DNA of 64,000 bases from an uncultured Alphaproteobacteria bacterium (GTDB lineage: Bacteria; Pseudomonadota; Alphaproteobacteria; HIMB59; GCA-002718135): the NCBI GenBank assembly GCA_902623545.1, contig CACNUI010000002.1:62001-126000 (forward strand), given 5' to 3'. Position numbers and translations under genes: made by a program. Shown here one piece after another: positions 1 to 64,000 of this stretch. Positions within the stretch are counted from its first letter, which is position 1. Every line of letters begins with the position of its first letter. The notes under the pieces were generated by a model. The model was not told where the DNA came from. It saw only the letters and a program-made list of their open reading frames with translations, and did not search any database.

Positions 1-2
1 TA

Positions 3-386
3 AGTTTTATCAAAAGCTCTGATGTTATTATTTCTATTCTACCATCAACGGCTCAAACAAATAATATAATAGATAAAAAGTTTTTAAAGAATATGAGAAA
101 AAATTCTTGTTTAATAAATATCGGCAGAGGAAATGCAATTGAAGAGAAAGACCTTCTTAATCATTTAAAGAAAAACAAAAATTTTTATGCTTATTTGGAT
201 GTCTTTAAAGATGAACCTTTAAAATCAAGTAGTCAATTTTGGAAACTGCCAAATGTAACCATTACTCCACACGTGGCAGGTGTAACAGCTATAGAGCCAT
301 CTGTTAAATATATGCACTCCAAATATAAAAAGCTAAGAAAAAATAAAAATGTAAAATCAGATGTTAATCCATTTGATGGATATTAA
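3..386 (+). CDS. D-isomer-specific 2-hydroxyacid dehydrogenase (glyoxylate/hydroxypyruvate reductase-like), C-terminal part; 5' end outside window
   Basis: Open frame from window start (SFIKSSDVIISILPSTAQTNNIID..) with NIGRGNAIEEKDLL and LPNVTITPHVAGVT, typical of the NAD-binding 2-hydroxyacid dehydrogenase C-terminus. Confidence 0.8.
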   Translation, partial: SFIKSSDVIISILPSTAQTNNIIDKKFLKNMRKNSCLINIGRGNAIEEKDLLNHLKKNKNFYAYLDVFKDEPLKSSSQFWKLPNVTITPHVAGVTAIEPSVKYMHSKYKKLRKNKNVKSDVNPFDGY

Positions 387-1561
387 TTGACATCAAAATA
401 ATTTTCTAAAATTCTAAAATAAATACTTTCTAATCTAATAATATCTTCAACTAAAACAAATTCATCTACTTTATGAAGCGTTTGATTTCTAAGGCCTAAT
501 TCTACTACTTCACAATAGTTCTTTATATATCTAGCATCAGAGGTACCACCATCGGTTGCTTGCTCAGGTGGGCTATTTCTGCCTGTAACATCAGAAATTG
601 ATTTTGAAATAATATTATATAAATCTCCGGCTTTATTCAAAAATGACTCAGCAGTTGCATCATATGTATAAGTGCAACTAGCGTTTTCCAGTTTAGAGAA
701 AATCTTTTCTATTTTATTATCAATCCATTTTATAAGTGAGTCAGATGAGTGCATATCATTAAATCTAATATTAACTGTTGCTTTAGCTAATTCTGGAATT
801 ACGTTTTGCACAGGATTGCCAATATCAATAGTAGCGATTTGAACTGATGTTGGTAAAAAATTTTCATTACCTTCATCTAGCGGCTCTTCCAATATACTAT
901 TTAATAAATTTACTAAGTGATGTGAAGAATTTTCAGCTAAATGAGAATTCGCTGTATGTCCCTGAATACCTTTTACCTTAAAAAAGAAACTAACTGATCC
1001 TCTTCTTCCAATTTTTACTTTATCGCCGACCTCATTTTTAGAAGTTGGTTCACCAACAAGACAATGATCAAATTTATAATTTTGTTTACTTGCCCATTCT
1101 AGAATTCTTGGTGTGCCGTTTACAGAATCTCTTTCTTCGTCTCCTGTAATAATAAATGAAATCTTACCTGGAATATTTTTATATTTATCTACAAATCTTT
1201 TAGCGGCACTGATGAAACAAGCAACACTGCTTTTCATATCTTCACTACCTCTTCCATAAAGTTTACCTTCATCTATTTTTGCAGAAAAAGGAGGATATTT
1301 CCAAGAACTTTCATTTCCTACAGGAACTACATCTGTGTGACCAGCATAAGCAAAATGCTTTCCCTCATTTCCTATCGTTGCAAATAAATTTTTTACTTCA
1401 TAAGAATTGTTTCCAGAGAAAGTTAATGGATGACAGTCACATCCTATAGCATTTAGATGATTTGCAACGACTGTTAAAGCTCCCTCATCTTTTGGAGTCA
1501 CACTTGCACATTTAACTAAGGATTGTGTAAGAGTAACTGGATCAAAATTAATTTCTGACAT
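383..1561 (-). CDS. dapE: Succinyl-diaminopimelate desuccinylase
   Basis: M20 peptidase motifs (AGHTDVVPVG, GRGSEDMKSS, TGDEERDS); next to dapD. Confidence 0.93.
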   Translation of the reverse strand: MSEINFDPVTLTQSLVKCASVTPKDEGALTVVANHLNAIGCDCHPLTFSGNNSYEVKNLFATIGNEGKHFAYAGHTDVVPVGNESSWKYPPFSAKIDEGKLYGRGSEDMKSSVACFISAAKRFVDKYKNIPGKISFIITGDEERDSVNGTPRILEWASKQNYKFDHCLVGEPTSKNEVGDKVKIGRRGSVSFFFKVKGIQGHTANSHLAENSSHHLVNLLNSILEEPLDEGNENFLPTSVQIATIDIGNPVQNVIPELAKATVNIRFNDMHSSDSLIKWIDNKIEKIFSKLENASCTYTYDATAESFLNKAGDLYNIISKSISDVTGRNSPPEQATDGGTSDARYIKNYCEVVELGLRNQTLHKVDEFVLVEDIIRLESIYFRILENYFDVN

Positions 1562-2385
1562 TAATCTCTTAAAAGATCATTGATTGATGTTTTGCTTCTT
1601 GTTTTTTCATCAACTCTTTTAACAATAACAGCACAGTATAAAGAAGGATTAATATCTCCCTCTTTTTTTCCTGGTAATGTGCCTGGTACAACAACAGAAT
1701 AAGCTGGAACCTTTCCCATATGAATTTCACCAGTTGATCGATCAACTATTTTTGTAGATGCCCCAATAAAAACACCCATTGATAACACTGCACCTTCACC
1801 AACAATCACACCTTCTGCTACTTCACTTCTTGCTCCAATAAAACAATTGTCTTCAATAATTACAGGATTTGCTTGAAGTGGCTCAAGAACGCCACCAATA
1901 CCAGCGCCTCCAGAAATATGACAGTTCCTACCTATTTGTGCGCAAGAACCAACTGTAGCCCAAGTATCAATCATTGTTCCTTCGTCAACGTATGCACCAA
2001 GATTTACAAAAGAAGGCATTAAAACAACACCTTTAGCAATAAATGCAGATTTTCTTACAACAGCGTCTGGTACATACCGAAATCCTGCATTTAGATGATC
2101 ATCTTTAGTCCAATTTGCAGTTTTACTTTCTACTTTATCAAACCAAGTTGCATGCGATGCTTTAATAATTTCATTATCATTTAATCTAAAACTTAAAAGA
2201 ATTGCCTTTTTAATCCATTGATTAACTTGCCATTCATTATTAATTTTTTCACAAACCCTTAAGTTCCCACTATCAAGTTTGTTTAAAGTTTCATCTACTG
2301 CCTTTCTAATATCACCTGCAGTATTGATATTAATATTATCTCTATTCTCAAAGGCATCATTTATAATTTTTTCAAGATTACTCAT
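1561..2385 (-). CDS. dapD: 2,3,4,5-tetrahydropyridine-2,6-dicarboxylate N-succinyltransferase
   Basis: Left-handed beta-helix acyltransferase with [43 protein letters not shown]. Confidence 0.95.
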
Positions 2386-3056
2386 ATTTTACCCTCATTT
2401 ACATCTTTTAAAAATAAACTCAAATCTCTTGTTTGAAAATCTAAATATTCTTTAGATGCTTCAATATCATCTGAAAAATTCTCGTAACCAGCATCAATCC
2501 ATACAGATGTGAAACCAACTTTTTTCGCTGGCACAAGGTTTTTAGCAATATCATCAAACATTGCCGAAGTACTTGGGTCAATATCGTATAAATTAATAAT
2601 TTGTTTATAAGGCTCAATTTCTGGTTTAGGGATATAGTTTGCTAATTTTATATCAAAAATTTCATCAAAAAAATTAGTCAAATTTATTCTATCAAGTACA
2701 TCAATTACATGTTGTTTGTTAGCATTTGTATATATTAATTTTCTACCTTCTAATTGTTTTAATTCTGTATTCAAACCTTCATTTGGCCCAACTATTGAAT
2801 AATTAAGTTTATGTACCTCATTTAAAAAAAAATCAGGATCAACACCATGATTATCCATTAGACCTCTTAAAGTAGTACCATGTTGTTTATAATATTTTGT
2901 CTGTAGCTTTTTTGCATCTGGCAAATCCATATTTAAGTTTTCAGCAATGAACTTGCCCATTAACTTATGAACCTGTTGAAATATACCGCTATCTGCTGAA
3001 TAAAGTGTATTATCTAGATCAAAAATCCATGTATTTATTTTTTTTTTAATTTTCAT
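2382..3056 (-). CDS. HAD hydrolase, pyrimidine 5'-nucleotidase type
   Basis: [17 protein letters not shown] motif I; conserved position between argB and dapD. Confidence 0.85.
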
Positions 3057-3971
3057 TTAATTTGAGATTAATTGCGTTCCAATTCCATGTTCAGTAAATA
3101 ATTCTAATATAACGGAATGAGGAATTCTTCCATCTAATATTGTAGATTTATTCACTCCTTTTTCCATAGCATTAATACAGGTCTGAATTTTTGGCTTCAT
3201 TCCGCCGGAGACAAAATTTTCTTTAATAATGTTTTTGGCTTCTTTTAAACTTAATGAAGAAATTAAATTTTTTTTACTATCTAAAATTCCAGCGACATCT
3301 GTTAATAAAAGTAATTTACTCGCTTCAAGTTCTCCAGCAATAAAACCTGCGGCTGTATCAGCATTTATGTTATATGAAAAATTATTTACATCAATTCCTA
3401 AAGGAGCAATTACTGGTATATGCCCTTTTTGAATATGATCTAATATAATATTTTTTTTAAGTTTTATAGGCTCACCAACAAACCCTATATCTACTATTTT
3501 CTCAATATTAGAATCATTATCTTTTAATTCAATTTTAAGCTTAGTTGCCTCAATTAAATTATTAATATTACCAGAGATTCCAACAGCCTTTACGCCTGCA
3601 GAGGAAATAGATTTAACAATTTCTGAATTTATATCTTTAGAGAGTACTTCTTCTACAACTTTTATAGTTTCTTTATCTGTCACTCTTAATCCATCAATAA
3701 ATTTAGAAGAAATATTTTTATTTTTTAATCTCTCTCCTATTTGTGGCCCTCCACCATGAACTATTACAGGCATAATGCCAACCTCTTTTAAAAGCCCAAT
3801 ATCTTTAGCAAAACTATCAGATAATTTTTTATCACCCATAGCATGCCCACCATATTTAATTACTATTATATCTCCACTATGTTGACGTATGAAAGGTAAT
3901 GCTTCAACTAATGTAGAAGCCTTATGTATAAAATAGGCTTGATCACTTTCAGACAAAAAATCAAATTTCAT
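3057..3971 (-). CDS. argB: Acetylglutamate kinase
   Basis: IVIKYGGHAMGD and VIVHGGGPQIGERL motifs. Confidence 0.95.
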   Translation of the reverse strand: MKFDFLSESDQAYFIHKASTLVEALPFIRQHSGDIIVIKYGGHAMGDKKLSDSFAKDIGLLKEVGIMPVIVHGGGPQIGERLKNKNISSKFIDGLRVTDKETIKVVEEVLSKDINSEIVKSISSAGVKAVGISGNINNLIEATKLKIELKDNDSNIEKIVDIGFVGEPIKLKKNIILDHIQKGHIPVIAPLGIDVNNFSYNINADTAAGFIAGELEASKLLLLTDVAGILDSKKNLISSLSLKEAKNIIKENFVSGGMKPKIQTCINAMEKGVNKSTILDGRIPHSVILELFTEHGIGTQLISN

Positions 3972-3973
3972 AA

Positions 3974-4594
3974 TTAATGAGATATTTTGTATATTGTTTT
4001 TTGAATATCAATAATACCATTATTTTTTTTTGTTTCAGAAACAAATATATTTTCAAATGTTTCTTTATAATTTTCCATTAAACTTAAAATTGAATTACTT
4101 TCATAATCTATTTGTTTTTTTGAGACTTTATCAATTTTAGTCAAAACTATTGAAAATTTTTTTGAACAATCATTGATTAAATCAATCATATCTATGTCTA
4201 AATCTTTTATGCCAACTTTTGAGTCGATTAATAAGAAAATATGATTTAAGTTACATCTATTTCTTATATATTCTTCAATTAAAGTTATCAATTTTTCTCT
4301 CATTACTTTAGAGACTTTTGCAAATCCATATCCTGGTAAATCTACTAGATTAATTTTATTATTAATTTCAAATAAATTTATACTCTGAGTTCTACCTGGT
4401 GTTTTACTTGTCTTCGCTAGTTTTTTTGTTTTTGTAATTGCATTAATCAAACTTGATTTTCCAACATTGGATCTCCCTATAAAACAACATTCATTATTAA
4501 TTTTTAACTCAGGAATATCTCTATAAGTATTAAAAGAACCTATAAAATTATTTGAAATAAAAAAATTATTTAAATTTTTATTAGGATTAGCCAT
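3974..4594 (-). CDS. engB: Ribosome biogenesis GTP-binding protein YsxC/EngB
   Basis: FIGRSNVGKSSLINAI, TPGRTQSINLF, DLPGYGFA. Confidence 0.93.
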   Translation of the reverse strand: MANPNKNLNNFFISNNFIGSFNTYRDIPELKINNECCFIGRSNVGKSSLINAITKTKKLAKTSKTPGRTQSINLFEINNKINLVDLPGYGFAKVSKVMREKLITLIEEYIRNRCNLNHIFLLIDSKVGIKDLDIDMIDLINDCSKKFSIVLTKIDKVSKKQIDYESNSILSLMENYKETFENIFVSETKKNNGIIDIQKTIYKISH

Positions 4595-6314
4595 TTTTGG
4601 CTAAGATTCTTCTTTGGATAAACCACTGCTGAGCAATTGATAAAATATTATTTACAGACCAATATAAAACTAGACCTGCAGCAAAACCAGCCAAAACAAA
4701 AGTAAATACAAATGGTAGTAGTGCAAAAATTCTTGCTTGTGTTGGGTCAGCAGGTGCAGGATTTAGTTTTTGTTGAAGCCACATTGTAAAACCCATAAAG
4801 ATTGGCAAAATTCCAATATCAATAATTGATAATAATGGAGGCACATTCCATTTAATAATACCAAATAAAGTCATTAATCCTAATGGGTCAGGTGCTGACA
4901 AATCATGTATCCAGCCATAAAATGGAGCATGGTACATTTCTATGGTAACAAATAAAACTTTGTATAATGAAAAGAAAATTGGAATTTGTACAAGTATTGG
5001 TAAACATCCTGCGAGTGGATTAGCCCCCTCTCGTTTATATAACGCCATAAGTTCTTGTTGCATTTTTTGTCTATCATTTGGATATGTCTCTTTTAATCTT
5101 TGCATATCAGGTTGTAATTTTTTCATTTTTGCCATTGATTTAAATGATGCTTGAGCAAGAGGAAAAAGTAAAAGCCTCATCAAGATTGTAAAAGCAATTA
5201 TAGCTAATCCAAAATTTCCAGCATATCCATGGAACCAATTAATTGCATAAGAAACTGGTTTTGTTAAAAAACTAAACCATCCCCAATCGATTGCATCTGT
5301 AAACCTAGGTATTGATAAGTTTTCATCATAGTGACTTAGAATGTCTAGTTTTTTTGCACCTACAAACAGTTGCCCCTGATAAATTAAATTGCTATCCTTA
5401 TTAACTAAATATTTTTCTCCAATATACCCAGTACTGTAATTATCTCTCCCATTATTTGAGTGTCTATGCTCAACCCTTATAGATTGGTTTTTTTCAGGTA
5501 TGAGTGCTGACATCCAATATTTATCAGTAAAACCTAACCAACCTCCGTTAATAGAATTTTTGTCACAAAATGATTTTTTTAAATTTTTTAGAGATTTTGT
5601 ACAATCTTCAAATATATCATCATAATTTTTTTCTAATAATTCATCATCAATAAGACTTATTAAGCCTTCATGTAAAATAAAAAAACCAATAGTATCCGGA
5701 GTATTAATTCTTTTAATTACTCTGTATGGATAAATTTCAATATTATTGTTGCTATTATTTATTATTTCTTGAGTTATCGAGAACATATAATTTTTATCAA
5801 TTGTAAAAGTTTTTTTAAACAACACATTTTGTTCATTACTCCATTCCAATGTCACTGGTGTCGTTGGACTAAGAAAAGCTGAGTTTGACTTCCAAACTGT
5901 GTCTTGATCTGGAAGGGTTATTTTGTTGTTCGAACTAATCCACCCAGTTTCAATAAAATAAGGGTTTTCACTACCGTTAGGTGATAACAGATGAATATTT
6001 TCTGAGTCCTGATCCAAACTTTCTTTATATTTGGATAAAGTTAAATCATCTAGAAAACCACCTTTTAAATTTATTGAACCCTGAACAGAATTCGTTTTAA
6101 AAGTTACTCTATTACTTTCACTAATGACAACATCTCTTGGTTTAATTTCATAAATATCTTTAGTAGAATTTTCAATTGAAGTTGCAGGCTCAATTACTTC
6201 ATCATCTATTGAGTTTGGTGAATTAATAGGCTGTGTAGGAATTAAAATTTGGAAAAATATAATAATTGCAATCGATATTCCAATAGCTAAATATAAATTT
6301 CTCTGTTCGTTCAT
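4587..6314 (-). CDS. yidC: Membrane protein insertase YidC
   Basis: Alpha/gamma-type YidC with periplasmic domain and conserved C-terminal core (NPLAGCLPILVQIPIFFSLYKVL). Confidence 0.95.
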   Translation of the reverse strand: MNEQRNLYLAIGISIAIIIFFQILIPTQPINSPNSIDDEVIEPATSIENSTKDIYEIKPRDVVISESNRVTFKTNSVQGSINLKGGFLDDLTLSKYKESLDQDSENIHLLSPNGSENPYFIETGWISSNNKITLPDQDTVWKSNSAFLSPTTPVTLEWSNEQNVLFKKTFTIDKNYMFSITQEIINNSNNNIEIYPYRVIKRINTPDTIGFFILHEGLISLIDDELLEKNYDDIFEDCTKSLKNLKKSFCDKNSINGGWLGFTDKYWMSALIPEKNQSIRVEHRHSNNGRDNYSTGYIGEKYLVNKDSNLIYQGQLFVGAKKLDILSHYDENLSIPRFTDAIDWGWFSFLTKPVSYAINWFHGYAGNFGLAIIAFTILMRLLLFPLAQASFKSMAKMKKLQPDMQRLKETYPNDRQKMQQELMALYKREGANPLAGCLPILVQIPIFFSLYKVLFVTIEMYHAPFYGWIHDLSAPDPLGLMTLFGIIKWNVPPLLSIIDIGILPIFMGFTMWLQQKLNPAPADPTQARIFALLPFVFTFVLAGFAAGLVLYWSVNNILSIAQQWFIQRRILAKNG

Positions 6315-6556
6315 TTTTTCTTCAATATATTTTTTGGCACAGGATCATAGCCATAATTTCCAAATGGATGACATCTCGATATTCTTTTAACTGACAACAT
6401 TAAACCTTTAATAAAACCAAATTGTTTGAATGATTGTATACTATACTCAGAACAAGTTGGTAAATATCTACAATGGGGGCCAATTATTGGTGAAATAAAA
6501 AATTGATAAAATTTAATTATTGTAATTGCAATCTTTATAATGAGTTTATTAATCAT
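6311..6556 (-). CDS. yidD: Membrane protein insertion efficiency factor YidD
   Basis: FYQFFISPIIGPHCRYLPTCSEYSIQSFKQFG; between yidC and rnpA. Confidence 0.95.
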   Translation of the reverse strand: MINKLIIKIAITIIKFYQFFISPIIGPHCRYLPTCSEYSIQSFKQFGFIKGLMLSVKRISRCHPFGNYGYDPVPKNILKKK

Positions 6557-6878
6557 TTATATTTTTTTTTAGTTCTAATATCAGTTTATCAAATTTTTCA
6601 TCTAGTATAGAGGATTTAGCTATTAACACATAGTAAGAATTTATTTTACCATTAATAATAATTTTTCTAGCCAATTCCCTCATTATTCTTTTAGCTTTAT
6701 TTCTTTTTACTGCATTTCCAATTTTTTTTGAAGCTGTGTATCCTACACCTATAGAATTTTCCAGATCTTGATTATGTAAAATTTGGATATTCATATTTTT
6801 ACCTTTGATAAATTCACCTTTGTTTCGTATCATAACGAAGGTTGATCTTTTCTTAATCGTAAATATTTGTTGGGCCAT
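6549..6878 (-). CDS. rnpA: Ribonuclease P protein component
   Basis: GVGYTASKKIGNAVKRNKAKRIMREL (RNR motif). Confidence 0.92.
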   Translation of the reverse strand: MAQQIFTIKKRSTFVMIRNKGEFIKGKNMNIQILHNQDLENSIGVGYTASKKIGNAVKRNKAKRIMRELARKIIINGKINSYYVLIAKSSILDEKFDKLILELKKNIND

Positions 6879-6886
6879 TAGGCCTT

Positions 6887-7021
6887 TTAAGCGCTTAACT
6901 GAGCTCTTCCTTTTGCACGTCTTCTATTGATAATCTGACGACCCGCTTTAGTAGCCATTCTAGCCCTAAAACCATGTCTTCTTTTTCTAATTACTCTACT
7001 AGGTTGATAAGTACGTTTCAT
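6887..7021 (-). CDS. rpmH: 50S ribosomal protein L34 (too short for the supplied ORF track)
   Basis: Manual translation: [44 protein letters not shown]. Confidence 0.97.
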
Positions 7022-7084
7022 AATAAATATCTAGGCGTAATACGAATTCATTATATATAAGTCAAATATTTACTTATGTAATCG

Positions 7085-7915
7085 ATGAAAATTTTCAGAA
7101 AAGTCAGTGAATTAAAGAAAAATATAGTTTCAATTAAAGACACAGGTCAATCTATTGGTTTAGTTTTAACAATGGGAAGCTTACACGATGGACATTTATC
7201 CCTAATAAAAGAAGCACAATTACATAATGAATTTGTGATCTGCTCAGTATTTATTAATCCTACCCAATTTAATAATGATGATGATTTCAGATCTTATCCA
7301 AAAAAAATTGATGATGATATTTATAAATTAGAAAATATAGGATGTAATTTACTTTTCTTACCCGAAATTCAAGATGTTTACCCTAATGGATTGGTAAAGA
7401 AAAAAATTGTAAATAATTTTAGAAATATTTTATGTGATAAATTTCGACCTGGCCATTTTGATGGAGTTGCTACTGTTGTTGATCTTTTTTTTAATATTAT
7501 TAAACCTACGAATAGTTATTTTGGTGAGAAAGATTTTCAGCAAGTAAAAATAATTCAAGAGTTAGTAAAAATTAATAATCACAATATTAAAATAACTCAA
7601 TGTCCATCCGTACGAGATAATACAGGTATGAGTTTATCTTCAAGGAACTCTAAGTTTTCTAATGATCAATTAAAAATTTTCAATTTATTAGGAAGTAAAA
7701 TTAAAGAATATATTAATCTATTAAAAAAAAATAAAATTAATAATTTAGATCAATTAAAAATAGAGCTTCTACAAAATAATATAAATAAAATTGACTATTT
7801 AGAGATAAGAAATGAAAATAATTTAGAAATAACAAAGAATTATTCTGAAGCTAGATTATTTATTGCTTTATATATTGGTGATATAAGAATTATTGATAAT
7901 TTTAAGTTATACTAA
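7085..7915 (+). CDS. panC: Pantothenate synthetase
   Basis: LVLTMGSLHDGHLSLI, FGEKDFQQ, RDNTGMSLSSRN. Confidence 0.95.
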   Translation: MKIFRKVSELKKNIVSIKDTGQSIGLVLTMGSLHDGHLSLIKEAQLHNEFVICSVFINPTQFNNDDDFRSYPKKIDDDIYKLENIGCNLLFLPEIQDVYPNGLVKKKIVNNFRNILCDKFRPGHFDGVATVVDLFFNIIKPTNSYFGEKDFQQVKIIQELVKINNHNIKITQCPSVRDNTGMSLSSRNSKFSNDQLKIFNLLGSKIKEYINLLKKNKINNLDQLKIELLQNNINKIDYLEIRNENNLEITKNYSEARLFIALYIGDIRIIDNFKLY

Positions 7916-8520
7916 GGTATTAGCCAATTATATTTTGGTTCATTATTTTTAAATATTAATTTTAATCTACGATGACCTGAAATTTCTAAATAAAGCCAAT
8001 CAATTTCATTAATTTTATTTTCAACTACTGTAAAATTTTTATACCCTTTTTCACTTTCTTCAAGACTTGGTTCCTTACCAGTTAAGTGTTCAGGGATACC
8101 GTCTTCTGGAAACTCAGTGATTGAACTTGGATCTTTTAAAGTTAAGTAACATTTTCTACTAAACAATCTTGTCTTGTCCCACATTTCTTTAGCTGTATCA
8201 TTTTGATTATTGATCAAAGATATTGTTTTAATTCGCATTTGTATCTTTAATTTATGATCATAAAACACAAATTGAGAACTATTATTTTTTTTTAAATTAG
8301 GCACTTTTGGAGATCTAAAATCTGTGTGAAAATTTAGAGTCATACTAATTGGATTAAATTTTCTTAAGACTACAACTCTAGAATCTATTCCACCGTCACT
8401 ATCAATATTACAAAAAACAGGTGTATGAAATGCGTGTTTTCTATCTTTAACTCCTCTAGTTAAATTTTTCTTTATATCCTCAAATATTTCTGGAGCATTT
8501 TCTTTTGAAGAAGTCGACAT
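7912..8520 (-). CDS. Pyridoxamine 5'-phosphate oxidase-related FMN-binding protein
   Basis: RVVVLRKFNP.., FHTDFRSPKV, C-terminal ISGHRRLKLIF. Confidence 0.75.
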   Translation of the reverse strand: MSTSSKENAPEIFEDIKKNLTRGVKDRKHAFHTPVFCNIDSDGGIDSRVVVLRKFNPISMTLNFHTDFRSPKVPNLKKNNSSQFVFYDHKLKIQMRIKTISLINNQNDTAKEMWDKTRLFSRKCYLTLKDPSSITEFPEDGIPEHLTGKEPSLEESEKGYKNFTVVENKINEIDWLYLEISGHRRLKLIFKNNEPKYNWLIP

Positions 8521-8561
8521 TGTTATTGTAATATAAATTGTTTTGAAGAAATAGCTAGATA

Positions 8562-9356
8562 ATGGAAATAAATAAAATTACGAATTTATTGAATCTGGAG
8601 CATGTTAAGTTTTTAATATCTATCTTTAAAGAAAATAATATTGAAATCCGCTTAGTAGGAGGATGTATACGAGATGCTCTTCTTGAAAGAGAAATAAAAG
8701 ATATTGACACAGCGACAACTTTGGAGCCTCAAGATGTTTTGTCGTTATTAAAAGATAACAATATTGAATATGATGATTTTGCTATTCAATATGGTTCTAT
8801 AATTGCTTATCCTCATAATCGAAAAATACAAATTACAACTTTACGTGAGGATGTTAATCAAATGGGTAGACATACAAATGTAATTTATACCAACAACTGG
8901 AAAAAAGACTCAGCCAGAAGAGATTTTACTTTCAATGCTTTATATCTCGGAAACAATAATAAACTACATGATTATTACAATGGCCAATCAGATTTAAATG
9001 AAAGTAAAATTTGTTTTATTGGTGAAATAGAGGATAGAATAAAAGAAGATTACTTAAGAATCTATCGATACTTTAGATTTAGAGGTTTATTTAATTTACC
9101 TAAAACATCTTTAAGTGATCAAAAAATTGTAGAAAAATATATTCACGAATCTTTAGCGGTGTTGACCAACGATGTAATAAGGCAAGAAATATTAAAAATG
9201 TTTAATATGTCTTTTCCATTAAATTGTTTTTACATATCTCATCAAACGTTACAAAAATTTAAATGGGTTGAAATAGTCCAAGAGCATTTCATACGAACGA
9301 AATACGATCTTGGATTAAATAAATGTCTGAATAAGATTGATAATTTAATAAATTAG
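8562..9356 (+). CDS. CCA tRNA nucleotidyltransferase / poly(A) polymerase family, short form
   Basis: RLVGGCIRDALLEREIKDIDTATT and RRDFTFNALYLG; 264 aa. Confidence 0.85.
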   Translation: MEINKITNLLNLEHVKFLISIFKENNIEIRLVGGCIRDALLEREIKDIDTATTLEPQDVLSLLKDNNIEYDDFAIQYGSIIAYPHNRKIQITTLREDVNQMGRHTNVIYTNNWKKDSARRDFTFNALYLGNNNKLHDYYNGQSDLNESKICFIGEIEDRIKEDYLRIYRYFRFRGLFNLPKTSLSDQKIVEKYIHESLAVLTNDVIRQEILKMFNMSFPLNCFYISHQTLQKFKWVEIVQEHFIRTKYDLGLNKCLNKIDNLIN

Positions 9357-9757
9357 TTTTTTAGTTTACAACTTTCGCACAAACCAAATATTTCTAAATT
9401 ATGTTTTTTATAATTGAAGTTATTCTTTTCTGCTTGTTTTGAAAAATAAGAAATCAAATTATTTCCAGTTAACTCAGTAACACTATCACAGTTTTCACAT
9501 ATCAAAAAAGATGTAGAAGTTTTTGCATTACAGCCTTCATGCTTACAAGCAACATATGAATTTCTACTTTCTATTTTATGTACTTTGCCAATTTCTATAA
9601 GCTTATCTAAAGCTCTATAAACTTGAAGAGGAGATTTAATTCCTTTTTTTTGAATATCAAAAAGGATTGTATATGCCTTAAGAGGTTCTGATGCGCTTTC
9701 TAAAATATCTAGAACTGTTTGTTGATTTTTAGTTAAGTTTAAAGTTTCTAAAGACAT
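9353..9757 (-). CDS. zur: Fur-family regulator, probably Zur
   Basis: Fur-type winged helix and CEGCN/CENCD/CESCK cysteines; immediately downstream of znuB on the same strand. Confidence 0.85.
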   Translation of the reverse strand: MSLETLNLTKNQQTVLDILESASEPLKAYTILFDIQKKGIKSPLQVYRALDKLIEIGKVHKIESRNSYVACKHEGCNAKTSTSFLICENCDSVTELTGNNLISYFSKQAEKNNFNYKKHNLEIFGLCESCKLKN

Positions 9758-9776
9758 ATTCTAGATTACCAAATTG

Positions 9777-10583
9777 CTATCGTTTTTGCAACTGACCCTT
9801 AATTTCAAGAGGAACCAATGAAATAATGAAAAGTATTAAAGCCACCACTATTATTGAAGGCCCTGAAGAAGTATTTATTTCTAAAGAAGCAAATAATCCA
9901 ACTACTACTGATAAAATACCTGATAAGATTGCAATAACAATCATTTGTCTAGGACTGTTGCTAATGTTCCTGGCAATAGCCGCAGGAATTAAAAGTAAAC
10001 CTGTAATTAATAGTGCTCCAATCATTTTAATAGACAAAGCAATTACTCCTGCCAATAAAAGGGTAAATATAAAATTAGAAACTTCCGGCCGCATACCTTC
10101 AGCAGCTGACAAATCATAATTTACAGTTGCTGAAAATAAAGATTTCCAAATAAAATATAAGATAATTAATATTATGCTTCCACCTATCCAAACTAAACCA
10201 ATGTCTGCAGTTGTCACTGCAAGAATATCGCCAAATAATAATCCCATGAGATCAAATCGGATGAAAGATAAAAAACCAATCAATACTAAACCGATGGCAA
10301 GTGTTGAGTGAGCAAGAAGTCCAAGTAAAGAATCTCCAGCTAGTTTTGTTCTTTTTTGTAAGCTCACAAGAAGTAAAGCAACGACAGCTGATATTACAAA
10401 CACAGAAAAAGCAATATTTAAACTAAATGAGTATGCTAGTGTTACTCCTAAAAGTGCTGAGTGAGATAAGGTGTCACCAAAATATGATAACCTCCTCCAG
10501 ATAACTAAGCATCCAAGTGGTCCAGCAACAATAGCTATACCAACTCCTGCAACAAGTGCACGAATAAAAAAATCATCAAACAT
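9777..10583 (-). CDS. znuB: Zinc ABC transporter permease
   Basis: ABC-3 family permease (GDTLSHSALLGVTLAY); adjacent to znuC. Confidence 0.9.
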   Translation of the reverse strand: MFDDFFIRALVAGVGIAIVAGPLGCLVIWRRLSYFGDTLSHSALLGVTLAYSFSLNIAFSVFVISAVVALLLVSLQKRTKLAGDSLLGLLAHSTLAIGLVLIGFLSFIRFDLMGLLFGDILAVTTADIGLVWIGGSIILIILYFIWKSLFSATVNYDLSAAEGMRPEVSNFIFTLLLAGVIALSIKMIGALLITGLLLIPAAIARNISNSPRQMIVIAILSGILSVVVGLFASLEINTSSGPSIIVVALILFIISLVPLEIKGQLQKR

Positions 10584-11326
10584 TAATTTTTAACACTCCC
10601 ATCTGTCTGATGTGAATGATCATGTTCATGTTGATAGAGTGATAAGGTAGCAGCATTATGTTCTCCAAATAATTCTATGTAGGAAGAATTTTTTACTATT
10701 GATTTAGGTGATCCAGAACAACAAATGTGACCATTTAAACAAATTACATGATCTGTTGCAGACATAACAAAATGGAGATCATGAGATATAAGAAGGATGC
10801 CACAATTTAATTTGGTACAAATTTCTTTTATAAGATTGTATAGAGCTATTTCTCCATTAAAATCTACTCCCTGCACAGGTTCATCTAAAACAAGTAGATC
10901 TGGTTTTTTAGCAATTGCTCTTGCGATTAAAACTCTCTGAAATTCTCCACCAGATAAGTTATGAATCTCATTGTATATTAAATGCTGAACCCCTGTTAAT
11001 TCTAGAGCTTCAATAATTTCATCTTTATTAATATGACTTGTTAGATTCATAAAATCTATAACTCTAAGTGGCATAGTCCAATCGATACTAATTTTTTGCG
11101 GAACATATGCCATTTTTGTTGAATAATTTTCAATTGAACCTTCATCTGATTTTAGAATATTAAGTGCCATTTTAGCGGTAGTTGTTTTTCCTGAGCCATT
11201 TGGGCCAATCAAGGTTACAATTTTGCCCTTATGAATTTCAAGAGAGATACCTTTTACAATCCATTTTGAAGATTTTTGGATACCGCAATCTTTTAATCTT
11301 ACCAATAAATTATTATTTTCGTTCAT
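10583..11326 (-). CDS. znuC: Zinc ABC transporter ATP-binding protein
   Basis: GPNGSGKTTTAK Walker A, LSGGEFQRVLIARAI, LLVLDEPVQGVD; His-rich C-terminus (HEHDHSHQ). Confidence 0.92.
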   Translation of the reverse strand: MNENNNLLVRLKDCGIQKSSKWIVKGISLEIHKGKIVTLIGPNGSGKTTTAKMALNILKSDEGSIENYSTKMAYVPQKISIDWTMPLRVIDFMNLTSHINKDEIIEALELTGVQHLIYNEIHNLSGGEFQRVLIARAIAKKPDLLVLDEPVQGVDFNGEIALYNLIKEICTKLNCGILLISHDLHFVMSATDHVICLNGHICCSGSPKSIVKNSSYIELFGEHNAATLSLYQHEHDHSHQTDGSVKN

Positions 11327-11348
11327 TTTTATATTTACAATCTAAAAT

Positions 11349-11366
11349 GTAATATTATAACATTAC
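11349..11366. promoter_or_regulatory. Zur-like operator GTAATATTATAACATTAC
   Basis: Near-perfect 18-bp palindrome (reverse complement GTAATGTTATAATATTAC) in the divergent znuC/znuA intergenic region; resembles proteobacterial Zur boxes (core ATGTTATAATATAAC). Confidence 0.8.
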
Positions 11367-11405
11367 GTTCATTAACAGACTTAATTATTAATAGGAACAT
11401 TTTTT

Positions 11406-12506
11406 ATGAGACAAAACAACATTTTTTTGATGCTTTTGAAAGTATTTTTCTTTTCATCAATTTTAGTTGCAACTTCAGCTGTAAGAGCAGAATTTAAAGT
11501 TGTAACTACAATTAAACCACTTCATTCACTAATTGCGAATGTAATGGATGGTGTAGGTCAACCAGCACTTATAATTGAAGGAAGTACTTCCCCCCATAGC
11601 TTTACATTAAAACCTTCTCATGCCAAGCTTTTAGAAGAAGCAGATATCATATTCTGGGTTGGTGAAAGTATAGAAACGTTCATGGAAAGACCTCTTGAGT
11701 CAATTGTCAAAAATGCAGAAGTTGTAGAGTTCATGGAAGTTGAAAGTATTAATAAATTGAAGTTTAGAGAAGAATCGATTTTTGAAGATCACGACGACCA
11801 TGATGATCACGACGACCATGATGATCACGATGACCATGATGATCACGATGACCATGACGACCATGACGACCACGATGATCACGATGACCATGATGATCAC
11901 GATGATCACGATGACCATGATGATCACGATGACCATGATGATCACGACGACCACGATGACCATGACGATCACAGTGGACACGATCACCACGGTCATGCAC
12001 ATGGTGAATTCGACGCTCACATTTGGCTAGATCCAATGAATGCAAAAGAAATGGTTCATGAAATTGCTCATGAGTTAAGTGATTTAGATCCTGCCAATAA
12101 AGAGAAATATGAAGCAAATGCTGATGCAACAATCAAAGCTTTAGACCAATTGATAAATGACGTTAGCAAGGATATTAATTCCGATGCAAAATTTGTCGTT
12201 TTCCATGACGCCTACCAGTACTTTGAAGAAAGATTTGATGTAAGAGCTGCAGGAGCTTTAACATTGAATACTGATGTTTTACCTGGTGCTAAACAGATTG
12301 CTGATATTCAAGATGTAATTAAGGATAGAGGAATAAAATGTATCTTCTCTGAACCTCAATTTAATCCAAAGATAATTACAACGATAGCTGAAGATATGAA
12401 TATCAAAACTGGAGTTTTTGATCCTTTAGGTGCTAACATTGATGCTGGTAAGTCACTTTACTTTACGTTGATTAGTAATCTTGGGGACGAGCTTAAAGGC
12501 TGTTAA
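11406..12506 (+). CDS. znuA: Zinc ABC transporter substrate-binding protein with expanded His/Asp loop
   Basis: TTIKPLHSLIANVMDGVG, AHIWLDPMNAKEM, VFHDAYQYFEERF; long HDD repeat followed by HSGHDHHGHAHG. Confidence 0.93.
   Translation: MRQNNIFLMLLKVFFFSSILVATSAVRAEFKVVTTIKPLHSLIANVMDGVGQPALIIEGSTSPHSFTLKPSHAKLLEEADIIFWVGESIETFMERPLESIVKNAEVVEFMEVESINKLKFREESIFEDHDDHDDHDDHDDHDDHDDHDDHDDHDDHDDHDDHDDHDDHDDHDDHDDHDDHDDHDDHDDHSGHDHHGHAHGEFDAHIWLDPMNAKEMVHEIAHELSDLDPANKEKYEANADATIKALDQLINDVSKDINSDAKFVVFHDAYQYFEERFDVRAAGALTLNTDVLPGAKQIADIQDVIKDRGIKCIFSEPQFNPKIITTIAEDMNIKTGVFDPLGANIDAGKSLYFTLISNLGDELKGC
11790..11972 (+). repeat. In-frame 9-bp tandem repeat encoding (His-Asp-Asp)x20 plus terminal His
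   Basis: Direct reading of CAY-GAY-GAY units from 11790 to 11972, with synonymous CAC/CAT and GAC/GAT variation between units. Confidence 0.97.
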
Positions 12507-12522
12507 TTTTTAATATTTAAAT

Positions 12523-12551
12523 AAATTCCACCTTGTATGAAGGTGGAATTT
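12523..12551 (+). other. Intergenic RNA hairpin after znuA (12-bp stem, 5-nt loop)
   Basis: AAATTCCACCTT-GTATG-AAGGTGGAATTT; no U-tract afterwards. Confidence 0.8.
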
Positions 12552-12577
12552 ATAGAACTAATTATAAGGAAATTGAT

Positions 12578-13549
12578 ATGGAAAATACTTCTCAGGTTCC
12601 AGTTACGGTTTTAACAGGTTTTCTTGGAGCTGGAAAAACAACACTTTTAAATCGAATTTTAACTGAACAACATGGACGGAAATACGCTGTCATTGTTAAT
12701 GAATTTGGTGAGCAGGGAATTGATAATGACCTTGTTGTTGATGCTGATGAAGAAGTATTTGAAATGAATAACGGGTGCATTTGTTGCACTGTTAGAGGTG
12801 ATTTAATTAGAATTCTAAGTGGTTTAATGAAACGTGCTGATAAACTAGATGCAATTATAGTTGAAACAACTGGTTTAGCTGATCCAGCCCCAGTTGCTCA
12901 GACATTTTTTGTTGATCAAGATGTTGCTGATCGCACAAAATTAGATGCAATTGTTACAGTTGCCGATGCTGTTCATCTAAGTTCTCAATTAGTCGATCAT
13001 CATGAAGCAGAAGAACAAATTGCTTTTGCTGATGTAATTTTACTAAATAAAGTTGAACTTGTTGAAGATAATGACATTGTGAAAGTTAATGATCGTATAA
13101 GAAAAATTAACCCTTTTGCAAAGATTATTAAAACAACACGTTGTGATGCACCTCTTGATGAAATCGTAGGCTTAAATGCATTTAGTCTAGATAGAGTATT
13201 AGATATTGAACCTGACTTTCTTGAATCAGATCATGATCATGAACATGATGATGATGTTACTAGTCTATCCTTTGTATCTGATACACCATTAGACATGGAT
13301 AAGTTTCAAGATTGGTTTGGAAATTTACTGAGGACTAAGGGTCAGGATATTCTTCGATCAAAAGGAATTTTGAACTTTAAAGGTGAAGAAGAGCGATATG
13401 TATTTCAAGGAGTGCATATGCTTATGGATGCCTCACCAATGGGACCTTGGCCCAAAGGAAAAAATAGAAGTTCTCGAGTAGTATTTATTGGTCGTGATCT
13501 TGATAATATGAATCTTAAGGAAGGCTTTGAAAATTGTAAATCAGCATGA
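12578..13549 (+). CDS. CobW/COG0523 GTPase, putative zinc metallochaperone; start revised from 12533 to 12578
   Basis: [18 protein letters not shown] Walker [14 protein letters not shown] (CxCC), DHDHEHDDD linker; start at MENTSQ preceded by AAGGA, whereas the 12533 start lies inside a hairpin. Confidence 0.9.
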
Positions 13550-14583
13550 ACGCTGATTTAGAAAAACTTCAGGAAACAAATAAAACTGAACTTGAAAGAA
13601 GAGGTTCAATTTTTAATATTGGAGCCCCAGCTACAGAAGCGGTTACAACTCGTGATCAAATAGCGGTAGGATTTGGAGACGGCACTGTAAGATTTTTTCA
13701 ATCTGGATCTGATCCTAAAACTGTTAAAGCACATAAGGGTGTAGTGTTGAGTATGACAAATTATGAAGATCATGTGTTAACGGGAGGAGACGATGGACGT
13801 TTTCTAAAAATATCATCTGATGGAAATATTGAAGAAATTTTTAATTTTGGTTCAAAGTGGGTTGACTGTGTAGCTTCCCACAAAGATACTAAAGTTTGTT
13901 CATCAGGAAAGACTGTTTATATTTGGACAAAAAACAAAGATAAACCACAAACTTTAGAGCATCAAAGTACTGTTGCTGGATTAGCATTTGATAATAAAGG
14001 TAAGCGTCTTGCGGTCTCAAGATACGGTGGAGTAACAGTGTGGAAACTTAATAATAATAAATGGACAGCCTCAAATTATACCTGGAAAGGATCGCATGGA
14101 ACTGTAACGTTTAGCCCAGATACAAAATATATTGTAACTGCAATGCAAGAAAATCAAATTCATGGTTGGCGCATAAACGACAAAGCGGATTTAGCAATGA
14201 GAGGTTATCCATCAAAAATTAAAAGTTTTACTTGGGTTGGTGATACACCGTATTTGGTAACATCTGGATCCAGTGATGCAGTTTGCTGGCCATTTGATGG
14301 TAAAGAAGGACCAATGGGGAGAAAGCCAATTGTTGTTGCAAACGGTGGTAAAGAACTTGCAACATTTGTTAAAGCACTTAATGGAGAAAAAGCTGTTTTC
14401 ACTGGTTTTACAGATGGGTCAGTTTTATTAGCAGAAATTGATGAAAGTAAAAAACCAATTATGATTAGAAGTTCAACAGGTGCAGAAGTTTCAACAATAG
14501 CTATATCTAGTGATAACTCACAAATATTAATTGGCGATATGAAAGGTTCTATTCTTTTATCATCCTTATGGGCAGACAATTAA
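13546..14583 (+). CDS. WD40/beta-propeller repeat protein in the zinc locus
   Basis: Repeated WD-like units ([50 protein letters not shown]); overlaps the COG0523 stop codon. Confidence 0.8.
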
Positions 14584-14593
14584 GAGAGAAAAT

Positions 14594-14848
14594 ATGTTTA
14601 ATCGTAAAACTCAAAATGTTGAAAAAATAAGAAATCTCAAAAATTTAATTTCCAAGAAATATAAATTACCAGAAAATACTATAATAAGTATTGCTGAGCT
14701 CAGTTGTCATGAACCTGATTGTCCACCAATTGAAACTGTAATTACTGCAAGAAATGAAGACGGATCAATGAAAAATTGGCGAGTCGCAAAATCAATAGAA
14801 GAAATAGAGGAGTCAGATATTAATAATCTAACAAATCACACTCATTAA
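14594..14848 (+). CDS. Small conserved-looking hypothetical protein at the end of the zinc operon
   Basis: 84-aa ORF 10 bp after the WD40 gene; contains ELSCHEPDCPPIETV (Cys/His cluster). Confidence 0.6.
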   Translation: MFNRKTQNVEKIRNLKNLISKKYKLPENTIISIAELSCHEPDCPPIETVITARNEDGSMKNWRVAKSIEEIEESDINNLTNHTH

Positions 14849-14871
14849 GTTATTAAATTTAAAATAATTTA

Positions 14872-14955
14872 TTAACAGCAATCTCCACCTTCACAAGTAC
14901 AGCAACAGCTACAACTGCATCCACACTTTGGTGGGTTTGGATTTTGATTTTTCAT
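14872..14955 (-). CDS. 27-aa cysteine-rich mini-protein (metallothionein-like), not in ORF track
   Basis: Manual minus-strand translation: MKNQNPNPPKCGCSCSCCCTCEGGDCC*; 9 Cys of 27; AGG-containing SD-like sequence upstream (TATAGGTATTATT-ATG). Confidence 0.6.
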   Translation of the reverse strand: MKNQNPNPPKCGCSCSCCCTCEGGDCC

Positions 14956-14998
14956 AATAATACCTATATCTATATCTGAATAATTTTTAAACAAATTA

Positions 14999-15856
14999 AT
15001 GAGAAAAATAATAGAAATTAAAGAGTGTATGAAGACTTTTGAGGGTGACGGGATACCTGTAACGAGAGCTTTCCCTGTACCCGGAATGAGAGAAAATGAT
15101 CCATTTCTTCTTTTTGATCATTTCGGCCCAATTAATTATGAGCCAGGAGGTGCAACTGGTGTACCAGCACATCCTCATTGTGGATTTGAGGCAATTACTT
15201 ATATGCTTGGTGGTGAAGTAGAGCATAGAGACTCATTTGGAGGACAAGCAGAAATTGAAACTGGTGATGTACAATGGATGACAACTGGATCAGGTTTAAT
15301 CCACTCTGAATTAGTAACAGAAAAATTTAAGAAGAGTGGTGGTATCATGCAAGGATTACAAATTTGGGTAAACCTTCCACAAAAAAATAAAAAAGTTAAA
15401 CCTTGGTACCAACATATTAAAAGAAACACTATTCCAACATTATCTGAAAATACAAATATAGAAATTAAAGTTCTTGTGGGTGAAATAAATGGAACCAAAT
15501 CCAAAGTTCAAACATATTCACCTGTATCAATATTTGATATTCAATTTTCAAAACCAGATATGACAAAGTTTAATGTTGATAAAGAACAAAATCTTATGAT
15601 CTATATTATCGATGGTCAATTACAATTTAATGAGGAAAATAAAATCGCTAATAAAGGTGATATGATTTACTTTGATCAGTCAAGTGATGAGATTCAACTT
15701 ACATCAATATCAGAAAAAGGATCCTACCTAGTTTTAGCAGGTAAGCCGCTTAAAGAACCTGTAGCACGTTATGGTCCTTTTGTGGCAAATTCTGAAGGAG
15801 AAATTAAACAAGCAATGATGGACTATCAAGAAGGAAAGATGGGAAGCTTAGCTTAA
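14999..15856 (+). CDS. Pirin family protein
   Basis: DPFLLFDHFGP, HPHCGFEAITYMLGGEVEHRDSFGG, SGLIHSEL. Confidence 0.92.
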   Translation: MRKIIEIKECMKTFEGDGIPVTRAFPVPGMRENDPFLLFDHFGPINYEPGGATGVPAHPHCGFEAITYMLGGEVEHRDSFGGQAEIETGDVQWMTTGSGLIHSELVTEKFKKSGGIMQGLQIWVNLPQKNKKVKPWYQHIKRNTIPTLSENTNIEIKVLVGEINGTKSKVQTYSPVSIFDIQFSKPDMTKFNVDKEQNLMIYIIDGQLQFNEENKIANKGDMIYFDQSSDEIQLTSISEKGSYLVLAGKPLKEPVARYGPFVANSEGEIKQAMMDYQEGKMGSLA

Positions 15857-16299
15857 GTTAATTGACGTAACATTTCACCAGCTACAATAGCAACTGAACT
15901 ACTAAGATTAATCGATCTAGGCCCCTTTATCATTGGAATTGTTAATCTTTCATCGACAGAGCTATGAACAAAATCAGGTGCTCCTGCACTTTCTCTACCA
16001 AATAAAATAATATCATTTGATTGAAATTTATAATCGAAATAACTTTTTTTAGTTTTTGTTGTTAGAAGAACGAGTCGATATGAATTATCTTTTGACCAAT
16101 CATAAAATTTTTCCCAACTTAAATGTTTTTTTAATTCTAGATAATCATAGTAATCCATTGATGCTCTTTTTAATCTTTTATCATCAATCACAAAGCCCGC
16201 CGGTTCAATTATATCCACTGGTATTCCAAGACAGGCACCTAGCCTAAATATGTTTCCTGCATTTTGTGGTATGTCCGGTTCAAATAGAGCAATTCTCAT
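15853..16299 (-). CDS. trmL: tRNA (cytidine(34)-2'-O)-methyltransferase, SpoU family
   Basis: PDIPQNAGNIFRLGACLG, LFGRESAGAP, INLSSSVAIV. Confidence 0.9.
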   Translation of the reverse strand: MRIALFEPDIPQNAGNIFRLGACLGIPVDIIEPAGFVIDDKRLKRASMDYYDYLELKKHLSWEKFYDWSKDNSYRLVLLTTKTKKSYFDYKFQSNDIILFGRESAGAPDFVHSSVDERLTIPMIKGPRSINLSSSVAIVAGEMLRQLT

Positions 16300-16394
16300 G
16301 TTTTTTTACTATATTATTTTATTACTTGCGTCACGCTGGCACATATTTAAAGAGTATTTTTTTAAGTAATTAAGATATAAGAAATTCATAATAA

Positions 16395-16922
16395 ATGGCT
16401 AAAAAACCCGATAATAAGAGAAGAGATTTCCTGCAACTTAGCACTGTAACGCTTGGTGCTGTAGGAACAGCTGCTTTCATATGGCCATTTCTAAAAAGTA
16501 TGAGTCCAGCAGAAGATACATTAGCTGCAGGATCAACCGAAGTAGATATTAGTGCTATTGAAGAAGGTCAAAGTATAACAATCAAATGGCGAGGGAAACC
16601 TGTTTTTATTAAGAAAAGAACAAAAGATGAGATTGATGCAGCAAAAATGGTTCAAGCTTCTGACTTAAGAGATCCACAAGATGATGCAGATAGAGTACAA
16701 AAGGAAGAATGGTTAGTTTTAGTGGGAGTATGTACACACTTAGGTTGTGTTCCACTTGGTCAAAAGGTTTCTGATATGAAAGGTGAGTACGATGGTTGGT
16801 ACTGTCCATGTCATGGTTCACATTACGATACATCAGGCAGAATAAGAAAAGGCCCAGCACCAAAAAACTTGGACGTTCCGCCCTATACCTTTTTAAATGA
16901 TACTACTATAAAGATTGGATAA
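16395..16922 (+). CDS. petA: Ubiquinol-cytochrome c reductase Rieske iron-sulfur subunit
   Basis: CTHLGC and CPCHGSHYD motifs; N-terminal RRDFLQL TAT-like signal. Confidence 0.96.
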
Positions 16923-16924
16923 TT

Positions 16925-18217
16925 ATGGATCAAAATAGAAAAGTACATCAATTTAAAAATCCTGTTCTAAACTGGATTGAATTTCGTTTACCAATAATTT
17001 CGTATTTCAAAAAAGAATACGGCGATTATCCAATGCCAAAGAATTGTAATTATTTCTGGAGCTTTGGAGCATTAGCAACAATTACACTTATCACAATGAT
17101 TGTAAGTGGAATTTTTCTTGCAATGAATTATACCCCACACACTGATATGGCTTTTGATAGCGTTGAGAGAATAATGCGAGATGTCAATTATGGTTGGTTG
17201 ATGCGATATATTCATTCTAACGGTGCAGCCTTTTTCTTTATCATTGTTTACATTCATATAGTAAGAGCAATGTATTTTGGTTCCTACAAATATCCAAGAG
17301 AACTTAATTGGATTTTAGGTGTATTCATATTTCTTTTAATGATGGCAACTTCTTTCCTAGGATACACTTTACCTTGGGGGCAAATGTCTTATTGGGGAGC
17401 AACAGTTATAACCAATTTATTTAGCGCTATACCAATCATTGGCGACGGATTAAAAACATGGCTTCTTGGTGACTATAATGTTGGAAATGCAACTTTAAAT
17501 CGTTTCTTTGCACTTCATTATGTTTTACCTTTTGTTATTTTTGGTGTTGTTGGGTTACATGTTGCTGCTGTTCACGTTCATGGATCAAACAATCCTGATG
17601 GTATTGATATCAAAACTAAAAACGACTCGGTAAATTTTTTCCCGTATATGTTAATTAAAGATACAGTGGCTATGTGTGCTTTTGGTGTTGCTATATCTGC
17701 AGTAATATTCTTTGGGCCAAATCTAATGGCTGAAGTTGATAACTATATTCCAGCAGATCCACTTGTCACTCCAGCTCACATTGTTCCAAATTGGTATCTT
17801 GCACCTTTTTATGCAATTTTAAGAGCAGTGCCTGATAAACTAGGAGGAGTTCTTCTTATGTTTGGTGCGATTGTAATTCTGTTTGTTCTGCCTTGGTTAG
17901 ATAGATCAAAAGTAAGAAGTTGTAATTATAGACCAATATATAAATGGTTTATGATGGGTTTTTTCGTTAACTTCTTCGCATTAGGGTATGTTGGTATGCT
18001 TCCTGCTGAAGGTTTATATCTTTTAATTGCAAGAATTGGCTTGCTTTACTATTTTGGTTTTTTCTTCATCATTACACCATTTGTTGGATGGATAGAGAAG
18101 CCAAGTAAGTTGCCACTTAGTATTAGTGATGTTTATGCTAAAAACATCGCCCCTAATATTGGTGGAGGAGAAAAGGGGATGCCTTCACCAGCAATGCAAA
18201 AAGATACAAATCTATAA
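16925..18217 (+). CDS. petB: Cytochrome b of bc1 complex
   Basis: Typical cytochrome b helices (GYTLPWGQMSYWGATVITNLFSAIP). Confidence 0.97.
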   Translation: MDQNRKVHQFKNPVLNWIEFRLPIISYFKKEYGDYPMPKNCNYFWSFGALATITLITMIVSGIFLAMNYTPHTDMAFDSVERIMRDVNYGWLMRYIHSNGAAFFFIIVYIHIVRAMYFGSYKYPRELNWILGVFIFLLMMATSFLGYTLPWGQMSYWGATVITNLFSAIPIIGDGLKTWLLGDYNVGNATLNRFFALHYVLPFVIFGVVGLHVAAVHVHGSNNPDGIDIKTKNDSVNFFPYMLIKDTVAMCAFGVAISAVIFFGPNLMAEVDNYIPADPLVTPAHIVPNWYLAPFYAILRAVPDKLGGVLLMFGAIVILFVLPWLDRSKVRSCNYRPIYKWFMMGFFVNFFALGYVGMLPAEGLYLLIARIGLLYYFGFFFIITPFVGWIEKPSKLPLSISDVYAKNIAPNIGGGEKGMPSPAMQKDTNL

Positions 18218-18966
18218 TGCGCCTATTACTTATTATTTTTCTATTCTTCTCTTCAAATATATTTGCCGCAGAAATGAGTACAGAAAAAATGCCAAAACAT
18301 GATTGGTCTTTTAAAGGATTTACCGGAACCTTTGATAGAGCTGCAATTCAAAGAGGTTATAAAGTCTATAGAGAAGTGTGTGCTGGGTGTCATTCAATGA
18401 AACTGTTATATTATAGAGATCTTATTGATGTTGGTTTTTCTGAAGCTCAAGTAAAAGTAATTGCTTCTGAATATACTGTTTTAGATGGCCCAAACGATGA
18501 TGGCGAAATGTTTGAAAGACCAGCAAGACCAGCAGACAGATTTGTTAATCCATACGCTAATGATAATGAAGCAAGAGCAAATAATAATGGAGCTTATCCT
18601 CCAGATTTAAGTGTAATTACAAAAGCTAGAAAATATGGAGTTGATTATATTTACAACCTTCTTTTAGGTTATGTTGAACCGCCAAAAGGGATGGAGGTTG
18701 GTAATGGAATGTATTACAATAAATGGATGGCTGGGAATCAAATAGCTATGCCAGCACCTATAGCCGATGGAAGTGTAGATTATGATGATGGAACAGATAA
18801 CAACGCACAACAATTATCAGCTGATGTAACACATTTTCTTCATTGGGCTGCTGAACCAGAAATGGAAGAAAGAAAAAATTTAGGAATTAAAGTAATATTA
18901 TTCTTTATTATTTTAGGAACGATTGTGTATTTAGCAAAAAATAGACTTTGGCGAGACGTTACTTAG
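18217..18966 (+). CDS. petC: Cytochrome c1
   Basis: CAGCH haem site, PPDLSVITKAR, C-terminal TM anchor. Confidence 0.95.
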   Translation: MRLLLIIFLFFSSNIFAAEMSTEKMPKHDWSFKGFTGTFDRAAIQRGYKVYREVCAGCHSMKLLYYRDLIDVGFSEAQVKVIASEYTVLDGPNDDGEMFERPARPADRFVNPYANDNEARANNNGAYPPDLSVITKARKYGVDYIYNLLLGYVEPPKGMEVGNGMYYNKWMAGNQIAMPAPIADGSVDYDDGTDNNAQQLSADVTHFLHWAAEPEMEERKNLGIKVILFFIILGTIVYLAKNRLWRDVT

Positions 18967-20063
18967 ACATTAAATAAAAAATTCATTATATCACCATCTT
19001 TGACGATATAATCCTTACCTTCCTGCCTTAACTTACCTGAGTCTCTGCTCCCAGCATCACCATTATTTTCTATATAATCGTTATAAGACACAGTTTCTGC
19101 TCTAATAAATCCTTTTTCAAAATCAGTGTGAATTTTTCCAGCAGCTTGAGGTGCAAGTGTTTCTTTTTTTATTGTCCATGATCTTGTTTCTTTTGGACCA
19201 CATGTAAAATAGTTTATCAAACCTAAAAGTTCATATCCTGATTTTATAACCTTATTCAATGTTGTTTGATCTAAATTAAGTTCTTTTAGAAATTCAAGTT
19301 TTTCTTCTTCATTATCTAATTCTGCTATTTGTGCTTCTATTGATGCAGAGATTAAAACTACAGAATGATTATTTTTTTTAGCAAACTCGATGACTTTTTT
19401 TGATAACTCGTTTCCAGTGTGAATAGATTCTTCATCTACATTACATATGTACATAGTAGGCTTTAGACTAATTAAGTTAAGACTATTTACAAAGTCAATT
19501 TCATTACTAGCGAATTCATCAATCTTTAAGATACTATTAGCATCTAGCATTTGTAAGATTTTATTTATTATATCGAATTGATCTTTAGCTTCTTTATCAT
19601 TTGCTTTTAATTTTTTTTCTAAACTAGTTTTTTTATTATTTAAGCTTTCAAGATCAGCCAATTGTAATTCTAAATTTATTGTTCCAATATCATCTAATGG
19701 ATCAATTTTTGATGATACATGAGTAATGTTAGTATCTTCAAAGCATCTAACAACATGTGCTATTGCATCAACTTCTCTTACATGCCCTAAAAATTTATTT
19801 CCTAAACCTTCTCCTTGTGAGGCTCCTTTTACTAATCCTGCAATATCAACAAAATCCATGAAAGAAGGGATTATTTTTTCACTCTTTCCAATGATTGCAA
19901 GTTTGTCTAATCTGTCATCGGGCACTGCAACTCTTCCTATATTTGGTTCTATAGTTGCAAATGGATAATTTGCAGCTTCCGCTTTATTTGATTGGGTAAG
20001 TGCATTGAATAAAGTGGATTTACCAACATTTGGTAATCCAACTATCCCGCACTTAAATCCCAT
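18963..20063 (-). CDS. ychF: Redox-regulated ATPase YchF
   Basis: GIVGLPNVGKSTLFNALT, TGS-like C-terminal domain with FFTCGPKETRSW. Confidence 0.95.
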   Translation of the reverse strand: MGFKCGIVGLPNVGKSTLFNALTQSNKAEAANYPFATIEPNIGRVAVPDDRLDKLAIIGKSEKIIPSFMDFVDIAGLVKGASQGEGLGNKFLGHVREVDAIAHVVRCFEDTNITHVSSKIDPLDDIGTINLELQLADLESLNNKKTSLEKKLKANDKEAKDQFDIINKILQMLDANSILKIDEFASNEIDFVNSLNLISLKPTMYICNVDEESIHTGNELSKKVIEFAKKNNHSVVLISASIEAQIAELDNEEEKLEFLKELNLDQTTLNKVIKSGYELLGLINYFTCGPKETRSWTIKKETLAPQAAGKIHTDFEKGFIRAETVSYNDYIENNGDAGSRDSGKLRQEGKDYIVKDGDIMNFLFNV

Positions 20064-20065
20064 AA

Positions 20066-20626
20066 TTAATTTTGCTCACTTATTTTTGTTAAAAATAGAG
20101 GAATATCTGAAAATATTAATTCTATATTTTTAACCATTTTATCAATTTTTTTATTTATTATTTCTTCTTCTGATTTTGAAAACTTATTTAAAACATAACT
20201 TGAAACTAAATCTTTATGTCCAGGATGATCAATTCCAATACGTATTCTAAAATAATTTTCTCCTATAAAATGGTCAATACTTTCCAATCCGTTGTGACCT
20301 CCATTACCACCACCTTGCTTTATTTTTACTTTTGATAATTCTAAATCCAAGTCATCATGAATAACAAAAGTATGGTCTAACTTTATTTTATAAAAATTTA
20401 CAATCTCTGAAACTGCCTTTCCAGATAAATTCATGAATGTAAGAGGTTTTAACACAAAGACTTTTTGATTATTAATTACACCTGAATATAATTCTTTTAT
20501 TTTATCTTCTTTTATTTTATCCAAATTACAATGTGAGATTAAATTATCCACTAAATTGAAACCTACATTATGTCTGGTATTTTTATAATTTATACCTGGG
20601 TTCCCAAGTCCACAAATTAAATACAT
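20066..20626 (-). CDS. pth: Peptidyl-tRNA hydrolase
   Basis: CGLGNPGINYKNTRHNVGF, KPLTFMNLSGKAV, GGNGGHNGLESI. Confidence 0.95.
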   Translation of the reverse strand: MYLICGLGNPGINYKNTRHNVGFNLVDNLISHCNLDKIKEDKIKELYSGVINNQKVFVLKPLTFMNLSGKAVSEIVNFYKIKLDHTFVIHDDLDLELSKVKIKQGGGNGGHNGLESIDHFIGENYFRIRIGIDHPGHKDLVSSYVLNKFSKSEEEIINKKIDKMVKNIELIFSDIPLFLTKISEQN

Positions 20627-20647
20627 ATAATGAAATATAAAGTAAGG

Positions 20648-21325
20648 TTACTTAGATTCTTTATTTTCTTCTTTATTATCAGAAGATTCTTCCTTCTTTT
20701 CTTCTGATTTCTCTGCTGTACCTTCTGCAGCACCTTCTTCAGTAGTTTCTTCAGTTTTAGTCTCAACCTCTACTGTTGGAGGAACAAGAGTGGCGATTAC
20801 AAAATCTCTATCACTAATTGTTGGTGTAACACCTTCAGGCAGTTCAATATTACTAATTTTTACTGCATCTCCTATTTCACTCTGAATTAAATCATATTCT
20901 AGTTTATTAGGAATGTTATTAGCATTACATGTTAGCTCAACAAGTCTTCTAACTGTATTTAATACTCCACCTTTTTTTAAACCAGGACATTTATCTTGAT
21001 TTAAAAACTCAATAGGGATCTCAACATTTACTTTTGTGTTTTCTTGAACTCTCAAAAAATCAAAATGTATAAGTCGATCGCTTACTGGATGATACTGTAA
21101 TTGCTTAGGAAGTATTTTTTCTTTTTTACCGTCAATATTAAGATCAATAATAGTTGAATAAAAAGAACCAGTATCCATTAGTTTTTTGAGTATCTTATCA
21201 TCTAAAGCAATTTTTTTTGGTTCAGTTCCCTTGCCATATATGATGCCAGGTACTAATCCTTTAGCTAAAATGCTACGGTTTGAACCAATATCTTTATTTC
21301 TCTCAATTGCTTTAAAATCACTCAT
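20648..21325 (-). CDS. rplY: 50S ribosomal protein L25/Ctc; start likely MSDFKAIERN
   Basis: L25/TL5 family (GLVPGIIYGKG, HPVSDRLIHFDFLRV); acidic/lysine C-tail; ORF-track start overlaps prs. Confidence 0.9.
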   Translation of the reverse strand: MSDFKAIERNKDIGSNRSILAKGLVPGIIYGKGTEPKKIALDDKILKKLMDTGSFYSTIIDLNIDGKKEKILPKQLQYHPVSDRLIHFDFLRVQENTKVNVEIPIEFLNQDKCPGLKKGGVLNTVRRLVELTCNANNIPNKLEYDLIQSEIGDAVKISNIELPEGVTPTISDRDFVIATLVPPTVEVETKTEETTEEGAAEGTAEKSEEKKEESSDNKEENKESK

Positions 21326-21335
21326 AAAATAAAAG

Positions 21336-22271
21336 TTAATCAAAAAGGGCTGACACTGAAGTATCAGTGTTGATCCTTTTAATCGCATCACCCATTAAAG
21401 GAGCAATACTAATATGTCTAATGTTTTTTGTGCTTTTTACCTCTTTAGTCGGTTCTATTGTATCTGTTAACACCAACTCTTTTATGCTTGAATTTTCAAT
21501 CTTTTTGAGTGCCTCTCCAGATAACACGCCATGAACAATATATGAATAAATATCTTTAGCTCCACTTTTACTAAGAGCATCAGCTGCATTACACAGTGTA
21601 CCTGCAGAGTCAGCTATATCATCTAGTAAAATACAAGTTTTATCTTTAACATCTCCGATAATATTCATTACTTCAGACTCGCCAGGCCTTTCTCTTCTTT
21701 TATCAGCAATTGCCAGTCCAGCATTTAATCTTTTAGCAAAAGCTCTAGCTCTAACAACACCACCAACATCAGGTGAAGCAACAACTAAATCTTTGTTTCC
21801 ATTAAATCTTTCTTTAATATCATCAATTATTGGTCTTACAGAAAAAATATTATCTAAAGGGATATCAAAAAAACCTTGTATTTGACCGGCATGCAAATCC
21901 ATAGTTAAGACTCTATGAGCACCAGCAGATGTAATTAAGTTAGCCACAAGTTTTGCAGTTATAGGAGTTCGAGGACCAGTTTTCCTATCTTGTCTAGCGT
22001 ACCCATAATATGGAATAACTGCAGTAATTCTTTTTGCAGATCCTCTTCTTGCTGCATCTATTGTGATTAATAGTTCCATTAAATGGTCATTTGCAGGGTG
22101 AGATGTTGACTGTATAATGAAAACATCTTCTCCTCTTATATTTTCATTTATTTCAACAAATATCTCTCTATCATTAAAAGTTCTTATGGATGCGTCTGCT
22201 AAAGGCACATTTATATGCTTTGAAATTTTTTGAGCTAACGATTTGCTACTATTACAAGCGATTATTTTCAT
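21336..22271 (-). CDS. prs: Ribose-phosphate pyrophosphokinase
   Basis: [29 protein letters not shown]. Confidence 0.96.
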
Positions 22272-22319
22272 ATAATCAAATTCATTACTATATTAGTATT
22301 TTAATAGATCAACATAAAA

Positions 22320-23084
22320 TTAATCATTAAATGCGATGATATTAATCATTCTTCCTGTATTTTTTAATTTCTTAGACTCCCTTCGATGACTAAAAAACAT
22401 ATCGTCATGAGCATAGGTATCTTTGTCAACATTATATAAATTTTTAATTCCTAATTCTTTAAATTGATAGTTAATCAAGCCTCGTAAATTAAAGATATCC
22501 TTATTTAAATTTTTGTATTTAAAAAAAATAGAATATTTTTTATTTTTATTTATAAATTTTTTTTTAAAATCTTTGGATACTTCAAAATTTTTAAATCCCA
22601 AACAGGGACCTATAAGAACAATAATATTTTTTTTATCAATTTTCTGCTTAACAAAATAATTTATACCTTTGGCACTTATATTTTTTAATGCTCCTTTCCA
22701 ACCAGAATGCAGAGCACATATGTATTTATTACTTTTTTCAAATATAAAAATTGGACAGCAATCTGCTGTTAATATTCCTAAAGCAAAATTCTTATCATTA
22801 GTAATTAATCCATCACCTTGAAATTTTTTATCTGAATTATTTTTGTTTATTTTAATTATTTTATTAGAATGTATTTGATTTATTAAGATTATTTTCTTTT
22901 CAATATCTAAACTTTTTAAACATGTTTTAATATTTTTATTAATATTTTTTCTTGTATCTTTTTTGTTTAAGCTGCAATTTAAAGAATAGTTTTCACCCTT
23001 AGACTTACCACCATTTCTTGTAAAAAAACCAATTTTAACTAATGATTTTAACTTATAATGCGTTAAATAATTTTTAATTATCAT
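22320..23084 (-). CDS. Laccase-domain / purine nucleoside phosphorylase family (YfiH/PgeF-like)
   Basis: LTADCCPIFIFE, ALHSGWKGALKNI, IGPCLGFKNFEVS. Confidence 0.88.
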   Translation of the reverse strand: MIIKNYLTHYKLKSLVKIGFFTRNGGKSKGENYSLNCSLNKKDTRKNINKNIKTCLKSLDIEKKIILINQIHSNKIIKINKNNSDKKFQGDGLITNDKNFALGILTADCCPIFIFEKSNKYICALHSGWKGALKNISAKGINYFVKQKIDKKNIIVLIGPCLGFKNFEVSKDFKKKFINKNKKYSIFFKYKNLNKDIFNLRGLINYQFKELGIKNLYNVDKDTYAHDDMFFSHRRESKKLKNTGRMINIIAFND

Positions 23085-24133
23085 AGATTAGATACGACAA
23101 GACATTTAAATAGTTTACCCATACCATTAATATCAATCAGTCTATTAACCTCTGACTTGAGCAGGTCTTTATTTAAATGAGAATCATTTAAATTTAGTTT
23201 TTTTATTCTTTCTAAAATTCCATATTTAATTAAAAAATTTCTTTGTGTATTATATTCATTAATTGATAGTTTTTTTTCTTTAGCTATTTTAATTAATTCA
23301 CTGAAATTTACATGACTTGATATATCTTGCTTACCTATGTTTTCAAATATATGACTTATTTTATGATTAAAAACTGATTGTAATGTAAAATTTTTTATAT
23401 TTTTATAATATCCATAATCAACCAAAATACAAATACCTCTATTTTTTTTTATATATGTACAAATTTCCTCAAAGTATTTATTCCTTGAAAACGATACTTC
23501 ATAAATTTTTTGCTTTTTGTATATCTTTAAGCAATCTATCAATTTTTTATTAATTACCTTTTTATTTACAAATATATGTTTTTTTTCTTTATTATTAAAA
23601 TTAACATATTTTTCAAACCATATATCATTATCCATCACAAATTGCCTTACTGGAAAACAATCAAAAAATTCATTAGAATAAATTACTGAAGGTAAATTTG
23701 ATTTAAAATTTAATGATTTAGACCACTTAATTTTAGACAGCTTAAAGCTATTTAAATTTTTCTTTTGAAACTCTCTAAGTTGTTTATTTATTTCAACAAA
23801 AGTAATATTTGCTTTTTCTAAAAAACTAGGAACTATTTGAGCACTTCTTGCAATATCTTTAAATAAAGTCCCATTACCAGGACCTAACTCAATCAAATTA
23901 AATTTAGAGTTAATTTTTTCTTTCCAATGATAAATTAAATATGCACCAATAATTTCACCGAACGTCTGAGATATCTCTGGCGATGTTATAAAATCAAATC
24001 TTTTTCCTATTGGTTTTTCTTTGATGTAGTATCCATTTTTTTTGTATAAAGTTTGTTGAATGAATTTATCCAGACGGTAATTTTTGTTATTAGAATATAT
24101 TTTTTTATTATTTATTTTTTTTATTTCTAACAT
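23081..24133 (-). CDS. SAM-dependent methyltransferase, NDUFAF7/MidA family
   Basis: DFITSPEISQTFGEIIGAYLIYHW, ELGPGNGTLFKDI, SNEFFDCFPVRQF. Confidence 0.88.
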   Translation of the reverse strand: MLEIKKINNKKIYSNNKNYRLDKFIQQTLYKKNGYYIKEKPIGKRFDFITSPEISQTFGEIIGAYLIYHWKEKINSKFNLIELGPGNGTLFKDIARSAQIVPSFLEKANITFVEINKQLREFQKKNLNSFKLSKIKWSKSLNFKSNLPSVIYSNEFFDCFPVRQFVMDNDIWFEKYVNFNNKEKKHIFVNKKVINKKLIDCLKIYKKQKIYEVSFSRNKYFEEICTYIKKNRGICILVDYGYYKNIKNFTLQSVFNHKISHIFENIGKQDISSHVNFSELIKIAKEKKLSINEYNTQRNFLIKYGILERIKKLNLNDSHLNKDLLKSEVNRLIDINGMGKLFKCLVVSNL

Positions 24134-24902
24134 TCCAAATTATTAATATTCCAAAAATAAAAAAAGGTATACAAAGTATTTGCCCCATCGAAATAAAATT
24201 CAAATATAATCCGATATGTGTATCTGGCTCTCTTAAGTACTCTATAAGAAACCGAAACAATGAATAAAAGATAAGAAATAGACCACTAATCGATCCAAAA
24301 TTTTTTAAATGTTTAGTCCTATAAAAATGAATTAGCAAAATTAAGAATAAAATAACTCCTTCAAAAAATGCTTCATAAAGTTGAGATGGGTGTCTTTTTA
24401 AATTATCAATTGTTGGATATATTACTGAAATAAAAAATTCAGTTGGTTTGCCTATTAATTCAGAATTAATAAAATTTGCAATTCTCCCAAGAAACAGACC
24501 TATAGGCGCTACTACTGCTACAAGGTCTGCAAGATAAAAAAATTTTATTTTATTTAATCTTGAAAACAAATATGTTGCGGTAATGACTCCCAATAATCCA
24601 CCATGAAATGACATTCCTCCATTCCATATTTCAAATACGTAAATTGGGTTTTTTATAAATAAATCAATTTGATAAAAAATAACATAACCAATTCTTCCAC
24701 CTAAAATAATACCTAAAAAAATCCATATGAAAAAGCTATCTAATTGAGCGTTTGTTACTAAGTTACCTTTAACTTTATTTAGATATCTAATAACTACCAA
24801 TCCAAAAACTAGACCAAAAATATACGCAAGGCTATACCATCTTATATCAATAAAAAATAAAGAGAAAATTACAGGGTCTATTGAAGGTTGAACAAAATTC
24901 AT
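24108..24902 (-). CDS. lgt: Prolipoprotein diacylglyceryl transferase
   Basis: GGRIGYVIFY, GGMSFHGGLLG, RIANFINSELIGKPT. Confidence 0.95.
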   Translation of the reverse strand: MNFVQPSIDPVIFSLFFIDIRWYSLAYIFGLVFGLVVIRYLNKVKGNLVTNAQLDSFFIWIFLGIILGGRIGYVIFYQIDLFIKNPIYVFEIWNGGMSFHGGLLGVITATYLFSRLNKIKFFYLADLVAVVAPIGLFLGRIANFINSELIGKPTEFFISVIYPTIDNLKRHPSQLYEAFFEGVILFLILLIHFYRTKHLKNFGSISGLFLIFYSLFRFLIEYLREPDTHIGLYLNFISMGQILCIPFFIFGILIIWNVRNKKNK

Positions 24903-24923
24903 ATTTATATTATTAGTTTATTT

Positions 24924-25223
24924 ATGGTTAATAAAAACAAAATATTCTCAGATTTATCAAAATTTGCAGTAGATGCTATGAGTGCCTTTTCTGGATTAAA
25001 AGAAGAAATAGAGACAATAGTTTCTTTAAGAGTGAATAAAGTGATTAAAAAAATGAATTTAGTAAAAAAAGATGAATTTGATGTTTTAAAATCAATGGTC
25101 CAAAAACTATTAGATGAAAATAAGAAAAATAATAAAAAGCCAAGTAAAGCTAAAACAAAATTAAGAAATCCTGTAAAAAAGAAAAAAACTATAAAAAATA
25201 AGAGAAAAACAGTCAAAAAATAG
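24924..25223 (+). CDS. Accessory factor UbiK family (BMFP) protein; start likely 24924
   Basis: Short coiled-coil protein with VKKDEFDVLKSMVQKL and Lys-rich tail; divergent from lgt. Confidence 0.75.
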   Translation: MVNKNKIFSDLSKFAVDAMSAFSGLKEEIETIVSLRVNKVIKKMNLVKKDEFDVLKSMVQKLLDENKKNNKKPSKAKTKLRNPVKKKKTIKNKRKTVKK

Positions 25224-25294
25224 ATATTATTCACATTAATTCGTTAATTTTTATAAATATACTTGCAAAACAACGAAAATTTTATGTAATCAAT

Positions 25295-25327
25295 ATTTAG
25301 TAGTATAATTATTTATTACTACTAAAT
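25295..25327. promoter_or_regulatory. 11-bp inverted repeat immediately upstream of the YbjN-domain gene
   Basis: ATTTAGTAGTA-(11 nt)-TACTACTAAAT, ending 5 nt before ATG 25333. Confidence 0.7.
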
Positions 25328-25332
25328 AATGT

Positions 25333-25821
25333 ATGGATATAGACAATATTTCATTAAATCCCATTGATATTGTTGAGGATATAATTCATCAAAAAAAATG
25401 GAATTTTAGTAGAGCGGCAGACCATGAATTAGTGGCTGAAATTGCTTCACACTGGTGTTCTTATCGACTTTATTTTAATTGGTCCGAAAAAATTAATGCT
25501 TTAAGCTTATCTATTACCTTCGATATTTGTTTTCCAGAAACTAAACTTAGGAAAGCGTATGAATTGTTGGGTTTAATAAATGAAAACTTGTGGATAGGAC
25601 ATTTTGATATAACAAGTAATAACGGTATTCCAGCATTTAGGCATACAATTTTATCAAATTCACAAAATGATATTTTACATAAAAAATTTGAGGATTTAGT
25701 AGATATAGGAATTTATGAATGTGAGAAATTTTATCCCAGTTTTCAGCAAGTCTTATTTGAAAATATTGAACCTAAAGAAGCAATAAAGTTTTCAAAGTTT
25801 GAAATAATTGGCAGAGCCTAA
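25333..25821 (+). CDS. YbjN domain-containing protein
   Basis: Alphaproteobacterial YbjN type; adjacent to proC. Confidence 0.8.
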   Translation: MDIDNISLNPIDIVEDIIHQKKWNFSRAADHELVAEIASHWCSYRLYFNWSEKINALSLSITFDICFPETKLRKAYELLGLINENLWIGHFDITSNNGIPAFRHTILSNSQNDILHKKFEDLVDIGIYECEKFYPSFQQVLFENIEPKEAIKFSKFEIIGRA

Positions 25822-25851
25822 TATATATATATTAATAATTATTTTTAAATT

Positions 25852-26661
25852 ATGAAAAAAATTCTTTTAATTGGGTGTGGTCATATGGGAAATGCTCTTC
25901 TAACAGCCTGGATTAAAACAGATACATACAACCTTACTATTATTGATCCGATAAAATATAAATCATTAAAAAATAAGTTTAAAAACAAGAAAGTAGAAAT
26001 AATTAAATCTGTTACTGATTTAAAGAAAAATATAAATTTTGATATTATAATTTTTGCAACAAAACCTGGGGATTTAAACGATGTGTTGAATCAGTTATGT
26101 AAAATTAAAATAAATAAAAAAACTATACTTGCTAGTATTATTGCAGGTAAAAAAATTAAAACTTTTAAAAAAAATTATAAAAATTTTAAGAATATTTTTA
26201 GAGTTATGCCAAACATGCCTGCTTTAATTAATCAAAGTATGAATTGTGTAGTTGCAAATAAACAAGCAAACAGGTTATCGATAAATGAAGTATTAAAGTT
26301 ATTTAGTTATTCAGGAAAGACAATTTTGTTAGAAAGCGAAAAATACATAGATATGGCCACTGCTATTTCAGGCAGTGGCCCAGGTTTTGTTTTTAATATA
26401 ATTGATGCTATGGAAAGTGCAGCAAATAAGTTAGGATTTAAAAAAGAAATATCGAAAATATTAGTTACAGAAACTTTTAGCGGTTCTGTGAATTTATTGT
26501 TAGAAAACAAACTTAATGCCAAAGAATTAGTTAGCACAGTAGCAACAAAAGGGGGCACTACTGAGGCTGGATTAAAAATCATGAAAAAAAATAATCTTCA
26601 TAAAATTTTTGAAGAATTAACTAGAGCTGCATACAAAAAAGCAAAAGAACAAGGTAATTAA
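25852..26661 (+). CDS. proC: Pyrroline-5-carboxylate reductase
   Basis: LIGCGHMGNALL, MPNMPALI, ATAISGSGPGFVF, VATKGGTTEAGL. Confidence 0.95.
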   Translation: MKKILLIGCGHMGNALLTAWIKTDTYNLTIIDPIKYKSLKNKFKNKKVEIIKSVTDLKKNINFDIIIFATKPGDLNDVLNQLCKIKINKKTILASIIAGKKIKTFKKNYKNFKNIFRVMPNMPALINQSMNCVVANKQANRLSINEVLKLFSYSGKTILLESEKYIDMATAISGSGPGFVFNIIDAMESAANKLGFKKEISKILVTETFSGSVNLLLENKLNAKELVSTVATKGGTTEAGLKIMKKNNLHKIFEELTRAAYKKAKEQGN

Positions 26662-27195
26662 ATGACAAAAGATAAAATTTTCATAGCGGAACAAACATTA
26701 AAAATTTTAGAAAATACTAGCTGGAGTAAACTTAATATTGATCAGATAGCAAAATCTAAAAAAAAATTATATATTAAAAACAAGAACGAACTTCTCACAA
26801 ATATTAATCGTTACTTTGATTATCTCCTAAGAAAAAATATTAAGGAAATTGAAAACTCTTCATCTAAAGATATGGTTTTTGAAATTATAATGCAGAGATT
26901 GGATATCTTAAACCTGCATAGAAAAGCTATTAAGAGGACTATAGATCATTTATCGTCTAACCCACATTTATTTTTAAAACTTTTACCTTCTTTTATAGAA
27001 AGTATAATTTTGATTGCCTCACTAGCAAACATTAAAATTAATGGTGTAAGTGGGGCAGCTAGAATTAAATCAATTTTGATTTTATATTTTTTAATAATTT
27101 ACACATGGAATAAAGATCAAACATCTTCTTTAGAAAAAACTATGACCACTTTGGATAATTATTTAACTAATCTAAATAAAATAATTAAATTATAA
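26662..27195 (+). CDS. TetR-like / COQ9-like small helical protein
   Basis: N-terminal HTH-like segment and ubiquinone-biosynthesis COQ9-like helical architecture; weak motif support. Confidence 0.5.
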   Translation: MTKDKIFIAEQTLKILENTSWSKLNIDQIAKSKKKLYIKNKNELLTNINRYFDYLLRKNIKEIENSSSKDMVFEIIMQRLDILNLHRKAIKRTIDHLSSNPHLFLKLLPSFIESIILIASLANIKINGVSGAARIKSILILYFLIIYTWNKDQTSSLEKTMTTLDNYLTNLNKIIKL

Positions 27196-27197
27196 CA

Positions 27198-27542
27198 ATG
27201 TTTAAAAATATAATTGATTTTTCTGATTTTAATAAGATTGATATTAGATTGGGAACTATTGTAGAAGCTATAGATTATAATGAATTGCATAAACCATCTA
27301 TACTTTTAAAAATCGATTTTGGAGATGAAATAGGAATTAAGAAGAGTTCAGCACAATTAAGAAATAATTATTCTTCTCAGGAATTAATTAATAAACAAAT
27401 AATTGCTGTTGTAAATTTCCAACCAAAACAAATAGGTAAAATTATTTCTGAAGTTTTGGTTCTTGGTTTACCTGATGACAATAATGAGCCAATTTTAGTA
27501 ATGCCAAATGTTATTTTAAAAAATGGTGTAAAACTTTATTAA
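27198..27542 (+). CDS. tRNA-binding domain protein, CsaA-like
   Basis: FNKIDIRLGTIVEA.., AVVNFQPKQIGKIISEVLVLG OB-fold. Confidence 0.85.
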   Translation: MFKNIIDFSDFNKIDIRLGTIVEAIDYNELHKPSILLKIDFGDEIGIKKSSAQLRNNYSSQELINKQIIAVVNFQPKQIGKIISEVLVLGLPDDNNEPILVMPNVILKNGVKLY

Positions 27543-27544
27543 AT

Positions 27545-28837
27545 TTATATTGGTAAAAGTACTAATAATTTTAAACCACCTAATTCTGATTCACCTAATT
27601 TTATTTCACCACCATGTGATCTTACTATATCTCTTGTAATTGTTAATCCTAGCCCACTTTCACCTTTTAATTTATTTCTTGAGGGATCTAATGTAAAAAA
27701 AGGTTTAAATACATCTTCAAATTTTTCTTTTGGTATACCTGGGCCATTATCATTTATTTCTACATTACAACCTTCACCACTTAAATAAATCTTAATATTA
27801 ATTTTATTTGCATATCTCTTTGAATTATCAATAATGTTTTGAAAAGCTCTTTTAAGTTGTATTGGGCGTCCAGATGTTTGAACCCTATTTATTTCATCAA
27901 ATTTAATAACATAGTTTTGTGTATCAATATTTTTTAAGCATTCTTTAATTACATCATTTATAACAATATATTCTATAGTTTCAGGAGATTCTGTTTTGAC
28001 AAAACTCACGTAACTATCTAGCATCGCTGTCATTTCTTGAATATCAATTTCTAGTTCTTTTTTAGCATCGATATCTTTAAGTAGTGATAATTGTAACTTC
28101 ATTCTTGTTAGTGGAGTGCGTAAATCATGACTTACACCTGCTAACATTTCAGTTCTTTGTTTTAAAAATCTTTTTATTCTTGTTCTCATTTGATTAAAAG
28201 CTTGAGATGTTTGACGTATTTCATAAGCTCCAACACTTTTTAATTCTGGTGCATCTAAACCTCTACCAAAAGTCTCTGCTATTATTGCCAATCTTTTTAA
28301 TGGTTTTAGTTGTTTACTCATTAAAAAATAAGACATAAATAATAAAATTAAAGACGCAAATATCATCCAAAGTAAAAAAACAAAGGCTGTTTCGCTGTAA
28401 AGTCTGTCTTTATCTACATTAATTAGCAGAAGATTATTATTGAGCTTTATTTTTATAATAACACCTTTTTCCAAATTACTAACATCAAATGAAAAAGGCC
28501 TGTTTAAGTTTGAAAGAGATTGTCGAAGTCTTTTTGATAAAATTCCTCTACTATCTGTTTTTGAAGATAGACCAAGCAATTCATCTTTATTTAGAGTAAA
28601 TTTCATCTTAAAATCCTTTTCTGCAATTTCTTTTGCATAGATTTCCAAATCATCTTCAATTAATTTTACTATCACATTTATGTCAGCTGCTACTGACTCT
28701 GCCAGACGTTTTGAAATAATATTCCATGATGTTTGATAAAAAACTAAAGACGTAACTAATACTAAAATAATTATTGGCACAAAAATTATAATTATTGAAC
28801 GACCAATTAATGTTGTTGGTATAATATTCTTAAACAT
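27545..28837 (-). CDS. Two-component sensor histidine kinase (EnvZ-like)
   Basis: GVSHDLRTPLTRMKLQL, DNSKRYA, DNGPGIP, GLGLTITRDI. Confidence 0.93.
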   Translation of the reverse strand: MFKNIIPTTLIGRSIIIIFVPIIILVLVTSLVFYQTSWNIISKRLAESVAADINVIVKLIEDDLEIYAKEIAEKDFKMKFTLNKDELLGLSSKTDSRGILSKRLRQSLSNLNRPFSFDVSNLEKGVIIKIKLNNNLLLINVDKDRLYSETAFVFLLWMIFASLILLFMSYFLMSKQLKPLKRLAIIAETFGRGLDAPELKSVGAYEIRQTSQAFNQMRTRIKRFLKQRTEMLAGVSHDLRTPLTRMKLQLSLLKDIDAKKELEIDIQEMTAMLDSYVSFVKTESPETIEYIVINDVIKECLKNIDTQNYVIKFDEINRVQTSGRPIQLKRAFQNIIDNSKRYANKINIKIYLSGEGCNVEINDNGPGIPKEKFEDVFKPFFTLDPSRNKLKGESGLGLTITRDIVRSHGGEIKLGESELGGLKLLVLLPI

Positions 28838-29517
28838 TATAATTCATCACATATTAACTTGTAACCTTTACCTCTAACAGTTTTTATATATTGAGGCTGT
28901 TTAGGATTGTTTTCAATTTTTTGCCTTAATCTAGTTACTCTTACATCAATTTTTCTTAATTCAGTCTCATCGAATTCTTGCTCTGCTAATTCCTCTCTTA
29001 GTACAATATCATTTCTTTTATTAATCAATTTTACTAATAAGTCACACTCACCTTCAGTTAAATAAATAATGTTATTTTTATACTTTAACTCAATGTTTGA
29101 TAAATCAAAAATAAAATTTCCAAAAGTAACTTTTACTATTTTGTTTGATAAATTTTTATACAAATTTAAAAGTTTAATAATTCTTAAGTAAAGTTCTTCA
29201 GCCTCAAAAGGTTTAGATAAATAGTCATCCGCACCTTCTTTCAGGCCATCAATCTTATTTTTATCCTCTCCCATAGCAGTAAGCATCATAACTGGCGTAT
29301 TAGAAATATTTTTTACAAATTCTATTAAATTTATTCCATCCCCATTTGGCATCATTCTATCTAAAATTATAATATCAAAAATTATGTAAGATAAAATTTC
29401 TTTCGCTTCTAAAAAATCTTCACATAAATAGACTTCAAATTTTTTTTCTGTTAAATAATCTCTTAAAAGTTTTCTTAATCTCTCATCATCATCAACAATA
29501 AGTATATTTTTTTTCAT
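28837..29517 (-). CDS. OmpR-family response regulator
   Basis: IVDDDERLRKLL, ILDRMMPNGDG, TVRGKGYKL. Confidence 0.93.
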   Translation of the reverse strand: MKKNILIVDDDERLRKLLRDYLTEKKFEVYLCEDFLEAKEILSYIIFDIIILDRMMPNGDGINLIEFVKNISNTPVMMLTAMGEDKNKIDGLKEGADDYLSKPFEAEELYLRIIKLLNLYKNLSNKIVKVTFGNFIFDLSNIELKYKNNIIYLTEGECDLLVKLINKRNDIVLREELAEQEFDETELRKIDVRVTRLRQKIENNPKQPQYIKTVRGKGYKLICDEL

Positions 29518-29522
29518 TAGTA

Positions 29523-30005
29523 TTAATTTATTTCATCAAACTTTCTTTGATTATTTATATCAATCATTTTGTATAGAACTTTTTTAAAGCTATTAATATC
29601 TGACTCCTCAAAATTTTTAATTACATTGTAAATTTTATTAATTTGAATATTTGACAGTTTTTTTTCTAAATCATACCCTCTTTTTGAAAGGGTTAGTTTT
29701 TTTGTCCTTTTATCTTCACCGATTGACAAAATAATATATTTTTCTTTGACTAATTGATTTAAAACCCTAGAGAGACTTTGTTTAGTTATTTGAAGTATTT
29801 TTAGCAGTTCTTTAATAGTTAAATTATTCCTTTTTCCAACAAAATAAATCACTCTGTGATGTGCACGACCAAATTTTATTTGCTCAAGAACTCTATCTGG
29901 GCCGGAGGTAAAATCTCTATATGAAAAAAACATCAATTCTATTATTTTTCTTATTTCTTTTTCATTTAAAAAAAGAGGTGTTAACAAATTATTTAGGTCA
30001 GCCAT
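29523..30005 (-). CDS. MarR-family transcriptional regulator
   Basis: MarR wHTH (LTIKELLKILQITKQSLSRVLNQLVKEKYI, DKRTKKLTLS); in operon with RR and HK (PetP-PetR-like arrangement). Confidence 0.88.
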   Translation of the reverse strand: MADLNNLLTPLFLNEKEIRKIIELMFFSYRDFTSGPDRVLEQIKFGRAHHRVIYFVGKRNNLTIKELLKILQITKQSLSRVLNQLVKEKYIILSIGEDKRTKKLTLSKRGYDLEKKLSNIQINKIYNVIKNFEESDINSFKKVLYKMIDINNQRKFDEIN

Positions 30006-30067
30006 ATTGACTTAATTATGCATGACTGATAGTCAATTGTCATTTAAAAAATAAAATTATTTTAATT

Positions 30068-30952
30068 ATGCTGAAAACATTTGAGAATAGAGATGGTTGG
30101 ATCTGGTATGATGGTAAAATCGTGGAATGGAATAATGCAAAAACTCATGTAATTGGACAAGGTTTACATTATGCCAGTGCCGTATTTGAGGGTGAAAGAG
30201 CATACAATGGCAAGATCTTTAAAAGTGAAGAGCATACAAAAAGATTGTTTAAGTCTGCAGAAACAATAGGAATTAAAATTCCATACACTCAAGATGAAAT
30301 CAATAAAGCAAAAAATGAATTAATTACTAAAATGGATTACAAAGAATGTTATGTTAGACCATTTGCCTGGAGAGGTGGTAAACTAATGGGTTTATCAACA
30401 ACAAATTCTGATGTCCATGTTTCAATCGCAGTTTGGGATGACTGGTCTACTTATTATAAAATTGAGGATATGAAACATGGTTTAACTTTAATTACGTCCC
30501 CATGGAAAAGACCTTCACCTGAATCAATACCTTTTGAAGCTAAGGCATCAGGCCCTTATTTAATTTGTACTCTTTCTAAATCATTTGCTGAAGAAAAAGG
30601 TTACAATGAAGCTCTGATGTTAGATTATAGAGGTTATATTGCTGAAGCCACAAGTTCAAATATTTTTTTAATAAAAGACAAAGAAATTCATACACCAATT
30701 CCTGATTGTTTTCTAAATGGTATTACTCGTCAAACAGTTATTGAAATGGTTAAAGAGCAAGGATTCAATTTAATTGAACGCTACATTCAACCTAACGAAT
30801 TAAAAAATTTTGAGGAAGTATTTCTAACAGGAACAGCAGCTGAGATCACACCTGTGAAATCTATAGATAATCTAAATTTTAGAACTGGAGATAATACAAC
30901 AACATTTCAGTTTATGAAAGATTATAAAAAGATTGTGACAGGTGCTAATTAG
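30068..30952 (+). CDS. ilvE: Branched-chain amino acid aminotransferase
   Basis: Class IV PLP aminotransferase (GLHYASAVFEGERAY, EATSSNIFLIKD, LTGTAAEITPV). Confidence 0.92.
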   Translation: MLKTFENRDGWIWYDGKIVEWNNAKTHVIGQGLHYASAVFEGERAYNGKIFKSEEHTKRLFKSAETIGIKIPYTQDEINKAKNELITKMDYKECYVRPFAWRGGKLMGLSTTNSDVHVSIAVWDDWSTYYKIEDMKHGLTLITSPWKRPSPESIPFEAKASGPYLICTLSKSFAEEKGYNEALMLDYRGYIAEATSSNIFLIKDKEIHTPIPDCFLNGITRQTVIEMVKEQGFNLIERYIQPNELKNFEEVFLTGTAAEITPVKSIDNLNFRTGDNTTTFQFMKDYKKIVTGAN

Positions 30953-31361
30953 AATTTTCTAACCATACTGAATCATTGTGGTAAAACTCTTTTTTCCACA
31001 ATGGTGCATCTTTTTTTAAATAATCCATTATAAATTTACTTGCTTCAAAACTATCTTTTCTATGTTCAGATAAACAAACAACTAAAACTATTTTTTCATT
31101 TACTTTCAGCCTACCATATCTATGCAGAATCAAACAATCTACTAATCTCCATTTTTTAAAAGCATTATTTTTTATTTTAGATAATTCTTTCAATGCCATT
31201 TCTTTATAAACATCTAAATCTAAATATTTTACATCTTTATTATTATTAAAATCTCTAACATATCCAATAAAAGTATTCACGGCTCCAACATTTGAATATT
31301 TATCTTTTAAATATTTAATTTCTTTATCAATATTGAAATTTTTTTTTTGTATTTTAATCAT
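30945..31361 (-). CDS. moaE: Molybdopterin synthase catalytic subunit
   Basis: ILHRYGRLKVNEKIVLVVCLSEHRKDSFEA, PLWKKEF. Confidence 0.92.
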   Translation of the reverse strand: MIKIQKKNFNIDKEIKYLKDKYSNVGAVNTFIGYVRDFNNNKDVKYLDLDVYKEMALKELSKIKNNAFKKWRLVDCLILHRYGRLKVNEKIVLVVCLSEHRKDSFEASKFIMDYLKKDAPLWKKEFYHNDSVWLENSN

Positions 31362-31606
31362 TAACCTCCACTTACAGGGGGAAAAATAGCAATTTCATCA
31401 TTTTGATTTAAATTATGATTTTCTGAAACGTATTCCATATTTATTGCAAATCTAAGAATATCTTTAGATAAATGTTTTTGTAAATCTGGATAAATTTTAG
31501 TTAAATATTTTTTTAGATCATTAATATCTTTAGGAAAATCATTATTAATTGTGTCGTATTCTTTGTTAGTTATATCCTTAATCCAAGCAAAGTATTTAAT
31601 TATCAT
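31361..31606 (-). CDS. moaD: Molybdopterin converting factor small subunit
   Basis: Ubiquitin-like, terminal DEIAIFPPVSGG. Confidence 0.92.
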   Translation of the reverse strand: MIIKYFAWIKDITNKEYDTINNDFPKDINDLKKYLTKIYPDLQKHLSKDILRFAINMEYVSENHNLNQNDEIAIFPPVSGG

Positions 31607-31607
31607 A

Positions 31608-32150
31608 TTAAAAATGTTTTATTGAGCCTTTCACATAATCGTATGCTGTGTATAAAGTCAAAATACCTGCAAACCATAAACAAATTTTTCCCAAATATAT
31701 AATTATAATTAAATTAGTTAAACTTTCTGAAAGTATCAGTAATGCCAAAGCACATAATTGAAATAAAGTTTTCAATTTTGCAACATTTGTAACCGGTATA
31801 CTAATCTTTATACCTGCCAAATACTCTCTCAAACCCGATACAGTTATTTCCCTAAGTAATATAATTAATGCAGGAATAGTTTCCCAATCAGCAATTACAC
31901 CTTTGGATGTTAAAATAAGAATTACAGCTGCGACAAGTAGTTTATCAGCAATAGGATCTAAAAAAGTCCCAAAATTAGTTATCTCATTTCTTATTCTTGC
32001 AAAATAGCCATCAAAATAGTCAGTAATACTAGCGAGACAAAATAAAAAAAATGCAGTCCATCCAAAAAATGGATCTTTTAAATATATACATACTACAATT
32101 ACTGGAATAACTATTATTCTAATCAGAGTTAAAATATTTGACAAGTTCAT
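31608..32150 (-). CDS. pgsA: CDP-diacylglycerol-glycerol-3-phosphate 3-phosphatidyltransferase
   Basis: CDP-alcohol phosphatidyltransferase signature DYFDGYFARIRNEITNFGTFLDPIADK. Confidence 0.95.
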   Translation of the reverse strand: MNLSNILTLIRIIVIPVIVVCIYLKDPFFGWTAFFLFCLASITDYFDGYFARIRNEITNFGTFLDPIADKLLVAAVILILTSKGVIADWETIPALIILLREITVSGLREYLAGIKISIPVTNVAKLKTLFQLCALALLILSESLTNLIIIIYLGKICLWFAGILTLYTAYDYVKGSIKHF

Positions 32151-32179
32151 TTTATGTCTAACTCTAAATTAAGAAATTT

Positions 32180-34012
32180 TTAAACGCCATGAAAATATTG
32201 ATAAATTTGTTCAAGAATATTTTCAGGAATTGATTTGATTTTCTTTAATTCCTCAAGACTTGCAAGTTTCATGCTTTCAATTGAGCCAAAGTGTCTTTTT
32301 AATATTTTTTTTCTCTCAGGTCCAACACCCTTAAGATCGTCAAAAACTGATCTTATACTCATTTTGGCTCTTTTATTTCTATGAGTTGTAATAGCAAATC
32401 TGTGAACTTCGTCTCTAATGTTTTGTAAAAAATGAAGAAGAGTATTATTTTCGTTTAATCTGTGAGTCAGTTTTTCATGAATTAAAATCTCTCTACCTGA
32501 ATCTCTTTCTACTCCTTTCGCCATTGAAATAATAGGAATGTTTATTTTAAGATCATTTAATACACTTTTTGCTGCGTTATACTGACCTTTACCTCCATCT
32601 ATTAAAAGCAAATCAGGGAGATCAATTTGATCTCTAAATTTGGTGTTACTAAATCTTCTTATCAGCATTTCTTTCATCATATAGTAATCGTCTACTTTAT
32701 TTTTATTATTCGCAATATTAAACTTTATATTAAACTTTCTATAATTAGATTTAATAAAACCATTATTGTTATAAGCTATCATGACTCCAACTGGAAACTT
32801 CCCAAAGGTATGACTATTATCAAATGCTTCAATTTTATTTATATCCACCTTAATCTGAAATATATTAGTTATTTCTTTTGTAAAGTTATCAAATGACTTC
32901 AGTTTATTTAGTTTTAAATCTAAATTGATACGAGAATTCTTTTCTGCAAATTTTAATAGGTTTTTTTTAGGTCCTTTCAATGGCTTAAGTATTTTAGTAT
33001 GTTCAAAATTTTTTCCAAGAATAGAGAAATTATTACTTTTTTTTATATCTGTATTTGTAATTATTGTTTTAGGTATTTCTTTTTCAGCATAGAATATATT
33101 CAGAAACCCTAACATTATTTCTTCTACTTCAGCTAAATGATCGTGATCAGGAAAAAAGGCTTTTCCACCATAAGATGTATTATTACGAAAAAAGCTACCG
33201 TATATACATGTTTTGCCCTCTTGAGTACTAATAGCAAATACGTCAGCATTTTTAATATCTCTAATTTTAATAGAGTTATTTTGTGCAATGTGTTTTAGTG
33301 CTTTTAATCTATCTCTTAAAGACGCTGCTAATTCAAAGTTTTTTTCTTTTGAAGCCTTATACATTTGATTAGAGAAATCTCTTTGTATTTTTTCTGATTT
33401 TCCACTACTTAAAAAATCATCAGCTGACTCAATTAGTTTTGAATATTCTCTTTTTGTTATTTTTCCTCCACATGGGCCAGAACATCTTTTTAGATAAAAA
33501 TTAAAACATAATTTATTACCCGCTGCAACTTCCTTATCAGTACACGATCTAAGTAAAAATATTCTTTGTATAGTATTTATTGTCCTATTTACTGCATCTG
33601 GACTTGCAAAAGGACCATAATATCTTCCTGATTTATTTTTGGCCCCTCTATGTTTTTCAATTCTTGGAAAGTCATGATTTGATGAAATAAATATATATGG
33701 AAATGATTTATCATCTCTTAGTAAAACATTAAATCTAGGTTTATGTTTTTTTATTAAATTGCATTCTAATATTATTGCTTCTAGTTCAGTATTAGTTACA
33801 AAAAAATTCATAGATTTTGTCAGACTTACCATTCTTTGAATTCTTCTTGTAAGATTATTAATTGATAAATAATTTTTTACCCTATTTGATAAATTTTTTG
33901 CCTTTCCAATATAAAGTATATTCCCTTTATCATCTTCCATTTGATAGACACCAGGTTGAGTTGGTAAGGTTTTTGAGGTAGCTCTTATTATTTCTTGTCC
34001 TTGAAGCGTCAT
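32180..34012 (-). CDS. uvrC: Excinuclease ABC subunit C
   Basis: GIY-YIG domain (GVYQMEDDKGNILYIGKAKNL), UVR region, HhH C-terminus. Confidence 0.97.
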   Translation of the reverse strand: MTLQGQEIIRATSKTLPTQPGVYQMEDDKGNILYIGKAKNLSNRVKNYLSINNLTRRIQRMVSLTKSMNFFVTNTELEAIILECNLIKKHKPRFNVLLRDDKSFPYIFISSNHDFPRIEKHRGAKNKSGRYYGPFASPDAVNRTINTIQRIFLLRSCTDKEVAAGNKLCFNFYLKRCSGPCGGKITKREYSKLIESADDFLSSGKSEKIQRDFSNQMYKASKEKNFELAASLRDRLKALKHIAQNNSIKIRDIKNADVFAISTQEGKTCIYGSFFRNNTSYGGKAFFPDHDHLAEVEEIMLGFLNIFYAEKEIPKTIITNTDIKKSNNFSILGKNFEHTKILKPLKGPKKNLLKFAEKNSRINLDLKLNKLKSFDNFTKEITNIFQIKVDINKIEAFDNSHTFGKFPVGVMIAYNNNGFIKSNYRKFNIKFNIANNKNKVDDYYMMKEMLIRRFSNTKFRDQIDLPDLLLIDGGKGQYNAAKSVLNDLKINIPIISMAKGVERDSGREILIHEKLTHRLNENNTLLHFLQNIRDEVHRFAITTHRNKRAKMSIRSVFDDLKGVGPERKKILKRHFGSIESMKLASLEELKKIKSIPENILEQIYQYFHGV

Positions 34013-34146
34013 TTTAACAGTCGTAAAGAAGTCAATAATTCTTTAAATAGATTTTTATATAACAATCGATTCATATTATTGAAATTATTATAGTTCATTT
34101 ATTGTTTAATTTAATATAGGGATATTTAGAAATAAAGGGAGTATAT

Positions 34147-35916
34147 ATGGCTAAAATGACAACAGAGGAAGCTTTTGTAAAAGTTTTACAAAAACATGGA
34201 ATACAACATGCCTTTGGCATTATTGGATCTGCTTTTATGCCAATTTCAGATTTGTTTCCTAAAGCTGGTATTACATTCTGGGATGTAGCGCATGAGTCTA
34301 ATGGTGGAATTATGGCTGACGGATATACTAGATCTACTGGAAAAATTGCAATGTGTATAGCCCAAAATGGTCCTGGCATAACAGGTTTAGTTACTCCTAT
34401 TAAAACAGCTTATTGGAATCACACACCAATGCTTCTTGTTACTCCACAAGCAGCAAACAAAACTATGGGACAAGGTGGTTTTCAAGAAGTTGAGCAAATG
34501 AATTTATTTAAAGATATGGTATGTTATCAAGAAGAAGTTAGAGATCCCTCAAGAGTTGCAGAAGTATTAAATAGAGTTATTTCTAAAGCTATAAAAGGCT
34601 CTGCACCAGCACAATTAAATATACCTAGGGATTTTTGGACACAAGTAGTTGACATTGAACTACCACCAATAATAAACTTTGAAAGACCTTCGGGAGGAGC
34701 AGAGGCTATAAAAAAAGCTGCTGATTTATTATCTAATGCAAAATTTCCAGTTATTTTATCTGGAGCAGGAGTTATTTTAGCTGATGCAATTGATGATTGT
34801 AAAAATCTTGCTGAAAAATTAAGTGCGCCTGTCGCATGCGGGTATCAACACAATGATAGTTTTCCAGGCAAGCATCCTCTTGCAGTTGGACCACTAGGTT
34901 ATAATGGTTCAAAAGCCGCAATGGAGATTATTTCTAAAGCTGATGTTGTTCTTGCGCTAGGAACCAGATTGAATCCTTTTTCTACCCTTCCAGGCTATGG
35001 AATTGATTATTGGCCAAAAAATGCTGAAGTAATACAAGTTGATATTAATTCTGATCGAATTGGTCTCACAAAAAAAATAAGTGTAGGTATTTGTGGGGAT
35101 GCAAAATTAGTTTCAAAACAAATATTAGAACACCTTTCTTCTAAAGCAGGAAATGCAAATAGAAAAGAGAGAGAAGAGCTAATTCATCAAATAAAATCAT
35201 CCTGGTTACAAACTTTAACTGGCCTTGATCATGAAGAAGATGATCCAGGCACATCATGGAATAAAGATTCAAGAGATAGGGAGCCTGAAAAAATGTCTCC
35301 TAGAATGGCATGGAGAGCTATACAGGCAGGACTGCCAGAAGATGCTATAATATCAAGTGATATAGGAAACAATTGTGCAATAGGAAATGCTTACCCTACT
35401 TTTGAGAATGGAAGAAAGTATTTAGCACCTGGTTTATTCGGACCATGTGGATATGGCTTTCCTTCTGTTATTGGTGCAAAAATTGGATGCCCTAATACAC
35501 CAGTAGTAGGTTTTGCTGGAGATGGAGCTTTTGGAATAAGTATGAGTGAAATGACTTCCTGTAATAGAGATGGGTGGCCAAATATCACAATGATTATTTT
35601 TAGAAACTATCAATGGGGGGCAGAAAAAAGAAATACAACGCTATGGTATAATAATAATTTTGTAGGGACTGAACTGGATCCCAAACTAAGCTATGCAAAG
35701 ATAGCTGATGCTTGTGGCTTTAAAGGAATAAGAGTTAATACACAGGAAGAATTAACTGAAGCTTTAAAACTTTCATGTAAAGAGCAAATGGAAGGAACTA
35801 CAACTTTTATAGAAGTTATGCTCAACCAAGAGCTTGGAGAACCATTTAGAAGAGATGCTATGAAAGCTCCTGTTGAGGTTGCCGGTATAGATCCTAAAGA
35901 TACTGTTATTCAATAA
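34147..35916 (+). CDS. xsc: Sulfoacetaldehyde acetyltransferase
   Basis: ThDP-dependent enzyme of Xsc type (MTTEEAFVKVLQKHGIQHAFGIIGSAFMPISDLFPKAGI..; GFAGDGAFGISMSEM); full-length 589 aa. Confidence 0.9.
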   Translation: MAKMTTEEAFVKVLQKHGIQHAFGIIGSAFMPISDLFPKAGITFWDVAHESNGGIMADGYTRSTGKIAMCIAQNGPGITGLVTPIKTAYWNHTPMLLVTPQAANKTMGQGGFQEVEQMNLFKDMVCYQEEVRDPSRVAEVLNRVISKAIKGSAPAQLNIPRDFWTQVVDIELPPIINFERPSGGAEAIKKAADLLSNAKFPVILSGAGVILADAIDDCKNLAEKLSAPVACGYQHNDSFPGKHPLAVGPLGYNGSKAAMEIISKADVVLALGTRLNPFSTLPGYGIDYWPKNAEVIQVDINSDRIGLTKKISVGICGDAKLVSKQILEHLSSKAGNANRKEREELIHQIKSSWLQTLTGLDHEEDDPGTSWNKDSRDREPEKMSPRMAWRAIQAGLPEDAIISSDIGNNCAIGNAYPTFENGRKYLAPGLFGPCGYGFPSVIGAKIGCPNTPVVGFAGDGAFGISMSEMTSCNRDGWPNITMIIFRNYQWGAEKRNTTLWYNNNFVGTELDPKLSYAKIADACGFKGIRVNTQEELTEALKLSCKEQMEGTTTFIEVMLNQELGEPFRRDAMKAPVEVAGIDPKDTVIQ

Positions 35917-35923
35917 TTCATTA

Positions 35924-36835
35924 GTGGATCTTTTATATTTAATCATAGGCTTGTTGCTATTAGTTGCTGGGGCTGAAATAGTTATTAGAGGCTCAGTAAG
36001 TTTTGGAAAAAAATTAAATATTTCACTGTTTGCAATTGGTGTTGTCATCGTTGCTGGTGGCACTTCATTGCCTGAATTAGCTAGTAGTATTAATGCTGTT
36101 ATAAATAATCATGCTGATCTAGCGGTTGGAGCAGTAGTTGGAAGTAATATAGCAAATTTAATATTAGTTATGGCAGCTACTACTGTAATACTCCCAATAA
36201 TTAACATTACTAAAAATCAAATTAATCAAGCGTGGATAAACATAGGTCTTGGAATCGCTTTGATACTTATGAGCTTTTTATATTTTAATTATATATTTGG
36301 AATTGTTTCAATGATTTTGTTAATTTTAATTATGTATCTACAATTTAAAAAAGGTTCATTAGATTTAGAAGAAATAGATAAAAATGAATATTCAACTCTT
36401 TTATCTATATTTTTAATAGTCCTTGGAATTATATTTTTAATATATGGATCTGAGCTATTTGTAAATTCAGCAATTGGCATTGCAAATTATTACAATATTT
36501 CAGAAGCTGTAATTGGATTATCAATCATAGCTTTTGGAACATCATTACCAGAATTAGTAGTAGGGATAATTTCAGCATTAAAGAGAAAAGTTGATTTTGC
36601 TCTTGGTAATATTTTAGGTTCAAATATTTATAATGTGCTTGGTGTTTTAGGTATTAGTTCTTTTTTTGGAACATTTTCAACGCCAGAAATTATAGCTAAG
36701 CAAGATTTATTCTTCATGCTTTTAATTACCTTTATAATTTTAGGTTTTATGTTCTTTTCCAAAAAAATAGGAAGAATTTATGGTAGTATAGGTTTAATAT
36801 TATACGCATGTTATATGTATTTTATTTTTATTTAA
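35924..36835 (+). CDS. Calcium/sodium antiporter family (CaCA) membrane protein; GTG start
   Basis: Two alpha-repeats with GGTSLPELASSINAV and FGTSLPELVVGIISA. Confidence 0.88.
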   Translation: MDLLYLIIGLLLLVAGAEIVIRGSVSFGKKLNISLFAIGVVIVAGGTSLPELASSINAVINNHADLAVGAVVGSNIANLILVMAATTVILPIINITKNQINQAWINIGLGIALILMSFLYFNYIFGIVSMILLILIMYLQFKKGSLDLEEIDKNEYSTLLSIFLIVLGIIFLIYGSELFVNSAIGIANYYNISEAVIGLSIIAFGTSLPELVVGIISALKRKVDFALGNILGSNIYNVLGVLGISSFFGTFSTPEIIAKQDLFFMLLITFIILGFMFFSKKIGRIYGSIGLILYACYMYFIFI

Positions 36836-36842
36836 TTGTAGA

Positions 36843-37646
36843 ATGATATTTAATCATGAAAAAAATATTTTAGAACTCTTAAATATTGCAATAGATGCAG
36901 GAAAAGAAATACTTAATATTTATAATAATGAAATTATTGTTAATTCTAAAGAAGATAAATCACCAATTACTCAAGCAGATATAAATTCTAACGATATAAT
37001 AGTTAACAGATTAAAAAAACTTGAGTCTAATATTCCAATTTTAACTGAAGAAAGTGTTGTTGAATGGAAAAACAGAAAAGATTGGATTAAGTATTGGCTT
37101 ATAGATCCTCTAGATGGAACAAAAGAATTTATAAATAGAAATGGAGAGTTTACAGTTAATATTTCATTCATTGAAAATAACTATCCAATTTTTGGCATAA
37201 TTTATTCTCCTGTAAAATCTTTATTATACTATGCACTTAAAAATAATGGCTGTTATAAATTAAAAACTAATTCAAATTTAACTACCTTAAAAAATTTTAA
37301 CAAAATAAATATACACAAAGAGAAAAACATAACTACGAAGGTTATTGGTAGTCGATCGCATTCAAGTAAAGAATTTCTGAATTGGGTTAAAAAAAAATTT
37401 ACAAATTTTGAACTAATCACAATCGGTAGTTCTCTTAAGTTTTGTATTCTTGCTGAAGGAAAGGCTGATATTTATCCAAGATTTGGACCAACTTCCGAAT
37501 GGGATATAGCTGCTGGTCATATTATTTTAGAAGAAGCAGGAGGAAAATTGAAAACAATAGATAATAAAGATATTTTATACAATACTAAAGATGATATTTT
37601 AAATCCTCATTTTATAGCTTATGGTAATTTATCAAAAGTAGATTAG
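36843..37646 (+). CDS. cysQ: 3'(2'),5'-bisphosphate nucleotidase
   Basis: Inositol monophosphatase-fold: [44 protein letters not shown]. Confidence 0.92.
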
Positions 37647-37647
37647 C

Positions 37648-38547
37648 ATGAAATTATCCCATATTGAAAAACTAGAATCTGAAAGCATTCATATTATAAG
37701 AGAAGTTGTAGCTGAATTTGAAAATCCTGTAATGCTTTATTCGATTGGAAAAGATTCATCAGTAATGCTTCACTTAGCTCAAAAAGCTTTTGCTCCAAAT
37801 AAAATTCCATTTAAATTAATGCACATAGATACAACTTGGAAATTTAAAGAAATGATTTTTTTCAGAGAAGAAACTGCAAAAAATTATAATTTAGATTTAT
37901 TAGTGCATATTAATGAAGAAGGAGTACGTGACAAAATAAGTCCTATTACTCATGGCTCTAAAATACATACAGATATAATGAAAACACAAGCTTTAAAACA
38001 AGCACTAGATAAATATCGATTTGATGCTGCATTTGGAGGTGCCAGAAGAGATGAAGAAAAATCACGCTCAAAAGAGAGAATTTTTTCATTTCGAGATAAA
38101 AGCCATCGTTGGGATCCTAAAAATCAAAAACCAGAGCTTTGGAATCTATTTAATACCAAAATTAATAAAGATGAAAGTGTTAGGGTATTCCCATTGTCTA
38201 ACTGGACTGAAATTGATGTATGGCAATATATTTTTCAAGAAAAGATACCGATTGTACCGCTGTATTTTGCTAAAATAAGACCAATAATTAAACGTAATAA
38301 TATGTTGATCATGGTTGATGATGATCGATTAGAATTAAAACAAAATGAAAAAATAGAGCAAATACAGGTCAGATTTAGAACTTTAGGTTGTTATCCACTA
38401 ACAGCTGCTGTTGAGTCCTCAGCATCAAGTGTGGAAGAAATTTTAATTGAACTTTTAGAAACTAAACACTCAGAAAGACAAGGAAGACTAATAGATAATG
38501 ATCAAATCGGTTCAATGGAGAGAAAAAAACAAGAGGGATATTTTTAA
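37648..38547 (+). CDS. cysD: Sulfate adenylyltransferase subunit 2
   Basis: [34 protein letters not shown]. Confidence 0.96.
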
Positions 38548-40418
38548 TGGATTTAGAAACCTTTTTTAAAAATCAAAATGAAAAAAAACAGTTAAAAATC
38601 TTAACTTGTGGTTCTGTTGATGATGGTAAGTCAACTTTACTTGGTAGACTTATGTATGATTCTAAAAATATTTATAGTGATCAACTAAGTCAAACACAGA
38701 CTGAAAGTGAAAAGTATGGAACACAAGGAAAAAAAATTGATCTGGCATTATTAATTGATGGCCTTCAAGCTGAAAGAGAACAAGGAATAACAATAGATGT
38801 AGCATACCGTTATTTTGAGACTGAAAATTGTAAGTTCATCGTTGCAGACACCCCTGGTCATGAGGAGTACACAAGAAACATGGCAACTGGAGCTTCAAAT
38901 TCTGATATAGGTATAATATTGGTAGATGCTACAAAGGGAATTTTAGATCAAACAAAAAGACACACTTTTATATTATCACTTCTTGGAATTGAAAATATAA
39001 TTGTGGCAATTAACAAGATGGATCTAATTGATTATGACGAAAAAATATTCCAAGAAATAAAACAATCCTTTAAATTAACTTCAAGTCAATTTGATTTTAA
39101 GACAGAAGAATTTATTCCAATTTCTGCTCTCAAAGGTGACAACGTATTTATAAAAAATAAAAATATAGATTGGTATAAAGGTAAAACATTAATTGAAGAA
39201 CTTGAACAGATAAGTTTATTCAATTATGAAGAAGATTTTTTTTCTTTACCTGTTCAATGGGTAAATAGGTTAAGTTCCAATTTTAGAGGTTATAGCGGTA
39301 CAATTTCATCTGGTAAAATTAAAGTAGATGATGAAGTTCAAGTTTTACCAAGTAAAGAAAAGAATAAAATAAAAAAAATAATAACACCTAGTGGGGAAAA
39401 AGACATTGCAGTAAAAGATCAAGCTGTAACCTTGACTTTTGATAAAGAAATAGATGTTTCAAGGGGTAATTTAATATGTTCAAATGAAAAACATAATTAC
39501 TTTTCTGCTGATCAATTTGCCTCTCACATTATTTGGATGAATAAGGAAAAAATGCTACCTGAAAGAAATTATATTTTTAGATTTATAAATTCTCAAATAG
39601 TTGGTAAAATTACTGACCTCGTTCATAAAATAAATATTAATACTTTTGATAAAATTGCCTCCAAGTCATTAGGCTTAAATGAAATTGGTTATTGCAAGGT
39701 TGCATTAAATAAAAATACAATTTTTAATTCTTATAAAAATAATAAGAGGCTTGGAAGTTTTGTAATAATTGATCAATTTACCAATCAAACCTTAGCAGCA
39801 GGGGTTATTGATCATGAACTAAGAAGAGCTTCAAACATTTCATGGCAAGATATGTCTATAAATAAAAATCTGAGATCTTCTATTAATGGACAGAAACCTT
39901 GTATATTATGGTTTACTGGACTCTCAGGATCGGGCAAATCTACTATAGCAAATATAATTGAACAAAAATTACATAATCTAAGTAAACATACATATTTGTT
40001 AGATGGTGATAATGTGAGACACGGACTTAATAAAGATCTCGGTTTTACTGATTCTGATCGTGTGGAAAATATTCGACGTATTTCTGAAGTTTCTAAATTA
40101 ATGATTGATGCTGGATTAATTACAATTGTATCTTTTATCTCACCATTTAAATCTGAGAGGAAAATGGCACGTGAATTGGTAGAAGAAAATGAGTTTATTG
40201 AAATTTTTGTTGATACACCAATTGATGAATGTGAAAAAAGAGATCCTAAAGGATTATATAAAAAAGCCAGATCAGGACAATTAAAAAATTTTACTGGAAT
40301 TGACTCAAAATATGAAATACCTGATAAACCTGAAATTATTTTAAAAACAGAAACTAAAAATGCTGAAGATTTAGCTGATCAAGTTTTACAATATTTAAAA
40401 AACAATAATAAAATCTAA
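38547..40418 (+). CDS. cysNC: Bifunctional sulfate adenylyltransferase subunit 1 / APS kinase
   Basis: CysN GTPase (GSVDDGKSTLLGRL, DTPGHEEY) fused to APS kinase (FTGLSGSGKSTIANI, DGDNVRHGLNKDLGF). Confidence 0.96.
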   Translation: MDLETFFKNQNEKKQLKILTCGSVDDGKSTLLGRLMYDSKNIYSDQLSQTQTESEKYGTQGKKIDLALLIDGLQAEREQGITIDVAYRYFETENCKFIVADTPGHEEYTRNMATGASNSDIGIILVDATKGILDQTKRHTFILSLLGIENIIVAINKMDLIDYDEKIFQEIKQSFKLTSSQFDFKTEEFIPISALKGDNVFIKNKNIDWYKGKTLIEELEQISLFNYEEDFFSLPVQWVNRLSSNFRGYSGTISSGKIKVDDEVQVLPSKEKNKIKKIITPSGEKDIAVKDQAVTLTFDKEIDVSRGNLICSNEKHNYFSADQFASHIIWMNKEKMLPERNYIFRFINSQIVGKITDLVHKININTFDKIASKSLGLNEIGYCKVALNKNTIFNSYKNNKRLGSFVIIDQFTNQTLAAGVIDHELRRASNISWQDMSINKNLRSSINGQKPCILWFTGLSGSGKSTIANIIEQKLHNLSKHTYLLDGDNVRHGLNKDLGFTDSDRVENIRRISEVSKLMIDAGLITIVSFISPFKSERKMARELVEENEFIEIFVDTPIDECEKRDPKGLYKKARSGQLKNFTGIDSKYEIPDKPEIILKTETKNAEDLADQVLQYLKNNNKI

Positions 40419-41737
40419 TTTTTTAATTTAGCTACAGGTTTTCCATACTCAACATTTACGCCCCCAAACCTTCTTACCCTAACATTACATTGCTCAGCGT
40501 GCCCTATGAAACCTTCTAGGTAAGAAAGTCTTGATCCATACTCACCAATTTTAGTAGCTGCCTCATCAGTCATTATTTTCTGGTAAGTATGTGTTTTAAT
40601 AAATTTACCTACCCAGAGGCCTCCAGTATATCGACCAGCTTTTTTTGTTGGCAATGTGTGATTAGTTCCTATCACCTTATCACCATTGGCAACATTTGTA
40701 CGAGCTCCTAAAAAAAGCGCTCCATATGCTGTCATATTATTTAAGAACCAATCGTCTCTATCAGTCATTACTTGAACATGTTCAGAGGCAGTTTCATTTG
40801 CTTTATCCAACATTTCTTTATAGGTATCACACAAAATTATTTCACCATAATCTCTCCAACTGACACCTGCCGTGTCTTTTGTTGGTAAAATTTCTAATAT
40901 TCTTTTTATTTCATTTTTTGTTTCTTCAGCAAGTTTTCTTGAATTAGTAATCATTACTGCTGGTGAGTTATAGCCATGTTCTGCTTGACCTAATAAATCA
41001 GTTGCACAAATTTCACCATCAACTGAATCATCAGCAATTATCATAGTTTCAGTAGGGCCAGCAAATAAGTCGATACCTACTTTTCCAAATAGCTGTCTTT
41101 TTGCTTCGGCTACAAAAGCATTTCCTGGACCAACTAGCATATCAACCGGTTTTATAGTTTCAGTGCCTATTGCCATAGCGCCTACACCTTGCATACCTCC
41201 TAAAACATATATCTCATGAGCCCCACCAAGTTTCATCGCTGTGACAACAGCTGGATTTGGTTTACCTTGAAATGGAGGAGTTGTTGCAACTATTCTTGGG
41301 ACACCAGCAACAGACGCAGTAACAACTGACATATGAGCAGATGCTACCATAGGAAACTTTCCAGCTGGAACATAACAACCGACAGCTTGAACAGGAATAT
41401 TTTTATGGCCTAAGATTACACCAGGTTGTATTTCTACTTCAAGTTCATTTATTGTTTTTAGCTGTGCCTCAGCAAAAGACCTTACTTGTTTTTGAGCAAA
41501 TTTAATATCATCCATATCTTCATCTGAGATCTCACTCATTAATTGAGTTATTTCATCTTCAGATAATTTAAAATTAGGTGGAGAATAATTATCAAATTTT
41601 TTTGACAAGTTTCTGATGTATTTATCGCCTTCTATTTCAATTTTATGCAATGTTTCTTCAACAACTTTTTTAACTTTCTCATTATTTTCCGTTCTTTGTT
41701 TCTCATCAATGCCCTTTTTAAGATATTCAATAGCCAT
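40415..41737 (-). CDS. Histidinol dehydrogenase-family dehydrogenase (HisD/sulfopropanediol dehydrogenase HpsN-like)
   Basis: HisD fold (GCYVPAGKFPM, VGPGNAFVAEAKRQLFG, LLGQAEHGYNSPA, GTNHTLPTKKAGRYTGGLWVGKF); 2-bp gap to an NTF2-like gene. Confidence 0.85.
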   Translation of the reverse strand: MAIEYLKKGIDEKQRTENNEKVKKVVEETLHKIEIEGDKYIRNLSKKFDNYSPPNFKLSEDEITQLMSEISDEDMDDIKFAQKQVRSFAEAQLKTINELEVEIQPGVILGHKNIPVQAVGCYVPAGKFPMVASAHMSVVTASVAGVPRIVATTPPFQGKPNPAVVTAMKLGGAHEIYVLGGMQGVGAMAIGTETIKPVDMLVGPGNAFVAEAKRQLFGKVGIDLFAGPTETMIIADDSVDGEICATDLLGQAEHGYNSPAVMITNSRKLAEETKNEIKRILEILPTKDTAGVSWRDYGEIILCDTYKEMLDKANETASEHVQVMTDRDDWFLNNMTAYGALFLGARTNVANGDKVIGTNHTLPTKKAGRYTGGLWVGKFIKTHTYQKIMTDEAATKIGEYGSRLSYLEGFIGHAEQCNVRVRRFGGVNVEYGKPVAKLKN

Positions 41738-41739
41738 AA

Positions 41740-42837
41740 TTATTTTTTATGAATTAATTTAAATATATCAATCCCTATTTGATTTAAAATGTGTGCAATA
41801 TCAATTGGAACCCAATTTTCTCTAATCAAACCTTCATGATGTAAATAAAAATCCATTACTCTCATTGTTATTTTTTTTTGAGTTGGCTTATATCCCAGCC
41901 AATCACTTGCACCATGTACGCATTGGATACTATGCCAACCACCAGTCATAGAATAATTTCCATCTCCAATTTCTATGTAATGCCCAATTTTCCAATAGTC
42001 TCTGTCCTTGAATGTAAGTCTAAATGGGAGTTGGTGATGATCAATAAAACCATTTAAACCTCTAGCTGTACCTATACCACTTGGTCCATACCACATCATT
42101 TTGGGGTGCCAGTAATCTTGTTGAGGATGATTAATTAATTTTTTTCTTATTTGATCTTTTGATAAACCTGGCTCAGTCTCAGGTTTAATATTTAAACTTC
42201 TTTGCATAGTTAAATCTTGATTTAAGGATTGGAGAGACAATTCCTTATCTAAATTTTGATTATTTTCTCCATCACCTGTAATTGGAGCAGGCCACATACC
42301 TTCTACACCAAGAGATTTATTAATGGGCCAATGACCAGCCTGACGTATAAAATCTACAGTATCAATCAATGTGTAAGATTTTATTATCTTATTGTTTGTA
42401 ATTTGATGTGCTTCACATGTTCGAAGATAAATTGTTTTGTTTGTTGGTTTTACACCCAACCATTCATTTGTAAAAGTTCCAGTTAAATGACTAACAAATG
42501 AAACAAAAACTTTATCTCTAAATGCTCCACCAATAACTAGATTATTTCTTCTTTCAAGATCAGGAAACGCTTTCTTTAAAGGTATTAAATATTTATTTTT
42601 TATTTCTTCAATTCCCTTAATTTCATTAATTGGATGAAAGCCATTAAATTCTGCATCTGCATGATATAAATTTGCAAGATTATCTTCTAAATCTTCTATA
42701 GTGCACTCAGCAATTTTATTTAATAAATTTTTAAAATATATTTTGTTTTCAATATTTATTTTAGGATCAAGGTCTAAGTGAATTATATTTGAGTTATCTT
42801 TTTCACCTGTATCGAAATTTTCTATTTTGTTTGCCAT
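41740..42837 (-). CDS. Double-domain NTF2/SnoaL-like protein (copy 1)
   Basis: Two SnoaL-like halves (HADAEFNGFHPINEIKGIEEI..; MMWYGPSGIGTARGLNGFIDHHQLPF..). Confidence 0.75.
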   Translation of the reverse strand: MANKIENFDTGEKDNSNIIHLDLDPKINIENKIYFKNLLNKIAECTIEDLEDNLANLYHADAEFNGFHPINEIKGIEEIKNKYLIPLKKAFPDLERRNNLVIGGAFRDKVFVSFVSHLTGTFTNEWLGVKPTNKTIYLRTCEAHQITNNKIIKSYTLIDTVDFIRQAGHWPINKSLGVEGMWPAPITGDGENNQNLDKELSLQSLNQDLTMQRSLNIKPETEPGLSKDQIRKKLINHPQQDYWHPKMMWYGPSGIGTARGLNGFIDHHQLPFRLTFKDRDYWKIGHYIEIGDGNYSMTGGWHSIQCVHGASDWLGYKPTQKKITMRVMDFYLHHEGLIRENWVPIDIAHILNQIGIDIFKLIHKK

Positions 42838-42876
42838 AATAAATTAATAACACTATTGTTAAATAATAATTGATTT

Positions 42877-42912
42877 ATTCATTATTTTGAATAATATTCA
42901 AAAAAAATGAAT
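42877..42912. promoter_or_regulatory. Operator pair O1: ATTCATTATTTTGAAT (42877-42892) and ATTCAAAAAAAATGAAT (42896-42912)
   Basis: ATTCA-N6-TGAAT and ATTCA-N7-TGAAT inverted repeats in a divergent promoter; same motif at 47079 and 49726. Confidence 0.75.
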
Positions 42913-42928
42913 AAAAGATCATAACAAT

Positions 42929-43900
42929 ATGTCAATTAATATTACATCTAGATTAGCCAAATTCGATGAACTTATTCCCAGTAATATACCATTTGTTGAG
43001 GGAAAACTAAAAGGCCATCAAGATAGGAAAAACTATTCAGTTATAGGCCCTGGTGTCAGTGAAGATGCTAAACAAAATGTTAAAATAGCTGAAGAGCATG
43101 GTTTTAATATTGGTGCGGTAAGCGCTGCTCCAATGAATGGTTCTGGATTACATAGTCATACAACTGCAGAAGTTTTTATTATCCATTCAGGTGCTTGGCG
43201 TTTTTATTGGGGTGTTGATGGCACAGATGGAGAAATAATCCTAAACAAAGGTGATATTGCTTCTTTTCCTACAAATATGTTCAGAGGCTTTCAGAATGTA
43301 AGTAATGAAGAAGCACTAATGTTTGTTGTACTAGGTGAAAATGACCCAGGTGTAATTACTTGGACGCCTAAACTTTTAAACGATGCAAAAGAATCTGGCA
43401 TGGTATTAATGAATGATAATTCTTTAATTGATACTGAGAAACAGAAAATAATAGACGAGACTAAAATTATTCAACCACTAAAAGATAATGAGTTAGAAAG
43501 TTTTGACCATTACTCTTCAGAAGACATAGAAAAGTTTGTTATTCGATTTAATGATAAAAATAAATACTTTGTTGATGATGATCACTATCAATCTAATAAA
43601 ATTATTAACTATATTGATCAGTTTCAAATTCATGATAAATCTTTTACTCCCAACATTCCGCATGTAACAGGTTTTAGCCTTTCACTTCTTAGCGGCAAAA
43701 GTGCTCATATACATGAATACAAACTAGAGAAATCAGAAGTCTATCATTGTTTATCTGGTGAATGGGAAATAGATTGTGATGGAGACAAAGTTGTAATTAA
43801 AGAAAAAGATACATTTTCAGTGCCAAAAAATTCACTTCGTTCAATCAGACAGATAAGCGATCATGATGGCAATTTATTTATAATACGACAAACTAATTAA
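42929..43900 (+). CDS. Two-domain cupin protein (bicupin)
   Basis: GSGLHSHTTAEVFIIHSGAWRFYWG...GDIASFPTNMFRGFQNV and second cupin GKSAHIHEYKLEKSEVYHCLSGEWEID. Confidence 0.85.
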   Translation: MSINITSRLAKFDELIPSNIPFVEGKLKGHQDRKNYSVIGPGVSEDAKQNVKIAEEHGFNIGAVSAAPMNGSGLHSHTTAEVFIIHSGAWRFYWGVDGTDGEIILNKGDIASFPTNMFRGFQNVSNEEALMFVVLGENDPGVITWTPKLLNDAKESGMVLMNDNSLIDTEKQKIIDETKIIQPLKDNELESFDHYSSEDIEKFVIRFNDKNKYFVDDDHYQSNKIINYIDQFQIHDKSFTPNIPHVTGFSLSLLSGKSAHIHEYKLEKSEVYHCLSGEWEIDCDGDKVVIKEKDTFSVPKNSLRSIRQISDHDGNLFIIRQTN

Positions 43901-43911
43901 ATATTAATTAT

Positions 43912-44904
43912 ATGAAGGGATTTGATACACAATTCAAAGATTTTCCTGATTATATTTTAAAGATCACATATCAAATTTGGGAAAACAATGATGTTGAAGC
44001 AATAAGAGATTATTATGCTGATACTCCAAATGTAAGCCTCCCTACACCTACAAGATCTCCATCTGGAGTAATTTATGGTGCAGACCCAGTAATTGAAAGT
44101 ACCTATGCTAGTAAAAAACTATTTCCCGACAGAACACTTTTAGGTGAAGATGTAATTTGGATAGGAAATGATAATGAGGGTTATTTTTCATCACACCGCA
44201 TTTTATCAACCTCTACTCATTCTGTTGATGGAATGTATGGGAAAGCAACAGGAAAAAAACTATATTACCGAACTATCGCTGATTGTGCATGCATGAATAA
44301 TCAAGTTTATGATGAATGGCTTGTAAGAGACCAAGGAGCAATTGTGAGACAAATTGGAATTGATCCAAAGAAATTTGCAAGCAATCTTATTAAAGATGAA
44401 GGCGGTCCTGAAAAAGCTAATAAACCCTTTGATGAAAATACACCTTTTAAGTCTATTTATAAATCTCCCATATTAGCTTCTGGAAACTCTGGAGAACTAT
44501 ATGCAAATATCTTAACCTCTATAATGAACATTAATTCTGAGAAAACAATAAATGATAATTATGACAGAGCTATACAGCAATTCCAGCCAGGTGGAAAAAC
44601 TCAATATGGCAGAGATGAGGTTTTAAAATTTTGGAAAAAATTAAGAGATGCTTTTCCTAATGCACTATTCTCAGTCGAGCATATTGCTTTTACTGAAGAA
44701 AAACATGAACCTAAAAAAGCTTCAGTAAGATGGTCTCTGGTAGGTAAACATGAAGGAGATGGTCTTTTTGGAAATGCTTCTAATTCGAAAATTTATATAA
44801 TGGGTATTAATCATGTTGAATTTGGAGAAAGAGGTGTCAAAAATGAATGGGTCCTCTATGATGAAACTATGATCTGGAAACAGATTTTATTAAAAACAGG
44901 TTAA
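43912..44904 (+). CDS. Double-domain NTF2/SnoaL-like protein (copy 2, MKGF subfamily)
   Basis: MKGFDTQFKDFPDYILKITYQIWENNDVEAI..; paralogous to the 47149 ORF. Confidence 0.75.
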   Translation: MKGFDTQFKDFPDYILKITYQIWENNDVEAIRDYYADTPNVSLPTPTRSPSGVIYGADPVIESTYASKKLFPDRTLLGEDVIWIGNDNEGYFSSHRILSTSTHSVDGMYGKATGKKLYYRTIADCACMNNQVYDEWLVRDQGAIVRQIGIDPKKFASNLIKDEGGPEKANKPFDENTPFKSIYKSPILASGNSGELYANILTSIMNINSEKTINDNYDRAIQQFQPGGKTQYGRDEVLKFWKKLRDAFPNALFSVEHIAFTEEKHEPKKASVRWSLVGKHEGDGLFGNASNSKIYIMGINHVEFGERGVKNEWVLYDETMIWKQILLKTG

Positions 44905-44908
44905 TTTA

Positions 44909-46036
44909 ATGTCTAATATTTTGACAACACATGTTGGAAGCCTTCCTAGATCAAAAGAACTTTCAGATTTTTTATTTGCAAAAGATAAAGGAGAGAAATT
45001 TAGTAAAAGTAGTTTTGATGAAGTATTAAAAAATAATGTGGAAAGTGTTGTTGAGAGACAACTTGATGTTGGAATTGATTTTGTAAGTGATGGGGAGATG
45101 AGTAAAATTAGCTACGCTACATATATTAAAGACAGAATTGACGGGTTCTCAGGTGAAAGCGAAAGAAGAGCACCTGCTGATCTTGACGATTTTCCAGAAT
45201 ATAAAGAAAAGATTGCTAAAAGTGGTGGCACACCAACTTATACCAGGCCATGTTGCACAAACGAATTAAAAGTAAAAGATGAAACTTCTCTTCTACAGGA
45301 TATAAATAATTTTAAAAATTCACTTGATAAACTAAATCACCGACATGCATTTATGAACTCAGCATCACCTGGTGTCATAAATGTTTTTATGCCAAATAAA
45401 TTTTATAGTACAGAAGATGAATATTTGGATAAATTATCTAATATTATGGCTAAAGAATATGAGCTAATAACAAAATCAGATATCCAAGTTCAATTAGATT
45501 GCCCAGACCTTGCTTTAGCAAGACATATGAATTTTAAAAATTTATCTGAAGATGAGTTTATTAAACGTGCAGAACTACAAATTGAATGCCTAAACTCAGC
45601 ATTATCTAATGTAGATGTTGAACAAACTAGAATGCATATATGTTGGGGTAATTATGAAGGACCCCACACACACGATATTGCTTTGGAGAAAATATTACCT
45701 ATAATTTTAAAATCAAAGATAAAATATTTTCTCATTGAATCTTCTAATCCTAGACACGCACATGAATGGAAAGTTTTTCAAGATATAAAGTTACCAAAAG
45801 ATAAAGTCCTAGTACCTGGCGTAATCGACTCAACCTCTAATTTTGTTGAACATCCAGAAGTTGTTGCAGATAGATTAATTCAGTTTTCTACAGTCATTCC
45901 AAAAGATCAATTAATGGCAGGGACAGATTGTGGTTTTAGTACATTCGCTGGTTTTGGAAAAATTGATGAAAAAATTTGTTATGAAAAGCTCCATGCATTA
46001 GTTGAAGGTACTAAACTTGCCTCAAAAGTTATCTAA
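44909..46036 (+). CDS. MetE C-terminal-domain-like (cobalamin-independent methionine synthase family) protein
   Basis: THVGSLPRSKEL, Zn-ligand-type HICWGN and GTDCGFSTFAGFG; lacks the MetE N-terminal domain. Confidence 0.85.
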   Translation: MSNILTTHVGSLPRSKELSDFLFAKDKGEKFSKSSFDEVLKNNVESVVERQLDVGIDFVSDGEMSKISYATYIKDRIDGFSGESERRAPADLDDFPEYKEKIAKSGGTPTYTRPCCTNELKVKDETSLLQDINNFKNSLDKLNHRHAFMNSASPGVINVFMPNKFYSTEDEYLDKLSNIMAKEYELITKSDIQVQLDCPDLALARHMNFKNLSEDEFIKRAELQIECLNSALSNVDVEQTRMHICWGNYEGPHTHDIALEKILPIILKSKIKYFLIESSNPRHAHEWKVFQDIKLPKDKVLVPGVIDSTSNFVEHPEVVADRLIQFSTVIPKDQLMAGTDCGFSTFAGFGKIDEKICYEKLHALVEGTKLASKVI

Positions 46037-47041
46037 TTACTGATTTAAAAATTTTGCTCTTTCTAAAAGATCCACTCCTAGTTTTTTTAAAAAATGTAAA
46101 TGATCAATAAAGATCCAGTTTTCAGCCAGCTTATCTCCATCTCTTCGATATAAATCTACAACTCTCATTTCTGATTCAATATCACTTGCATTTGTTAATC
46201 CTAAATATTCTCCTTTAGGTTTCATAATTAAATTTGGCCAACCAAACCAACCTCCAAGATCATCTTCAGAGCTACTAAGTATGTGTCCATTGAAACGAAC
46301 AAACTCTAAACCATCTTGAAATGGTTTTGTGTGACCTTTTTGATAACCATCAATAGTATAAGAAGCTCCTATACCTCCTGGTCCCCACCAAATCATGTCA
46401 TTATGCCAATCTAATTCTAATTCTTCTTTATAAGATTGCATTTTGGATCCTTTAACAAGTCGATCGCGCATTCTATGAATTAAATCTAATGTTTTTTGAC
46501 TTTCACTTTCATTAGAAATATCAAATTTTAAACCTTTATGATTCTTTGGTCCAGGTGTTACACAAACAAGACCTGTAGATTCAGGAATTATAGAAAGACC
46601 TAGTTGCTGCATTAAATTCATTACATCTAAAAAAATAGCCCCTTCACTAATTTTGTTATTTTCCACTTTGTAAAATTCTGCAAACCTTAATAAAACTGAT
46701 TTATTATTTGGTTTAAGGCCTACAAACGGCTTATTGAAAACACCCATGAAATGACCCATACTGGAGATCCATTTCCCTTTATTTTTATCTAGTGAATTTA
46801 TCCCAGCATAAAATATATCTAATCGACGTTGTATAGGCGAAAATGAATCTTTAATTGGTTTCCATAGATTATTAGCAACAAGATCTATACTACCTAGTTC
46901 GTTGAATGGGTGGGTACATTTCATACTGAAATCTTCTGATGCGTATTTGGATATAACTTCAGATAATGAATCAATGTTGCAACTATCTAACTCATTTAAA
47001 TAATCTAATACTAATTTTTTTTCTGCTTGGAGATCAGTCAT
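46037..47041 (-). CDS. Double-domain NTF2/SnoaL-like protein (copy 3)
   Basis: C-terminal half MIWWGPGGIGASYTIDGYQKGHTKPF.. parallels the 41740 ORF. Confidence 0.75.
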   Translation of the reverse strand: MTDLQAEKKLVLDYLNELDSCNIDSLSEVISKYASEDFSMKCTHPFNELGSIDLVANNLWKPIKDSFSPIQRRLDIFYAGINSLDKNKGKWISSMGHFMGVFNKPFVGLKPNNKSVLLRFAEFYKVENNKISEGAIFLDVMNLMQQLGLSIIPESTGLVCVTPGPKNHKGLKFDISNESESQKTLDLIHRMRDRLVKGSKMQSYKEELELDWHNDMIWWGPGGIGASYTIDGYQKGHTKPFQDGLEFVRFNGHILSSSEDDLGGWFGWPNLIMKPKGEYLGLTNASDIESEMRVVDLYRRDGDKLAENWIFIDHLHFLKKLGVDLLERAKFLNQ

Positions 47042-47078
47042 TTCATTTTGATTATATTAATAAACTAAAAAAGACAAT

Positions 47079-47114
47079 ATTCATTTTTTTGAATAAAATT
47101 TCATTGCTTTGAAA
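47079..47114. promoter_or_regulatory. Operator pair O2: ATTCATTTTTTTGAAT (47079-47094) and TTTCATTGCTTTGAAA (47099-47114)
   Basis: Inverted repeats 20 bp apart (start to start) in a divergent promoter. Confidence 0.75.
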
Positions 47115-47148
47115 TATTTTTAAATGTATCTCATTACAAATACAAATT

Positions 47149-48285
47149 ATGAAATTTAATAAAATTACAGATAAAAGACCAGAACCCCTCCAAGATAATC
47201 ATATGCCTAAGAGTTATGATATTTCATTAAAAACATATGGAGGTGGAGGAACAGCTAAATCATTAAATCCAAAACCAAAAAAACTTAAATATCAATCAAT
47301 GAAGGGGTTTGAGGATCAGTATAAAAATATAATCGATTATATTGTAAGGATTACGTATCAAATCTGGGAAGAAAAAAATATTGGCTACATCTATGACACC
47401 TACAGTAAAGATTGCAGAGTTTGGGATGAATTTGGTTTACAATCTGGATCTGAAAAAATTGTAGCTGATACTGTACATACAAACAACGCTTTTCCAGATA
47501 TTCGATTATTTGCAGATGAAGTTATTTGGGCAGGAGATGAAAATGTAAGTTTTCATACTTCGCATAGAACAATTATTACTGGAACAAATACTGGATTTAG
47601 CAAATTTTCCAAACCAACTGGTAAAAAAGTAAGATTATTTTGTATTGCGAATTGTGTAGCTAAAAATAATGAAATTTATTACGAAAATGTTGTCTACGAT
47701 ACAGCAGGTTTAATTAAACAACTCGGATTAGATTTAAATCAGGTTGCCAAGCAACTTGTCGATGAGGGAATTGCAGGACCCTATGCCCCTCATTTTAAAA
47801 ACTCTAAACCAACAAGAAATATTACTAAATTAAAACCAATTAGTTTTGATATTCCAGATAAAATTACAAATGTAAGAGAGTTTGTTCATGCAGTTTATGA
47901 TACAATTTGGAATAGACGAAACTTTTCTGCAATAAATAAAGCATACTCGAGTAAGGTAGAATTTGAAGGTTCAACTGGTCGTAAATTTAAAGGAGTTTTG
48001 CAATTAAGAAAATTTATAATTTCACTTTTAGCTTCGTTCCCTGATCTTGCACTCAGTATTGAAGATTTATACTGGATGGGCAATACAAAAGATGGTTACT
48101 TAGTATCGGTTCGTTGGGGCGCTGTAGGAACTCATAAAGGTAATGGTTCATATGGCCAACCAACTAATAGAGAAGTGTATTTGTGGGGAGTCACTCAATG
48201 GGAAATTAAAAATAATAAAATTACTAAAGAGTGGACTGGTTTTAATGAGCTTGCAATACTAATGCAAATTTTAGGAGATAAATAA
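47149..48285 (+). CDS. Double-domain NTF2/SnoaL-like protein (copy 4, MKGF subfamily)
   Basis: MKGFEDQYKNIIDYIVRITYQIWEEKNIGYI.. aligned with the 43912 ORF. Confidence 0.75.
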   Translation: MKFNKITDKRPEPLQDNHMPKSYDISLKTYGGGGTAKSLNPKPKKLKYQSMKGFEDQYKNIIDYIVRITYQIWEEKNIGYIYDTYSKDCRVWDEFGLQSGSEKIVADTVHTNNAFPDIRLFADEVIWAGDENVSFHTSHRTIITGTNTGFSKFSKPTGKKVRLFCIANCVAKNNEIYYENVVYDTAGLIKQLGLDLNQVAKQLVDEGIAGPYAPHFKNSKPTRNITKLKPISFDIPDKITNVREFVHAVYDTIWNRRNFSAINKAYSSKVEFEGSTGRKFKGVLQLRKFIISLLASFPDLALSIEDLYWMGNTKDGYLVSVRWGAVGTHKGNGSYGQPTNREVYLWGVTQWEIKNNKITKEWTGFNELAILMQILGDK

Positions 48286-48704
48286 TGACTTTAGATGAAA
48301 GTAAAAAATTATTAGCTGATATGTATGATGCACTTAATGCTCAAGATCTAGAAGCACAACATAAGTACTGGAATGATGATATGGTTTGGCACGGTCCTCC
48401 AGGTTTTGGTGATATCCATGGTATAGAAAATTTTAAATATAAAGTTCTAAAACCTTTTTATGAAGCATTTCCAGATTATCATGTAAAAAATGATATTGTG
48501 GTTGCTGAAGGTGAGTGGATTAGTGCAACGGGATTTTTAACAGGTACACATAGTGGAACATATCTTGGAGTGGAGCCAACAGGCAAATCTATCAAAATGC
48601 AATTTTCAGATTTTTGGACCATTAAAGATGGAAAATTTTTAGATAATTACGTTATGGTAGATAATCATGGTGTCTTCGAACAGATGGGATTAAAATTTAA
48701 GTAA
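48285..48704 (+). CDS. Single-domain SnoaL-like/ester cyclase family protein (copy 5)
   Basis: DDMVWHGPPGFGDIHGIENFKYKVLKPFYEAFPDYHVKND, GTYLGVEPTGKSIKMQFSDFW. Confidence 0.85.
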   Translation: MTLDESKKLLADMYDALNAQDLEAQHKYWNDDMVWHGPPGFGDIHGIENFKYKVLKPFYEAFPDYHVKNDIVVAEGEWISATGFLTGTHSGTYLGVEPTGKSIKMQFSDFWTIKDGKFLDNYVMVDNHGVFEQMGLKFK

Positions 48705-48705
48705 A

Positions 48706-49704
48706 TTATTTTGTAGTTTTTCTTTTTATAAGTCTTCCCTGTACAATATGATTTATAGGTTCAAAATCTGGATCTTTAATATATTCATTTATTAATTGAG
48801 TTGCTAGTTTTGACATTTGTCTAATAGGTTGTCTGACAGTTGTAAGGTTATATGATTCCCAAGCTGACATTGATATATCGTCATAACCAATAATTTCTAA
48901 TTGAGAAGGTGTTTTTAATGAAGTATTTTTTTTAATATAATCTAAGCATCCGAAAGCCATTGTGTCATCAGCACAAAATATTGCACTTATCTTTTTATTG
49001 AAGATTTTCTCTGTTGCTTGATATCCACCTTCGTAAGTAAAAAAACCTTTTTCAATATTTAATTTAATTTTTTTATTATTTTTAAGATAATTTTTAAAAC
49101 CTTTGCATCGCTCATCACTTACAAAAGATCCTTTTGGCCCTTCAATGATGCCAATATTTTTATGATTTTTCTTTGTAAAATATTCTGCAACTAATTCTCC
49201 TCCGTTACGATGATCACAAGCAACGGAACTTATCGTTGGTATATTCCAACTTCTATTATAAGCAATAAATTGTATTCTTTTTTGATTGCAATCTTCAACA
49301 AATTTATCAGTAGGTTTTGTTGCTGATATTATTGCAATAAGTTTTTCTTTTAAGTATGGCTGTATTAATTTTTCATCTAATTCTTCACCATCATCAGTAG
49401 TAATTAATAAAATTCTAAAGCCTCCATTCCTAAGTGCTTCATGTAACTCAATTAAAACTTCTGGATAATATCTGCTCGTAACATAAGGTAAAATGACAGC
49501 TACCAATCCACTATCATCATTAGATGCTAAATTAGATGATGTGTAAGGCGCCTTATATTTTAATTTCTTGGCAGCTTCTAAAACTCTTAGCTTTGTTCTA
49601 CTAGAAATGCTGGCACCTTTAGTGAAGCATCTTGAAACAGCTGATTGGGATACTCCTGCTAGTTTTGCTACGTCCTGTGATGTCGCAGTCTTTTTAAAAC
49701 TCAT
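48706..49704 (-). CDS. LacI-family transcriptional regulator
   Basis: SQDVAKLAGVSQSAVSRCFTKGASISSRTKLRVLEAAKKLKY HTH and periplasmic-binding-like effector domain. Confidence 0.95.
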   Translation of the reverse strand: MSFKKTATSQDVAKLAGVSQSAVSRCFTKGASISSRTKLRVLEAAKKLKYKAPYTSSNLASNDDSGLVAVILPYVTSRYYPEVLIELHEALRNGGFRILLITTDDGEELDEKLIQPYLKEKLIAIISATKPTDKFVEDCNQKRIQFIAYNRSWNIPTISSVACDHRNGGELVAEYFTKKNHKNIGIIEGPKGSFVSDERCKGFKNYLKNNKKIKLNIEKGFFTYEGGYQATEKIFNKKISAIFCADDTMAFGCLDYIKKNTSLKTPSQLEIIGYDDISMSAWESYNLTTVRQPIRQMSKLATQLINEYIKDPDFEPINHIVQGRLIKRKTTK

Positions 49705-49725
49705 GAATTATCCCCCCATTTCAAT

Positions 49726-49761
49726 ATTCAAAATCTTGAATATCAATTCATATTATTGCAT
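49726..49761. promoter_or_regulatory. Operator pair O3: ATTCAAAATCTTGAAT (49726-49741) and ATTCATATTATTGCAT (49746-49761)
   Basis: Same ATTCA-N6-TGAAT motif plus near-match 20 bp away, between lacI-type gene and ABC transporter. Confidence 0.78.
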
Positions 49762-49833
49762 TATTTTCTAATACCAATATAAAGGATTTATACATAAATG
49801 TGAATTTCACACTTTATTAATAAGGGGAAATAT

Positions 49834-51069
49834 ATGAAAAAACTATTAATTGCTCTATTTTTCACATTTGTTAGCACAAGTGCATATGCCGGTGGGCACT
49901 CACCTTGTGGAGTAACAGATGGATCAATAAAGATTCTAGCAAACGAATTTACAACATACAGAATTTTCATGGATGAAGTAAAAAGTTGTGCAGGACCTGA
50001 TGCAGATTTTTCTGTAACACATTCCGTTGATCATAATAAATTACAAGTTGCAGCACTTTCAGCTAACCCAGCTGAATTCTCTGCTAAACTTGTAACTAAT
50101 GGTTCAATTACAACTTTAATGAATGATAACTTAATTCGTCCACTTGATGATTTAGTTGCTAAATACGGAAGTGCATTACAAGACAACCAAAAAATCGTGA
50201 TTGATGGAAAGATCTATGCAATAGCTTTTATGGCTAATGCTCAACATCTTTGGTACAGAGAAAGTATTCTTAATGATTTAGGTATCGCAGTTCCTTCAAC
50301 ATATGAAGAAGTAATTGCAGCTGCAGAGAAAATTAAAGCTTCTGGCAAAATGGCTAACCCATACGCTGGTGCTTTCAAATCTGGATGGAACCTAGGTCAA
50401 GAGTTTGTAAACATGTACCTCGGTCATGGAGGTGATTTCTTTAAAGCTGGGACAGCTGAAGTTAGTGTAAATAATGCTAAAGGAGTAGCTGCTCTTAATA
50501 TGCTTAAAAGATTAACAGAAGTAAGTAACCCTGATTTCTTAACTCAAGATACAAATGCAGTTAAAGAAGAATGGGAGTCTGGTAATGTAGCATTAATGCA
50601 TATCTGGAATTCAGGTGCAGCTTCATTGTTAGATGATGAAGGTGATCAAGCAATTAAAGCTGATACTAGATTAGCTCCTTCTCCATCTGTAGGTGGTGGA
50701 AGTAAACCAGCAACAACTCTTTGGTGGGATGGATTTGGAATTGCAACAAATACTTCTGATGCAAATGCAGAAGCATCATTTAGAGCTCTTTTAGGTGCAG
50801 CAACTTCAACAGAAATGGCAAATGCTAATCCAAATGCAACAATTTGGTTGATTGATGGTTATTCACCAGGAGATACAGCAGGACCAGTTGTTGACGCTGC
50901 TAACAGAGGTGCAACACCTTACCCAAGCTTACCATACATGAGTCTATTACATGGTGCTTTGAGTACAGAACTTGTTGAATTTCTACAAGGAAATGAGTCT
51001 GCAGAAAAAGCATTAGCGGATGTAGAAGCTGCTTATGTAGCAAAAGCTACTGAGCAAGGCTTTCTATAA
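49834..51069 (+). CDS. ABC transporter substrate-binding protein, family 1 (sugar-type)
   Basis: Signal peptide (MKKLLIALFFTFVSTSAYA) and MalE-like fold (AIAFMANAQHLWYRESILNDLGIAVPSTYEEVIAAAEKIK). Confidence 0.9.
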   Translation: MKKLLIALFFTFVSTSAYAGGHSPCGVTDGSIKILANEFTTYRIFMDEVKSCAGPDADFSVTHSVDHNKLQVAALSANPAEFSAKLVTNGSITTLMNDNLIRPLDDLVAKYGSALQDNQKIVIDGKIYAIAFMANAQHLWYRESILNDLGIAVPSTYEEVIAAAEKIKASGKMANPYAGAFKSGWNLGQEFVNMYLGHGGDFFKAGTAEVSVNNAKGVAALNMLKRLTEVSNPDFLTQDTNAVKEEWESGNVALMHIWNSGAASLLDDEGDQAIKADTRLAPSPSVGGGSKPATTLWWDGFGIATNTSDANAEASFRALLGAATSTEMANANPNATIWLIDGYSPGDTAGPVVDAANRGATPYPSLPYMSLLHGALSTELVEFLQGNESAEKALADVEAAYVAKATEQGFL

Positions 51070-51089
51070 ACCTTATAATTATTTATGAT

Positions 51090-51117
51090 AAAGTGGAACA
51101 TTATTATGTTCCACTTT
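51090..51117 (+). terminator. Hairpin with U-tract between SBP and permease genes
   Basis: AAAGTGGAACAT-TATT-ATGTTCCACTTT followed by T-run. Confidence 0.85.
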
Positions 51118-51135
51118 TTTTTTAGTAAGAAATAG

Positions 51136-52164
51136 ATGCCCCACAGAACATTCTTTTGGTTCTTCTTTCCAAGTGGATTGGCAATGTTATTATTTATTGG
51201 TCTTCCAATTATTTCTAGTTTTTTCCAGTCTCTTCATATCGAGCCTGAACAAATTTTAATGGAAGTAGAAAAATGTGACCCATTTGGATGCAAAACGGAA
51301 ACAAAAGTTGATATTGAAGCTACAACGAAATTACAAGAAGAACAACCGCTTGGAAGGTTTAATGGTTTAGGAACATACGGAGATAGAAACCATTTGGCTT
51401 TTGAAGAAATTAAAGAGGCCTGGATTAATTCCTCATCGATAGCAGAGTTTACGGATATTTTATTAAATTTACCTTTCTACAAAGCACTTTTATTTACACT
51501 TACATTTTGTTTTGCAGTTACACCACCAGTTGTAGTTTTAGGATTCATCGTTGCTTTAAGTGTAAATACAATTACAAAAAGTTTAAAAGGACCAACCATT
51601 TTTGGTGTTATACTACCTATGATTGTAACACCGCTAATTGGATCTCTCGTTTTATTTTGGATGATAGATGCTAAAGGAATACTAGGTTCTTTTATTCAAT
51701 TCTTATTTGATGATCCAAACCTATCACTTAAGTCTTCAAGTCAATTGACTTGGATAACTCTGATTATTTATGGTATCTGGCACAATACTCCATTTGCATT
51801 TGTTGTTTTTTATGCTGCATTACAAACTGTTCCTCAAGATCCAATTGAAGCAGCGATTATAGATGGTGCATCAAGATATGAAAGAGTAAGACATATTGTT
51901 ATTCCACATCTTTATCCAGTAGCAACATTTATTATATTAATTTGTCTAATGGATAATTTTAGAGTTCTTGAACCAATAATTGGGTTCGCTGCTGAAGGAG
52001 TTGCTCAATCACTATCTTGGATGATTTATAATGACCTTAGAAGTGAAAACAAAATGTTATTTGGGTCTGCAGGAGCAACATCTATGTTAACTATCATTGG
52101 TGTAGCAATCTTATTAACACCAGTACTTATAAGAACATGGAGAGAATTTAGGACAGAAAGATAA
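51136..52164 (+). CDS. ABC transporter permease (MalF-type)
   Basis: EAA motif EAAIIDGASRYERVRHIVIPHLYP; multiple TM segments. Confidence 0.9.
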   Translation: MPHRTFFWFFFPSGLAMLLFIGLPIISSFFQSLHIEPEQILMEVEKCDPFGCKTETKVDIEATTKLQEEQPLGRFNGLGTYGDRNHLAFEEIKEAWINSSSIAEFTDILLNLPFYKALLFTLTFCFAVTPPVVVLGFIVALSVNTITKSLKGPTIFGVILPMIVTPLIGSLVLFWMIDAKGILGSFIQFLFDDPNLSLKSSSQLTWITLIIYGIWHNTPFAFVVFYAALQTVPQDPIEAAIIDGASRYERVRHIVIPHLYPVATFIILICLMDNFRVLEPIIGFAAEGVAQSLSWMIYNDLRSENKMLFGSAGATSMLTIIGVAILLTPVLIRTWREFRTER

Positions 52165-52165
52165 T

Positions 52166-53047
52166 ATGGAATCAAAAATTAATAGATACTCAAAACAACT
52201 AATTTTAATAAATAGTTTTTTTATTTTAGCTTGGTTAGTTGTTTCTGTATTTCCTTTTATATGGACTTTTTGGGGATCTTTTAAAGTAAAAGCTGACTTT
52301 TTCTCGAGAGCTGATTGGATGTTCGCAGTTACAGGAGTTAATACTTTGATAGAAACAGGAGATACTTCTACAGTTAAGGCTTATGTAGAGTCTTGGACCG
52401 AAGGTGAATTTTGGAAAGCAACTATGAATACAGTTATTATTACTGTTTCTGTTGTAACGATCTCTTTATTTTTAGGAACATTAGGTGCTTACGCATTGTC
52501 TAGATCAACATATAAATATACTTTTTGGATTTTAATAGCTGCTCTGATTTTTAGAGCGATGCCACACATTACATTAGTTTCAGGTTATCTATTTCCCTTC
52601 TTCCAATTGAACGTTTGGGGCATACTTCCAACTACAATAATTGTTTTAGTTGCTATTAATCAACCTTTTACATTATGGTTACTTTATTCTTTCTTTAAAA
52701 CAGTTCCTAAAGAATTAGATGAAAGTGCACTAATCGATGGCTGCTCATATTTTCAAGCATTTAGATTTGTTATAATGCCCGTTATGTGGCCAGGTGTTGT
52801 TACAGCAGGTTTATTTAGTATGATGTTAGCCTATAATGATTTTACAGTTACTTCACTTCTTTTAAATCAGCAGAATTATACAATGGTTCCCAAAATTAAT
52901 GCTTATTTAGGTACAATTGAACATAGTGGAAATTATATGTGGGCAGTCTCAAGTGTTGTTTCTGCAACTGCACCACTATTTATGATAATTATGTTCTTCC
53001 AAAGACAGTTAATAAGCGGCTTAACTGCTGGTGCGGTAAAGGGATAA
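52166..53047 (+). CDS. ABC transporter permease (MalG-type)
   Basis: DESALIDGCSYFQAFRFVIMPVMWPG EAA motif. Confidence 0.9.
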   Translation: MESKINRYSKQLILINSFFILAWLVVSVFPFIWTFWGSFKVKADFFSRADWMFAVTGVNTLIETGDTSTVKAYVESWTEGEFWKATMNTVIITVSVVTISLFLGTLGAYALSRSTYKYTFWILIAALIFRAMPHITLVSGYLFPFFQLNVWGILPTTIIVLVAINQPFTLWLLYSFFKTVPKELDESALIDGCSYFQAFRFVIMPVMWPGVVTAGLFSMMLAYNDFTVTSLLLNQQNYTMVPKINAYLGTIEHSGNYMWAVSSVVSATAPLFMIIMFFQRQLISGLTAGAVKG

Positions 53048-53069
53048 TAGAACATAAATTTTTTATCTT

Positions 53070-53729
53070 ATGAAATATCAAGCAATACTGTTCGGATCTA
53101 TAGGAACACTTATTGAATCTTCTAACATTCAACGTAATTCATTTAATGAGGCTTTTAAAGAAGCTGGTTTAGATTGGTACTGGGATGAGCAAGATTATAA
53201 AATTTTGTTAAAAAAATCTGGTGGGACAAAAAGAGTAGAAGATTTTGCTGAAAAAAATAATACTAATGTAAATGCTTCACAAATTAGAAATAGAAAAACA
53301 GAAATCTTTAGTTCATTCATTATTAAGAACAAACAAAAATTAAGAAAAAGTGTTGATGAAATAATTAAGTATACAAAAGAAAATAATATTAAACTTGCTT
53401 TCTCAACTTCTACAACTTTAAATAATGTCGATGCAGTATTTGAAAGTCTTTCTGGTCAAATTGCTAGAGAAGATTTTGACTTTATTGGTAATAAATCATT
53501 CGTTAAAAATGAAAAACCACATCCAGAAATTTATAAAGTCACATTAGATAAACTAAATTTACAACCAGAAGATTGTATTGCAATAGAGGATACTGAAGAA
53601 AGTAGTAATTCTGCTGTGAGTGCAGGAATTAAGTGCGTTGGATTTCCAGGTGATTACCACCTAGAAGATAATTTTCAAATGTGCATCAAAAAAATGAATT
53701 TATTAGATCAATCTATCTTTTCAATGTAA
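53070..53729 (+). CDS. HAD-superfamily-like protein with substituted catalytic motif I
   Basis: CbbY/beta-PGM-like layout with KPHPEIYKVTLDKLNLQPEDCIAIEDTEES, but motif I reads LFGSIGTLIES. Confidence 0.8.
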   Translation: MKYQAILFGSIGTLIESSNIQRNSFNEAFKEAGLDWYWDEQDYKILLKKSGGTKRVEDFAEKNNTNVNASQIRNRKTEIFSSFIIKNKQKLRKSVDEIIKYTKENNIKLAFSTSTTLNNVDAVFESLSGQIAREDFDFIGNKSFVKNEKPHPEIYKVTLDKLNLQPEDCIAIEDTEESSNSAVSAGIKCVGFPGDYHLEDNFQMCIKKMNLLDQSIFSM

Positions 53730-53742
53730 ATAATCAAAATAA

Positions 53743-54510
53743 ATGTTTCTAAAAAATTTTACTGTAAACAACAAAACCGCTCTTGTTACAGGATCAGGTA
53801 AAGGTATAGGTAAAGCATGTGCTTTAGCATTAGCAGAAGCAGGTGCAAATGTAATTATTCTGAGTCGAACAGAGAAAGATCTTTTAATTGTTCAAGACAA
53901 AATTAAAAAACTCAAAAAGAAATGTAGTTATTATGTATGTGATGTTACAAATGTAAAAGAAATTAAAAAAATATTTTCTGAAATCAAGCAATTAGACATA
54001 TTAGTGAATAATGCTGGCACAAATAGGCCTGAATATTTTACTAAAATAAAAAGAAAAGATATGAGTGAAGTTGTTGATCTTAACATTAAAGCATCATTTG
54101 ATATTGCTCAATTGGCAACAAAAGTTATGCTTAAATCAAAAAATCGAAAAAAAATTGGTGGATCAATAATAAATATTTCTTCTCAATTAGGTAAAGTTGG
54201 AGCCCCTCTTAGAAGTGTCTATAATATGACTAAGTTTGGTGTTGAAGGTCTCACTAGAGGAATGGCTATTGATTTGGCTAAATATAACATTAGAGTTAAC
54301 TCTGTTTGTCCTACATTTGTGGAAACACCAATGGTCAAAAAATTTTTTAAAGATAAAAGTTTTAAAAAATCTGTAATTGAAAACATACCTTTAGGAAAAG
54401 TAGCAACAGAAAGAGATATTGCTAGTGCTGTAGTGTATCTTGCTTCAGATGCCGCATCAATGATGACTGGTTCATCACTAGTAATTGATGGAGGATGGAC
54501 AGCTAAATAA
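53743..54510 (+). CDS. Short-chain dehydrogenase/reductase
   Basis: TGSGKGIGKACALALAEAGA, NNAG, YNMTKFGVEGLTR. Confidence 0.93.
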   Translation: MFLKNFTVNNKTALVTGSGKGIGKACALALAEAGANVIILSRTEKDLLIVQDKIKKLKKKCSYYVCDVTNVKEIKKIFSEIKQLDILVNNAGTNRPEYFTKIKRKDMSEVVDLNIKASFDIAQLATKVMLKSKNRKKIGGSIINISSQLGKVGAPLRSVYNMTKFGVEGLTRGMAIDLAKYNIRVNSVCPTFVETPMVKKFFKDKSFKKSVIENIPLGKVATERDIASAVVYLASDAASMMTGSSLVIDGGWTAK

Positions 54511-54517
54511 TCAAAAA

Positions 54518-55375
54518 TTAATTTTCTTTATTTATAAAATAAGTTGATACGATTACAATTACACCACCAATAAAAGTAATTAAAGTTGGTATTTCATAAA
54601 AAATTATAAATGTTAACAACACACCAAATACAGGAAATAAAGCGTAAAATGGAAATACTCTATTAACAGGATACATCCTATACAAATAAAACATCGACAT
54701 GTGTGCAGCAATTGAGACAAAGATACCTGAATGCAATATTAATAACCATGACTGAAAACTAATATTTTTTATTTCGTTTATTGTTTGTCCTTCAAATATT
54801 GATGATGAAATAATTAGTAATACAAATCCAACTAGTCCCATTACTGCATTTGTGAGAGTAACTTCTAAATCTTTTAGGTACCTGGAAAATACTTGTGCAC
54901 TAGCATAGAAGAATGCCATTAATGTTATTAAGATTAATGCAAAAATTTCATTTCTTATCAATGGATCAAAGCCTAACAAAATAATGCCAAAAAAAGAAAT
55001 AAATATAAGTACCCATTTTTTAATACTTACTTTCTCTTTTAAAAAAAATGAGCTTAATAATATTGCAAATGGTACAGCCAGTTGAGAACCAATAATTATC
55101 GGAGAAACTATGTTTGCTTCATTTAAAGATAATGTCATAAAAACATTTGCCAAAAAACCCATAGAAATTGAAAAAAAGAGAAGTGGTAACCAGTATTTTT
55201 TTTCAGGAATTCTAAATCGCCAAAAAGGCAAAAGACATATGAAAACCACTAACATTCTTAAACTTCCCATTAATAATGGGGGTACATTTTCATTAAAAAT
55301 AACTTTCTGAACAGGGTAGGCACTTCCAAATAAAAAAGTGATTATTAAAATTAAAAAGTAATGTCTTAAAAGCAT
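54518..55375 (-). CDS. EamA/DMT-family transporter
   Basis: ~10 TM helices; FGSAYPVQKVIF, paired EamA repeats. Confidence 0.88.
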   Translation of the reverse strand: MLLRHYFLILIITFLFGSAYPVQKVIFNENVPPLLMGSLRMLVVFICLLPFWRFRIPEKKYWLPLLFFSISMGFLANVFMTLSLNEANIVSPIIIGSQLAVPFAILLSSFFLKEKVSIKKWVLIFISFFGIILLGFDPLIRNEIFALILITLMAFFYASAQVFSRYLKDLEVTLTNAVMGLVGFVLLIISSSIFEGQTINEIKNISFQSWLLILHSGIFVSIAAHMSMFYLYRMYPVNRVFPFYALFPVFGVLLTFIIFYEIPTLITFIGGVIVIVSTYFINKEN

Positions 55376-55398
55376 TCGAGCTAAAATTTATTTTCTAA

Positions 55399-56298
55399 TT
55401 AGTTATTTGCAGCAACTACAGCTGCCATAATTGACGCAAGTTTTGAATTTTTACTATCTGCTCTGCTAGGGACTACAACAGGTACTTTACCACCAATTAC
55501 TATTCCTGCTGCACAAGCATTCATAAAATAAACCATTATTTTGGACAAAGAATTTCCAGTTTCTAAATTAGGTACTAATAATACATCAGCATCACCAGCA
55601 ACATCATTATTTATTCCTTTTATTTTAGCTGCTTCCTTAGAAACAGTATTATCAAAAGCAAGCGGTCCCTGAACAAAAGCATTAATTTTTTCTTCTAACG
55701 CAAGTTCCATAACTTTTTTGGCATCAACTGAACTTGGCATACTGTCAATTGGATCTTCTGTACCTGATAAAATTGCAACTTTTGGTTTAGTAATATTTAA
55801 TTTATTACAAAATTGAACAGCATTTTTAAGAATTTGTAATTTTATATCAACTCTTGGTAAAACATTTAAGGCGCCATCAGTAATAAAAAGTGGTTTTTTA
55901 AGCTGCGGTGTAGTCATATGCCAAATATGACTTAATCTTCTGCCATCAAGTAAATTAAATTCTTTTTTTAAATAAGAGCGCATTAAAATATCAGTATGAA
56001 GATTCCCTTTAATTATGATTTTACTTTTATTTTCATTAGAAATTTGACAAGCAATTGATGCACTATCCTCTTCATCTTTAGCCTCTACAATATTAAAATT
56101 AGAAATATCCAAACTTAATTTTTTCGCTGTTTCAGCAATTAAACTTTTATTTCCAATTAAAGTTGGATCGATGAGATTCATATTCTTACCTTCAATTACA
56201 GCTGATAATATGCTTTCTTGATTGGGGCACACAACTGCTGCTGGTATGTTAGGAGTCTCCAAAGCTTTACTTTTAAGATCTTCTGGTAATGTGCTCAT
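55399..56298 (-). CDS. pta: Phosphate acetyltransferase family (Pta); start probably 56298 rather than 56355
   Basis: PTA/PTB family (FITDGALNVLPRVDIKLQIL, VQGPLAFDNTVS, DVLLVPNLETGNSLSKIMVYFMNACAAGIVIGGKVPVVVPSRAD); ORF-track start runs into an inverted repeat. Confidence 0.85.
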   Translation of the reverse strand: MSTLPEDLKSKALETPNIPAAVVCPNQESILSAVIEGKNMNLIDPTLIGNKSLIAETAKKLSLDISNFNIVEAKDEEDSASIACQISNENKSKIIIKGNLHTDILMRSYLKKEFNLLDGRRLSHIWHMTTPQLKKPLFITDGALNVLPRVDIKLQILKNAVQFCNKLNITKPKVAILSGTEDPIDSMPSSVDAKKVMELALEEKINAFVQGPLAFDNTVSKEAAKIKGINNDVAGDADVLLVPNLETGNSLSKIMVYFMNACAAGIVIGGKVPVVVPSRADSKNSKLASIMAAVVAANN

Positions 56299-56350
56299 AT
56301 TTGGTATTCTCTCTATACCACTGCTACATTTTTTCCTATGATATTTCTCT

Positions 56351-56374
56351 TTCAAAGAAGGAATATTCTTTGAA
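56351..56374. promoter_or_regulatory. Perfect 9-bp inverted repeat TTCAAAGAA-GGAATA-TTCTTTGAA
   Basis: Lies in the divergent pta/aminotransferase intergenic region. Confidence 0.75.
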
Positions 56375-56415
56375 TTAGCTAAATTTTCATATACTCAATT
56401 GAAAAAAAGGAAAAA

Positions 56416-57756
56416 ATGGACTTAGAAAAAAGAACCGAAATACCTAACTCTCTTGAAGAACATTGGATGCCATTTACTTCTAATAGAGACTATAAAAATA
56501 GTCCAAGATTAATGGTTAAGGCTGAAGGAGTTTATTATACAGATCATTATGGAAATAAGCTAATCGATGCTAGCTCAGGTTTATTTTGTAGTCCAGCCGG
56601 TCATTCACGACCAGAGATTCGTGAAGCAGTTTCAAACCAGTTAGAACAATTAGACTATGTTCAGCCTTTCCAGCAAGGTTTTGGAGGCTCATTCGATTTG
56701 GCAAGAAAGGTTTCAAAACATACTCCAGAGGATTTAAATAAAATATTTTTTACAATCTGCGGCTCATCAGCAGTTGAAACTGCAATAAAAACAGCCATTG
56801 CATATTTTAAAGCAAAAGGTGAAGGTCATAGATCTCATATTGTTGGTAGAGAACGTGGTTATCACGGTATGAACATTGGTGGAATTTCTGTTGGAGGTAT
56901 GATTGCAAATAGAAAAACATTTTCAAATATTTTGATGCCTAATGTACATCATTTAAGACATACTCATTTACCAGAAAATCTTTTTGTAAAAGGTGAACCA
57001 GAAACTGGAGCTGACCTTGCAGATGATTTAGAAAGAATAGCTGGTAATATAGGCGCAGAAAATATAGCTGCATGTATTGTTGAACCTGTAGCAGGCTCAA
57101 CAGGTACTCTTGTACCACCAAAAGGATATTTAAAACGTTTAAGAGAAATATGCAATAAACACGGTATACTTTTAATCTTTGACGAAGTCATAACTGGTTG
57201 GGGTAGAATGGGAGCACCATTTGGAGCTCAAGCGTTTGATGTTTGTCCTGATATAATGACAATGGCTAAAGCAATAACCAATGGAGTTGTGCCATTAGGA
57301 GCTGTTGCATCTAGAGATCATATATATGACACTATTGTTGACGCATCTCCAACAGGTGCAATAGAATTTTTCCATGGTTATACTTACTCTGCAATTCCTG
57401 TTTCAATGGCTGCAGGTCTTGCAATGCAGGATATTATTGAAAAAGAAAATCTTTTTGAAAGAGCAAAAGATATGTCGCCTTATTTTCTAGATGGTTTATT
57501 TTCTCTAAAAGACCTTGATATAATTACTGATATCAGAGGTTATGGAATGATGGGTGGAATTGATATTAAGATGGATGAACGATTAGGTAAGGCTGGTTAT
57601 GCATGTTTTAAAAAATTATTCGAAGCCGGTTTAAGTCTTAAAGCAACAGGAGATTGTTTGATTGTTGCTCCTCCATTTATTTGTGAAAAAAAACATGTAG
57701 ACGAGATTATAGAAAAATTAAGAACAGGTATCTCAAATTATATGCATAATAGATAA
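56416..57756 (+). CDS. Class-III aminotransferase (omega-amino acid/taurine-pyruvate type)
   Basis: EHWMPFTSNRDYK, CGSSAVETAIKTAIAYF, RERGYHGMNIGG, IFDEVITGWGRMG, MAKAITNGVVPLGAV. Confidence 0.9.
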   Translation: MDLEKRTEIPNSLEEHWMPFTSNRDYKNSPRLMVKAEGVYYTDHYGNKLIDASSGLFCSPAGHSRPEIREAVSNQLEQLDYVQPFQQGFGGSFDLARKVSKHTPEDLNKIFFTICGSSAVETAIKTAIAYFKAKGEGHRSHIVGRERGYHGMNIGGISVGGMIANRKTFSNILMPNVHHLRHTHLPENLFVKGEPETGADLADDLERIAGNIGAENIAACIVEPVAGSTGTLVPPKGYLKRLREICNKHGILLIFDEVITGWGRMGAPFGAQAFDVCPDIMTMAKAITNGVVPLGAVASRDHIYDTIVDASPTGAIEFFHGYTYSAIPVSMAAGLAMQDIIEKENLFERAKDMSPYFLDGLFSLKDLDIITDIRGYGMMGGIDIKMDERLGKAGYACFKKLFEAGLSLKATGDCLIVAPPFICEKKHVDEIIEKLRTGISNYMHNR

Positions 57757-58871
57757 TGAAAGTTGGAGTACCCTCTGAAATTAAAGCTCAAGAATCAAGA
57801 GTCGGCCTTACACCGCAAAGTGTAAAAGAATTAGCTAAAGAAAACCATACTGTTTTAATTCAAAAAAATGCGGGAATTGGTGCTGGTTTTTCAAATAGTG
57901 ATTATGAAAATTCTGGAGCAAAAATCGTTAATTCAGCAGAGGATATATTTAACGACTCTGAAATGATTATCAAGGTTAAGGAACCTCAGATGAATGAAGT
58001 AGAAATGTTAAAAGAAAATCAAATTCTATTTACTTATTTACATCTTTCAGCTGCTCCCCAGTTAACAAAAGGTCTAATAGACTCAAAATCAATTTGTATT
58101 GCTTATGAAACAGTAACTGATCAAAACAATAAACTACCATTGTTAGCTCCCATGAGCGCAGTTGCTGGAAGGATGTCAATTCAAGCTGGAGCTTATTCAC
58201 TTGAAAAGCACAAAGGAGGCAGTGGCTTACTATTAGGTGGTGCCCCAGGTGTTTTACCTGGTAAAGTTCTGATTTTAGGAGGTGGTGTTGTTGGTGAAAA
58301 CGCTGCAATCATTGCAACAGGAATGCAAGCAAAAGTATTCATCACTGACAAATCAGAGCAAAGGTTAGAAGAATTAAAAGAAAAATTTGGAGATAAAATT
58401 GAACCTTTGCATAGTGATAAAATCAATATTCAAGATTATATTTCTGAATGTGATTTATTAATTGGTGGAGTTTTGGTGCCTGGTTCCAATGCTCCAAAAA
58501 TAATTACAAAAGAAATGATTAAAAAAATGAAGAGTGGATCAGTAATTGTAGATGTTGCAATAGATCAAGGAGGCTGCGTGGAAACAAGCAAACCAACAAC
58601 TCATGCAAATCCAACGTATATAGTTGATGACATTGTTCATTATTGTGTAGCAAATATGCCAGGGGGTGTGCCAAGAACCTCAACTCTTGCTTTAAATACT
58701 GTTACATTACCTTTTATTCAAAATTTAGCTGCAAATGGTTTTAATAATGCACTAAAAAATAATAAAAACTTTATGGATGGTCTAAATATTTATAAAGGCT
58801 CTGTGACTTATAAAGCTATTGCTGATGATTTAAGCTATGAATATATAGATCCTGACACTTTAGTTCACTAG
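57756..58871 (+). CDS. ald: Alanine dehydrogenase
   Basis: MKVGVPSEIKAQESRVGLTPQSVKEL, GGVVGENAAIIATGMQA, DVAIDQGGCVETSKPTTH; start overlaps aminotransferase stop. Confidence 0.95.
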   Translation: MKVGVPSEIKAQESRVGLTPQSVKELAKENHTVLIQKNAGIGAGFSNSDYENSGAKIVNSAEDIFNDSEMIIKVKEPQMNEVEMLKENQILFTYLHLSAAPQLTKGLIDSKSICIAYETVTDQNNKLPLLAPMSAVAGRMSIQAGAYSLEKHKGGSGLLLGGAPGVLPGKVLILGGGVVGENAAIIATGMQAKVFITDKSEQRLEELKEKFGDKIEPLHSDKINIQDYISECDLLIGGVLVPGSNAPKIITKEMIKKMKSGSVIVDVAIDQGGCVETSKPTTHANPTYIVDDIVHYCVANMPGGVPRTSTLALNTVTLPFIQNLAANGFNNALKNNKNFMDGLNIYKGSVTYKAIADDLSYEYIDPDTLVH

Positions 58872-59917
58872 AAACTTTTAGCAGCATCTACCATAATTTT
58901 TAATTTAGTTTTTGCTAAATTTCTTGATAAATGTCCTAGTCCACAATCGGGTGCTACTATAAGCTGTTCCTTGTCTATAAAGTGTAATGCCTCTCTTATT
59001 CTTTCAATGATTTCTTCTTTAGTTTCTATTTCTGAGCTTGCAATTTTTATTAATCCAAAAATAATTTTTGTATTTTTAAAATTTTTTAAAAACTTAAGAT
59101 CATTATATCTGTGAGCATCTTCGATCGAAACTGTATCTATGATAGAGCTATCTAAATCCTCACTAATTTTTCTATACGAATCTAAAGGAGCTTTTGGATA
59201 ATCAATTGCATCTAATTTATCGGGATATCCGCAGCAAATATGTGTAATTTTTTCTACACTGTCATCATTTATATCTTTAAAACATCTCTCTAAATTTTTA
59301 ATACCAAATTTTAATGCATTTTCCGGTTTTCTTGCAAACAACGGTTCGTCCACTTGTATATACTTACATCCGACATTAACTAATCTTTTAATCTCAACAT
59401 TTATTGCATCTGCTAAATCTTCTCCCATCTTTTCATCAGATTTATAGTAAGTGTTAGCGATAGTATCTGTTATGGTCATTGGGCCCGGAATTGTAATTTT
59501 TAGAGGTTTTGAAGTAAGTTTTTGATTACTATTCCATTCATCAACTAAAAAAGGTTCTGTAGCTTTGACCTTTCCTGTTATTGTTGGAAGCCAACATTTG
59601 TAATTACCTGTTCTTGCTACTTTTTCAGAGAGTGTATCAAAATCAATACCCTCAAGATATCTACAATGATAATGTATATAATTTTCTCTTCTAACTTCGC
59701 CATCAGTTAAAATATCTACTCCGCACTCTTCTTGATCTTTAATTATTTCTCTTGTTGCCTTTTGAAATAGTTCTTCAGCTTTACTACCCATTTCTTTGAT
59801 TTCATTATTATAGAATTTTGTTGGATGCTCCGTATCCGTTCCACCTGCTGCATTAAACCAATCAGTAATTTTTATGTAATTAGGTTTAGGATAGGCACCT
59901 ATTACTGTAGTAAACAT
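58868..59917 (-). CDS. MetE C-terminal-domain-like protein (second copy)
   Basis: TVIGAYPKPNYIKITDW, QVDEPLFARKPE, THICCGYPDKLD, APDCGLGHLSR. Confidence 0.85.
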   Translation of the reverse strand: MFTTVIGAYPKPNYIKITDWFNAAGGTDTEHPTKFYNNEIKEMGSKAEELFQKATREIIKDQEECGVDILTDGEVRRENYIHYHCRYLEGIDFDTLSEKVARTGNYKCWLPTITGKVKATEPFLVDEWNSNQKLTSKPLKITIPGPMTITDTIANTYYKSDEKMGEDLADAINVEIKRLVNVGCKYIQVDEPLFARKPENALKFGIKNLERCFKDINDDSVEKITHICCGYPDKLDAIDYPKAPLDSYRKISEDLDSSIIDTVSIEDAHRYNDLKFLKNFKNTKIIFGLIKIASSEIETKEEIIERIREALHFIDKEQLIVAPDCGLGHLSRNLAKTKLKIMVDAAKSF

Positions 59918-59937
59918 AAATCTATTTATATAGATTT
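59918..59937. promoter_or_regulatory. Inverted repeat AAATCTA-TTTATA-TAGATTT
   Basis: Perfect 7-bp arms in divergent MetE-like/PHP intergenic region, abutting the MetE-like start codon. Confidence 0.65.
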
Positions 59938-59977
59938 TATATAAATAAAATATAAAATATGATTATAATTATATCCT

Positions 59978-60886
59978 ATGGATTTATTACCTCCAAAAAA
60001 TTCAACTAATTATTATAAAGGGAACCTACATGGACACTCTAATCATTCTGATGGAGCATTAAAACCAAAAGAAGTTGTTAATGAATACAAAAAATTAGGA
60101 TATGACTTCACATGTCTTTCTGAACATCTGTGGAAAAAAGAAAAGTTTGCAAACGAAGTAGTATTAGATACAACTAATTTAAATGATGATAATTTTATTG
60201 TCATTCCATCTGCTGAACTTCATTGTAAAGGAAAAAAATATATCAAAAATGAGCTTTGGCACATTGTCGCCAATGGATTACCACTAGATTTTAAGTGTGC
60301 TGATGATCATGAAACAGCACCAGAAATAATTAAAAGAGCATTAGATGCAGGTGCATTTGTAACAATTGCTCATCCAGAATGGTATACTTTAACATTTGAT
60401 GAATGTATGTCTGTAAGTCATGCCCATGGAGTAGAAATTTATAACCACTCATGTCACATAGAAGCAGCAAGAGGTTTTGGTACAGCAACTGTAGATTATT
60501 TATTGCAAGAAAATAAAAAAATTTTTTTAACTGCTACTGATGATTCACATTTTAGAATGCCTGATGCTGGAGGAGGCTGGGTAATGGTCGCTTCAAATAA
60601 TTTGAATGAACAATCTATTTTAGATTCCTTGAAGATGGGTAAATATTATTCTTCAACTGGGGTTGAGATTTTAAAATTTGAAATCCGAAATAATTTAGTA
60701 AAAGTAATTTCCTCTCCAGCTGAGCATATCACTTTAGTTGGTAAAGGCTCTAAATCCTTAAGTGTAAATGGTAATAACATTACAGAGGCAATTTTTGATC
60801 TGAACATCCTTGATACAAATTGGTTTAGAATTAGTATTATTAATAAATTTGGCGGTTTTGCTTGGTCAAACCCTGTTTGGCTGTAA
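59978..60886 (+). CDS. PHP-domain metal-dependent phosphoesterase-like protein
   Basis: NLHGHSNHSDGALKPKEVVNEYKKLGYDFTCLSEH, ITIAHPEW-type motif (FVTIAHPEWYTL), LTATDDSHF. Confidence 0.88.
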   Translation: MDLLPPKNSTNYYKGNLHGHSNHSDGALKPKEVVNEYKKLGYDFTCLSEHLWKKEKFANEVVLDTTNLNDDNFIVIPSAELHCKGKKYIKNELWHIVANGLPLDFKCADDHETAPEIIKRALDAGAFVTIAHPEWYTLTFDECMSVSHAHGVEIYNHSCHIEAARGFGTATVDYLLQENKKIFLTATDDSHFRMPDAGGGWVMVASNNLNEQSILDSLKMGKYYSSTGVEILKFEIRNNLVKVISSPAEHITLVGKGSKSLSVNGNNITEAIFDLNILDTNWFRISIINKFGGFAWSNPVWL

Positions 60887-60957
60887 AAAGAAATACACAA
60901 TTTTCTTAAAAAAAATGCAATATAATTGTCAAATATTTTTGATAAAAACTCAAAAGT

Positions 60958-60976
60958 GTATACAAAAAAAGTATAC
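60958..60976. promoter_or_regulatory. Inverted repeat GTATAC-A7-GTATAC upstream of ABC substrate-binding protein
   Basis: Two GTATAC palindromes separated by 7 A, 28 nt before the revised ATG. Confidence 0.65.
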
Positions 60977-61004
60977 GATAAATTTATCTTATAGGAGAAA
61001 ATAT

Positions 61005-63056
61005 ATGTTAAAAAAACTATTTATAGCTTTAGTATTTTCTTTCACAACTTTTGTGTGGAATGGAAGCTCTTTCGCAGGTGGTCATTGTACAGGTTCTACA
61101 ATGAACGATGGTCAAACTGGTGGAAAGTACCCACAGCAATATGAATTATCAGAATATGAAAGTGCAGCCGGATGTACTATGAAGTTTTCTGAAAATCCAA
61201 ACATTGCTAGTATAAATGCTACAATTCAAGGTAACAAGGGTTTACCTGGTGTCGCGGATCGATTACCTGATGAACCTCTAGTCGTTGTTCCTTATGATTC
61301 TATTGGTGAATATGGTGGAACTATTAATTTCCTTTCTAACGCAACAGAAGCTGGTACGTCTGATATGCTTTCAACAAGACACGTTAATTTACTTCGTTTT
61401 GCTGATGACTTATCTACTATAGTTCCAAACGTTGCTAAAGATTTTGAATGGAATTCTGATTTTACAACTTTGACTTTTACACTTAGAAAAGGTCACAAGT
61501 GGTCTAATGGAGAACCATTTGTCGCTAGAGATGTAGAGTTTTGGTATGAGGATTTAATGATGAATCCAAAAATTAGAGAAAAACCATATCCTTATTTATT
61601 AGTTGGTGGTGAACCAATGACAGTTGATGTAATTGATGATCAAACAGTAAGATTCAATTTACCATCACCTTTTCCAGGTTTAACTGCGACTATTGCATGG
61701 TCATACAACCAGTTTTTCATGCCTTCTCATTTCCTAGAACAGTTTCATCCAGAAATTGATTCTAATGCTGATGCAAACGCTCAAGCTCTAGGATTTGCTG
61801 ATGGTTATGATGCGCTTGCTGCATATTATGGAAACTCAGGATGGACGGATACTCCAACTCCGCTTCTTGCTAGACCGGATTTAGTAGCTGGTCTACCATA
61901 TGCTGCATATCCATCTTTGGAAGCATATATGACTATTGAAGATACGACTGAAGGAAGAGTGTATGCTGCTAACCCTTATTTCCACCAAGTTGATACTGCA
62001 GGAAATCAGTTACCATACATTGATTATCAAAATGAAAGATACATCAATGAAAACGAAATAAGATTATTAAAACTCGTTAATGGTGAAGTAGATTATAAAT
62101 CTCAATCAGTTCAACTTGAGTCTGCGCCTCAACTATTAGATGGTGCTGATGCAGGTGGATACAGTTTACAAATCAACCCAGGTTGTGGTGCTGCATTATT
62201 TAGCTTTAATGTAACTCACCCTGATCCTGAAAAACGTAAAGTGTATGGTGATATTCGTTTCCGTCAAGCAATGTCAATTGCAATGAACAGAGATGAAATC
62301 AATGATGTTGCTTATTACGGTTTAGGTAAAGTTGAGCAGTTTGTAGGATTTTCACCTGCACCAGACTTTGTGCCTGAAAGTATTAAAATGCACATGACAC
62401 AATACGATCCAGATGGAGCAAATGCACTTCTTGATGAAGTAGGGTTAAAAGATGTAGATGGTGATGGATTTAGAGAACTTCCAAATGGTGATGCTCTAGC
62501 TATTAACATTGATTATGCTACTCAAGGTATTGGTGGTGTTGAAGTTGAACTTGTTGCAAGATATTTCAATGAGGTAGGAGTTAAAACTACTTTCAAAGAA
62601 GTAACTCCAGATGAATATCGTGGTTCGCAAGCTGCAAATCAATTAGATGTTCATGTATGGGATAAAGGTCAACCACTTGCAATTGTTGCTGGTAACCCAG
62701 AAACTTTTAAACCTCCATTTGGTAATTATTTTAACCATACACAAGGTTTAGATTGGGCAGCATATATTGATAGTAATGGTTCTGAAGGTACTGAACCACC
62801 TCAGTGGGTGTATGACTTAAGTGATGGAATTGATAAATTCCAATCTTATGCTCTTGGTACTGCAGAGTCTAATGAGTGGGGTGAAAAAATTGCTACAATG
62901 TTAACTGAGCAAAGCCTCTTAATAGGTACGGTGAAAGCACCTTTCCCAACTTATCACAGAAATGCTCTTAAAAACTTTACGCAATTTAAAACTACTTCTT
63001 ATGAGTATTATAGAACATACCCATATCTAGCTACTCAATGGTGGTTAGACGAGTAA
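61005..63056 (+). CDS. ABC transporter substrate-binding protein, family 5 (dipeptide/oligosaccharide type); start revised from 60810 to 61005
   Basis: Signal peptide MLKKLFIALVFSFTTFVWNGSSFAGG preceded by AGGAG; FTLRKGHKWSNGEPFVARDVEFWYED. Confidence 0.92.
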   Translation: MLKKLFIALVFSFTTFVWNGSSFAGGHCTGSTMNDGQTGGKYPQQYELSEYESAAGCTMKFSENPNIASINATIQGNKGLPGVADRLPDEPLVVVPYDSIGEYGGTINFLSNATEAGTSDMLSTRHVNLLRFADDLSTIVPNVAKDFEWNSDFTTLTFTLRKGHKWSNGEPFVARDVEFWYEDLMMNPKIREKPYPYLLVGGEPMTVDVIDDQTVRFNLPSPFPGLTATIAWSYNQFFMPSHFLEQFHPEIDSNADANAQALGFADGYDALAAYYGNSGWTDTPTPLLARPDLVAGLPYAAYPSLEAYMTIEDTTEGRVYAANPYFHQVDTAGNQLPYIDYQNERYINENEIRLLKLVNGEVDYKSQSVQLESAPQLLDGADAGGYSLQINPGCGAALFSFNVTHPDPEKRKVYGDIRFRQAMSIAMNRDEINDVAYYGLGKVEQFVGFSPAPDFVPESIKMHMTQYDPDGANALLDEVGLKDVDGDGFRELPNGDALAINIDYATQGIGGVEVELVARYFNEVGVKTTFKEVTPDEYRGSQAANQLDVHVWDKGQPLAIVAGNPETFKPPFGNYFNHTQGLDWAAYIDSNGSEGTEPPQWVYDLSDGIDKFQSYALGTAESNEWGEKIATMLTEQSLLIGTVKAPFPTYHRNALKNFTQFKTTSYEYYRTYPYLATQWWLDE

Positions 63057-63077
63057 TTTAAATAAATAAATTATACA

Positions 63078-63106
63078 AAAAGCGGCAATTATTTATTGCC
63101 GCTTTT
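63078..63106 (+). terminator. Hairpin between SBP and permease genes, followed by T-rich run
   Basis: AAAAGCGGCAAT-TATTT-ATTGCCGCTTTT then CTTTTTTC. Confidence 0.9.
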
Positions 63107-63142
63107 CTTTTTTCAATTATTCTCAATTTCTAATTATTGGAT

Positions 63143-64000
63143 ATGATTAATTTTATACAATTTACTCTTACAAGAGCAGGACTAGCAATTATAACTTTAC
63201 TGCTAGTATGCTTTATTGTTTTTTCTTTAATGGAATTAGTCCCTGGAACTTGTGCTGAGAGATATCTTGCATTTAAAAATACACAAGGATCACAAATAAC
63301 ATATGAAGATATAGAGAAAGAAAAAATTCGTTTAGGTTTAGATAAACCGTTTTTGTATAGATATGGCAAATGGGTTTCTAATATAGTTTTTAATGGTGAT
63401 TTTGGCGATAGTTGTATCTTAAGAATGAATATAAATGAATTATTAAGTGGAAGATTTATGCTATCACTTACAATATGTTTGGTAGCACTGATTTTTTCAT
63501 ATTTAATAGCAATCCCCGTTGGTATTATTTCGGCCACGACAAAATATGCATCGTTAGATAATACACTTAAATTTATAAGTTATCTTGGAATAGCCCTTCC
63601 AAATTTTTTAGTTGCTCTTTGTATAATGCTTTTTATGACTGTTTATTATGGAGATACAATGACCGGTTTATTTTCCCAAGAATATGAAAATGAACCATGG
63701 TCAACGTCAAAATTATTTGATTTTTTAAGTAGAGCATGGCTTCCAATTTTTGTTTTGGGTTGGAATGCAACTGCATTTGCTCTTCAGACAGTTAGGGCAC
63801 TCATGTTAGATGAAAATGATAAATTATATGTGATGGCTGCAAGAGCTAGAGGAATATCTGGGATGAGTTTACTATGGAGATATCCTGCAAAGCATTCATT
63901 AGGCCCAGTTATAAATTCTATAGGTTTTGATCTTAATCGAATATTCAGTGCTTTGCCGATTGTGGCATTGATTTTAATTCTTACTGAAGCGGGGGCATTA
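63143..64000 (+). CDS. ABC transporter permease (DppB-type), truncated by window end; missing from ORF track
   Basis: Manual translation MINFIQFTLTRAGLAIITLLLVCFIVFSLMELVPGTCAERYL...; no stop before 64000. Confidence 0.9.
   Translation, partial: MINFIQFTLTRAGLAIITLLLVCFIVFSLMELVPGTCAERYLAFKNTQGSQITYEDIEKEKIRLGLDKPFLYRYGKWVSNIVFNGDFGDSCILRMNINELLSGRFMLSLTICLVALIFSYLIAIPVGIISATTKYASLDNTLKFISYLGIALPNFLVALCIMLFMTVYYGDTMTGLFSQEYENEPWSTSKLFDFLSRAWLPIFVLGWNATAFALQTVRALMLDENDKLYVMAARARGISGMSLLWRYPAKHSLGPVINSIGFDLNRIFSALPIVALILILTEAGAL

Follow-up and report, generated by a model that had tools for sequence, protein, structure and literature searches.

Does an open reading frame of only 27 codons, nine of them for cysteine, encode a real peptide when it lies beside a zinc gene cluster, and if it does, what would such a peptide do? 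The frame occupies positions 14955-14872 on the minus strand of the 64 kb stretch of DNA analysed here (the window; GC content 30.2%), specifies the product MKNQNPNPPKCGCSCSCCCTCEGGDCC, and is unannotated and shorter than the length that gene callers usually accept. The original prediction had described 27 residues with nine cysteines on the minus strand at 14872-14955, and re-reading recovers exactly the same frame. The cysteines are spaced CxCxCxCCCxC....CC, there is neither a histidine nor an aromatic residue, and the head of the peptide is rich in asparagine and proline.

The locus

The features referred to below are, in order along the window:

9353-9757, minus strand: Zur-like Fur-family regulator (Pfam FUR; best NCBIfam model Zur, below its cut-off)
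9777-10583, minus strand: ABC transporter permease, ZnuB-like (assigned by eye from the ORF list and position)
10583-11326, minus strand: ABC transporter ATPase, ZnuC-like (assigned by eye from the ORF list and position)
11349-11366, unstranded: Zur box GTAATATTATAACATTAC, between znuC and znuA, the best-scoring site in the window
11406-12506, plus strand: ZnuA zinc-binding protein with a long His/Asp repeat (Pfam PF01297, E 5e-59)
12533-13549, plus strand: CobW/COG0523 GTPase, putative zinc chaperone (Pfam)
13546-14583, plus strand: WD40-repeat protein of the zinc cluster (Pfam)
14594-14848, plus strand: 84-aa protein, no family, last gene of the zinc cluster (ORF list; conserved in relatives)
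14955-14872, minus strand: nine-cysteine peptide gene, 84 nt including the stop codon, 27 aa (frame and cysteines conserved, dN/dS 0.045)
14956-14973, minus strand: AGG ribosome-site-like stretch, TATAGGTATTATT before the ATG (weak; pirin-flanked copies only)
14999-15856, plus strand: pirin (Pfam), divergent neighbour, with murJ instead in 13 related loci

The zinc operon named as a neighbour by the original prediction is thus recognizable from profile matches to the Fur/Zur-family regulator, ZnuA and the CobW/COG0523 protein; comparison with relatives suggests that the conserved start of the latter probably lies near 12578. The 84-aa protein has no Pfam or NCBIfam match, carries a conserved AELSCHEPDCPPIETVI stretch, and always follows the WD40 gene in the zinc cluster. 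The prediction had the peptide facing away from the zinc operon, but the two are in fact convergent (tail-to-tail), with 23 bp between the peptide frame and the 3' end of the 84-aa ORF, and it is from pirin, whose ATG is at 14999 on the plus strand, that the peptide gene diverges (head-to-head, 43 bp gap). A plus-strand terminator-like stem followed by T lies within the peptide frame, at 14919-14936, where it could block read-through coming from the zinc cluster.

A small gene under strong selection

The simplest explanation of so short a frame is chance, and its length, under the usual gene-caller limit, is in keeping with this. The seven-cysteine core C-x-C-x-C-x-CCC-x-C, however, is found at a single place in the window and did not turn up in any of 100 dinucleotide-preserving shuffles of it, and a search of the order found the peptide in 110 of 162 genomes, which bears out the earlier contention that such a cysteine content is improbable by chance. 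The 110 genomes comprise 74 of the peptide's own genus and 36 of a sister family, each with one copy; the sister-family genome G037 lacks it. Many genomes are incomplete, so that single absences are weak evidence, and genomes of one genus are not independent of each other. Across both families the peptide is 26-27 residues long, the diverged 26-residue sister-family form being MDNNKPKPDCGCSCSCCCTCGDGCCQ, and all nine cysteines are invariant among the sequences read, with one exception. This is a frameshifted copy in G016 (L015, L289), in which the terminal CC is replaced and about 22 other residues are appended; it could represent genuine variation or faulty assembly.

Selection on the codons can be seen within each family. 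Among 36 distinct standard-length sequences of the own genus dN/dS is 0.045 (mean pS 0.43, pN 0.028), and among 20 sister-family sequences it is 0.050. Variable columns are distributed over the first, second and third codon positions as 6, 5 and 22 in the genus (22 of 33 at the third) and as 2, 2 and 22 in the sister family (22 of 26). Residues other than cysteine, namely PNPPK and CEGG, are kept as well, and the peptide frame persists while the flanking DNA is wholly different between contexts. The comparison with relatives that the original prediction had proposed as its check therefore found the frame and all nine cysteines retained under strong purifying selection, and not their loss. Purifying selection at the codon level, seen in two families whose flanks differ, with substitutions concentrated at third positions, leads us to reject a chance frame, whose probability we regard as negligible; on this comparative evidence the ORF is a real gene under strong selection.

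Genomic context in the genus and the sister family

In the own genus the peptide gene is convergent with znuA, on one contig and less than 3 kb away, in all 69 genomes in which both were found. Three spacings recur, of about 50 bp (22 genomes), 2.37 kb and 2.85 kb, and in the representative loci that were fully read these correspond to no intervening gene, to a cobW-WD40-84aa cassette, and to that cassette plus a DUF1636 gene. On its other side the peptide is flanked by pirin in 54 loci (5 of them by eye) and by murJ in 13. Five of the six possible combinations of flank and cassette exist when two lists are combined, which indicates that the peptide and the zinc cluster remain together as the surroundings change. 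In two genomes of the genus, G062 and G066, znuA adjoins murJ and the peptide is missing.

The zinc cluster itself is found at different chromosomal sites among relatives, and its cobW-WD40-84aa(-DUF1636) cassette has been gained or lost (L288, L291, L294, L345), so that the cluster behaves like a mobile module. The tandem HDD repeat of ZnuA, a metal-binding loop, also varies widely in length among relatives, with ORFs of 333 to 530 aa (L288, L290, L294).

The sister family presents a different picture, as the peptide was on the znuA contig in none of 30 genomes. There its neighbours are genes for a circularly permuted ATP-grasp protein and a proteasome-type peptidase (L028, L268-L287), the latter lying in the convergent neighbouring region at 20 of 20 loci, and eight sister-family genomes that are devoid of the peptide are devoid of the peptidase also. 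The zinc link is accordingly a fact at the level of the genus and not a universal one: the connection that the original prediction had drawn with caution has become stronger within the genus, as judged by the znu cluster (69/69), and is missing in the sister family.

This second context raises the possibility that nearby enzymes modify the peptide, which would then be a RiPP precursor and its product, for instance, a chelator; the sister-family ATP-grasp protein, whose gene together with that of the peptidase adjoins the peptide gene, could be one such enzyme. Yet no modification enzyme is evident beside the peptide in the own-genus loci read, and the peptidase is missing in seven tested own-genus genomes that do have the peptide. 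Among the neighbouring genes read there is no modification enzyme linked to the peptide in all hosts, and we consider a RiPP precursor unsupported and very improbable.

A further rival reading, that the frame is a cysteine-sensing leader peptide or attenuator, acting through its translation on a gene downstream, derives its appeal from the extreme shortness of the peptide, its runs of cysteines and its own start codon. In all contexts read, however (pirin, murJ and sister family), the next downstream gene is on the opposite strand, so there is no close same-strand gene for it to control. The conservation of the PNPPK and CEGG residues also speaks against cysteine sensing, and no Rfam model matched near its gathering score. 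Control of this kind is hard to credit.

Expression signals

A perfect Zur box, with a site score of 23.8, precedes znuA; upstream of the peptide copies there is no comparable site, the best scores being at background level, and by the measure of a promoter Zur box the peptide gene lies outside the Zur regulon. A simple scan for sigma-70 promoters gave none for it, and the gene is probably transcribed from a promoter of its own that Zur does not control. The AGG-containing sequence likened to a Shine-Dalgarno site by the original prediction is present and survives as TATAGGTATNATT-ATG where pirin is the flank, but it is not kept in the murJ-flanked or sister-family copies.

Metal exporters in the hosts

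Searches for E1-E2 P-type ATPases, CDF exporters and HMA chaperones found none in 13 genomes of the order (G000, G112, G085, G092, G022, G062, G130, G037, G038, G039, G040, G042 and G043), 11 of which are at least 90% complete; the same searches, which covered these three classes, were positive in 13-14 of 14 control genomes. To be missing P-type ATPases, CDF exporters and HMA metallochaperones is unusual among free-living bacteria.

Comparison with known metallothioneins

By sequence the peptide has the hallmarks of a metallothionein, being small and cysteine-rich, with CxC and CC motifs and no aromatic residues. In the beta domain of vertebrate metallothionein nine cysteines hold three divalent ions. 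The peptide shares this number of cysteines, but their spacing is different, it stands alone, and its cluster is a prediction.

The bacterial metallothioneins SmtA and BmtA (PF02069) are about 56 aa long. They are likewise small cysteine-rich proteins, and in marine Synechococcus Zur acts as repressor of znuABC and as activator of a metallothionein in which zinc is banked (PMC9337993), the metallothionein and znuABC sharing one Zur system. By analogy, this Zur-linked metallothionein is the nearest functional precedent. The peptide described here differs in having 27 aa, no histidine ligand and no Zur box, and 26-27 residues leave no room for the zinc-finger fold of SmtA/BmtA. No genome of the order has a classical bacterial metallothionein above the PF02069 cut-off, and membership of that family was rejected since the 26-27 aa sequences have neither a profile match nor a histidine.

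In its nearly equal length and in the exclusive use of cysteine ligands the peptide resembles short fungal Cu-thioneins, such as the 26-aa metallothionein of Neurospora crassa, which has seven cysteines spaced CxCx3CxC...CxCxxC (PMC4755600). The present peptide is bacterial and has nine cysteines in the arrangement CxCxCxCCCxC....CC, so that assignment to the fungal type was rejected on spacing; there is no evidence of common descent.

Relatives were also sought beyond the order, which is most likely AEGEAN-169/HIMB59, a streamlined marine group (PMC10308909). Neither a class sample of 385 genomes nor a phylum sample of 399 genomes yielded a credible relative outside the order. The weak profile matches in these samples (E >= 0.005) were rejected as short and mostly inside longer frames; the class-wide ones read in detail are not cysteine-rich mini-genes, and the four phylum-wide ones were judged on score alone. 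The peptide has no match in Pfam (to E 1), NCBIfam or, by sequence, the PDB, and a literature search found no description of it. Among the matches listed in a pattern scan of genome contigs, the single-cell genome AG-917-M17 of an uncultured alphaproteobacterium (L046) is the only true relative, the others being mostly poly-cysteine noise. Two viral pattern scans gave only low-complexity ORFs among the matches listed, and a viral search with pirin as query found nothing.

A minimal metallothionein-like peptide?

Close-packed cysteines in CxC and CC motifs are typical of metal-thiolate clusters. The nine invariant cysteines of the peptide, the lack of histidine and aromatic residues and the head rich in asparagine and proline suggest a metal-thiolate ligand. 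Taking these features together with the conservation, the attachment to the zinc cluster in the genus, the exporter searches and the Synechococcus precedent, we think it probable that the peptide serves in the cytosol as a minimal thiolate buffer of metallothionein type, with zinc or possibly copper as its metal. The stand-alone gene would be translated into a minimal metallothionein-like peptide whose nine thiolates, in the reducing cytosol, would wrap a small metal-thiolate cluster, predicted to be about the size of that in the vertebrate beta domain (nine cysteines, three divalent ions) or else a polynuclear Cu(I) cluster. Such a peptide might buffer or bank the zinc that ZnuABC imports, or sequester zinc, copper or cadmium present in excess; this buffering would suit host cells that have high-affinity zinc import and seem to lack the usual export pumps.

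As to a role in metal homeostasis, the zinc cluster is adjacent in the genus and not in the sister family, and the gene has no Zur box. Three observations count against a metal buffer: the lack of a Zur box, the position of the sister-family copies away from zinc genes, and the presence of znuA without the peptide in G062 and G066. The miniature metallothionein-like chelator of the original prediction is nevertheless still the preferred reading, and its other option, a regulatory peptide, is weakened because there is neither a close same-direction gene downstream nor a Zur box.

Zinc is favoured as the metal because of the neighbourhood, and copper is the main alternative. The peptide could be chiefly a copper(I) thionein of the short fungal kind, whose position next to the zinc genes is incidental: 26-aa fungal peptides with cysteine as sole ligand are Cu-thioneins (PMC4755600), the 13 genomes searched revealed neither a CopA-type ATPase nor an HMA copper chaperone, and in the sister family the peptide gene is not near zinc genes. 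That it adjoins the zinc cluster in 69 of 69 genomes of its own genus weighs against this, and we hold it to be unlikely, if worth keeping in mind. Distinctly less probable is a redox or iron-sulfur-related cysteine peptide, or a protein partner, in place of a metal buffer. Cysteine richness alone is no proof of metal storage and the context differs between the families, but nine packed cysteines in CxC and CC motifs, with no other conserved residues of secondary structure, count against such a role.

If the metallothionein-like reading is taken further, the peptide may represent a novel class of metallothionein, with a nine-cysteine, histidine-free core and roughly half as long as those known from bacteria, that stores or buffers the zinc brought in by the high-affinity importer of streamlined ocean bacteria that have no P-type or CDF metal exporters; we put this forward tentatively, as somewhat short of an even chance. 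Conserved small cysteine-rich genes get overlooked in genome annotation, and the present gene is an example. Were the peptide to bind zinc, it would rank with the shortest metallothioneins that are genetically encoded and would offer a clean test of the minimal sequence that a metal-thiolate cluster needs, and it would mean that abundant, gene-poor marine bacteria manage zinc through import and thiol buffering, and not through export.
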